A stretch of DNA of 33,717 nucleotides, taken from positions 1-33,717 of IMG/VR virus record IMGVR_UViG_3300027865_000635. One strand, given 5' to 3'. The DNA is from a virus. The position numbers and the translations under genes are program-made. Shown here piece by piece: positions 1 through 33,717 of the stretch (positions within the stretch are counted from its first letter, which is position 1; every line of letters begins with the position of its first letter). A model generated the notes under the pieces. The model worked only from the letters and a program-made list of their open reading frames with translations. It made no database searches and was not told the origin of the DNA.

Positions 1-112
1 GAGTAAATCATGAACAAGCCAGAATTACTCGACTACATGGAATCTAAGACGGCGTGCAGCCCTGCCATGGACTGGGTGAAAGACACAGAAGGCACGCCTC
101 AGGAACTATGGG
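1..112 (+). repeat. Leader repeat copy 1, exact match to 378-489
   Basis: Bases 1-112 are identical to 378-489. The repeat covers the ribosome-site region, the ATG and the first 34 codons of two neighbouring genes. A third, 33-base exact copy of its coding start lies at 938-970. The window begins exactly where the repeat begins, so the left edge may be an assembly breakpoint or an arbitrary cut of a circle. Confidence 0.95.
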
Positions 113-390
113 TCGCCCTGTGCTCCCCAGACGGCGGCGGCTACGGCTACGGCTACGACTACGGCAGCGGCTACGGCTACGGCTACGGCGACGGCTACGG
201 CAGAGGCGACGGCTACGGCTCCAGGTTCAAGATCGAATTCAGCGGCCAGTACGTGACCATAGGGTGCGAAACCATGCCGGCCGCCGAGTGGTTAAGCGGG
301 GCCGGACTTGAACTAGCGAAGGCCGAGGGGCTCTCAGGTCTCGAGATAGAAATCTACAGGGCAATTATTACGAAGGCGAGTAAATCATGA
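10..390 (+). CDS. Chimeric Gly/Tyr-repeat small phage protein
   Basis: A 126-residue protein of unknown function built from three modules. Residues 1-34 are identical to the start of the next gene. Residues 43-70 are a Gly-Tyr/Gly-Asp/Gly-Ser tract encoded by repeated GGCTAC-like hexamers. Residues 71-126 form a short folded-looking tail with an IGCET...W motif. Bases 216-291, coding the start of that tail, match 33625-33700 exactly. The gene therefore looks like a fusion of the 5' part of the Ala/Trp-rich gene at 387 with the 3' part of a Gly/Tyr gene like the one at 33491. Its stop overlaps the next start as ATGA, and its own ATG would overlap the stop of the gene crossing the window ends. 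From memory, Gly/Tyr tracts in front of such IGC...W tails recur in phage early regions, but no role is known to me. Confidence 0.8.
   Translation: MNKPELLDYMESKTACSPAMDWVKDTEGTPQELWVALCSPDGGGYGYGYDYGSGYGYGYGDGYGRGDGYGSRFKIEFSGQYVTIGCETMPAAEWLSGAGLELAKAEGLSGLEIEIYRAIITKASKS
216..291 (+). repeat. 76-base exact repeat of 33625-33700
   Basis: Partner of the repeat near the right end. It lies in the gene at 10, where the downstream part continues into a 30-residue helical tail not present in the right-end gene. Confidence 0.95.
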
Positions 391-489
391 ACAAGCCAGA
401 ATTACTCGACTACATGGAATCTAAGACGGCGTGCAGCCCTGCCATGGACTGGGTGAAAGACACAGAAGGCACGCCTCAGGAACTATGGG
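378..489 (+). repeat. Leader repeat copy 2
   Basis: Exact 112-base copy of 1-112 at an offset of 377 bases. It includes the short sequence before the ATG and codons 1-34 of the gene at 387. The lack of any substitution implies a recent duplication or ongoing gene conversion. Confidence 0.95.
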
Positions 490-941
490 ATCAATGTTCG
501 AAAGCCGACTGGTTGCTATGGCTAGCCGAAGAGGCAGGGGTAGAGCGTACGATCCTAGTACACTGTGCAAGTGATTGTGCAGAAAGGGCTTTACGCTTTG
601 TACCGGAAGAGGAAGATCGTCCTAGATTGGCGATAGAGGCAGCCAGGGCTTGGGCCAATGAACCTACGGAGGGAAATCGACTGGCTGCGCAGGCTGCTGG
701 GGATGCTGCTGGGGATGCTGGGGCTGCTTTGCGGGCTGCTGCGCGGGCTGCGTGGGCTGCGTGGGATGCTGCGGATGCTGCGTATGCTGCGGATGCTGCG
801 TGGGCTGCGTGGGCTGCTGCTGCGTGGGCTGCTGAGTGGGCTGCGGAGAATCTTGAACTATGCAAGCTTGTACGTAAAAGGGTTACCTGGGACATGGTAG
901 CGGCTGCGATAAAAACCCAGAAAGGGACTTACGGAAAATGA
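387..941 (+). CDS. Ala/Trp-rich putative immunity-like protein
   Basis: A 184-residue protein resembling the family annotated in phages and bacteria as 'putative immunity protein'. Family-like features are the DWLLWLAEEAG segment (41-51), a Cys/Ala helix with CASDCAERAL (60-69), EDRPRLAIEAARAWA (76-90), then a long Ala/Trp/Asp tract (100-153) and a CKLVRKRV segment (159-166) near the end. The Ala tract comes from GCTGCG(T/G)-type repeats and should form long helices. The full family architecture suggests that this gene is the original owner of the 34-residue leader, which was then copied into the gene at 10. It overlaps its neighbours by ATGA at both ends. The family name is from memory and does not prove an immunity role. 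Confidence 0.75.
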   Translation: MNKPELLDYMESKTACSPAMDWVKDTEGTPQELWDQCSKADWLLWLAEEAGVERTILVHCASDCAERALRFVPEEEDRPRLAIEAARAWANEPTEGNRLAAQAAGDAAGDAGAALRAAARAAWAAWDAADAAYAADAAWAAWAAAAWAAEWAAENLELCKLVRKRVTWDMVAAAIKTQKGTYGK

Positions 942-991
942 ACAAGCCAGAATTACTCGACTACATGGAACCCACAAGAGAGACACCATGA
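938..991 (+). other. 17-codon leader remnant ORF bridging to exonuclease gene
   Basis: ATG at 938 begins a third copy of the leader: 33 bases (938-970) are identical to the starts of the two preceding genes, and then the sequence diverges. The short frame ends at TGA 989-991. Both of its ends overlap neighbours as ATGA, with the stop of the Ala/Trp gene and with the start of the exonuclease-annealase gene. It may act only as a translational-coupling bridge left by recombination. I see no sign of a functional peptide. Confidence 0.5.
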
Positions 992-2418
992 AGGACGTAC
1001 TACTCGTAGACCTGTCGTCAATATTCCACCGTCACTGGCACGTGTCCAAGGACGAGCCCGTCAGTAGCGCCGCCAGCGGCACCTTGAAGGAGGTGCTCTC
1101 GTTGGTCTCCGAGTACGACCACGTAGGTATCTGCGGCGACTGGGGGCCGTATGACCGCAAGGAGATGTTCCCGGCGTACAAGCAACATCGTGATAAACCC
1201 GAGGCAGCCCTGATTGACCAGCTGAGGAAGACGCAGGAGAAACTCAAGGCGGAGGGGTTCACACTGTTGGCTAAAAAAGGGAAGGAGGCTGACGATATTA
1301 TCGCGACTATAGCCAATCAGCTGCAGGGCGAGTGCCGAGTCACCATAGCGTCTGGAGACAAGGACCTGATGCAGCTGATTGGCCCTAACGTGATAATGAG
1401 GAACAAGGGCGAACTGATTGATGTGGCCGTAGTCGAAGAGCGCTTCGGGGTATTGCCATCGCAGATGCTGGACTACCTCAGCCTTATGGGCGATTCGATC
1501 GATAATGTGCCCGGCGTGAAGGGCGTGGCCAAGAAGCACTCCCGTGAGCTGATTAGCAAGTACTCCGACATCGAAGGCGTGTTTCGCGCAGTAAAGGAGT
1601 GCCCCGAGGACTTCTTTCTCCAGACGGGTAAGCCGAGCAAGGTATTCGAGAACCTCGTAGCAGGGGAAGAGGCAGCGCGCATGGCGAAGGCGCTCATCTC
1701 GCTCCAGACTGAAGTAGACATCGATTACTCAAGTATCTTCGAGCCCAGAATGCCGGTGCCGATAGAGACTGGCGAAGGCATGAACCAGGACGCGAGGCTG
1801 GGCACGGCCGCGAGCGACGCCCCCCTTGTCGAAGCCGAAGTGGTGGAGCAGTCAGAGGCTGTAGTAGTGAGGCCCTCCAGGGTCGTGGATGTCGAGTACC
1901 GGAGGCAGCTTGAGCCGACATCAATGGCCGATGGCTCCAATAACGCGTGGGCGTTGGCCAATACGATATACGAGTCAAGGGTGTTTGCCGCGTGGCCGAA
2001 TCCAGGCGCCATCATCGCTGTACTCCTCAAGGGGCGGTGTATGGGGCTCGACAGCATCACCAGCATGCAGTCCTTCGACTGCCTCGACATCAAGGGGCGG
2101 CTAACAATCGCGCCCAAGGCCGTGACGCTGGCAGCAATAGTGAAGAGCTCGGAGCTATGCGAGTACTGGCAAGTGGTCGAGACCACTGAGTCCAAGTGTG
2201 TAATCGAAACGAAGCACGTCAAGGACAAGAAGCCGACCCTGTTTACTTATACACTCAAACAAGCCGAGCGTGCCGGTCTTACGGGAAAGGCGCAATGGAA
2301 AATGCGTCCAGACACTATGCTGCGCCACCGCTGCGCCTCAGAGTGTGCAAGGATGGTCTACCCCGAGCTGGTCATGGGAATCCACACATCCGAAGAGATG
2401 AGGGACGCTGAGTCATGA
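988..2418 (+). CDS. 5'-3' exonuclease (FEN type) fused to RecT-like annealase
   Basis: A 476-residue protein with two recognisable halves. Residues 1-255 are a Pol I/T5-type 5'-3' exonuclease: VDLSS with D8, a helical-arch region with D51, R57 and K58, then YKQHRDKP, KEADDII (E100, D102, D103), IASGDKDLMQL (D124, D126), and the LMGDSIDNVPGVKGV helix-hairpin region (D169, D172). Residues 256-318 are an acidic, low-complexity linker. Residues 320-473 match a RecT/Red-beta-like phage annealase family: WALANTIYESRVF, PGAIIAVLLKGRCMGLD, a DIKGRLTIAPKAV strand pair, a TYTLKQAERAGL helix, W437, PDTMLRHRCASECARM, and a GIHTSEE end. Inferred role: end resection and single-strand annealing in one chain, for phage recombination or concatemer formation. 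RusA and MazG lie downstream in the same operon. The exonuclease call is firm. The annealase call rests on motif memory but on many aligned positions. Confidence 0.88.
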   Translation: MKDVLLVDLSSIFHRHWHVSKDEPVSSAASGTLKEVLSLVSEYDHVGICGDWGPYDRKEMFPAYKQHRDKPEAALIDQLRKTQEKLKAEGFTLLAKKGKEADDIIATIANQLQGECRVTIASGDKDLMQLIGPNVIMRNKGELIDVAVVEERFGVLPSQMLDYLSLMGDSIDNVPGVKGVAKKHSRELISKYSDIEGVFRAVKECPEDFFLQTGKPSKVFENLVAGEEAARMAKALISLQTEVDIDYSSIFEPRMPVPIETGEGMNQDARLGTAASDAPLVEAEVVEQSEAVVVRPSRVVDVEYRRQLEPTSMADGSNNAWALANTIYESRVFAAWPNPGAIIAVLLKGRCMGLDSITSMQSFDCLDIKGRLTIAPKAVTLAAIVKSSELCEYWQVVETTESKCVIETKHVKDKKPTLFTYTLKQAERAGLTGKAQWKMRPDTMLRHRCASECARMVYPELVMGIHTSEEMRDAES

Positions 2419-2557
2419 GCAAGAAAACACCGCGACAATAATCCCGCTGAGCACCGAGGTCCCTGAACTGCGCCACCGGTGCGCGGCGGAGCTGGCGAGA
2501 ATGGACTACGCGGACGTAATCCTTGGGCTTCATTCGGCCGAGGAAATGGGCGACTAA
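2415..2557 (+). pseudogene. Orphan second copy of annealase C-terminal tail, frame-broken
   Basis: Bases 2468-2557 encode LRHRCAAELARM and GLHSAEEMGD, a diverged copy of the last 29 or so residues of the fusion protein (LRHRCASECARM, GIHTSEEMRD). Most differences are synonymous or conservative, so the frame was under protein-level selection. The frame has no start codon of its own. The coupled ATG at 2415 (ATGA overlap) reads eight codons and stops at 2439-2441. One extra A in the A-run at 2424-2427 would join it to the tail as a clean 47-codon ORF ending at TAA 2555. It could be a remnant of a replaced annealase end, a frameshifted product, or a base-calling error. Confidence 0.6.
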
Positions 2558-2580
2558 CACAACAACACATGGGAGAAGCT

Positions 2581-3039
2581 ATGAATATTGATGATTTGAC
2601 AATAGGCGAAGCACGGAAGCTGATCGAGATGTTCGGCAGTCCCGGATCTGCTGGTTATGATAACGGGATGATCGGGGAGTACGTGATTGTCAGATGCCGT
2701 GATGCCGGTGTCCACGCGGGAGTACTGGTGTCACACCACGGCCGAGAGTGCGTCCTCAAAGACTCTCGGCGGCTGTGGTACTGGAAGCCCGCGGCCGGGA
2801 AGAAATGCCTATCTGGCGTCGCCGTCGCAGGGCTTGACGCTAAGTCCAAGGTCGGAGCAGTGGTAAGCCGCCAACACCTGACGGAGAACTGCGAGATTAA
2901 TCTGTGCTCGGCCGCCGCGACGGCTACGGTAGCGGCAGCGGCTACGGTAGCGGCTGCGGCAGCGGCTACGGCGACGGCGACGGCAGCGGCTACGGCGACG
3001 GTTAACACAAGAGAGGACGCAATAAATGTCATGGCCTAA
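2581..3039 (+). CDS. DUF6948-like phage protein with Ala/Thr repeat tail
   Basis: A 152-residue protein of unknown function, starting at ATG 2581 after GGGAGAAGCT. The body recalls DUF6948-type phage proteins: LTIGEARKLIEMFG, IGEYVIVRCRDAGVHAG, SRRLWYWK, LSGVA..GL, SKVG and HLTENCEI. From about residue 110 it becomes pure Ala/Thr/Val. The same bases, read one frame back, encode a Gly/Tyr/Ser/Asp tract (codons 2919-3002) ending at TAA 3003-3005, like the tracts of the genes at 10 and 33491. So the repeat is either out of its usual frame here or reached by frameshifting. In the printed frame the gene overlaps the next start by 14 bases. In the other frame it would end 20 bases before it. Confidence 0.7.
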   Translation: MNIDDLTIGEARKLIEMFGSPGSAGYDNGMIGEYVIVRCRDAGVHAGVLVSHHGRECVLKDSRRLWYWKPAAGKKCLSGVAVAGLDAKSKVGAVVSRQHLTENCEINLCSAAATATVAAAATVAAAAAATATATAAATATVNTREDAINVMA

Positions 3040-3352
3040 TTTAGAACTGCATCATGGGCACAGGACACCCGTGACAGGGTGCAAGGCTTGTTACTGGGCA
3101 GGAAAGGAGGGCTGGGTCTGCGCTTGCGGGTGCGTAAACATCAAACATGATGTTCCCGCTGAAGATCTGGTAAAGGATGCTGCCTGCAGGAATTGCGGCA
3201 ACACCATTGCCGAGACCAGGCGGGCATGCAGGTGCGGGCATGCGAGGAACAAGCATAACGAAATGAGCGGCAAGTGCACCGGCAAGGATTGCAAGTGCGG
3301 TGAATTCGAGCATAAATCAATACCGAAAGCAAAAGGAGCGGTTCGCCTATGA
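3026..3352 (+). CDS. Cys-rich zinc-ribbon-like protein
   Basis: A 108-residue protein with at least four CxC or CxxC pairs: CKACYW, CACGC, CRNCGN, CRCGHARNKHNE and CTGKDCKCGEFE. The last two elements form a pattern (CxCGH...H...C..C.C..F) often seen in small phage and actinobacterial zinc-binding proteins. It is likely a metal-stabilised fold, with no catalytic signature and no function that I can name. AGAGG lies upstream of the ATG at 3026, and the stop overlaps the next gene by ATGA. Confidence 0.75.
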   Translation: MSWPNLELHHGHRTPVTGCKACYWAGKEGWVCACGCVNIKHDVPAEDLVKDAACRNCGNTIAETRRACRCGHARNKHNEMSGKCTGKDCKCGEFEHKSIPKAKGAVRL

Positions 3353-3681
3353 AGATGGATGAGTATCAAAGCCTGGCTGCGAGGACAGCGACAGCAAGCG
3401 GGGCGGTGGAGTTCGACACTGTAATCCTAGCCCTGGGGGTGGCGGGCGAGGCGGGTGAGGTGGCGGACATAGTGAAGAAAGCGTACGGCCATGGGCACGG
3501 CCTGGACGTGAACGATCTAGCGGCAGAGCTAGGCGACGTCCTGTGGTACGTGGCCACGCTGGCCGGATTGCACGATGTCAGCTTGTCGGATATCGCCGAG
3601 AAAAACATAGAGAAGCTGAGGCGGAGATACCCGGATGGGTTCTCTCGTGACGCCTCCGTTAACCGGGCTGATGATGAGTAG
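3349..3681 (+). CDS. MazG-like nucleotide pyrophosphohydrolase
   Basis: A 110-residue all-alpha NTP pyrophosphatase of the MazG-like superfamily. The two metal-binding EExxD-type elements are visible: GEAGEVADIVKKA (E34 and E37) and AAELGDVLWYVATLA (E60 and D63). The C-terminal NIEKLRRRYPDGF is also typical. Such enzymes hydrolyse (d)NTPs to NMP and pyrophosphate. Phage copies are thought to clean the nucleotide pool or lower ppGpp-type signals. AAGGAG precedes the start, and the ATGA overlap couples it to the Cys-rich gene. It has the length of a single-domain phage MazG. Confidence 0.88.
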   Translation: MKMDEYQSLAARTATASGAVEFDTVILALGVAGEAGEVADIVKKAYGHGHGLDVNDLAAELGDVLWYVATLAGLHDVSLSDIAEKNIEKLRRRYPDGFSRDASVNRADDE

Positions 3682-4186
3682 CAGAACCAAGGCGTGCCAT
3701 GGTGAAGGGGGCTTCGGGATGGTCCTCACGGGCAAGCCGCACGCGAAGGGGCGTCCAAGGTTCAGCAAGGCCACAGGGAAGCCATTCAAGGCCGAATCAA
3801 CCAGAGAGTTCGAGGCGATGCTCGCGGCTGAGATCAAATGTGCGTGGCCTCACCATGAGCCGCAGTGGAGCTGCCCCATGATCCTTGAAGTGGTAGCTAT
3901 ATTCGACAGGCCTAAGCGACTTCTCCGGAAAAAGGATACTGACGATATGATACCGCACACGGTGGTTCCTGACGCTTCCAATATACTGAAGAGCGTGGAA
4001 GATTCGCTCAACCTATCCGGTAAGATTTCGGATGATTCTGTCATATACTCATCGAGGTGCAGGAAGTTTTACGGAGAAAGGTACGACGAGGCGGGATGGG
4101 TGCAGGAGGCCCAGACCATGATCTGGCTCAGAAAGATAGGAGCCGGGCCGAAGTGCCCAATTGAAGGATGGCCTACGCTGCCATGA
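3671..4186 (+). CDS. RusA-like Holliday junction resolvase
   Basis: An endonuclease of the RusA family, about 171 residues if started at 3671 or 170 if started at 3674. Both ATGs overlap the end of MazG, and the frame is open back to 3635. Family signs are GKPHAKGRPRFSK near the start, the acidic metal-binding motif VPDASNILKSVEDSLN, and SDDSVIYSS for the third acidic residue, followed by a basic RCRKFYGE strand. It would resolve Holliday junctions made by the exonuclease-annealase upstream. The gene ends 14 bases inside the convergent amidase gene. Confidence 0.88.
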   Translation: MMSSRTKACHGEGGFGMVLTGKPHAKGRPRFSKATGKPFKAESTREFEAMLAAEIKCAWPHHEPQWSCPMILEVVAIFDRPKRLLRKKDTDDMIPHTVVPDASNILKSVEDSLNLSGKISDDSVIYSSRCRKFYGERYDEAGWVQEAQTMIWLRKIGAGPKCPIEGWPTLP

Positions 4187-4601
4187 TATGGCCATCAAGT
4201 GGTTTCATACCACCAGAAACCCATGCGCGAACGTCGAACCCTGGGCAGCTGGCCTTGTTGATCGGGTCTAGCTGGTAGTGGCCGACCACCTCTGGCTCTC
4301 CAAGTGTCACTAGCATCCTGCTAACTTCGTCCGCCACTGATTCCCATTGCTCAATCGTGAACTTAGTCATACCCATCAGGCACAGCCCAACGGAATCGCC
4401 GTTATGGCCCAACGCATGAGCCCCGGCCCTGTGGAGCGGCCTTCCAGGGGAAACGATGCCGCTGACCTCGAAAACCCGGTGGTACCCGTTCCCAGAAAAC
4501 CCGCGCTCCTTGTGCCACCTGTCAACATCCTCGGCGGTGTACAGGGCGGAGCCGTCAGGACTGGCGGAGTGATGTATGACTATGCGTCGAATCAGCCTCA
4601 T
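4173..4601 (-). CDS. N-acetylmuramoyl-L-alanine amidase, T7-lysozyme-like endolysin
   Basis: A 142-residue Amidase_2 enzyme that cuts the bond between muramic acid and the peptide stem of peptidoglycan. Compared with T7 lysozyme, the zinc ligands correspond to H10 (IHHSAS), H108 (VGHYQLDP) and C119 (ASCPGFD), with catalytic candidates Y40 (GNGYH) and K116. GAHALGHNGDSVGLCLMG is the conserved core strand. I chose ATG 4601, which overlaps the preceding stop as ATGA, over the longer frame from 4658, because the added residues are not family-like. No signal peptide is present, so release would need a holin. It is the last gene of the late - strand block. Confidence 0.9.
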   Translation of the reverse strand: MRLIRRIVIHHSASPDGSALYTAEDVDRWHKERGFSGNGYHRVFEVSGIVSPGRPLHRAGAHALGHNGDSVGLCLMGMTKFTIEQWESVADEVSRMLVTLGEPEVVGHYQLDPINKASCPGFDVRAWVSGGMKPLDGHIMAA

Positions 4602-5020
4602 GACTTGCCGTCGCGGGGCTGGGCGCTGGACTCGCCACCACGGCGGACTACCCACCATGTGTACCAGGCGCGAAACCAGCTCATACCATCGCCCCTGTTG
4701 ATCTTTCGCATAATAGCATCGGCGTGATGCCTCTGTGTCTTATAGTTAAGATACCGCATGCGCATGAGCTGATACAGAGCGTCATGGACGCAACTCCCGG
4801 GCATGAAGTGGTAGTCCGAGGCCAGCCAGCTCGCGCCATCCCAAGCGTAGCCCTTCTTTATCGTGAGTGTACCGTCCGTGTCTAGCTCGATGTGCTCAAC
4901 CTTACCGCCTGTACCACCGATAGGAAGGAGTTCTGTCAGCTTGCGTGGGAATACGTAATCCTCAGTCAGCTTGTATTTGTAGTAGTCGTGGTCAAATTTC
5001 TTCCAGCAAAAACCCATCAC
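4598..5020 (-). CDS. DUF1353 family protein in lysis cassette
   Basis: A 140-residue protein with the DUF1353 signature: KGYAWDGASW, followed by SCVHDALYQLMR and a downstream RHHADAIMRKI helix. An aromatic-rich C-terminal segment (SWFRAWYTWWVVRRGG) may contact membrane. DUF1353 genes often lie next to phage lysins or tail genes, but no activity is established to my knowledge. It is coupled by ATGA overlaps to the lipoprotein gene before it and the amidase after it, so a role in lysis or the cell envelope is a reasonable guess. Confidence 0.8.
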   Translation of the reverse strand: MMGFCWKKFDHDYYKYKLTEDYVFPRKLTELLPIGGTGGKVEHIELDTDGTLTIKKGYAWDGASWLASDYHFMPGSCVHDALYQLMRMRYLNYKTQRHHADAIMRKINRGDGMSWFRAWYTWWVVRRGGESSAQPRDGKS

Positions 5021-5469
5021 ATACCTCCGCAGGTTGATTTAGCAACATGCATCCTAAGTCGTTTTACGAGCCTGTGGTTCCAATACCGCAAGTCCTTGTG
5101 CTCATGATCGGCGACCCCGTCAGACGCTAGCTGAAAAAGATGCGTCAGTTCGTGGATGAGTTCCGATCTGGCCAGGCAGGAGCATGAGTTCCCGACCTCT
5201 ATGACTCTACCCAGGTTGCTAGTGGTATGAGTCATGCTCCCCTCGCCGCAGCCATCGACAAATCGGAACAGGGTCCTCGCGACGGCCATTGAGAACAGGT
5301 GTCGGTCGTAGCTGTTGAGAACAGCCTCGTAAGACAAAAGTACGGCAGCAAGCTCCTTGTCATCAATCGGAGAGGCTGCGTCGTCGACCATGACGCCAGC
5401 TATGGGGCTGAACCGGTAAGATGGAGCACACGCTGTGGTGGCTGCTAAGACCAGAGCCAGGCGTCTCAT
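5017..5469 (-). CDS. Putative secreted/lipoprotein zincin-like metallopeptidase
   Basis: A 150-residue exported protein. Residues 1-13 form a short hydrophobic signal ending before C14 (LAATTAC), a plausible but imperfect lipobox. The key motif is HELTHLFQ at 106-113, an HExxH zinc-binding site, followed by DHEHKD (H122 or H124 as the third ligand). The protein sits between a membrane protein and DUF1353/amidase, where phages of Gram-negative hosts often encode spanins. No canonical Rz/Rz1 pair is visible. A peptidase acting on envelope proteins at lysis is an inference. Loss of activity with retained motif is also possible. Confidence 0.65.
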   Translation of the reverse strand: MRRLALVLAATTACAPSYRFSPIAGVMVDDAASPIDDKELAAVLLSYEAVLNSYDRHLFSMAVARTLFRFVDGCGEGSMTHTTSNLGRVIEVGNSCSCLARSELIHELTHLFQLASDGVADHEHKDLRYWNHRLVKRLRMHVAKSTCGGM

Positions 5470-5828
5470 GATTTAACGAGCCCCTCTATTCTGGTGGATA
5501 TCTCGTTGCCCTTATTGGCAGCTATCTCTATGATCCTCACCCTCTCGTCGATTTTCCCATGGGCGTCTGCATTCTCGGTGCGCTGCTCCTTCAGCTCGGC
5601 CTTGATGGCCCGAAGTACCTCGATGTGTTCATGCTGGGCAGCTAGAGCTTTTTCCTTATGGGGTCTCGATAGGTGAGCCTTAAGGTACACCTTGGCGCCC
5701 TGTATGAGGCCGTATATCGCGCCCAGAACGGACGTTCCTACGGTGACAAGGGTTGAAGGCTCCGCGCCACCGCTGGCGTCAGAAGCCTGCGCCAGCAAAG
5801 ATGCGATAAGTATGTTCAGTGCCTCCAT
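5466..5828 (-). CDS. Membrane protein with C-terminal coiled coil (holin candidate)
   Basis: A 120-residue protein. Residues 2-17 are a weak hydrophobic signal or first membrane segment. Residues 27-48 (LVTVGTSVLGAIYGLIQGAKVYL) form a clear membrane helix, followed by a charged region that is probably coiled coil (EKALAAQHEHIEVLRAIKAEL) and a short tail. This shape fits several small phage holins with a cytoplasmic charged tail, and the gene heads the amidase cassette. AAGGAG lies well placed before the ATG. The holin label is an inference from topology and position only. Confidence 0.6.
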   Translation of the reverse strand: MEALNILIASLLAQASDASGGAEPSTLVTVGTSVLGAIYGLIQGAKVYLKAHLSRPHKEKALAAQHEHIEVLRAIKAELKEQRTENADAHGKIDERVRIIEIAANKGNEISTRIEGLVKS

Positions 5829-5855
5829 AAGCCCCGGTCTCCTTGTCTTGTGTTT

Positions 5856-5962
5856 TTAATCTATTACGAACTCCGCCGTATCAATGTCGCTTAAGTCTGT
5901 GGCGCCCTTTTTGATGACGAGGAAGGTGGTAAGGACGGTGGCATTGGGTCTAGCTGGGCCAT
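5856..5962 (-). pseudogene. Possible small ORF broken at a T5 run
   Basis: This gap between two genes holds a 23-codon frame from ATG 5962 to TAA 5891-5893, rich in Pro and Ser. One added base in the five-T run at 5908-5912 would extend it through KKGATDLSDIDTAEFVID to a stop at 5856-5858, a more protein-like ending. There is no strong ribosome site. It may be decayed coding sequence, a frameshifted product or chance. Confidence 0.3.
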
Positions 5963-5970
5963 GGCTTGCT

Positions 5971-6435
5971 CTACTTGTTCTCTTTGTACCCGGAAACGTG
6001 TGCCTTCATACTGACACCAGAGCGCCTGATGATCACACGATCAGCAACAATGCCAGAGGGTATCTCTGCCTCTATCTCCGACAGAAGCACCGCCGCGTCT
6101 CCCTCGGAGAGGAGGAATCCTGCCGTCCTGCCGTCGTAGCAATACACCCTGTCAGGAAAGTTTGAGGCGCGACCCTTTTCGCATACAATGTCATCGGCCG
6201 AGCCTGCCTGATCCATGGCGGACTCCATAGAGGTTTTCGAAGCCCCGGCCACATCGGCGACACCAGAATCCGGCACTATAGACTTAGTGCCTTCTGAGGT
6301 CTCTACGGTGTCAACAAGGCGCGACACCGACAGGCCGGCCAGGGCGATGCCAATGCCAATGACGGAAGCTGCGCCGAATGCGAGCTTGACCTTGGTTTTC
6401 TTGGTTTTCTTGACCTTCTTGAGTTTTTTACCCAT
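5971..6435 (-). CDS. Small single-pass membrane protein, unknown
   Basis: A 154-residue protein. The first 17 residues are strongly basic (KKLKKVKKTKKTKVK), followed by a membrane helix at about 18-36 (LAFGAASVIGIGIALAGLS), so the basic end should stay in the cytoplasm by the positive-inside rule. The rest would be periplasmic and holds two Cys (VCEKG, VYCYD) that could pair. No family is recognised. It lies between the fibre-like genes and the lysis group, with GAGAGTGAG before the start. Confidence 0.6.
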   Translation of the reverse strand: MGKKLKKVKKTKKTKVKLAFGAASVIGIGIALAGLSVSRLVDTVETSEGTKSIVPDSGVADVAGASKTSMESAMDQAGSADDIVCEKGRASNFPDRVYCYDGRTAGFLLSEGDAAVLLSEIEAEIPSGIVADRVIIRRSGVSMKAHVSGYKENK

Positions 6436-6444
6436 GACTCACTC

Positions 6445-7623
6445 TCACATTAGCGGACATACGGAAGTATTGTCGTCCTGGCGCATCCAATCCCAAGTGT
6501 CTATAGTGCCGCCCGCATCATCCCCGGTGCCGATACATACACACATCATCCCAGTCACATTGTCATCAGTATCGTCAGCGTACACTGTCGCGCCCTCTTT
6601 GCCAGCCGCACATGCAAATGGCTCAGACACAGTAGTGCCGGTAGACTGCGAGTGAACAAGAGGTACCTGGTACGAGACATAGTCGGTGGATGACTCCACG
6701 AATCTCACCATCTCAACCCCGCCAGCGATCATTGAAGGGGCGTCCGCTCCGCTCCACCCAAGGCCAGAGTCAGTGTCATTCTCGCCCGCAGGCAACAGCG
6801 TCGGGTTGGTTGACGTCGACCCTTCTCGGACCATCGATGGTCCATTCGTTATGCTTGCAGCCAGCCTGTCAGTGCCTCCACCGCTGTCCATCAGCCACCG
6901 AGTCGTGTTGTTGGCAATGAACAGGATTTCATTCGCGGACTGCGACGTGATTCCGGTGTCCGGCTCAAGCTCAAGGTGGATAACACTGCTAGAGCCGAAG
7001 GTGTCGAATGAGAGGGTATCCTCAATTGTCATGGCTCCCTTTACTGCTACGACGCCATCAGTGCCGGCCGCTACCGTGGTGCACGTAGCGTCAGATTCTG
7101 CAAGCGAAATAGAGAAGGTCGTCAAGTCCGGAGTGATTTGGACCACTGCCGACGCAGAGACGGAGGACACTCCGGTGAGTGCATCCACCGCAGCGGCAAG
7201 GCTTGTGGCTGTTTCGTCGTTACCTGTCGCATCGTCCCAGTCGACGCCCTCCGTCAGGACAGTATCGCTGCCGTCGATGGTCACAGTAACGGTGTCGCCG
7301 GCGCAATTGGTATAGTCATCGATGGTAATGGTCTTCTCATCGATACCGCCACGCAGGATGAGGTCTGAGGCTGTCTGAGTCCCCCCGGGGAAGTTGTCGA
7401 CCGGATGGACGATAGCGTCGCCGGGAGCGGTGTCGGTCGTAAGGGCGCACCCCTGCATCCCGTTGACGTCGAAGATCATAGCCGAGCCGTCAGGACACGT
7501 ACCGGCGATTATGGCGGACGAGCCTGATGGGGTCTTCGACGGGGCGATAATTAGCGGCCCGGGAGCCGACAGGGTTATGATTGTAATAATGCCAATCATT
7601 ATCGACACTCGATATATCGGCAA
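6445..7623 (-). CDS. Fibre-like virion or exported protein
   Basis: A 392-residue protein with a hydrophobic N-terminus (residues 7-27, MIGIITIITLSAPG and on) and a long, Ser/Thr/Asp-rich beta-type body. The segment TRWLMDSGGG, SITNGPSMVREGST, then GENDTDSGLGWSGADA and IAGGVEMVRF resembles repeats common in tail-fibre-like proteins of environmental phages. Cys pairs at the end (MMCVCIG and the C of the last residues) may form disulphides. Its start overlaps the end of the preceding gene by 25 bases. A role in the virion tip or host-surface binding is inferred. The signal-like start is unusual for a virion protein. Confidence 0.65.
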   Translation of the reverse strand: MPIYRVSIMIGIITIITLSAPGPLIIAPSKTPSGSSAIIAGTCPDGSAMIFDVNGMQGCALTTDTAPGDAIVHPVDNFPGGTQTASDLILRGGIDEKTITIDDYTNCAGDTVTVTIDGSDTVLTEGVDWDDATGNDETATSLAAAVDALTGVSSVSASAVVQITPDLTTFSISLAESDATCTTVAAGTDGVVAVKGAMTIEDTLSFDTFGSSSVIHLELEPDTGITSQSANEILFIANNTTRWLMDSGGGTDRLAASITNGPSMVREGSTSTNPTLLPAGENDTDSGLGWSGADAPSMIAGGVEMVRFVESSTDYVSYQVPLVHSQSTGTTVSEPFACAAGKEGATVYADDTDDNVTGMMCVCIGTGDDAGGTIDTWDWMRQDDNTSVCPLM

Positions 7624-8018
7624 TCAGAGTCGACATTCTTATTCAGGCAGCTCAGGTAGCGTACTGAGTAGTCAGTCATAAATTCCGCCCACGCCCCGGA
7701 GGGCACCCAACCATCACTGGAGTCCGCATCATCGCTCGCTGCAGTATCACCAGTGGCAATGTAGCTATCGTCGCCGCATTGCACAACATAGCGAGAGTTC
7801 CGGTTGAGTTGAGCCGAACTTGCCGCGGCAGAGTTAGAGCAGTCGACTATGGTCCAGCCCCCGTCGGGGAACATGCAAGCCTTAGACGCGCCCGCAGTTT
7901 GCGCCGGTGAGAAATCCTGCAGGCTCGAGTGCTGCTGAGTCTGTGCCGAGACAATGCCTACCGTCAGCAGCACCGCCGTGAGTACGACGCCGGTTATGAA
8001 TGATGCCGTGCTTTTCAT
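7599..8018 (-). CDS. Exported small protein with signal peptide
   Basis: A 139-residue protein. Residues 1-25 (MKSTASF then GVVLTAVLLTVGIVSA before QTQQ) are a standard Sec signal peptide with an Ala-x-Ala-like cleavage site. The mature part is Ser/Asp/Ala-rich with several Cys (ACMFPDGG, VDCSN, VQCGD, LSCLN, DCRYIEC), suggesting disulphides in the periplasm or outside. No family is recognised. It lies just after the tailspike gene with AAGGAG at the start. Confidence 0.65.
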   Translation of the reverse strand: MKSTASFITGVVLTAVLLTVGIVSAQTQQHSSLQDFSPAQTAGASKACMFPDGGWTIVDCSNSAAASSAQLNRNSRYVVQCGDDSYIATGDTAASDDADSSDGWVPSGAWAEFMTDYSVRYLSCLNKNVDSDCRYIECR

Positions 8019-8026
8019 GATGCTCC

Positions 8027-10504
8027 TTAGGTGGCGTAGTCCCCGCCTTGTGTGTTTGTCCCTGCGGCGAGGCCGTTCTGATGGCTCGTCCCTTGGGACT
8101 CAAATGCGTTGCCGGAGTGAATCACGGCGCTCGTGTCATTCAGGACGTCGACACCGTACACCCCTCCTCGAATAGCGTTGCCGGTAATTGCCACATTGGC
8201 TATATCGGCCGAGCCGCCCGCCGTCATATCTACGCAGTCATAAGTTGCTGTAACGGTGCAGGTGAATGAGTTTCCCGACACGGCGGCGTTCTTCAGGGCG
8301 TCCTCTATATGGAGGCACTCGCATGCACTGACGACTGAGTTTGCTGCTATGACGCAAGACGAGAACTGGTCGGTGCCTGTCTGGTCTACCCTGATGCCAG
8401 CATTCCCTGCAGCCGCCCTAATGTCGGCAATAATATTGCCCTTGATCATAAGCGACGTATTGCTACCGGTCGTCTCATTTACATAGATGCCCTTGTCGAT
8501 GTTACCGTTCGTATCGGAGATGGAGTTGTCCGATATCTTCACCAGGTCGCTGTTCTCTACGAGGATGCCCCGATTGGTCGCCGAGGTGCCGCCCGATACT
8601 CCGGTTATGCTGTTGTCGCTAACCGTCACACCCTTCTCAAGGGTTGTCTGAGTGACGTATATCCCATACAGGGTGCTGCCCACGGTCCCTCTGACGGTGT
8701 TACCTGATATACTGAGCTGCTCCGCCTCTGAGACCTCGATTACTGTGGCCGTGGCCTCGAGGATGTTATCCCTGATCACCACTGCGCTGGACACGGTGGT
8801 TGCGTTCCCGGCAACCCTTATGGCGCCTATGTCAGCCCTGTTGTTAGCGATGAGCACGTCCGTGAGGATCCCCCCCGTCGCTGATTCGATGTCCACCAGG
8901 TAGCTGCTGGCCCCTCCGCTGAACTGGTTGCCGATTATGGACAAGCCATCGAGAGTGGGGATGGCGCTGGTGTTCAGTAGCTTTACATACACCCCTGTAT
9001 CAGCCCCTGATGACTCCATCTTATTGTTGGCTATGAGCACCTGCTCGACGGTGACCGCATCTGTGGCGAGGGCGTCCATGTCGATATAGATATGGCGGTC
9101 AGCGTTCGATATCTTGTTGTTGGTCACGGCCAGGTTGCGCGGCGTCGAATAAGCCGCGAGGGACGCATTGTTGTCGTAATCCGCATGCACGCCATAAAGG
9201 GTGCTGGCGTTCCCGTGGAGAGTGTTGTTGTCGATAGTCACGTCCCTACCACTGGTGACGACCCCTATCGTGGATAGGCTATCGTTCCCGTGGAGAGTGT
9301 TGTCAACAATGTCGATGAACCTGGTAAGCTTGCTGTCGGTAGACAGACTGATGCAACCATCGGCCCTGCATCTTGAGACGGTAGCAAACGATGTCACTCC
9401 GATCGGGGTCCCCGGGGCAATCGCCACACCAACCGACATTTGAAGGAAGCTGCAGCCATCCACCAGAGTGTCGCGCGCCGTATTCGTGATTGTGACGCCC
9501 GCAGCACCAGTGGCAGTTGCCTTGATGGTGCATCCTCTGACCTCTGAGGATATCGATTGGTCGATCACGATGCCGCTGGCGCCAGATTTCGGATTCTCGA
9601 TAGTACAGTCGATAACGCGCGCGTCTTCGCAGTACTTCAGAAACACCACGTCGCCAGTACCCGAAGCGCCCGTATTGCCGAGAAGGCGGAGATTCCGGAG
9701 AGTCAACTTTTTCTTGGGGGTTATCTCGTTGACGGTCGCAGTATTAGCAGTGGTGTAGGCGTCTAGAAGGGTGGCGGCAACGCTGACGTTAAGTGATGCG
9801 ATTGAGGCGATACGCTGCAGCTCGCCCTTGGAGGCGCCGGAGCTCTCAGTGATGTAGATCAGGTCGCCCGCGGCCAGGTTGGATACGCTATCCAGGGCTA
9901 CGACGTTGGCGCCCTCTGCCGCGTTACCGGTAAGGGCCAGGGTGGCGCCGAGGGTCCCCTGACCGAGGACACACGAGTCATCATCGCACGCCGAGAAGTC
10001 CAGTGTCCCGTTTTGCACCGTGACGCCGTCAGGGATCGTTATCTGACTATCACACCTAAAGACGAGACCCAGGAGGTCAACGAGACCCTCGTTCCCACCG
10101 AGCGCCGCAGCCGTTATCGCTGCCTGTACCTCTGTGCTTTCATCTGCGACCCCATCGCCAAGCGCGCCGAAGTGCAGGGGGTTTTCGGCCAGCTGGTAAA
10201 ACTGAGACAGCAGGGCGTTGTCCAGCGTCGCGGGACTGATGTTGTCAACGTCGTATATGGTAAGAGCACCGCCCGTGGTCTTCAGTACAAATCTGTAATC
10301 GAGGTCCTCCGTCAGGAAGATCTCCGGGAACAATCCGCCAGCGCCGGCGATTATCGGGTTGGCGTGCGCAACATCAAGCGCCTCAGTGGTGTATGTAGCC
10401 TGCGGGAACACCGTTCCGGCAGCCCATGTGTTGAGCTCGGCACCGGGGGCTATGACACCGTCCGAGTCGTGGGCGCGAAGCCTTAATGTTGGGAGATTAC
10501 TCAT
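8027..10504 (-). CDS. P22-type tailspike with right-handed beta-helix
   Basis: An 825-residue receptor-binding tailspike. Residues 1-95 resemble the P22 head-binding domain (LRLRAHDSDG, PGAELNTWAAGT, TYTTEALDVAHANPI, FPEIFLTEDLDYRF). After a short linker comes the pectate-lyase-like entry FGALGDGVADESTEVQAAI, then many beta-helix coils with Asn-rich turns such as ISGNTV, VSDNSITG and IKGNIIAD. Proteins of this type form trimers that bind and often cleave surface polysaccharide. I cannot name the sugar or a catalytic pair. It follows the ejection-protein genes, overlaps the preceding one by ATGA, and is the last large virion gene. Confidence 0.88.
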   Translation of the reverse strand: MSNLPTLRLRAHDSDGVIAPGAELNTWAAGTVFPQATYTTEALDVAHANPIIAGAGGLFPEIFLTEDLDYRFVLKTTGGALTIYDVDNISPATLDNALLSQFYQLAENPLHFGALGDGVADESTEVQAAITAAALGGNEGLVDLLGLVFRCDSQITIPDGVTVQNGTLDFSACDDDSCVLGQGTLGATLALTGNAAEGANVVALDSVSNLAAGDLIYITESSGASKGELQRIASIASLNVSVAATLLDAYTTANTATVNEITPKKKLTLRNLRLLGNTGASGTGDVVFLKYCEDARVIDCTIENPKSGASGIVIDQSISSEVRGCTIKATATGAAGVTITNTARDTLVDGCSFLQMSVGVAIAPGTPIGVTSFATVSRCRADGCISLSTDSKLTRFIDIVDNTLHGNDSLSTIGVVTSGRDVTIDNNTLHGNASTLYGVHADYDNNASLAAYSTPRNLAVTNNKISNADRHIYIDMDALATDAVTVEQVLIANNKMESSGADTGVYVKLLNTSAIPTLDGLSIIGNQFSGGASSYLVDIESATGGILTDVLIANNRADIGAIRVAGNATTVSSAVVIRDNILEATATVIEVSEAEQLSISGNTVRGTVGSTLYGIYVTQTTLEKGVTVSDNSITGVSGGTSATNRGILVENSDLVKISDNSISDTNGNIDKGIYVNETTGSNTSLMIKGNIIADIRAAAGNAGIRVDQTGTDQFSSCVIAANSVVSACECLHIEDALKNAAVSGNSFTCTVTATYDCVDMTAGGSADIANVAITGNAIRGGVYGVDVLNDTSAVIHSGNAFESQGTSHQNGLAAGTNTQGGDYAT

Positions 10505-12804
10505 TGTACCGCGCCTCCTTGAAGCTCTCTTATTAGCTCATCTGCCGACTTCGCGATACCCCTGCGCTTGCCCGGGAAATGCTCTTCGATTATGTCAATA
10601 CCTTCCTGGGCTCCGGCTGACGCGAATGAGGCCTTCAGCCCATTGATTGCATTCCTTACAATCTTGTCAGTCCTTGACGCACCCTTGAGCTCCGCGTTGA
10701 TCAGCTTGTTGAAATTCTTGATGCCACCAGCAGATGATAGGACCTCGGCGCGGGCCTTGTCATTGCCGAAGATTGCGCGCCAAACACCGCCCGCCTTGCT
10801 GATGGCTGCACCCACTGTGCCACCGCTCGACCTGAGCTCAGCGGCCAGTTGTTGCTGTTTCTGAAAAGTGTCCGACCCTTGCACCCTGGGCTTAAACTTG
10901 AGGCGCTCGAACCCCTGCACCAGCTCCTTGTAGGCCAGCTTGGCGGCGGGGTCGCCCTCGAGTGCAGCCATTATTTTGCCCGTGTTCTTGTTCAGCTCCG
11001 TGAAGGCCTTAGTGGCACTTATCACCCCCCTAGCCTCGGTCCTCGTGGTCTTGCCGGCCTTGGCTAAGACGTCCTCGATAAACTGGGCCCGCATGAGACC
11101 GGCGGCCCGTGGGTCCGCCCTGTTGAGTATACTGAACACACCCCTTATCTGGTCCTCGGATGAGGCCAACAGCTTCTTTGGGATGGTGTCCAGGGCGTCA
11201 CCTTCCCCTATTTTCAGTATTCGACCGACAGTATTAGTAACGTTGGAATCAATAAGTTTCGAGTGCTGCGCCCAGACATCATTCGCTTGCTTGAGGAACC
11301 CTGCGGCCTCGCCTGCTACTGCGCGACCCTGGGCCGATGCTGCAAGATCATCGTCGATAGCCTTCATCATAATGGTGCCGAGTCGGCGCGTCTCTCTCGG
11401 GCTCATGCCGAGCGTGGTTTTACCGGTGGTCTCCGACACGGATGCTCCGCCCTGCGATAGTTTAGACCAGAAACTGCGGGCGTTCTTGATGGCGCTATAC
11501 TTCACTGCCCCACTGCTGTCGGCCTTCGACGTCAAGCGGCTCAGCTGACCGCGCGCCAGCTCGCTGCCCGGGGGCAAGCCCTCAGTAAACGACTCCACCG
11601 CAGCCCTGACGTTACCAGTGCTGAATATCCTAGCGTCCCCGGCGGCGAGTTCGGCGGCCTCATATAGAGGGTCAGCCACCCCGGAGCGAATAGCCCGCAT
11701 AGCCTTCAGCTCAGCGTTAATTGCGCTCACCGCGCCAGTGCCGACGCCTGACTTGCCAAGCAGCTCCGGATTGCCGGCCAATCTCTCAATGAGATTATCG
11801 CCCACCCTGGTGATGTTGCGGAGGCGCTTAAGTCCTGCGCGCGCTGCGGCGTCCATGGTCCCCGGAGCCTCAGCCGCGGTTTTCTCTGCGAGCGCGATGG
11901 ATTGCTTTCCTGTGAGCTGTCCAGGGGAGAACTCGAATTGCTCGCCAATCTCCCGGGAGAACTTGCGCTCAAGCTCACGGCCGGACCTGATTGATTCGCG
12001 AACAGATACATCCTCACCCGCCTCGACCCCCAACCCCGACAGGCCGCCGATATCCTCGGCAACTTCTCCGGCCAACCCCCGGGCCGCTGACAGCCCCCGG
12101 GCCTTATCGATTAGCCTCCCCGCGCCCTTTACTGCCCCGTGGGCAACTCCGCCGAGAGCACCGCCGAGGCCAACTCCTATACCTACGTCTGTTGCGAACT
12201 CTCCAAATTCGCCTTCGCCCAGCTCCGCCTCGGACTCCCCGGCGGCAGTAAGCCCGCCGAGAGCAGCGCCTCCGCCTATCGCTCCAGCGGCGCCAGTGAA
12301 CGGGAGCAGGGGGGCAGCGAGGGCCGTCCCTCCGGCGATTTGCCCAGCCGAGAAAGCAGCAGGATTGGCTTCTTCGGCCGCCGATGACTCAGCTCTTGAG
12401 ATGTCTCGTTCAGTCTGGAAGCCCGGGCCGGAGAACTCCCCGGAGCCAAGGACGCCCTGCAGCTCGTCCGAGAACCCTGCACTTACGCCCCTCAGGGCCC
12501 CTTCGGCGAGTGAGCTAGGGGGGCCTATGTCGATCTGCCCTCCTGATGGCCCTAACCTGGCCTGCTCACGTCGCTCTGCGAGCAGCTGCTGAACTCTCCC
12601 CTGGGCCTCCTCTGGAGGGATCCCAGACTCAAGCAGGTCGTGAAAGAAATCCCTAGCGTCTACTGGCGGCTGCTGTGGGCCTACGAAACGTTCGCCGGCG
12701 GATTCGTCAAGGACCGAGGGTTCGGGTCGTCCAAGAATGTCTGAAATATCAGACGCACCACCACCACCACCGAGGATGTCAGAGATGTCAGCAACGTTGG
12801 TCAT
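10501..12804 (-). CDS. Large DNA-ejection (internal virion) protein
   Basis: A 767-residue protein in the position of P22 gp16/gp20-type ejection proteins. It begins with two copies of an ADISDILG motif (residues 5-25) separated by a Gly run. A Gly/Ala-rich, glycine-zipper-like hydrophobic stretch (about 150-240) could insert in membrane. The remainder is helical and charged, ending in basic KRRGIAKSADELIRELQ. Such proteins leave the capsid before DNA and help to form the conduit across the envelope. The assignment is by context and composition. It overlaps both neighbours by ATGA. Confidence 0.75.
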   Translation of the reverse strand: MTNVADISDILGGGGGASDISDILGRPEPSVLDESAGERFVGPQQPPVDARDFFHDLLESGIPPEEAQGRVQQLLAERREQARLGPSGGQIDIGPPSSLAEGALRGVSAGFSDELQGVLGSGEFSGPGFQTERDISRAESSAAEEANPAAFSAGQIAGGTALAAPLLPFTGAAGAIGGGAALGGLTAAGESEAELGEGEFGEFATDVGIGVGLGGALGGVAHGAVKGAGRLIDKARGLSAARGLAGEVAEDIGGLSGLGVEAGEDVSVRESIRSGRELERKFSREIGEQFEFSPGQLTGKQSIALAEKTAAEAPGTMDAAARAGLKRLRNITRVGDNLIERLAGNPELLGKSGVGTGAVSAINAELKAMRAIRSGVADPLYEAAELAAGDARIFSTGNVRAAVESFTEGLPPGSELARGQLSRLTSKADSSGAVKYSAIKNARSFWSKLSQGGASVSETTGKTTLGMSPRETRRLGTIMMKAIDDDLAASAQGRAVAGEAAGFLKQANDVWAQHSKLIDSNVTNTVGRILKIGEGDALDTIPKKLLASSEDQIRGVFSILNRADPRAAGLMRAQFIEDVLAKAGKTTRTEARGVISATKAFTELNKNTGKIMAALEGDPAAKLAYKELVQGFERLKFKPRVQGSDTFQKQQQLAAELRSSGGTVGAAISKAGGVWRAIFGNDKARAEVLSSAGGIKNFNKLINAELKGASRTDKIVRNAINGLKASFASAGAQEGIDIIEEHFPGKRRGIAKSADELIRELQGGAVQ

Positions 12805-14009
12805 CGCACAATGTTCCAGCCTTCGCGCTTAGCGATCTCTCTGGCTTGCTCTGGTGTGACCCTGTGCTCTTGTCCATCAGTACTTCTGACTGTGACATTG
12901 CCTTGCTGGGCGGCTGCATCTTGGCTACGCCGGCCCTTGCGCTTCCGAGGACGGTCGACGCCGAACCCCTGCTGGTCGATAAAATCCGGGTCTAGCCCGA
13001 ACTCGATTGCCGTTTTCCGAAAACTGCGAGCACTTTTCCTGGCTGGGGCTACCATTGCCCCCAGCGCCGAGTTTGCTGCTGCGCGTAGTTCGGCGCGCTG
13101 CGCGGGGCCCATTTCGGCCCCTCCAGTTATTCTGGCCCAAGCTGACTTAGCCTCCTCGGACCAGTTTTTAGTGCTCTTGACAGTGTCTCCCTCGGGGCCA
13201 GACACTACAGACCCAGGATCATGGACCTTCATCCATGCCAGAATCATTGACAAGTCTCCCGGCCTGGTCGGCGGGGCGTTGTTGACTATGCCGGCAGATG
13301 CCCTAGCCGCCACTGCGGTTTTAAACAGCGGCTGACCAGTGAACAGTTGGAACAGCTTGCCCGTGCCGTCGAGGGTGCCTTTTGCTGTAGCTGCGGCCTC
13401 CTTGGCCGATCTCAGCACCGCGTCGCTTTGCGCCTGCGCTTGTGCGGCAGTGAACTTCCGCTCCTGGAGGGCGAACTTCCGCTCAGCAAGGTCGCTCTCT
13501 CGCTGCACCGCTTCGGGCTGCCCAAGGACCCCAGTGGCACGAGCCTGGAGCTGCTGGGCTACCTCCTCGGGGGGTAGCTGTAGCTCAACCGGCTGATTTG
13601 GACGAGACGATATATCAGCGCGCAGGCCCTCTGTGCCGGGGCTGAATAAACCACCGGGCTCACCAGGAGTGAGGTCTTGGCCTGGGATGTTTGGTATATC
13701 GACACCGGACGATCTAGCGGCGATCAGTATGCGCTCAGCATTCTGGGGGTTTTGCTGTAGCTGCTGAGCAAAGAACCGCTGTCTATTGGCCTGCTGTAGC
13801 TGGCCCCGCTGAGTCTCATTCTTGGCGATCGAGTCCGCGGCTTGCTCTCTTTGGTCCTGCCGGGCCTGTTTTTGCTCTTTGAATTGTTCTCTGCGGAGGT
13901 CCATGGCGTCGCGCCTCAGGCGAGCCTGACGTCCCTGGCTAAGCGAGTCTGCGAGAGAGGGGAGAGCGGCGCCCTCGCGGCGCAGTAGCCCAAATAGATC
14001 GGTAGCCAT
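12801..14009 (-). CDS. Internal virion / ejection protein, Gln-Arg rich
   Basis: A 402-residue protein. Residues 20-95 are very rich in Arg, Gln and Glu and should form a long helix (RRDAMDLRREQFKEQ and on). A second helical segment surrounds residues 165-210. The C-terminus is basic (DRPRKRKGRRSQD) and ends with a small PEQAREIAKREGWNIVR helix. It lies between two other candidate ejection genes and is coupled to both by overlapping stop and start codons. I recognise no named family, and the call comes from position and composition. Confidence 0.65.
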   Translation of the reverse strand: MATDLFGLLRREGAALPSLADSLSQGRQARLRRDAMDLRREQFKEQKQARQDQREQAADSIAKNETQRGQLQQANRQRFFAQQLQQNPQNAERILIAARSSGVDIPNIPGQDLTPGEPGGLFSPGTEGLRADISSRPNQPVELQLPPEEVAQQLQARATGVLGQPEAVQRESDLAERKFALQERKFTAAQAQAQSDAVLRSAKEAAATAKGTLDGTGKLFQLFTGQPLFKTAVAARASAGIVNNAPPTRPGDLSMILAWMKVHDPGSVVSGPEGDTVKSTKNWSEEAKSAWARITGGAEMGPAQRAELRAAANSALGAMVAPARKSARSFRKTAIEFGLDPDFIDQQGFGVDRPRKRKGRRSQDAAAQQGNVTVRSTDGQEHRVTPEQAREIAKREGWNIVR

Positions 14010-15358
14010 TACACCCCTCCTAGGAGAGACAAGCCAAGCGATGCGGCCTGTTTGAGGTCATTCGCTCTGGCCTGCTCTGCCGCCCCCCCAAGATTACCCT
14101 GCTGCCCCTGTGGCCCTAGCAACGCCCCTGACAGTCCAGCCTTCTGGCCCGCTATGCCAGTTATTAGCCCGGACAAGTCCTGACCTGTCTGTTGCTGTAG
14201 TCCGGCCAGGCTTGACCCGGCCCCGAGCGCGGCTTGGGATTGCTGCCCTGACAGCTGCGCGATTAGGTCCGCCAGGCTTTGACCTCCGGCCTGGAACACT
14301 CCTGCCTGCTGACCGCCAAGCTGGCCCGCTGCCCCGCCGAGAGCTTGACCCCCTGCGGCAGATAAGCCCCCAAGTGCCTGCCCGCCGGCCGCTGAGAGCC
14401 CGCCGAGAGCTTGACCCCCTTGAGCTGCGAGTTCAGCGGCACGTGCTTGCGCCCCGAAGCCCGTTTGCCCGAGCCCGGCCTGTATCCCTTGAGCCGCAAG
14501 TGCGGCTCGGTCTGATCGCCCTGCCTGATTGGCCAGCGCCGAGAGATTCGCCTGGTCGGACGCGCCGGCAAGCCCTGCTTGCGCCTGACGCCTTGCCGCA
14601 AAGTTCCCGAACTCCTGTGACGCCAGGCCCTGGTTGAAGCCTGCGAGTTCCTTGAGGGTCTCCCCTGAGAGCCTCCCCCCGCGGGCTGCCGCTGCGCGAT
14701 TTATCGCCTGCTCTCCTTGCTGTTGCCGGAACTGAAACCCAGGGTCCTGCTCGAACCCTGAAAGGAGGCCCTCGTCAAGGAGCCCTCCTAGTCGATCTTG
14801 CTGCTGTCCGGTGACGTCGAATGCCTGTATGCCCTGAGCTGCCTGTTCCCCAAAACGACCCAGCTGACCCAGCTGACCCAGCTCGCCGCGAGCCTCTCCG
14901 AATCCTGTACCGACCTGCCCAAGGGCCTGGCCGAATCCGCCGCCAACTTGGCCCTGCGCCTGCTCAAATCCGCCGGCAATATCAGAACGTTGCTGGGCCC
15001 CTCCTGCGCCGAGAGCGCCGAGAGCACCTTCTTGCCCTGCGCCGAGAGCGCCTGTGCCTCTCGCCAGGCCTGCACCTAGGATGCCCTGCGCCTGCTCCCC
15101 GGCTGCGCCTATGGTGCCCTCAGCCTGTCTTGAGCGCTCGGTTAATATGTCCCTTGCCCGGTTCTCGGCGCCGCCTAGGTCCGCCTGGGCCTGCTTTACG
15201 AGTTCCTGCTGGCGCCTGAAGGCCTCCTCTTGGGCCGCCTTGTTTGCCGACGCTGCGGCCTGGCTTCCGAACAAATCCTGCCCACCGATGATGTCCTTGG
15301 CCCCCTGTATGCTCGCTATGACCGGGCCCCCGAGTAAGCTTCCTAATCCAAATGCCAT
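14009..15358 (-). CDS. DNA transfer p32-like internal virion protein
   Basis: A 449-residue Gly/Ala/Gln-rich protein. The core segment FQFRQQQGEQAINRAAAARG, followed by GRLSGETLKELAGFNQGLASQEF, matches a motif found in proteins annotated as DNA transfer or ejection proteins of many short-tailed phages. The N-terminus is a glycine-rich hydrophobic patch. Residues 30-65 form a helix rich in Ala, Glu and Gln. The C-terminal half carries tandem repeats of ALGGLSAAGGQ. Inferred role: part of the ejected internal core. Start and stop codons overlap those of both neighbours. Confidence 0.78.
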   Translation of the reverse strand: MAFGLGSLLGGPVIASIQGAKDIIGGQDLFGSQAAASANKAAQEEAFRRQQELVKQAQADLGGAENRARDILTERSRQAEGTIGAAGEQAQGILGAGLARGTGALGAGQEGALGALGAGGAQQRSDIAGGFEQAQGQVGGGFGQALGQVGTGFGEARGELGQLGQLGRFGEQAAQGIQAFDVTGQQQDRLGGLLDEGLLSGFEQDPGFQFRQQQGEQAINRAAAARGGRLSGETLKELAGFNQGLASQEFGNFAARRQAQAGLAGASDQANLSALANQAGRSDRAALAAQGIQAGLGQTGFGAQARAAELAAQGGQALGGLSAAGGQALGGLSAAGGQALGGAAGQLGGQQAGVFQAGGQSLADLIAQLSGQQSQAALGAGSSLAGLQQQTGQDLSGLITGIAGQKAGLSGALLGPQGQQGNLGGAAEQARANDLKQAASLGLSLLGGV

Positions 15359-15996
15359 TATTCAAACTCCGTTCGCATCAAAGGCACAAGCTCGAAATAA
15401 GCCGGCATGTTCTCAGTGGACGACGCGGCGCCGCTGGTGACAGTTATCTCTGGCAAATCTAATGTGTCTGTAGACGATGCGCTAGTAACGGTAATCTCTG
15501 GGATGTCGATAGCGTGGGTGTGGGCGTCCGAAGCCACATCCGTGCCGGAGCCGCTGAGCGATGTAGTTGCGCTCGGTGACCCTGTGGTCGCGCTTGGGTG
15601 GTCATGAACGACGCTGTGCGTGTGGCCTGCCGTAGCAGTGCTTGGGTGGTCATGGACCACTGGGTGGGTATGAGAACTCGAGTCGGTGCCGCCGGTGCCG
15701 CCAGAGCCAGTAACGCTGGCCCGCGGGAACTTCCCGGTCAGATCGGGGGACCCGTTGCTGCCGTTGCATATCTGCCAGCCGTCGTAAGGGCCCGGGGTCT
15801 TACCGAGCCCGTCAGTATCGAAGTTATCGGAGACTTCCTGAGCGCTCAGGTGGTGCATCACTATGCCAAAAGGCGGAACTATGCCGAAGTTGACGGCATT
15901 CATCATGCGCCCAAGCCAACGGATGAAGTCACGGTGTATTGAGCCACCCTTGTCCGCGGCCTGCTGGGATGCCCTCATGGACTGAAGCTGGCTCAT
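15358..15996 (-). CDS. Tail-collar-like short fibre or needle-tip protein
   Basis: A 212-residue protein. Residues 65-95 contain a tail-collar-domain signature: GPYDGWQICNG, then SPDLTGKFPRAS. A His-rich insert follows with two tandem HTHxVVHDHPS repeats, which may bind metal as in trimeric phage fibre tips. After that come two copies of PEITVTS before ENMPAYFELVPLMRTE. In P22 the tail needle gene lies beside gp10, and this gene holds the same place. It could be the needle tip or a short fibre. ATGA overlap with the gp10-like gene. Confidence 0.75.
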   Translation of the reverse strand: MSQLQSMRASQQAADKGGSIHRDFIRWLGRMMNAVNFGIVPPFGIVMHHLSAQEVSDNFDTDGLGKTPGPYDGWQICNGSNGSPDLTGKFPRASVTGSGGTGGTDSSSHTHPVVHDHPSTATAGHTHSVVHDHPSATTGSPSATTSLSGSGTDVASDAHTHAIDIPEITVTSASSTDTLDLPEITVTSGAASSTENMPAYFELVPLMRTEFE

Positions 15997-17387
15997 GCCA
16001 GCACGTCGATCCTGGCCCGCGCTGCGTTGACCACGAATTTTACCGGTTCGCGTATCCTGAACCTAGGGGCCGGAGACCTGAACATGCCGCACCTATGCCA
16101 CCTGGGCCGGTAGCTGTAGTCACCAAGCCCCCCTAGCTCTATCTGCCTAGGAGTGTCGAATGTCCTGCCGCCGTCGTCGGAGAATGTCAGAGACACCTCA
16201 GGGCTCGCGCCGTAGGCCGAGGAATCGCCGTCTAGCCCAACCCCAGACTCAGCGTCGAGAAGGACCTCATGGACTGAAAGTCGCCTCTCTCCGGCAAACA
16301 GCGGAGGGAGGTCTATAAGGCGCTCAGGGACAACGCCGTTATCATCGAAAGTGTCTAGGTCTAGCTCGTACAGGTTGCCGTTAGCATAGTCCCCCACGAT
16401 CACCTTAAGCTCATAGCTAATGCCGAACTGGCCACGCCACCTTGGCTGCTGCCAGCTTGCGCGTTCCTGCCAGCGACCAGTAGTGGCGTCGAAAGATATA
16501 CTGAGATGCGAAAAATTAAGGACGTAGAACGAGTGTCCGCCCTGATTGTAAGTAAACGCCTCGCACGTGTTAACGTCATTCTGAGCCCTGACCAGCTCGT
16601 CAATGCCCTCGGTGGAGATTGGTATCGGATTGTATCCTTGAGACCTATACACCCTGAGGTCATCCCCAAGCCAGAACACTGAGTGTTGGGTCTTGGCGAT
16701 AGAGCCCGGAGAGATGCAACCGCGTTCGACGAAGCCGGACGGTGCCCTTCTGTAAGGGAACGCCGCATTGCCTGAGTTGTACCAAATCTCGATTGACTCC
16801 CTCCCCATGAGCCACAACTCGCGATGGTCGACGATACAACCCACTAGCTGGTCAGGGAGGGCGTCGGCGCTCGAGAAATCCAGGGCAGATATTGTCGTGA
16901 AGTCGTCAAGGGAGGTGATGAAGAACTTCTCGTCGCCCTCGGTCGTGAATATCCCATACCCATCAGCATAGGCCGCACCGTTCAAGTCACTCAGCGTGGC
17001 AATGTTCAGCAGTGATGTGCCGTCCCAGACATACAGAAGCGTAGTCGTAGCAATCGCGACCTGACTGAAGTTGGACGTCATCCTGACTGGCTGGCTGCCC
17101 TGAATGGACCCCAGGAGCACCGCAGTGCCGGATTTCTCGAACCGCCACAGTTCCTCCCCCTGGACCGCAAACAGGTGTGGCCCCTGCTTCGTAATCCCCC
17201 GGCAGGGCCCTGAGCCCCCGGTTCCGAACAGCTTCAGCCCCGGCAGAGGGTAGAGGGAGATCTCTGACTTGCTCTTCGGAGGGTTCTGCACGGCGTACAT
17301 GTTGACCAGACGCTGAGCGCTGGCTGGGAGGCTGCGGGACTGGTACGAGTGATCGGCTAGCGGTATGTCGATATAGTCGCCAGCCAT
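15993..17387 (-). CDS. P22 gp10-like packaged-DNA stabilisation protein
   Basis: A 464-residue protein, close to the 472 of P22 gp10, the tail hub that closes the portal after packaging. The start is diagnostic: IPLADHSYQSRSLPASAQRLVNMY, then LYPLPGLKLFGTGGSG. Later features are WLGDDLRVYRSQGYNPIPIST, RWQERAS and VSLTFSDDGGRTF, and a basic end with CGMFRSPAPRFRIREP. It directly follows the gp4-like gene with a TGATG overlap, the same order as in P22. Confidence 0.9.
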   Translation of the reverse strand: MAGDYIDIPLADHSYQSRSLPASAQRLVNMYAVQNPPKSKSEISLYPLPGLKLFGTGGSGPCRGITKQGPHLFAVQGEELWRFEKSGTAVLLGSIQGSQPVRMTSNFSQVAIATTTLLYVWDGTSLLNIATLSDLNGAAYADGYGIFTTEGDEKFFITSLDDFTTISALDFSSADALPDQLVGCIVDHRELWLMGRESIEIWYNSGNAAFPYRRAPSGFVERGCISPGSIAKTQHSVFWLGDDLRVYRSQGYNPIPISTEGIDELVRAQNDVNTCEAFTYNQGGHSFYVLNFSHLSISFDATTGRWQERASWQQPRWRGQFGISYELKVIVGDYANGNLYELDLDTFDDNGVVPERLIDLPPLFAGERRLSVHEVLLDAESGVGLDGDSSAYGASPEVSLTFSDDGGRTFDTPRQIELGGLGDYSYRPRWHRCGMFRSPAPRFRIREPVKFVVNAARARIDVLA

Positions 17388-17740
17388 CAGAAGAACTCTG
17401 GCGAGGTTCTGACGTTATGGTTGAAGCCTGCGACCTGCTTAGAGAGAGCCCTCTCCCCGGCGGACTGCCCGCTCTTGAGCTCCACGAAGCGAGCCCCCGT
17501 GTAACCAAATGACTGCGCGACATCGCCCGCGACGTAGTCCCGCAAGGGCACCTGCGCCCATTCCGGAACTGCCGAGATCGCGAACGGGACAAGCGCCTGC
17601 TTGCTTAGCGTCGAGTGCGCCGCGTCGATGGCCTCGTCGACCAGGGCCGCGTCAGCCGCCTGCGCTGATTGCCCGGAGCCAAGGACGCCCAAGTGCTGCA
17701 GGACTCTGTTTCGTAGCTCTGCTTTGGTAAGGGCTGCCAT
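17387..17740 (-). CDS. P22 gp4-like tail accessory / head-tail connector protein
   Basis: A 117-residue protein resembling the P22 gp4 family (about 166 residues), which binds the portal ring and starts tail assembly. Visible features are TKAELRNRVLQHLGVLG at the start, a helix with DAALVDEAIDAAHSTLS, then VPLRDYVAGDVAQSFGYTG and a C-terminal helix. It is shorter than P22 gp4, lacking part of the C-terminal extension. The adjacent gp10-like gene supports the call. Confidence 0.78.
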   Translation of the reverse strand: MAALTKAELRNRVLQHLGVLGSGQSAQAADAALVDEAIDAAHSTLSKQALVPFAISAVPEWAQVPLRDYVAGDVAQSFGYTGARFVELKSGQSAGERALSKQVAGFNHNVRTSPEFF

Positions 17741-17743
17741 CTG

Positions 17744-18304
17744 TCATCCTTGCTTCTTGCTTACCTGCTTCTTGGCCTTCTTACGAGATGGTCCCGGGAG
17801 GCTCTCGGGAAGCCGTGCCGCCCGGAGCTCAGCCTCTAGTTCGGCTATCCTCCCTGACTGAGCCTCGATTGTCGCAGTAGCATCGCCTCCGTCCGAGGAC
17901 TCTCCAGTTTCGGAGAAGCAGTCGAGCATTCTCAGGCGGAACGCGATGTCGACGTCACTGACCACGACCTCTTTACCTACGGGGAAATCAAGGGGGCGCC
18001 CATTCCTGGATTTCATCTTGAAGACATCCATTGGGGTCATTGTGACCTCTGGTACTCCTCCGAGGATGCGGGCGCCGCTACGGTCTTTAACGAAGGACCC
18101 GCTCTGCTCGTGCACCTGGTTTCCGCTAGTGTCAGTAACAGGAAAGCCATCGTCATCAAGGACGGCCACGAGGCGGCCGTTGCGCTTAAAGGTAGGCCTT
18201 GAGGCGCTGTCCATGGCCGATCCGTCATAGACGAAAACGCCTGGGCCTCGCTTAATATTGGCCTGACGCTGCTTCCGGTTATCGCCAGCAAAGTCGCTTC
18301 GCAT
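17744..18304 (-). CDS. Head-region protein of unknown role
   Basis: A 186-residue protein between capsid and neck genes. The N-terminal 60 residues are basic (NRKQRQANIKRGPGV), and the middle contains a beta-type segment (GRPLDFPVGKEVVVSDVDIAFRLRML). Residues 148-166 (ESQ-rich IAELEAELRAARL) form a short coiled coil before a Lys-rich tail (KKAKKQVSKKQG). It may be a head-completion or decoration protein by position. No family is recognised. There is a 74-base gap after the capsid stop without a clear terminator. Confidence 0.55.
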   Translation of the reverse strand: MRSDFAGDNRKQRQANIKRGPGVFVYDGSAMDSASRPTFKRNGRLVAVLDDDGFPVTDTSGNQVHEQSGSFVKDRSGARILGGVPEVTMTPMDVFKMKSRNGRPLDFPVGKEVVVSDVDIAFRLRMLDCFSETGESSDGGDATATIEAQSGRIAELEAELRAARLPESLPGPSRKKAKKQVSKKQG

Positions 18305-18378
18305 ATTCGTCCCATTCCTAGCAGGGCATCGTGCACGGCAATACCCTGAGTGTTAAAGCCACCGTGCCGGCTTATCTG

Positions 18379-19482
18379 TCAGTCGCCAACCGCCGACACG
18401 TAATTGGTCGCCTGGCCGTGCATGAAAGAGTTGTAGGTGAGCTTCTCACATCCACGAATCTCTCCAACAGCAACGCCCTTCCGGTTCGAATAGTCAAAAC
18501 GGTCAGTCTTCACCTGCAGGCGTTGAGCCCAGGCTAAACCTAGGGCCTGAGCGCCGCAGAAGAATGTCGCCGAGACGTCGATGCCTCCGGCCCCAACGCC
18601 CGAGATAAGCGCGCCGCCAGCTGCGACAGTACGGTCAAACTCAGGCACCTCGCGGCAGACAACGTTATCAACCATAATGTCTCCACTTGAGAATATCTGG
18701 TTCTTTTCGCCGCGGACATCAGCATTCTGAAGCACCGTCTCGAAATTGCCTGCGAGGTCACGGAAAGCAAGACTGCCCATAAGGTGGACGAATCGTTCCT
18801 TGCCCGCTCGGTTACCCTGGGTAATGACTGGCTTGATGTGTGGGTCGGCGAGTTGCGCTCGCCGCTTCATGAGGCGCACTATGTCCTGATGCATGTCGTC
18901 TGCCGTCCCGTCGACGGTAGCAAGGCCGGCCGAGTGGTCGCCCGTGGAGTTAGCCAGGGCGCCGCCGAACACGATGCGCTGATTCGCGCTGGTTGGATTG
19001 TTCTGTACCTCCCAGGCGTCTTTCTCCGCCTCCGTGGCAGAGGCGTAAGTGGTAAGTCCTCCGATAACGGGGGAGAGGAATCGAGCGATGAACAGGTCTC
19101 GGAGCTGCTCGTTATTCCAGGTCCGAAGCATCTGCCGAGCTGCGCCGAGGAGGTCAATCTTCGTCTTGATGCCCTCAAAGTTACCGAGGACAACACCGTG
19201 GCGCAGCTGATCGACTGTGACCTGGTGCGCATAGTTGCCCTGAACCTCTTCGTTTCCTTCCAGGGTATTATCCCCGGTGACGCCAGCGCCCTTGAGGCGG
19301 GTCAGGAAAGGGAAGGACAGGCGGTCGCCCGCTCTCTTGATAAGGTCCTCCTTCACATGGATGATAGAATCCTCATCAGCGCCCATAAGGTCACTGAGTG
19401 GGTTCATGCGTACGTACTCGTGAAACTCGTCGTCGGCCCATTGCTCGACTCTGTTCTCGCTGTGAACGGTGGTATCGGCCAT
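18379..19482 (-). CDS. Major capsid protein, DUF4043 (N4-gp56-like) family
   Basis: A 367-residue capsid subunit. Features of the DUF4043 capsid family are the early HSENRVEQWADDEFHEYVR region, FPFLTRLKGAGVTGDNTLEGNEE, TVDQLRHGVVLGNFE, a central segment with QGNRAGKERFVHLMG, and the late ALGLAWAQRLQVKTDRFDY and GCEKLTYN strands. It should have an HK97-type fold. This capsid family differs from the P22 coat protein, although the tail machine here is P22-like. The scaffold gene lies just upstream, as expected. Confidence 0.85.
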   Translation of the reverse strand: MADTTVHSENRVEQWADDEFHEYVRMNPLSDLMGADEDSIIHVKEDLIKRAGDRLSFPFLTRLKGAGVTGDNTLEGNEEVQGNYAHQVTVDQLRHGVVLGNFEGIKTKIDLLGAARQMLRTWNNEQLRDLFIARFLSPVIGGLTTYASATEAEKDAWEVQNNPTSANQRIVFGGALANSTGDHSAGLATVDGTADDMHQDIVRLMKRRAQLADPHIKPVITQGNRAGKERFVHLMGSLAFRDLAGNFETVLQNADVRGEKNQIFSSGDIMVDNVVCREVPEFDRTVAAGGALISGVGAGGIDVSATFFCGAQALGLAWAQRLQVKTDRFDYSNRKGVAVGEIRGCEKLTYNSFMHGQATNYVSAVGD

Positions 19483-19498
19483 CTCTAAACTCCGGCGG

Positions 19499-20287
19499 CT
19501 ATTCTCGCTTCAGTATCTCGCTCATAGAGCGAGGGCGGAATGCCTTTTGTGCTCTGGCGCCACTTCCGCGACTGCCTGCGTTTGATTTTGGTGGAGAAGC
19601 TCTTCTTCTGGGCTTGACCGGGGCGTCCTCGACGTCCTCGGATTCGCCATTCTCTAGAGCCTCGATTCTGGCCTTTAGGGCCGTGACTTCGTCGCTGTCT
19701 GCGCCAGAGGCCCGCTTGGCCTCTTGGTAAACAAGCCCCGCTGGGTCATCAGACTGTCTTACCTGAGCCATGAATAGAGGGTTCGCTTCGGCCGTCTTGA
19801 TGAATGGTTTAACGGTCTCATCGAAGTCGTCGTGCTTGCCTCTCGCGAGCATGGCCGACACCCTTAGTACCGTATTGAACTCTACATCCTGGACTACCTG
19901 CCGCACAGGATCGACCTGGGCCGCTATGTATTCCTCCGGCGTACCGTCGAAAAACTCGGGCTGCTTGACTGGGTCAGGCGTTGGTGCCTGGACCTGTAGC
20001 TGCACCCTTAGAGCCGCGTTCTCGGCCTCCATCTCCCGTCGCCGTCGCTTCTCGTCGTCGCGCTCCTTGCGGGTTGCGCGAACCGTACTGAGCAACTTCT
20101 CCGGGCCGCCTCCGTCATCCGGGTCATCCCCGTTGACAGCAGACTCATCATCAGGCTCGCTCCTTGCCTCTGCTTTGGCTGACTCAACTACGGTCTCATC
20201 GACTGGAGAATCACTCTCTAGTCCTGGATCGCTAATGTCATCATCTGGCTCTATGTCCCCTGCAAGCACTTCTTCTAAGCTTCTCAT
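19499..20287 (-). CDS. Capsid scaffolding protein
   Basis: A 262-residue protein with the usual scaffold composition. The N-terminal 60 residues are strongly acidic (DIEPDDDISDPG), followed by a long coiled coil (RATRKERDDEKRRRREMEAENAALR, roughly 88-116), helical middle regions, a short second coil (EVTALKARIEALE), and a basic C-terminus (KPRRRASPPKS, then RPRSMSEILKRE) that would bind the inside of the coat. It is the first gene of the late - strand block, next to the divergent promoter region. Confidence 0.8.
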   Translation of the reverse strand: MRSLEEVLAGDIEPDDDISDPGLESDSPVDETVVESAKAEARSEPDDESAVNGDDPDDGGGPEKLLSTVRATRKERDDEKRRRREMEAENAALRVQLQVQAPTPDPVKQPEFFDGTPEEYIAAQVDPVRQVVQDVEFNTVLRVSAMLARGKHDDFDETVKPFIKTAEANPLFMAQVRQSDDPAGLVYQEAKRASGADSDEVTALKARIEALENGESEDVEDAPVKPRRRASPPKSNAGSRGSGARAQKAFRPRSMSEILKRE

Positions 20288-20421
20288 TCATGTTCTCCGC
20301 ACCAGCATCTCGCCGGACCTGGACAATGAGCACGTCGCGTGCTTAATTGTCAACAAGTGTTGACAATGTTAACAGTCAGCGACAAAAACGCAAGCGTCGC
20401 TTGCAATTCTGAGGAACAGCA
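20288..20421. promoter_or_regulatory. Divergent promoter/operator region with perfect palindromes
   Basis: This 134-base gap separates the - strand scaffold/capsid block from the + strand portal block. Bases 20347-20366, TTGTCAACAAGTGTTGACAA, are a palindrome with 9-base arms and a 2-base centre, extended by one more pair. Each arm carries a TTGACA -35 box, one per strand, so the dyad may be both a twin -35 and an operator. The -10 boxes at 17-base spacing are poor. A second perfect dyad, GCAAGCGTCGCTTGC, lies at 20390-20404, 17 bases before the + strand ATG. Regulator and promoter activity are inferred. Confidence 0.6.
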
Positions 20422-21315
20422 ATGAAACATGCGATTCGGACAGCCCTCGTGCTGTTTGCAGTAACTACCTCCGCCCAATCACAGGCAGCCCAGGTCGATG
20501 CAGGCGACGTTCGGTGCAAGCAGCACGGGCCCTACTACGGACGAACTGACGGGATTTGTCACGAGGTTGGGACCAAGGGTCCAGTGCTCGTCATCAATGG
20601 CGGGGTTGAGTCCGCGCTACCTTCCACCACAATGCTGAACGTGCACGGCGAGTTCGTTGGTGACTTTACCATTCCTGATGTCGGCTCGGTCGACGGGCAG
20701 CAAGGGCCGTGGGTGTGTATCGACACAGCTCAATCCACCAGCTGCGCGCAAAAGGCTGACTTCGACGATGGTGCCAGTGAGATCATTCTCGATAACGGCA
20801 GCGAGGTTGGCGACATGACCCTCTACTGGGGTGACGAGTCAAACATCGACTCCGACAAAGGGGCGGTGTGCGTGTTCCGTCTGCAGTACCAGGTTGCGCC
20901 GGCGGCCGCAGATACTCTGTCATGGGGAATAGTGGGCGCACGCAACGCAATCATTCAGAGCAGCGCCAATAACGCGTTCTTTCACGTAGAGGGCGCCAAT
21001 AATAACCTCTTGATCTCGTCCGATGACACGTCAGCCGACGATGATGATAACGATACCGGCATCGACCTGGTGGCGGGCACCTTCTACGAGTTCATGGTGT
21101 CGATGAGCGCCATCCATGACGCTACCGCCATTGACGTGAGGTTCTTCTACCGTACCACCCTGGGTGGTGACTGGACACGACTGCTGTCGACCACTACCTT
21201 CGTATACGGCGCCGACATCGCCACTCAGCCATTCGTGCAGGTGGAGAAGACCTCCGGAACCACCGTCCCAGACCTCCTTGTTGACTACATCGATTGCTAC
21301 TGGGAGCGCAGCTGA
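20422..21315 (+). CDS. Exported protein with signal peptide, unknown
   Basis: A 297-residue protein. Residues 1-22 (MKHAIRTALVLFAVTTSAQSQA) are a signal peptide, cleaved probably before AQ. The mature protein has six or so Cys (VRCKQHG, GICHE, VCIDT, SCAQK, AVCVF, DCYWERS), an acidic DDDDNDTGID patch, and a beta-rich C-terminal half (FYEFMVSMS, IDVRFFYRTTLGGDW) that recalls laminin-G/ConA-like sandwiches. Function is unknown. It leads the + strand block with the portal, so it may be a host-surface or virion-associated protein. GAGGAA precedes the ATG. Confidence 0.65.
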   Translation: MKHAIRTALVLFAVTTSAQSQAAQVDAGDVRCKQHGPYYGRTDGICHEVGTKGPVLVINGGVESALPSTTMLNVHGEFVGDFTIPDVGSVDGQQGPWVCIDTAQSTSCAQKADFDDGASEIILDNGSEVGDMTLYWGDESNIDSDKGAVCVFRLQYQVAPAAADTLSWGIVGARNAIIQSSANNAFFHVEGANNNLLISSDDTSADDDDNDTGIDLVAGTFYEFMVSMSAIHDATAIDVRFFYRTTLGGDWTRLLSTTTFVYGADIATQPFVQVEKTSGTTVPDLLVDYIDCYWERS

Positions 21316-21536
21316 TGAGATGGGCGGCTACCGCTGCCTTGTTCCTCGCTTTTGCCGGATGCGCAAAGCTCGCGCCTCCTCCTATCGCGACCAGGGTGGC
21401 TGAGACCCCGATGGTCATCGAGGATGGTGACGGTTGCCGGTGCCTGGCGGACTCCAAGGGAGAGCACTCATGCGAATGCCCATCTGGGGCTGATTGCAAA
21501 ACGGACAGCCTGGGCGAATACGCCTGTCAGGAGTGA
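21315..21536 (+). CDS. Small Cys-rich lipoprotein
   Basis: A 73-residue protein starting at ATG 21315, overlapping the preceding stop as TGATG. The frame is open further back, but the signal sequence begins here. MRWAATAALFLAFAGC is a lipoprotein signal with lipobox AFAGC, giving a lipid-anchored Cys16. The mature part has six further Cys within 40 residues (CRCLAD, CECPSG, DCKTD, YAC), suggesting disulphide-linked EGF-like loops. Phage lipoproteins of this kind can act in lysis (o-spanin) or superinfection exclusion, and neither can be chosen from sequence. Confidence 0.65.
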   Translation: MRWAATAALFLAFAGCAKLAPPPIATRVAETPMVIEDGDGCRCLADSKGEHSCECPSGADCKTDSLGEYACQE

Positions 21537-21539
21537 GAT

Positions 21540-22415
21540 ATGACACAGTTGGACCCATCTCGATACAAGAGACTCACCCAGGGCGGCGTCACCTACGGGG
21601 TGTCTGACGGCCTTTACTGGGATGGTACAAACTCTCAGATCGTAGTTGTAATCAATGACTCTATCGTCTCTACGGTGGCCACGACCGGCGTCGACGACCT
21701 GCTGAGCAGCGAGGCCCAAGGTGACGTCATGAGGCGCGGGGCTTCGAGCTGGGAAAGGCACGCATCAGGTACTTCTGGCCAAATCCTGGTGGGCGACGGC
21801 ACTGATATAGCGTCCGTAGCCGTCACGGGGGCAACTCTTAGTTCAGCCGGAGCGCTATCTGCGGTACTCAGAGCCACCCTGGGCCAGGACGCCCTGGCCG
21901 ACTACACCATTCCTCTGACCGGGATGAGGGTTCACGATGCACCGTCGTCGTTCCTCCCCACCAGCGCATCCGCCGATGACATGGGCCTGATCGCTGGCAC
22001 ATTCGGCACCGACTCGGCCAACCTTCAGGGTGTCGACTTTGGAGGGGCTGCAACTGACGAGATGTGTCGGTTCCTGTTCAAGCTGCCGCCTGAATACGAT
22101 GCCGGTGAGACCATCACCGTGAGAGTGCACGCCGGTATGCTTACAACCGTGGCTGACGCTGCGACGACAGTCGACGCTGAGGTTCACCTGCATGACGGGG
22201 AGGGAGCCGTAGGGTCAGACCTGGTGGCTGCCTCCCCTGCCAGCATCAACAGCCTTACTCTCGGCGATAAGGATTTCACGGTAACCCCGACCGGGCTGGT
22301 GGCGGGAGATGAGCTAGACATAAGGCTGATCTTTGCAGGCTCAGACACGGGCAACCTGGGGGTCATGATACCAATCATCACAAAAGTCTCGGTACTCCTA
22401 GACATTAAGGGCTAG
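21540..22415 (+). CDS. Probable virion structural protein upstream of portal
   Basis: A 291-residue protein. The start (YKRLTQGGVTYGVSDGLYWDG) and the SSEAQGDVMRRGASSWER, GTSGQILVGDGTDIASVAVTGA segment are typical of phage fibre or structural proteins. The C-terminal 150 residues are a beta-sandwich-like domain (ETITVRVHAGML, TVDAEVHLHDGEG, GDELDIRLIFAG, VSVLLDIKG). It could be a head fibre or decoration protein. It is three bases from the portal gene and in the same operon. Confidence 0.65.
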   Translation: MTQLDPSRYKRLTQGGVTYGVSDGLYWDGTNSQIVVVINDSIVSTVATTGVDDLLSSEAQGDVMRRGASSWERHASGTSGQILVGDGTDIASVAVTGATLSSAGALSAVLRATLGQDALADYTIPLTGMRVHDAPSSFLPTSASADDMGLIAGTFGTDSANLQGVDFGGAATDEMCRFLFKLPPEYDAGETITVRVHAGMLTTVADAATTVDAEVHLHDGEGAVGSDLVAASPASINSLTLGDKDFTVTPTGLVAGDELDIRLIFAGSDTGNLGVMIPIITKVSVLLDIKG

Positions 22416-22418
22416 ACC

Positions 22419-24557
22419 ATGCCCCACAGGAACGAACCAGAAGACCCGGAAGTCATTGAGGTAGAGGTCAGGACGGTCGAACTGCCCAGCATCTCTACCC
22501 GCCAGGGCTGGTTCGAAGACTGGGAGGAAGCAACCGCGCCGGCCCAAAGGGAGGCAATGCTCGACAGGGACTACTATGACGGCAAGCAGTGGTCGCCAGA
22601 GGAGATTAAAGCCCTAAAGAAACGCCGTCAGCCTGTGGTCACCAAGAACCGCATAGCCAAGAAGGTCAACACGGTCATAGGCGAAGAGATACGCAAGCGC
22701 ATAGACCCTCAGGCTCGGGCCCGAACAGACCAGCACATCGACTCCGCGAGGGTTGCGACGGATGCGCTCAGGTACGTAGAGGAGCAGCAGAGATTCGACG
22801 ACGCCCGCACCTCGGTATTCAAGAACGTTCTAGTGGAGGGCTACGGGGGCGCTTTCAAGAACGTCGAGATTGACGAGGAGGACGAGTCTTCCGACCCGGT
22901 CCATACCTTGGACCACGTCCAATGGGACCGGCTGTTCTATGACCCAAAGAGCCGCGCGGCCAACTTCTCCGATGCCAAGTACATGGGGATGGTCTTGTGG
23001 ATGGATATCGACGACGCGATATCCGAGTACCCGGAAATGGCGAGGGAGCTAAAGGAGAACATAAATTCCGACAGGTCATCAAGCACTACCCGTACTACGG
23101 ACGATACGCCGCGCAATTGGTCTGACCATAGCGAGCGCCGGAGTCGCGTCAAGATAGTCGAGATGTACTTCAAGAACGGGGACGACTGGTACCGATCAGA
23201 TTTCACCGACGGGACAGACCTCAGGGATATCGAGCGCACCTATCTTCTGGACGAAAAGGGCCGCAATAGCGTGTGCCCGCTGGTTATGGCCAGCTGCTAC
23301 GTCGACAAGGAGGGCTTTCGCTACGGCGTAGTGCGGGCCCTCAGGAGTCCGCAGGACATACTGAACAAGTCAGCGTCCAAGGCGATGCACCTGGCGAATG
23401 TCTCGCGGGTGATTGCCGAGCGGGATGCTATCCTTGACACGAACAAGTTCCGCACGGAGCTAGCGCGCCCGGACGGCGTGGCCCTTGTCGAGAAAGGGCG
23501 CCTGGTGGACGGCACTATAAAAGTGCAGGACGGCGCCCAGCTTGCCCCGGCCCACATCACGATGATGCAGGTTGCGCAACAGGATATTGACGGAATTGGG
23601 CCGAGTTCATCCAATATCCCTGGGCTCCCAGAGTCAGCCAGCGGCCGAGCCTTGATCGCCAGACAGCAAGCAGCGAGTCTGGAGATGGGCCCAGCCTTCG
23701 ACGAGCTAAGGAAGTGGACGCGGCGCATATTTGAGATTGATTGGCTGTGCATTCGCCAGTTCTGGACCGAAGAGATGTGGCTCAGGGTCACCGATGATCG
23801 CAACCTCGATGGTTACAGGTTCGTCGGCATTAATCAGAGGATGACCAGAGCCCAGAGACTCCGCGAACTCATGGAGGCCGACCCGAAGCCAGAACTGAAC
23901 CATGCTCTGGAAACTGCAGCGGGTGAGTTCGCCCCAGTCGTGGCGGCCCAGGCCGGGCAACAGGCCCAAATCATTCAGGCGCAACAGCAACAACAGGCGC
24001 AGCTAATGCAGGCACAAGGGCTCCAACCACCGCAGTTCCAGCCACCTGAGCCACTAGAGCTGCTGGCTTCGCAAGAACTCATGCAGGACCAGGTCACGGT
24101 AAACCAAGTCGACAGAATGCTGGTGGATATCATTCTTGACGAAGGACCAGAGACTGCGGTCATTGAGCAAGAGGAGTTCGAAAAGATTGCCCAAATCATG
24201 CCGGCCATACTGCAGGTCAGGCCTGATATGGCGCCGCTGATAACCGAAACCCTCATACGCTTATCTCAGGTCAGGGACCGACAAGAGATACTCGAGTCGA
24301 TGAGGAAGCCGCCGGACGAGGAAGCTCAGCAGGCGCAGCAACAGGCGCAGCAACAACAACAAGCGCAGTTCCAGGCGCAGCTAGCCCAAATGCAGGCCCA
24401 AGTACAGGCGTTGCAGTCCCAGGCTGCGCTCAACCAGGCGAAAGCGCAACAAGCGCAAGCAGACGCTCAGGCGACTGTCGCTAAGACGCCGAGTGAGATA
24501 GAAGAAAACGAAGCCAGCGCCCGCAAGGATGCGGCAGCGGCTGGCGAGAAAATGTGA
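22419..24557 (+). CDS. Portal protein, P22-like
   Basis: A 712-residue portal subunit, near the 725 of P22 gp1. The ring through which DNA is packaged and ejected is recognised by REAMLDRDYYDGKQW, PVVTKNRIAKKVNTVIGEE, DALRYVEEQQRFDDARTSVFKN, a DRLFYDPKSR turn, RSPQDILNKSASKAMH, and a late PGLPESASGRALIARQQA followed by GPAFDEL. From about residue 505 it has long Gln/Ala-rich helices (QQQQQAQ runs), matching the barrel and coiled-coil extension of P22-type portals. It is encoded on the + strand, opposite to terminase and capsid. Confidence 0.9.
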   Translation: MPHRNEPEDPEVIEVEVRTVELPSISTRQGWFEDWEEATAPAQREAMLDRDYYDGKQWSPEEIKALKKRRQPVVTKNRIAKKVNTVIGEEIRKRIDPQARARTDQHIDSARVATDALRYVEEQQRFDDARTSVFKNVLVEGYGGAFKNVEIDEEDESSDPVHTLDHVQWDRLFYDPKSRAANFSDAKYMGMVLWMDIDDAISEYPEMARELKENINSDRSSSTTRTTDDTPRNWSDHSERRSRVKIVEMYFKNGDDWYRSDFTDGTDLRDIERTYLLDEKGRNSVCPLVMASCYVDKEGFRYGVVRALRSPQDILNKSASKAMHLANVSRVIAERDAILDTNKFRTELARPDGVALVEKGRLVDGTIKVQDGAQLAPAHITMMQVAQQDIDGIGPSSSNIPGLPESASGRALIARQQAASLEMGPAFDELRKWTRRIFEIDWLCIRQFWTEEMWLRVTDDRNLDGYRFVGINQRMTRAQRLRELMEADPKPELNHALETAAGEFAPVVAAQAGQQAQIIQAQQQQQAQLMQAQGLQPPQFQPPEPLELLASQELMQDQVTVNQVDRMLVDIILDEGPETAVIEQEEFEKIAQIMPAILQVRPDMAPLITETLIRLSQVRDRQEILESMRKPPDEEAQQAQQQAQQQQQAQFQAQLAQMQAQVQALQSQAALNQAKAQQAQADAQATVAKTPSEIEENEASARKDAAAAGEKM

Positions 24558-24565
24558 GGATTCCA

Positions 24566-24802
24566 ATGAGCGGTAGAAGAGAGAGAAAATTAGCAGAGAG
24601 AGAGTATGTCCGTGCCCGTAGGGCTGAGAGGCACGCTCGGGCGAAGCGAACCAGGGAGTGCTTATGCTATGCTGCCGGCGAACACAAGGCCTGCGGCGAA
24701 CATAAGCGTTGCGCGTGTCCTGCGTGCGACCACAAGCGCAGCCTCAAGGCCATTGTTCTGCCAGTAGTCGCTGATACGGTCACCATAGAGCCGTCCGAAT
24801 GA
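24566..24802 (+). CDS. Small basic, Cys-rich protein
   Basis: A 78-residue protein. The first 35 residues are Arg/Glu-rich and helical (RRERKLAEREYVRARRAERH). The middle contains CLCYAAGEHKACGEHKRCACPACDHKR, with seven Cys and three His that could bind zinc. ATG 24566 has GAGG at good distance. A GTG at 24554 overlapping the portal stop is an alternative start. No family is recognised. A nucleic-acid-binding role is possible but unproven. Confidence 0.6.
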   Translation: MSGRRERKLAEREYVRARRAERHARAKRTRECLCYAAGEHKACGEHKRCACPACDHKRSLKAIVLPVVADTVTIEPSE

Positions 24803-25161
24803 GGAAGCGAAATCTCTACAAGCCCGAGAGGGCTCCTGCCAGGACTGTCGGTCAGGTCCGATTCTCCCAGCCCCCATCAGGGATGCCTGATGCGTCGTCA
24901 AAGGAAGTGTCGAGCGCCCTGCACGCGTGCTGTCTCTGCATGACTGACAGCTCCGGGAACTGGCTGCCGCTGACGGTGGGCCGATGCCTTGGGTACAATC
25001 AGCACACGGACAAGTACACGGTGCTGGCCAGGAACGAGGCCACCGGTAAGCCTGGCGAGTATGAGGTCGAAGGCGAGGCCGTGGTCGCGCTGATTCATAT
25101 CGCGAGAATGGCCGAGGGCGGGAAGCTGGACACGGGGAAGCTCACTAGCTTGTTTGGCTAG
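24799..25161 (+). CDS. Hypothetical phage protein in portal operon
   Basis: A 120-residue protein of unknown function, coupled to the previous gene by ATGA. It has a basic start (MRKRNLYKPERAPARTVGQ), a CCLCMTD motif near 44-50, and a beta-type segment DKYTVLARNEATGKPGEYEVEGEAVVALI. It ends inside the start of the next gene. It has no membrane segment and no signal peptide. Confidence 0.6.
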   Translation: MRKRNLYKPERAPARTVGQVRFSQPPSGMPDASSKEVSSALHACCLCMTDSSGNWLPLTVGRCLGYNQHTDKYTVLARNEATGKPGEYEVEGEAVVALIHIARMAEGGKLDTGKLTSLFG

Positions 25162-25690
25162 ACTTCCTTCCGGGGCCGTCATCCATCTCATGGGATGCTG
25201 CTTTCGATATGGAAGGAAAGGAAGGACGGCTCCACTGACGAAGGACAGGGACCAAGTTACTGAGGCGCTCGCCGCCGCCGCCGGATTTATCGAGGAATCG
25301 GTCCTTGGTGAATCTCCGGAGCAAGTAGGGGAATTGGAGGAGCGCGCGATTTCACTGCTGCCCCAGTCGCCAACAATAGCTTTGTTTATATTGGGGTCTG
25401 ACTCCACCCTCGCTGCAGACGTCCGCGGGGTGGCTACTCGACTGTTCGCCGAGCACGCAGACTGGGACGACCGTTACGCCTGTGAGTTAGCGATGGAGCT
25501 TGCTTCGAGTGGCCAGGCTCTTGTGAGACTCGGTTTAGTGTTGGGGCTTGAGGATGGGGATAATCAGGAGTTATTGGCGCGCCTTAGTCAGGACCCTCAC
25601 TCTCGTGTCCGGCAGGAAGCGGAGCGACTCAGAGCAAGTGCCGGATTCCTCCATTTCTCAATCATCAAAAACTCCGCATCCGGGTTGTGA
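25154..25690 (+). CDS. Hypothetical helical-repeat protein
   Basis: An open frame of 178 codons beginning with TTG at 25154, overlapping the previous stop. ATG 25190 is an alternative, and the true start is unclear. From about residue 35 the sequence is a run of short amphipathic helices (VTEALAAAAGFIEESV, EERAISLLPQSP, VRGVATRLFAEHADW, QALVRLGLVLGLED, PHSRVRQEAERLRAS) with the look of HEAT-like repeats. It is the last gene of the + strand portal block and runs into convergent - strand genes. Function unknown. Confidence 0.5.
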   Translation: MARLPSGAVIHLMGCCFRYGRKGRTAPLTKDRDQVTEALAAAAGFIEESVLGESPEQVGELEERAISLLPQSPTIALFILGSDSTLAADVRGVATRLFAEHADWDDRYACELAMELASSGQALVRLGLVLGLEDGDNQELLARLSQDPHSRVRQEAERLRASAGFLHFSIIKNSASGL

Positions 25691-25765
25691 GAAATTCTTC
25701 TTAGGATCGCGGCCTCGGGGGTCAGCTACCCTCCGTGAGACGTTGCCGCCTTTGTTATGAGTCAC
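25658..25765 (-). CDS. Possible 35-residue basic peptide
   Basis: A GTG-started frame whose start overlaps the end of the preceding gene (25755-25934). It is rich in Arg, Lys and Gly (SRRVADPRGRDPKKNF), with no family. It overlaps the convergent + strand gene by 33 bases. Support is only the coupling and composition. The region between the two convergent blocks otherwise shows no clear terminator. Confidence 0.3.
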   Translation of the reverse strand: MTHNKGGNVSRRVADPRGRDPKKNFSQPGCGVFDD

Positions 25766-25934
25766 GGGGTTGCTCCTCAAGGAATCGTAAGATGGCGCCA
25801 CTTACGGCCCGCTTAAAGGCACCTGGGTCCCGTCTGAGGTGCGACCACAGGCCGGAAGCGGAGGTGCCGTCGTGGCATTCAGCGACAGCCCTTATGACTC
25901 GGTGCGTCAGCTCTGCTATCTGTGCATCAGTCAC
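25755..25934 (-). CDS. Small helical protein, GTG start
   Basis: A 59-residue protein. The start at GTG 25934 is supported by GGAGTGG about 8 bases upstream. Sequence IAELTHRVIRAVAECHD, then GLWSHLRRDPGAFKRAVSGAILRFLEE, is strongly helical. It has no recognised family. It follows a tiny membrane peptide gene in the terminal small-gene group of the - strand block. Confidence 0.5.
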   Translation of the reverse strand: MTDAQIAELTHRVIRAVAECHDGTSASGLWSHLRRDPGAFKRAVSGAILRFLEEQPRDS

Positions 25935-25953
25935 GCTTATTCCACTCCTTCAC

Positions 25954-26028
25954 TCATAGCAGAATCGCTCCAATAAGCATCAGGATCAGCCCTACAACAA
26001 CGGCAGTGTCTAGCCGGTCGTTAATCAT
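25954..26028 (-). CDS. 24-residue single-pass membrane peptide
   Basis: ATG 26028 overlaps the stop of the previous gene (TGATG). The product has a short polar start (MINDRLD) and then one hydrophobic helix of 17 residues (TAVVVGLILMLIGAILL) up to the stop. The ideal helix length and the coupling suggest a real membrane micropeptide, as found in phage lysis or exclusion loci. Chance cannot be excluded for so short a frame. Confidence 0.4.
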   Translation of the reverse strand: MINDRLDTAVVVGLILMLIGAILL

Positions 26029-26297
26029 CACGACCCCTTTCTGAGCTGAATAACATCGGCCTCGCAGGAATCCTCGGCATAATCGACACCATTCGCGGCG
26101 TTGATCTCATTCTGCCGCCGGGCGAGAGCCTTGTCTAGTTCGTGAACCCTCCTTGCTCTCGCAATCCGCGGGTGGCCAAGGCCTTCAATGTTGTCCCTCC
26201 ACGCTCGCGCCGATGCCCCGGCGGATTTAATAGCCTCGGTGGTCCCGTCGACCTTGTAGCAATGGATGATGTGACTGACTGTTTGTTCAAGAGTCAT
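26028..26297 (-). CDS. Hypothetical small protein
   Basis: An 89-residue, mostly helical protein (LEQTVSHIIHCYKVD, ARRVHELDKALARRQNEINAANG) with an acidic then basic end (CEADVIQLRKGS). No family is recognised. The start overlaps the previous gene by 11 bases. It has no signal peptide or membrane helix. Confidence 0.55.
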   Translation of the reverse strand: MTLEQTVSHIIHCYKVDGTTEAIKSAGASARAWRDNIEGLGHPRIARARRVHELDKALARRQNEINAANGVDYAEDSCEADVIQLRKGS

Positions 26298-26496
26298 GAC
26301 TGACCTCCGGCCTAGCCTCGCGCGCTGCTGATTGCACCGTCTCTAGCAGCACGTATGCGGCCGCAATCTCACGCCAGGTAAAAACAGGGTCGACCCTGAG
26401 CAGTACATACGCTGCCCATAGGGCAAGCGCCGCAGAGGCTACACTGATCGTGAGAGAGACTACGGCCTTGGCGACTACCCTGGTTGAATCGTTCAC
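26287..26496 (-). CDS. Small membrane protein
   Basis: A 69-residue protein with one clear membrane segment at about 10-32 (AVVSLTISVASAALALWAAYVLL) and a second, weaker hydrophobic stretch (WREIAAAYVLLETV). It might be a holin-like or anti-holin-like protein by size. It is coupled by an ATGA overlap to the gene before it. No family is recognised. Confidence 0.55.
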   Translation of the reverse strand: MNDSTRVVAKAVVSLTISVASAALALWAAYVLLRVDPVFTWREIAAAYVLLETVQSAAREARPEVSHDS

Positions 26497-26777
26497 GACT
26501 TCTCCTTTGTTGCAACTTCATTCATGAATGCCAGGACCTCGCTAGGAGTCATGTGGCCCTTGACTTGATCTTGATCCTCAAGAAAACAGTGCCAGCCCAG
26601 AGTCTCGTGCCAGGCAGCGCACTCTGCGGTCGCGCTAGGCGGCACCTCCTTGCCGTCGGTGTCGGTAATGCTCAGATCCCTATTCGCGGCGTAATTGCCC
26701 GCACCCCACTGAAGGCTAACGGTCCACCCGTTCTCGAACGTAATATGGACCCCCTTATTCCTCGTCACATCGAACAT
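26493..26777 (-). CDS. Conserved hypothetical phage protein (FENGWTVS motif)
   Basis: A 94-residue protein. The GVHITFENGWTVSLQWGAGNY segment is one I recognise from many unrelated phage genomes as a small conserved hypothetical. The following AECAAWHE and a final helix (TPSEVLAFMNEVAT) are also usual. Function is unknown. AAGGAGAAAG before the ATG is a strong ribosome site, and a promoter lies about 95 bases upstream (26871-26898). Confidence 0.65.
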   Translation of the reverse strand: MFDVTRNKGVHITFENGWTVSLQWGAGNYAANRDLSITDTDGKEVPPSATAECAAWHETLGWHCFLEDQDQVKGHMTPSEVLAFMNEVATKEKS

Positions 26778-26870
26778 GCTTTCTCCTTTGTCGTTAGTGA
26801 TGGACAGGGCCCATAGCCCATGCGGCTGTTTCAGCAGGCAGCGATTCGCGCCTCCCTGCCCATCCCCTAT

Positions 26871-26898
26871 ATCTTAACCAATGCAGACAGAAGGTCAA
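26871..26898 (-). promoter_or_regulatory. Sigma70-like promoter for small-gene group
   Basis: On the - strand, TTGACC (26898-26893) is followed after 16 bases by TAAGAT (26876-26871). It lies between the terminase stop and the ATG at 26777, so transcripts would begin near 26864 and serve the genes down to 25658. The segment ATTGGTTAAGATA around the -10 box is shared with 29049-29077. Confidence 0.6.
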
Positions 26899-26916
26899 GC
26901 TCTTTTCTTAATTAGA

Positions 26917-28512
26917 TCAGACAGTCTTCCATGACTCCTCGGGCTCGATTTCCTCGCCGTAGTCTCGCCGGTAGTCTCGGCGCTTAGGAGGCGGCGCGAT
27001 AGCCCCGTGAGCCCTGTCTATAGCCTGACAAAGGTGGGAGATTACATCGAAAGCATCGTCTGGCCCCTGAGGGAACCTCACTACCTGTTTCCTGACGCGC
27101 TCGGACCACTTGGCGTCGCGGTGGAATATAATCTTGCCCATGTTGGCTCGGGCCTGGAATGGCCTCCCTCGGGCCGCCTTGGCCTGCTTGGACCTGTCCG
27201 CGAAACCTTCCTTCGAGGAGCCCCCTAGGCGCCCCGTAGAGGTCGATAGCCACTCCACCCTGGTGTAGGTCCGGGTTTCACGCATGCGCTTCTTGATAGT
27301 GGGCTCAACGGCCTTCTGGATGACGCCTCGCTCGCCAAAGGCGGTGATGGGGTCCCATTTCTTAATTAGACGAAGCCATTCCTCAATCCAGACGTCGGAC
27401 TTGGTCTGGCCGCACCACCAGTCGAGCACGTAGATGTCGTCCTCGGCGTCGATGCCAAAAACACCATGCTCTGTGAAATCAGGCTTCTTGTTCGCTTCTG
27501 ATGGCTCCGTCACGGCGTAGTCGGAGCATAGGTAGATATTCATAGGGGGCAGGTCGCGAATTGAACCATGCCATCTGCGCTCGAACATATCGTTGCTGAC
27601 ATATGTCCCAGTCTTGTGGCGGATATTCCAGTTTCCCTCCCCAAGCCGGCGCCGCTCAACCACAGGGAGGGCCTCGATTGTGCCCTCGTAACCCGGGTCG
27701 CTGTCGGTCAGGGCCTTGTTGTCGGCCAGCTTTGAGCCGATGAACGTGAGTGACTTAGGCTTCTGCCCCTTCCGCGTACAGGCCCTGAGCGCCGACGTCT
27801 CGGTGTCGAACCACTGGAGAGTGTCATCGTCATCGCGAATGAACCAGCGCAGCACGCCGCTCCGCTCGGGGACTGGCAGTCCGTGCTCCTCAAGCTCGCA
27901 CTCGCCAGATGCGCAATCATCGCAATCAGGGTCGCCAATCCACCATGCGATGAGCTTGCGAACAAACGAGTCGGGGTCAGGATTGCAGGTGCCGCGGACA
28001 CGAGTCATAGCCCCTGATGTGGTCCGGAGACGGGACGTCATGTACCAGAACTGTGACTCTTCGAAGTGGGTCAGCTCGTCAAAGCCGATGTAAGCGTATT
28101 GCTTGCCCTGATGGTCTGATACATCGTCTTCGTACTGCAGGTGCAGGAACTGCATCGTCCCGCCGGCCGGGAACGTACACACGAGAGGGTTCTTGACGTG
28201 AGTTGCGCCGCGATAGACGACCTTGGAGTCAGACCAAAGAGAGCCAGCGCCGGTGAGTTGCGGTGATGTGCGCCGGAAGATGACGCCGCCGAACTCCGAG
28301 TTGTCCCAGTCGTACATGGCTTCGAGGAGTAGCGAGAATGACTTAGAACCGCCCGCTGCGCCACCAAAAATGACGACATCAGCCGAGCTTGAAAGGAAAG
28401 CCGACTGTGGGCCCGGCTGGGCCTCTATTCTGAGGGCTTCAGATATCGGGGTCGTCTCACGGCCATTAACCCATCGGCCCTTCTCAGGAGGTAGCGTCTC
28501 ACGGCTCTGCAA
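26917..28512 (-). CDS. terL: Terminase large subunit
   Basis: A 531-residue packaging motor. The N-terminal ATPase has a Walker A variant GGAAGGSKS at 50-58 and a Walker B YIGFDE at 141-146 (D145, E146), with a following FHLQYEDD-type region and the RVRGTCNPDP coupling motif at 171-180. The C-terminal nuclease shows acidic residues in LCSDYAV (D331), in the YVLDWW strand (D364) and in PDDAFDVISHL (D485-D489). The frame starts at TTG 28512 after GGAAAA, with no in-frame ATG nearby. It is separated from the small subunit by four small genes, which is unusual. Confidence 0.92.
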   Translation of the reverse strand: MQSRETLPPEKGRWVNGRETTPISEALRIEAQPGPQSAFLSSSADVVIFGGAAGGSKSFSLLLEAMYDWDNSEFGGVIFRRTSPQLTGAGSLWSDSKVVYRGATHVKNPLVCTFPAGGTMQFLHLQYEDDVSDHQGKQYAYIGFDELTHFEESQFWYMTSRLRTTSGAMTRVRGTCNPDPDSFVRKLIAWWIGDPDCDDCASGECELEEHGLPVPERSGVLRWFIRDDDDTLQWFDTETSALRACTRKGQKPKSLTFIGSKLADNKALTDSDPGYEGTIEALPVVERRRLGEGNWNIRHKTGTYVSNDMFERRWHGSIRDLPPMNIYLCSDYAVTEPSEANKKPDFTEHGVFGIDAEDDIYVLDWWCGQTKSDVWIEEWLRLIKKWDPITAFGERGVIQKAVEPTIKKRMRETRTYTRVEWLSTSTGRLGGSSKEGFADRSKQAKAARGRPFQARANMGKIIFHRDAKWSERVRKQVVRFPQGPDDAFDVISHLCQAIDRAHGAIAPPPKRRDYRRDYGEEIEPEESWKTV

Positions 28513-28525
28513 TTTTCCGTGTGTT

Positions 28526-28726
28526 TCATACCATCCCCCAATACCCGATCATGCCGAGAACGAACACCGCCCCGGTCATGTGGACGAAGGCGCCCCTCAG
28601 CTCAATAACGGTCACGACAACGCCGCCGAACATCTGGTCGATAGCCATGAGCACCAAAACTAAGGCGAAAGACACGACGACCGAGAGTAGCGCGATTCCT
28701 GGGACTCCCTTCAGGAACTCAATCAC
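28526..28726 (-). CDS. Two-helix small membrane protein (holin-like)
   Basis: A 66-residue protein with two membrane helices, about 11-30 (IALLSVVVSFALVLVLMAID) and 45-65 (GAFVHMTGAVFVLGMIGYWGMV), joined by a short loop. Size and topology fit class II-type holins. It lies far from the amidase, directly before terminase, so a second lysis-related or exclusion role is equally possible. Start overlaps the preceding gene by 8 bases. Confidence 0.55.
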   Translation of the reverse strand: MIEFLKGVPGIALLSVVVSFALVLVLMAIDQMFGGVVVTVIELRGAFVHMTGAVFVLGMIGYWGMV

Positions 28727-29042
28727 AATTGCTTCCCCTCTCTATGACTGTAGGATTTCTCGCACGTCGCAACGGAGCCTTGGCCCTACAATGGGCAAGC
28801 GCTGACTTACAGTTAGGCGCCCGCAAGTAAGTCCTGCGGCTAAGCACCTTCCACCGGTCGATTATCGCGTCGGGGCTCGGGGCGCATCTCTTGCACGTGC
28901 TATAGGGATTCTCAAACCCGCAGCCAAACACGCATTCCCTGCACCCCTGGCCCGTCCCGCTGCAGTGAGGGCACATCCTGGCGCGAACGTAGAGCGCGGC
29001 ACAGGAAAGGAACCAGAACATGAAGATTGCGAGGTAGATCAT
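28719..29042 (-). CDS. Membrane-anchored protein with DnaJ-like Cys cluster
   Basis: A 107-residue protein. Residues 1-20 form a membrane anchor (IYLAIFMFWFLSCAALYV). Residues 24-53 contain CPHCSGTG, CRECVFGCG and CKRC, resembling the CxxCxGxG zinc repeats of DnaJ. The remaining tail is basic. The function is unknown. A promoter-like sequence lies immediately before the ATG. Confidence 0.6.
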   Translation of the reverse strand: MIYLAIFMFWFLSCAALYVRARMCPHCSGTGQGCRECVFGCGFENPYSTCKRCAPSPDAIIDRWKVLSRRTYLRAPNCKSALAHCRAKAPLRRARNPTVIERGSNCD

Positions 29043-29048
29043 AACTCT

Positions 29049-29077
29049 ACCTTAACCAATTAAGCTGTAGTTGTCAA
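29049..29077 (-). promoter_or_regulatory. Promoter-like TTGACA / TAAGGT pair
   Basis: On the - strand, TTGACA (29077-29072) is spaced 17 bases from TAAGGT (29054-29049), inside the end of the gene at 29052. The segment ATTGGTTAAGGTA matches ATTGGTTAAGATA of the promoter at 26871. The expected start would fall at the ATG at 29042, giving an almost leaderless message. The AAGG could instead serve as a ribosome site. Confidence 0.4.
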
Positions 29078-29270
29078 CTCCCCATCGTGCGCATCTCGGG
29101 CAATCGGTGCTAAGCCTCGGGTCGAAGTCCTCAGAGCAGTCACAGCACTTGATGAAGGACATAGGCTTAGTGCGGGGAACCACTTCGCTTTCGCACTTGA
29201 GGCACAGTCGGTCCGTGCCCCTGAAATGGTAGCCACATTCGCAGGTGCGGTTTGATATCTCAGAGTTCAC
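29052..29270 (-). CDS. Cys-rich double zinc-ribbon-like protein
   Basis: A 72-residue protein with two pairs of Cys knuckles: CECGYHF with CLKCE, and CCDCSEDF with CPRCARWG. This spacing is that of two tandem zinc ribbons. It is probably a nucleic-acid or protein binder of unknown role. The start lies 11 bases inside the preceding gene. Confidence 0.65.
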   Translation of the reverse strand: MNSEISNRTCECGYHFRGTDRLCLKCESEVVPRTKPMSFIKCCDCSEDFDPRLSTDCPRCARWGVDNYSLIG

Positions 29271-29583
29271 CTGGTTCCCCTTTTGCTGACTCGGCCGAGT
29301 CCTTCATGCTGGACTCCTTGATCTGCCTGGCTAGGTTGGCAAAGTGTCTAGACTGCCCCTCACAGAACTCCAGCAGATAGTCCAACGCCTTGGTTTTCGC
29401 CTCATTCTCGGTCGTGCCGACAGGGAGGACCACAGCGTTCCTGTGCTGCCTGCGATTTACGCCTACACACCATCGGGGACCAGCCCACCCCTTCGAGCCC
29501 CAGCTGAACCGATTAAGCTCCTCGATCATGATGGATACATCGTCGCCGACTTTAGCGGAACGACCCTCCCACTCCAGCTTCAT
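29260..29583 (-). CDS. Hypothetical small phage protein
   Basis: A 107-residue soluble protein of unknown function, coupled to the small terminase gene by ATGA. The central GWAGPRWCVGVNRRQHRNAV segment and the helix NEAKTKALDYLLEFCEG are the most structured parts. The C-terminus is polar and acidic. No catalytic motif is seen. Confidence 0.55.
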   Translation of the reverse strand: MKLEWEGRSAKVGDDVSIMIEELNRFSWGSKGWAGPRWCVGVNRRQHRNAVVLPVGTTENEAKTKALDYLLEFCEGQSRHFANLARQIKESSMKDSAESAKGEPGEL

Positions 29584-29978
29584 TTCTTCTCCTTGGCAGG
29601 TAAAACTATCACCTGCTGCAACGGGGCCCCGTTCGGCCCACTGAGTTCTCGTCTCTCTATGAAAGCACCCTGGGATTTTGCCAGTAGCTCTGAGCCCTTC
29701 AGGATGGCCTTGTCGTCGTCGCTGGCTTCACCCCTGGCATACCTAGTCCAAATCTGCTGAAGCTCCTCACGGGACGCCACAAGACTGCAAGAGGCCACTC
29801 TTTCAGCCACCGCTGCAATGACCAGGGGTTTTCCGAGGTTCTCCTTGCCAACCGCAGACAGTGTCACGTCATTGCCTTTGTACCCCGCAAGGCGTGCTGC
29901 CTGAGTTGCATTTCCTTTTGCCTCGCCCATGTAGGCCTCGACGAATCGCCTTTGCTTTTCAGTGAGCTTAATCGCCAC
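29580..29978 (-). CDS. terS: Terminase small subunit
   Basis: A 132-residue protein that would bind phage DNA to start packaging. TEKQRRFVEAYMGEAKGNATQAARLAGYKG is the usual small-terminase N-terminal domain with a helix-turn-helix (ATQAARLAGYK). The following LSAVGKENLGKPLVIAAV and EELQQIWTRYARGEASDDDKAILKGSELLAKSQG helices complete the family pattern. I chose GTG 29978, preceded by GGGAG, because the family signature begins there. The frame is open up to 30056. Confidence 0.88.
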   Translation of the reverse strand: MAIKLTEKQRRFVEAYMGEAKGNATQAARLAGYKGNDVTLSAVGKENLGKPLVIAAVAERVASCSLVASREELQQIWTRYARGEASDDDKAILKGSELLAKSQGAFIERRELSGPNGAPLQQVIVLPAKEKK

Positions 29979-30189
29979 TTGACCACTCCCCGCCCGTCGA
30001 GTCGCCGTGCCCCCATATTCCGGAGAACGTGGCGATTTCTCGCACTGGCATCCCACACCTACGGCAGTAAGTCCTAAAGCACAGCCCGTGCCTCCCCCAC
30101 GGAATCACGACCGGCGTACTCTCATAGAAGCATCTACCCTCTGGCGCTATACGTGGGTATCTGAAATCGCTGAAAAACTTGAACTCCAT
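29968..30189 (-). CDS. Small protein with CxxC motif
   Basis: A 73-residue protein starting at ATG 30189 with GAGAGG upstream, chosen over the longer frame from 30237. It has an aromatic N-terminal half (FKFFSDFRYPRI) and a YCRRCGMPVREI knuckle. No family is recognised. It overlaps the small terminase start by 11 bases. Confidence 0.5.
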   Translation of the reverse strand: MEFKFFSDFRYPRIAPEGRCFYESTPVVIPWGRHGLCFRTYCRRCGMPVREIATFSGIWGHGDSTGGEWSSGD

Positions 30190-30210
30190 GCCTGGTACCT
30201 CTCGTTCGTT

Positions 30211-30320
30211 GCGAGCTACATCCGAGTCTTCGCACAAAACTTTTCACGCAGCCCCATTAAGGGGCGAACTCAAGCGGGATATGCGTCCCGAAGAAAATGT
30301 TTGTCCCGGATGTAGCTCGC
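30211..30320. repeat. 14-base perfect inverted repeat flanking 82 bases
   Basis: GCGAGCTACATCCG at 30211-30224 is the exact reverse complement of 30307-30320. Between them lies a small dyad, GCCCCATTAAGGGGC. The whole unit fills the gap between two - strand genes just upstream of the small terminase region. It could be a structured RNA segment, a protein-binding or packaging site, or a remnant of a tiny mobile element with terminal repeats. No target duplication is seen. Confidence 0.7.
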
Positions 30321-30322
30321 TG

Positions 30323-30676
30323 CTACCAGCAACCACTATAGTCGCTGAGTCGCCTCATGCTTCCGCCTTGCGAGTCGTAAAACCTGAACTCTTTTTTGGC
30401 GGTGCGTCCTGATGCCATCGTGATTTCGACCTGGACAGCGCCAATCCCGGTGACTGTCATCGTCGTGGCGGTGGTTGTGTTGCTGGTCGAACTAGTGGTG
30501 ACGCCTTGGTCCTCGTACGTCACGCTTGATATGGTATCGCCAACTAAAAAGTTGGACCAATCGAAAATAATTTCGCGTTCGTCCTCCTCTCTCTTGGAGA
30601 ACGACGTAACGCCGTCTGTATCCTCGAATGAGGTCGTGCGCACGACCGGCGCATGTGTTGTCGAACTACTACTCAT
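30323..30676 (-). CDS. Small beta-rich protein, possibly virion-associated
   Basis: A 117-residue protein. FDWSNFLVGDTISSVTYEDQG, followed by a Ser/Thr-rich strand and VTGIGAVQVEITMASGRT, has the alternating pattern of an Ig-like phage fibre or decoration domain. It ends with KKEFRFYD and a short tail. Such genes often sit near head or fibre genes, but here it lies between small early genes and terminase. No function is assigned. Confidence 0.55.
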   Translation of the reverse strand: MSSSSTTHAPVVRTTSFEDTDGVTSFSKREEDEREIIFDWSNFLVGDTISSVTYEDQGVTTSSTSNTTTATTMTVTGIGAVQVEITMASGRTAKKEFRFYDSQGGSMRRLSDYSGCW

Positions 30677-30893
30677 CTCTGATTACCTCTGCGCGCTGGC
30701 GCGCTGTTTTGAAATCCATCTGGTCTATCTCGCCTAAGGATACGGTCTTCACGCTGCCTGCGCGCTTCGAGTCCACCAACCATTCGCAGCCATGTATATA
30801 TAGGAAATACGTCGAGTCATCTACGACGCTCTCCCAGCCAGTATTACTCTTGCACCATTTCCAGGTACAGCTTGCTTCGGGTGTCGCTGTCAT
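30669..30893 (-). CDS. Hypothetical small protein
   Basis: A 74-residue protein starting at ATG 30893, which overlaps the preceding stop as ATGA. An ATG six codons earlier is possible. WKWCKSN, DDSTYFLYIHGCEWLVDSK and a helix DFKTARQRAEVIRDE are visible. The aromatic and Cys content suggests a small compact fold. No family is recognised. Confidence 0.5.
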   Translation of the reverse strand: MTATPEASCTWKWCKSNTGWESVVDDSTYFLYIHGCEWLVDSKRAGSVKTVSLGEIDQMDFKTARQRAEVIRDE

Positions 30894-31087
30894 CTCGTTC
30901 TCCAAATCCAATACCTCGTGGCAGCATTCCCGACACGCCCTTGTGATACGTTTTCGATTTTATCGATCATCCTGAGTGCCGTCCCCCTGCTGATGTTAAT
31001 TCTCAATACTATATCAGATATAGACCAAGGCCCGTCCCTCAGGAGCCTTTCGAGCTTCTTGCGCTTGGCAATCATTTCGGCCCTCAT
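30890..31087 (-). CDS. Small winged-helix-like DNA-binding protein
   Basis: A 65-residue protein. KKLERLLRDGPWSISDIVLRINISRGTALRMIDKIE follows the pattern of a helix-turn-helix (DGPWSISDIVLRINISRGTALRMI), and GNAATRYWIWR may form the wing. It may be a transcription or replication regulator of the phage. It has ATGA overlaps at both ends. The family is not identified. Confidence 0.6.
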   Translation of the reverse strand: MRAEMIAKRKKLERLLRDGPWSISDIVLRINISRGTALRMIDKIENVSQGRVGNAATRYWIWRTR

Positions 31088-31311
31088 GACTTCCCCAGCA
31101 GCTCACGGGCTGCGGCTACATGGCCGCAATACATGCATTTGACTCTATCGGGCCGAATATGGATCCCCTCGCTACAATCCACAGCAGCGCCTCTTTCCTC
31201 CGCATCATTCTCCCGGGACTCATTGCAGTACTCGCAGCGGCCGCTGAACTCTGCGGCATGTTCGGCGCTAATGTCGCTATTGCACTCCACGCACTTATCG
31301 CAATCACTCAT
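31084..31311 (-). CDS. Small Cys-rich zinc-ribbon-like protein
   Basis: A 75-residue protein starting at ATG 31311, coupled to the previous stop by ATGA and preceded by GAGG. CDKCVECN, CEYCNES and CMYCGH are knuckle motifs, the first two separated by an acidic stretch as in DksA/TraR-type zinc fingers. It lacks the long coiled coil of DksA. Function unknown. Confidence 0.6.
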   Translation of the reverse strand: MSDCDKCVECNSDISAEHAAEFSGRCEYCNESRENDAEERGAAVDCSEGIHIRPDRVKCMYCGHVAAARELLGKS

Positions 31312-31472
31312 CGCTTTATCCTCTTTGCGTTGGTTCCTAGTACGCGCCCCAGCACGTGGGGCGCCCAGTGGCCCAGCGGAATATCGGCGCGCCACAGCGC
31401 AGCACACGCACATTTAGGCAGAAGATGCACCAGCCATGAGCGGGTCGCGTCCATTACAGTAGGTGTAATCAT
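31308..31472 (-). CDS. 54-residue hypothetical peptide
   Basis: ATG 31472 follows GGAGGAG at ideal distance, and the stop overlaps the next ATG as ATGA. The product is MITPTVMDATRSWL, a CACAAL segment and a basic end (GTNAKRIKR). No family is recognised. The excellent ribosome site and the coupling are the support. Confidence 0.5.
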   Translation of the reverse strand: MITPTVMDATRSWLVHLLPKCACAALWRADIPLGHWAPHVLGRVLGTNAKRIKR

Positions 31473-31487
31473 GACTCCTCCAGCAGC

Positions 31488-31589
31488 TTACGAGCTGCCT
31501 ATATCCCCGCAGGAGACCTTCCAGGGGCCGGGCGTCGCATCCTCCAGTCGTTGAAGAAGCTCGTCTAGTATTTCGGGTGTAATGGTCAT
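31488..31589 (-). CDS. 33-residue peptide with LLxRLExATPGPW motif
   Basis: ATG 31589 overlaps the stop of the DUF6475-like gene as ATGA and has AAGGTGAGG upstream. The sequence TPEILDELLQRLEDATPGPWKV is a motif I know from many small phage and prophage proteins, usually as the start of a longer protein. Here it ends after 33 residues, so it may be truncated. Confidence 0.5.
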   Translation of the reverse strand: MTITPEILDELLQRLEDATPGPWKVSCGDIGSS

Positions 31590-32188
31590 GCCTCACCTTC
31601 AGTTATCATCTTAAGTGGCGCCGAAGCGTTCAGTAACTTCACGTCATGGGGTGGCAGCCCAGTCGTGATCATTTTTGGTGCTGGGATCTCGAACCCCAAA
31701 GGCACGTTATTGAGTTCGTGCTGGCCCACTAAATGGGCACAAGATTCGACCGTCGCCCCGGACGCGCAGAGCTGGACATAAACCCTCTCAAATTCCTTCC
31801 GAGCCCAGACCGAAAAGTCATCCCCTGATTTCTGGCAGAGCTGACGCCAACCCCCTATATTCCGCACTGTAGCGTTGATTAGAGGGTCATCGAAGCAAAC
31901 GCTCTCCCAGGCGCCGCAGGAGGCCGCTGAGCGGGCGCAGGCATGCCACGCATGTATGGCCCTACATTCCGGCTTAATTTCGCCTGACAGAGCTCTCAGC
32001 TCCACTGGGAAGGGGAAAAACTTGCGTTCCCTCCTGGCCCTGGTGCATGCGAGAGCGAAATCTTCGATTGAGAGGTCCTGCAGGGCGTCCCAGTAGCCCT
32101 CGAATGTTGGCTCGTCTAGGTCGCGACCGAGGGTCGCTGCGGTCATGCTCAAGACCGCTCTGAATTCTAGTAAATCTCCGCTATTCAT
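31586..32188 (-). CDS. DUF6475-like protein, candidate helicase loader
   Basis: A 200-residue protein resembling the DUF6475 family found beside phage replication initiators. Shared features are an N-terminal helical domain (FRAVLSMTAATLGRDLDEPTFEGYWDALQDLSIEDFALAC), then FFPFPVELRALSGE, and SVCFDDPLINATVRNIGGWRQLCQ followed by ARKEFERVY. By position directly after the initiator gene it matches lambda P, a helicase loader. That role is inferred. Its start overlaps the initiator by 8 bases. Confidence 0.7.
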   Translation of the reverse strand: MNSGDLLEFRAVLSMTAATLGRDLDEPTFEGYWDALQDLSIEDFALACTRARRERKFFPFPVELRALSGEIKPECRAIHAWHACARSAASCGAWESVCFDDPLINATVRNIGGWRQLCQKSGDDFSVWARKEFERVYVQLCASGATVESCAHLVGQHELNNVPLGFEIPAPKMITTGLPPHDVKLLNASAPLKMITEGEA

Positions 32189-33143
32189 TCCCCGTCTCCT
32201 GGCGTTCGAGTTCTGCTTGCTTTTTCGCCACCCATGCGGCGCCTGAATCGATAGTCGTTCGAGTCTTCCCCGTCAGAATCGTGCTGGTCGCCGGGTCCTC
32301 GGATTGCTCCAGGTACCCGATCCCTGAGACGACGTGTTGCTGGTCGCGGAGTATTAAGCCCAAGGCCTGGTGCTTGCGCCCGTCCCTGCTCTCGGGACTC
32401 AGCCCGCAGTGGAACCTCGACACGTGATAACCATCGATCGCCTGCACGAGATCTTTAACCGTGTGCCCGTCGGACAGCCGAGCTGCGATAAGCTTGTAAT
32501 CCTTCGAGCCAGACTTGAGTCCTTGGGTGCATCTCGAATGATGAGACCGGTAATGGGACCAGACTTCCTGGACCCGTCCTGGAAGGGGATCCTTCACGCC
32601 GGGCGGAGCCAGGGCGACAGATATGCTTTCCTGTTCCTGTTCCTGTTCCTGTTCCTGTTCCTGTTCCTGTTCCTGTTCCTGTTCCTGTTCCTGAGTAGCA
32701 AGGGGCTTGCAAGGGGCTTGCAAGCGTCTTGCATCAAGGCCCAGGTTGATGGCGTGCTTATCGAAGAACTCCCCTAAAAACGGGTTGTTGGGCAAGTCCC
32801 TATAGCTGTTCCTGGCACCTTTGGATCTGTTGTTGTCATGCTTGAGGGGTGCTCCCCCGTCCAGCATCTGCCACGTCGCGGCGTTATGCACCCAGACATA
32901 CCCTGAAGGGGCATCGAAGGAAGCAAGGCCGGTTCCACAGACCCTTGCAAGCCCCTTGGTAGCCCCTTCTAGGTCGAGCCCGGTGAAGTGCGCAAGGCTC
33001 GGGATCGCCAGGTAATAGAGACCCAACATGTTGGACTCAGGGCACGTCATCAGGTACATGGCGATCGCTATATCCCCGGGATTCAGGCTGTTCTGGCGCG
33101 CCCAAATCCAGAAATGAGGCGTGATCTTACAGTAGCCCCTCAC
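32181..33143 (-). CDS. Replication initiator-like protein (lambda O/DnaT type)
   Basis: A 320-residue protein. Residues 1-105 look like a winged-helix initiator domain: ITPHFWIWARQNSLNPGDIAIAMYLMT, SLAHFTGLDLEGATKGLARV and FDAPSGYVWVHNAATWQ. Residues 151-172 are eleven Gln-Glu repeats encoded by (TTCCTG)11 on the + strand. Residues 180-260 (VQEVWSHYRSHHSRC, KDYKLIAARLSDGHTVKDLVQAIDGYHVS) resemble the C-terminal part of phage replication proteins. Candidate iterons lie within the gene. Starts at GTG 33143 with AGGTGAG upstream. Confidence 0.72.
   Translation of the reverse strand: MRGYCKITPHFWIWARQNSLNPGDIAIAMYLMTCPESNMLGLYYLAIPSLAHFTGLDLEGATKGLARVCGTGLASFDAPSGYVWVHNAATWQMLDGGAPLKHDNNRSKGARNSYRDLPNNPFLGEFFDKHAINLGLDARRLQAPCKPLATQEQEQEQEQEQEQEQEQEQEQESISVALAPPGVKDPLPGRVQEVWSHYRSHHSRCTQGLKSGSKDYKLIAARLSDGHTVKDLVQAIDGYHVSRFHCGLSPESRDGRKHQALGLILRDQQHVVSGIGYLEQSEDPATSTILTGKTRTTIDSGAAWVAKKQAELERQETGNE
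32628..32693 (+). repeat. Eleven perfect TTCCTG hexamer repeats
   Basis: TTCCTG occurs eleven times without interruption inside the initiator gene, encoding an in-frame Gln-Glu tract. Unit number can change by slippage without loss of frame. The tract adjoins the iteron-like repeats at 32698. Confidence 0.97.
32698..32741. repeat. Candidate origin iterons, 11-base tandem repeats
   Basis: GCAAGGGGCTT at 32698-32708 and 32709-32719, GCAAGCGTCTT at 32720-32730, and a degenerate GCATCAAGGCC at 32731-32741. An inverted copy of the motif, CTTGCAAGCCCCTT, is at 32944-32957. Lambda-type phages carry origin iterons inside their initiator gene, and the arrangement here is similar. Origin function is inferred. 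Confidence 0.55.
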
Positions 33144-33147
33144 CCGC

Positions 33148-33366
33148 TCACCTCACGCCCTTGAGCAGTCTAGCGACTGGCACGCCGAGAACGTCGGCAA
33201 TCATCTCTAGCGTAGAGAATTGAACTGACTTCATCTTACCGGTTTCAAGCCAGCATACCGTGTTCTTATTGAGCCCGGCCTTATCGGCCAGCTCGGCCTG
33301 CGTTAGTCCGGATTTCTTCCGGAGCCGCAGAACATGGGTGCCGATCACTTTTGTGTTCTTTCGCAT
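33148..33366 (-). CDS. XRE-family transcriptional regulator
   Basis: A 72-residue helix-turn-helix protein consisting of the DNA-binding domain only. LRLRKKSGLTQAELADKAGLNKNTVCWLETGKMKSVQFSTLEMIADVLGVPVARLL is the full XRE pattern, with the helix-turn-helix at 21-41. It is the size of Cro-type repressors. It is the first gene of the - strand block and faces the early + strand operon, so it probably binds the intervening region. No larger CI-like repressor or integrase is seen. Confidence 0.88.
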   Translation of the reverse strand: MRKNTKVIGTHVLRLRKKSGLTQAELADKAGLNKNTVCWLETGKMKSVQFSTLEMIADVLGVPVARLLKGVR

Positions 33367-33490
33367 TTCTCAAGCCTAATACATATAGACCAATCACGCA
33401 AGATGAATATACATAGATGAATAAATGCCCTTGACTGCCGAGTCTTAATGTATCAATATCTATGCATGGCAACAACAGGGGGAGAAAGTC
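33367..33490. promoter_or_regulatory. Divergent early promoter/operator region
   Basis: This AT-rich gap separates the XRE gene from the early + strand genes. A + strand TTGACT at 33431-33436 with CAATAT at 33454-33459 (17-base spacing) is a possible promoter. TACATATAG at 33380 and TACATAGAT at 33410 are spaced by exactly 30 bases, with an inverted relative (TGCATAGAT on the - strand) at 33458-33466. These may be operator half-sites for the regulator. Confidence 0.55.
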
Positions 33491-33717
33491 GTGGGTAATT
33501 CAGAGCTAGACGGCTACGGCTACGGCAGAGGCAGCGGATGCAGCTACGGCTACGGCGACGGCGGCTACGGCTACGGCTACCCCGGCGGCTACGGCGGCGG
33601 CGGCTACGGCTACGGCTACGGCAGCGGCTCCAGGTTCAAGATCGAATTCAGCGGCCAGTACGTGACCATAGGGTGCGAAACCATGCCGGCCGCCGAGTGG
33701 ATGGGCGGTGCCGGCAT
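33491..33717 (+). CDS. Gly/Tyr-repeat small protein, runs off window end
   Basis: GTG start at 33491 with GGGGGAGAAAG upstream. The 75 complete codons visible give MGNSELD, a Gly/Tyr tract to about residue 46, and the SRFKIEFSGQYVTIGCET, PAAEW module. Bases 33625-33700 are identical to 216-291 in the gene at 10. The frame is still open at the window end. If the ends are joined, it continues ATG AGT AAA TCA TGA, ending at base 13 after 79 codons and overlapping the next start by ATGA. That version lacks the 30-residue helical tail of the copy at 10. It is the first gene of the early operon. Confidence 0.75.
   Translation, partial: MGNSELDGYGYGRGSGCSYGYGDGGYGYGYPGGYGGGGYGYGYGSGSRFKIEFSGQYVTIGCETMPAAEWMGGAG
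33625..33700 (+). repeat. 76-base exact repeat of 216-291
   Basis: This segment encodes the SRFKIEF to PAAEW module of two Gly/Tyr genes and is identical in both places. Flanking sequences differ, which fits module exchange. Confidence 0.95.

Follow-up and report, generated by a model that had tools for sequence, protein, structure and literature searches.

A phage-encoded protein family joining a FEN-type nuclease and a tailless RecT/Red-beta core in one chain

In the stretch of viral DNA analysed here (hereafter the window), which comprises 33,717 bases and represents the whole IMG/VR virus record IMGVR_UViG_3300027865_000635, classed as linear, we identified a gene of a soil-type phage in which a FEN-type nuclease and a RecT-like annealase domain are encoded as a single polypeptide. 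We consider it likely that this protein acts as a one-chain SynExo recombinase, in which a covalent linkage stands in place of tail-mediated docking, the activity itself being inferred. We also lean towards the view that it belongs to a distinct and widespread family of self-contained recombinases, which would go back to one ancestral fusion with FEN replacing the PD-(D/E)XK exonuclease, in which tethering would have made the docking tail dispensable and the tail was lost, and the domains of which would still be exchanged between phages by recombination. The record also encodes a P22-type portal, a terminase and a DnaD-like helicase loader. The fusion gene and its parts are as follows.

988-2418, + strand: FEN-RecT fusion ORF, 476 aa, same architecture in 47 other contigs
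997-1449, + strand: 5'-3' exonuclease N-terminal (PIN/resolvase-like) subdomain, aa 4-154, Pfam PF02739 (5_3_exonuc_N), E 3.5e-29
1453-1731, + strand: 5'-3' exonuclease C-terminal H3TH/SAM-fold subdomain, aa 156-248, Pfam PF01367 (5_3_exonuc), E 7.1e-20
1753-1902, + strand: acidic, predicted-disordered linker, about aa 256-305, AlphaFold2 pLDDT <50 at 263-308
1903-2409, + strand: RecT/Red-beta core annealase domain, aa 306-474, PHROG 561/4171 and AlphaFold2 domain model

The nuclease half is supported by several lines of evidence. Both Pfam matches of the fusion protein lie above the cut-off (102.1 bits for PF02739, 71.7 bits for PF01367), and in NCBIfam the region aligns with DNA polymerase I, namely with the N-terminal nuclease part of that enzyme (E 1e-51). 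The AlphaFold2 model of this domain, with pLDDT values mostly above 90, matches ExoIX (Xni) in Foldseek (E 8e-18, TM (target) 0.85), and a profile of the fused family aligns across the Taq nuclease domain. The acidic motifs of FEN enzymes that the first-pass annotation had listed (D8, D51, E100-D103, D124/D126, D169/D172) are all present, with D8, D51, E100, D102, D103, D124 and D126 located within the N-terminal and D169 and D172 within the C-terminal subdomain. These nine residues are invariant in 43/43 fused homologues wherever a copy spans them; D8 is found in 42, the remaining copy being cut by the contig end. From the domains, the acidic residues and the fold we conclude that the N-terminal half is a FEN/Pol I-type 5'-3' nuclease, from which a 5' flap/exonuclease activity is inferred.

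In the C-terminal half, the Pfam RecT model matches the window protein only weakly (E 8.8e-4, 19.3 bits, just under the 24-bit cut-off); the fused relatives L097 (34.1 bits) and L105 (30.7 bits) exceed this cut-off. Several RecT/Bet PHROG families match this half with E values of 1e-6 to 1e-9, including PHROG 561 (E 9.9e-10) and PHROG 4171 (E 5.3e-9) over aa 342-475. When the RecT half was used as a tblastn query, 216 phage records were matched, in 192 of which at least 80% of the query length was covered at about 26-33% identity. Modelled alone, the RecT part was predicted by AlphaFold2 with a pLDDT of 90.9 and a pTM of 0.81, and the two best structural matches of the model (VIA Z scores) were lambda Red-beta (7ujl, Z 9.2 over 140 residues) and the Listeria phage RecT LiRecT (7ub2, Z 6.9 over 138 residues), with human RAD52 ranking lower. 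By sequence alone, the fused-family profile finds lambda Bet in the PDB (E 1.2e-4). The absence of a RecT/Red-beta fold, which would have refuted the initial reading, was thus checked, and a match was found by both structure and family profile instead; the domain that had been placed at residues 320-473 is present, but starts slightly earlier, at about aa 306. By profile and fold, the C-terminal half is a RecT/Red-beta core, for which single-stranded DNA binding, annealing and the formation of oligomers are inferred.

Profiles, tblastn searches and AlphaFold2 models with structural comparison thus bear out the proposed single chain of both parts, and the search for a stop between the halves was negative, 988-2418 being one open frame from the ATG at 988 to the TGA at 2416-2418 (476 codons). 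AlphaFold2 run on 39 fused homologues gave two well-predicted domains and an overall pTM of 0.59, which is expected because the two domains sit on a flexible tether. In a Foldseek search of the PDB, the full fusion model retrieved ExoIX, plant PLE1, mycobacterial FEN, T5 FEN and Taq, and also lambda Red-beta. The acidic character of the linker noted earlier holds throughout the family, in which the linker measures 46-187 aa and is net negative in 43/43 fusions. The linker is otherwise variable, with the exception of a motif, EDEIMQDIEEAMPT, which recurs in L124, L121 and L148 and is conserved in one subclade, where it might represent a protein-binding site.

The search for further phages with this fusion yielded 47 IMG/VR contigs besides the window, derived from 42 metagenomes as counted from the metagenome identifiers in the contig names. 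Among the best 80 loci of an IMG/VR scan with a FEN-domain alignment, 42 continue into a RecT domain in one ORF, and among the 18 loci from an independent RecT-seeded scan, 12 were fused, including 5 on new contigs. When the window protein or one of its halves was used alone in peptide-pattern scans of IMG/VR, no relatives were detected; only the alignment-seeded scans found the family. Outside this collection, no fusion was encountered in the material searched: in tblastn searches with fused proteins, none of 50,697 phage or 72,556 plasmid records reached a coverage of at least 80%, and a RecT profile run over 1,160 genomes of three groups (396 + 385 + 379) found standalone RecTs only, with the strongest cellular matches in Myxococcota genomes and none of them fused. 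A scan of genome contigs, in which cellular Pol I sequences dominated the matches listed, does not bear on absence. In the open-licence literature, our searches turned up no description of a FEN-RecT fusion. A tyrosine integrase is encoded in 16/30 fused records and a P22-type portal scores above the cut-off in 14/30; the phages that carry the fusion gene are therefore mosaic, and many are temperate.

This recurrence also bears on the possibility that the ORF is an artefact or a decaying gene, i.e. a chance read-through of two adjacent genes or a misassembly. A degenerate copy of the RecT tail just downstream of the fusion (see below) could be taken in its favour; however, the same fusion is found in 47 contigs from 42 metagenome datasets, the catalytic residues are all kept and both halves are under purifying selection, so that we regard this explanation as having practically no standing and rejected it on the recurrence in other contigs.

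In close pairs, dN/dS was below 1 in both domains, with typical values of 0.09-0.36 for FEN and of 0.004-0.2 for RecT, one pair reaching 0.50, and the linker was under weaker constraint than both domains. Purifying selection thus acts on both the FEN and the RecT domain. In the RecT-domain tree, the fused proteins form one side of a branch (support 97/93), which, on sequence grounds, places the fused RecT clade at a single origin. The fused proteins also cluster in the FEN tree (SH-aLRT 84), where five non-fused rows fall inside the group: L118, L120, L129 and L140 run off their contigs, and L155 is a long-branch row of uncertain placement. Split halves were sought in this FEN clade and were not found among relatives that are complete on their contig, L155 being the exception. 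In the pairs L119/L137, L097/L098 and L105/L128, one domain is nearly the same in both proteins, whereas the other has diverged. We take this pattern as recombination within the gene, at or near the linker; the halves therefore recombine while the fusion persists.

Two features distinguish the fused RecTs from their standalone relatives. First, the window protein ends 5 residues past the RecT core, after a final EEM, and has no C-terminal tail. Across the family, 1-15 residues follow the core in 53 fused rows (which include some contigs counted twice) versus 61-333 in 90 standalone relatives, and the two ranges do not overlap. Second, YqaJ, DUF3799 and PDDEXK_1, the models for the customary partner exonucleases, remained below the cut-off in all 30 fused records, versus matches in 11/20 standalone-RecT records (Fisher p 4.5e-6, uncorrected for relatedness), and none of the three matches the window record; the other 9/20 standalone-RecT records likewise lack an exonuclease recognised by these three models. 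The counts of missing exonucleases are limited by the fact that virus records may be fragments, and both contrasts come from one clade and do not represent independent events. The closest standalone RecT relatives found, namely L264, L270, L273 and the prophage-type RecTs L286-L288 in Myxococcota, differ from the fused RecTs in carrying a long C-terminal tail, and in L270 and L273 the next gene encodes a PDDEXK_1 nuclease.

In lambda, the C-terminal domain of Red-beta (residues 193-261) binds lambda Exo and SSB, the contact with Exo is presumed to load Red-beta onto the growing overhang, and residues 1-177 suffice for annealing (PMC8303780). C-terminally truncated Red-beta still anneals but does not support recombination (PMC5052646). 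Under the one-chain SynExo reading, the FEN/Pol I-type domain would act at a break, gap or nick, degrading the 5'-ended strand to leave 3' single-stranded DNA, and the RecT domain, held on a flexible acidic tether of 50-190 residues, would bind the emerging strand and anneal it to its complement. The lambda system consists of two proteins joined by the Red-beta C-terminal tail; in the fusion, the linker would take over the job of the lost tail. RecT-type proteins, as in lambda Red and RecET, act on 3' overhangs, and the polarity of a FEN enzyme fits resection for this reason. The originally suggested loading of the annealase onto the newly exposed strand is an inference, which is supported by the lost C-terminal tail and the absence of a separate exonuclease. 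Nuclease polarity, substrate, annealing, direct loading and a role in phage recombination, repair or concatemer formation are inferred for the fusion as well. Since the lost tail binds SSB in lambda, the fusion must supply or dispense with this contact; an SSB is present in 1/30 fused records. Against the one-chain reading, there are no activity data, Red-beta without its C terminus loses recombination, and FEN enzymes favour flaps, nicks and gaps, the efficiency of the fusion's FEN on blunt ends being unknown.

The main rival explanation, which we consider possible yet unlikely, assigns the nuclease a role as a flap endonuclease after annealing rather than as an end resector before it: RecT would anneal, e.g. 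at lagging-strand gaps, and the tethered FEN would then remove the 5' flap or RNA primer for sealing. The fold and the YK..R arch residues match flap endonucleases, ExoIX, mycobacterial FEN and T5 FEN are among the nearest structures, and a flap nuclease of the same superfamily has been proposed for primer removal in jumbo phages (PMC7824862). However, no alternative resection exonuclease was recognised in the fused genomes, so that this explanation needs either a FEN that handles both tasks or resection by the host, and the docking tail that was lost serves, in lambda, the resecting exonuclease.

A further rival is a replicative role, with FEN mainly removing primers for phage replication by the host polymerase, RecT serving as a tether on single-stranded DNA and recombination being secondary. 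Such a role would be in line with Pol I 5' nuclease domains being the closest cellular homologues among the matches listed, with the binding of single-stranded DNA by RecT cores, and with none of the 30 fused records encoding a family-A polymerase. We nevertheless regard it as very improbable: a simple tether would not need a complete RecT core as strongly conserved as this one, Pol I is already supplied by the host, and the closest standalone relatives adjoin PD-(D/E)XK nucleases, which is the typical SynExo arrangement.

Compared with known systems, the one-chain SynExo recombinase proposed here shares the core fold and the 5'-3' nuclease/annealase pairing with lambda Red (Exo + Beta) and with RecE + RecT of Rac. 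In these two-component SynExo systems, however, the exonuclease is of the lambda-exo/RecE PD-(D/E)XK type instead of FEN, and the SSAP has an exonuclease-docking C-terminal tail instead of only 5 residues past the core. The initial statement that phage recombination systems normally use two proteins is correct for the textbook systems, but there is a precedent: PhiV10p37 of Escherichia phage phiV10 (YP_512292.1), annotated as a RecE-RecT fusion, also combines an N-terminal exonuclease with a C-terminal RecT in one chain, and phiV10 is likewise a podovirus-type temperate phage. Its nuclease is PD-(D/E)XK (DUF3799, E 6.9e-21) and not FEN, it keeps a tail of 102 residues past the RecT core that the FEN-RecT family lacks, and its RecT half is distant from that of the window (21% over about 60 aa, E 1e-4). 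PhiV10p37 was excluded as a 'RecET fusion' from a later survey (PMC8766483). A fusion of exonuclease and annealase is thus already known, and it is FEN as the nuclease and the missing tail that set the present family apart. T5 FEN (D15), E. coli ExoIX/Xni and the Pol I 5' nuclease domain have the fold and the catalytic acidic residues in common with the N-terminal half but lack an annealase domain, and in Rhizobium phage B1VFA (L096) a FEN adjoins a RecA-like gene, which, unlike in the fusion, is a separate gene and a RecA-type partner. A poxvirus FEN1-like protein reportedly acts in homologous recombination. We also observed that a FEN of Bacillus phage BalMu-1 (L095, 1593-2879) is extended at its N terminus by about 135 residues, is annotated as DNA polymerase I and adjoins a Gam-like gene; this is possibly another FEN fusion.

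The surroundings of the fusion gene in the window contain the following features.

938-991, + strand: leader ORF of 17 codons, a truncated third copy of the MNKPELLDYME head; its stop overlaps the fusion start (ATGA)
2465-2557, + strand: second, diverged copy of 30 residues from the RecT C terminus, +1 frame, just past the fusion stop
3349-3681, + strand: MazG-like pyrophosphohydrolase, Pfam 9.2e-14, PHROG 229 1.2e-39
3635-4186, + strand: RusA-like Holliday junction resolvase, Pfam 4.8e-18, PHROG 140 2.8e-20

MazG and RusA do follow the fusion on the same strand, as the first-pass annotation had stated, but this neighbourhood is not conserved in other fused genomes. The RecT-tail copy, which shows 55% protein identity to aa 444-474 and 62% DNA identity, is probably a recombination remnant and has the appearance of a 3' end left over from a resident allele that was replaced. 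A programmed frameshift joining this copy to the fusion was considered and rejected, as no slippery site is recognisable and a recombination remnant is the simpler explanation. Upstream, an exact 112-bp repeat (1-112 and 378-489) provides two neighbouring ORFs with an identical 34-residue head (MNKPELLDYMESKTACSPAMDWVKDTEGTPQELW) and differing tails, and its third, truncated copy at 937-970 gives rise to the 17-codon ORF, whose translation is possibly coupled to that of the fusion via the ATGA overlap. Downstream, 2581-3039 holds a DUF6948 gene (E 1.9e-23). Read in its own frame, this gene ends with an Ala/Thr repeat, whereas translation of the same DNA in the +2 frame gives RRDGYGSGSGYGSG...GYGDG-stop; a Gly/Tyr-rich tail could arise here by frameshifting, either programmed or through a sequencing error. 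A similar Gly/Tyr repeat is carried by the ORF at 10-390. In 14 fused loci we further noted a small uncharacterised gene family of about 155 aa without a Pfam match (L108:4113-4577 and relatives), which is located directly 3' of the fusion in L099 and L108.

In this natural fusion, a 1:1 stoichiometry is fixed, the docking tail is removed and the nuclease is of the FEN type, for which, to our knowledge, no ring form is known; the fusion would therefore allow a test of whether the tail gives only co-localisation. How lambda Exo, a trimer, passes single-stranded DNA to the larger Red-beta oligomer is an open question (PMC7496540). Being compact, the fusion is also a candidate for use in double-strand recombineering outside Enterobacteria.
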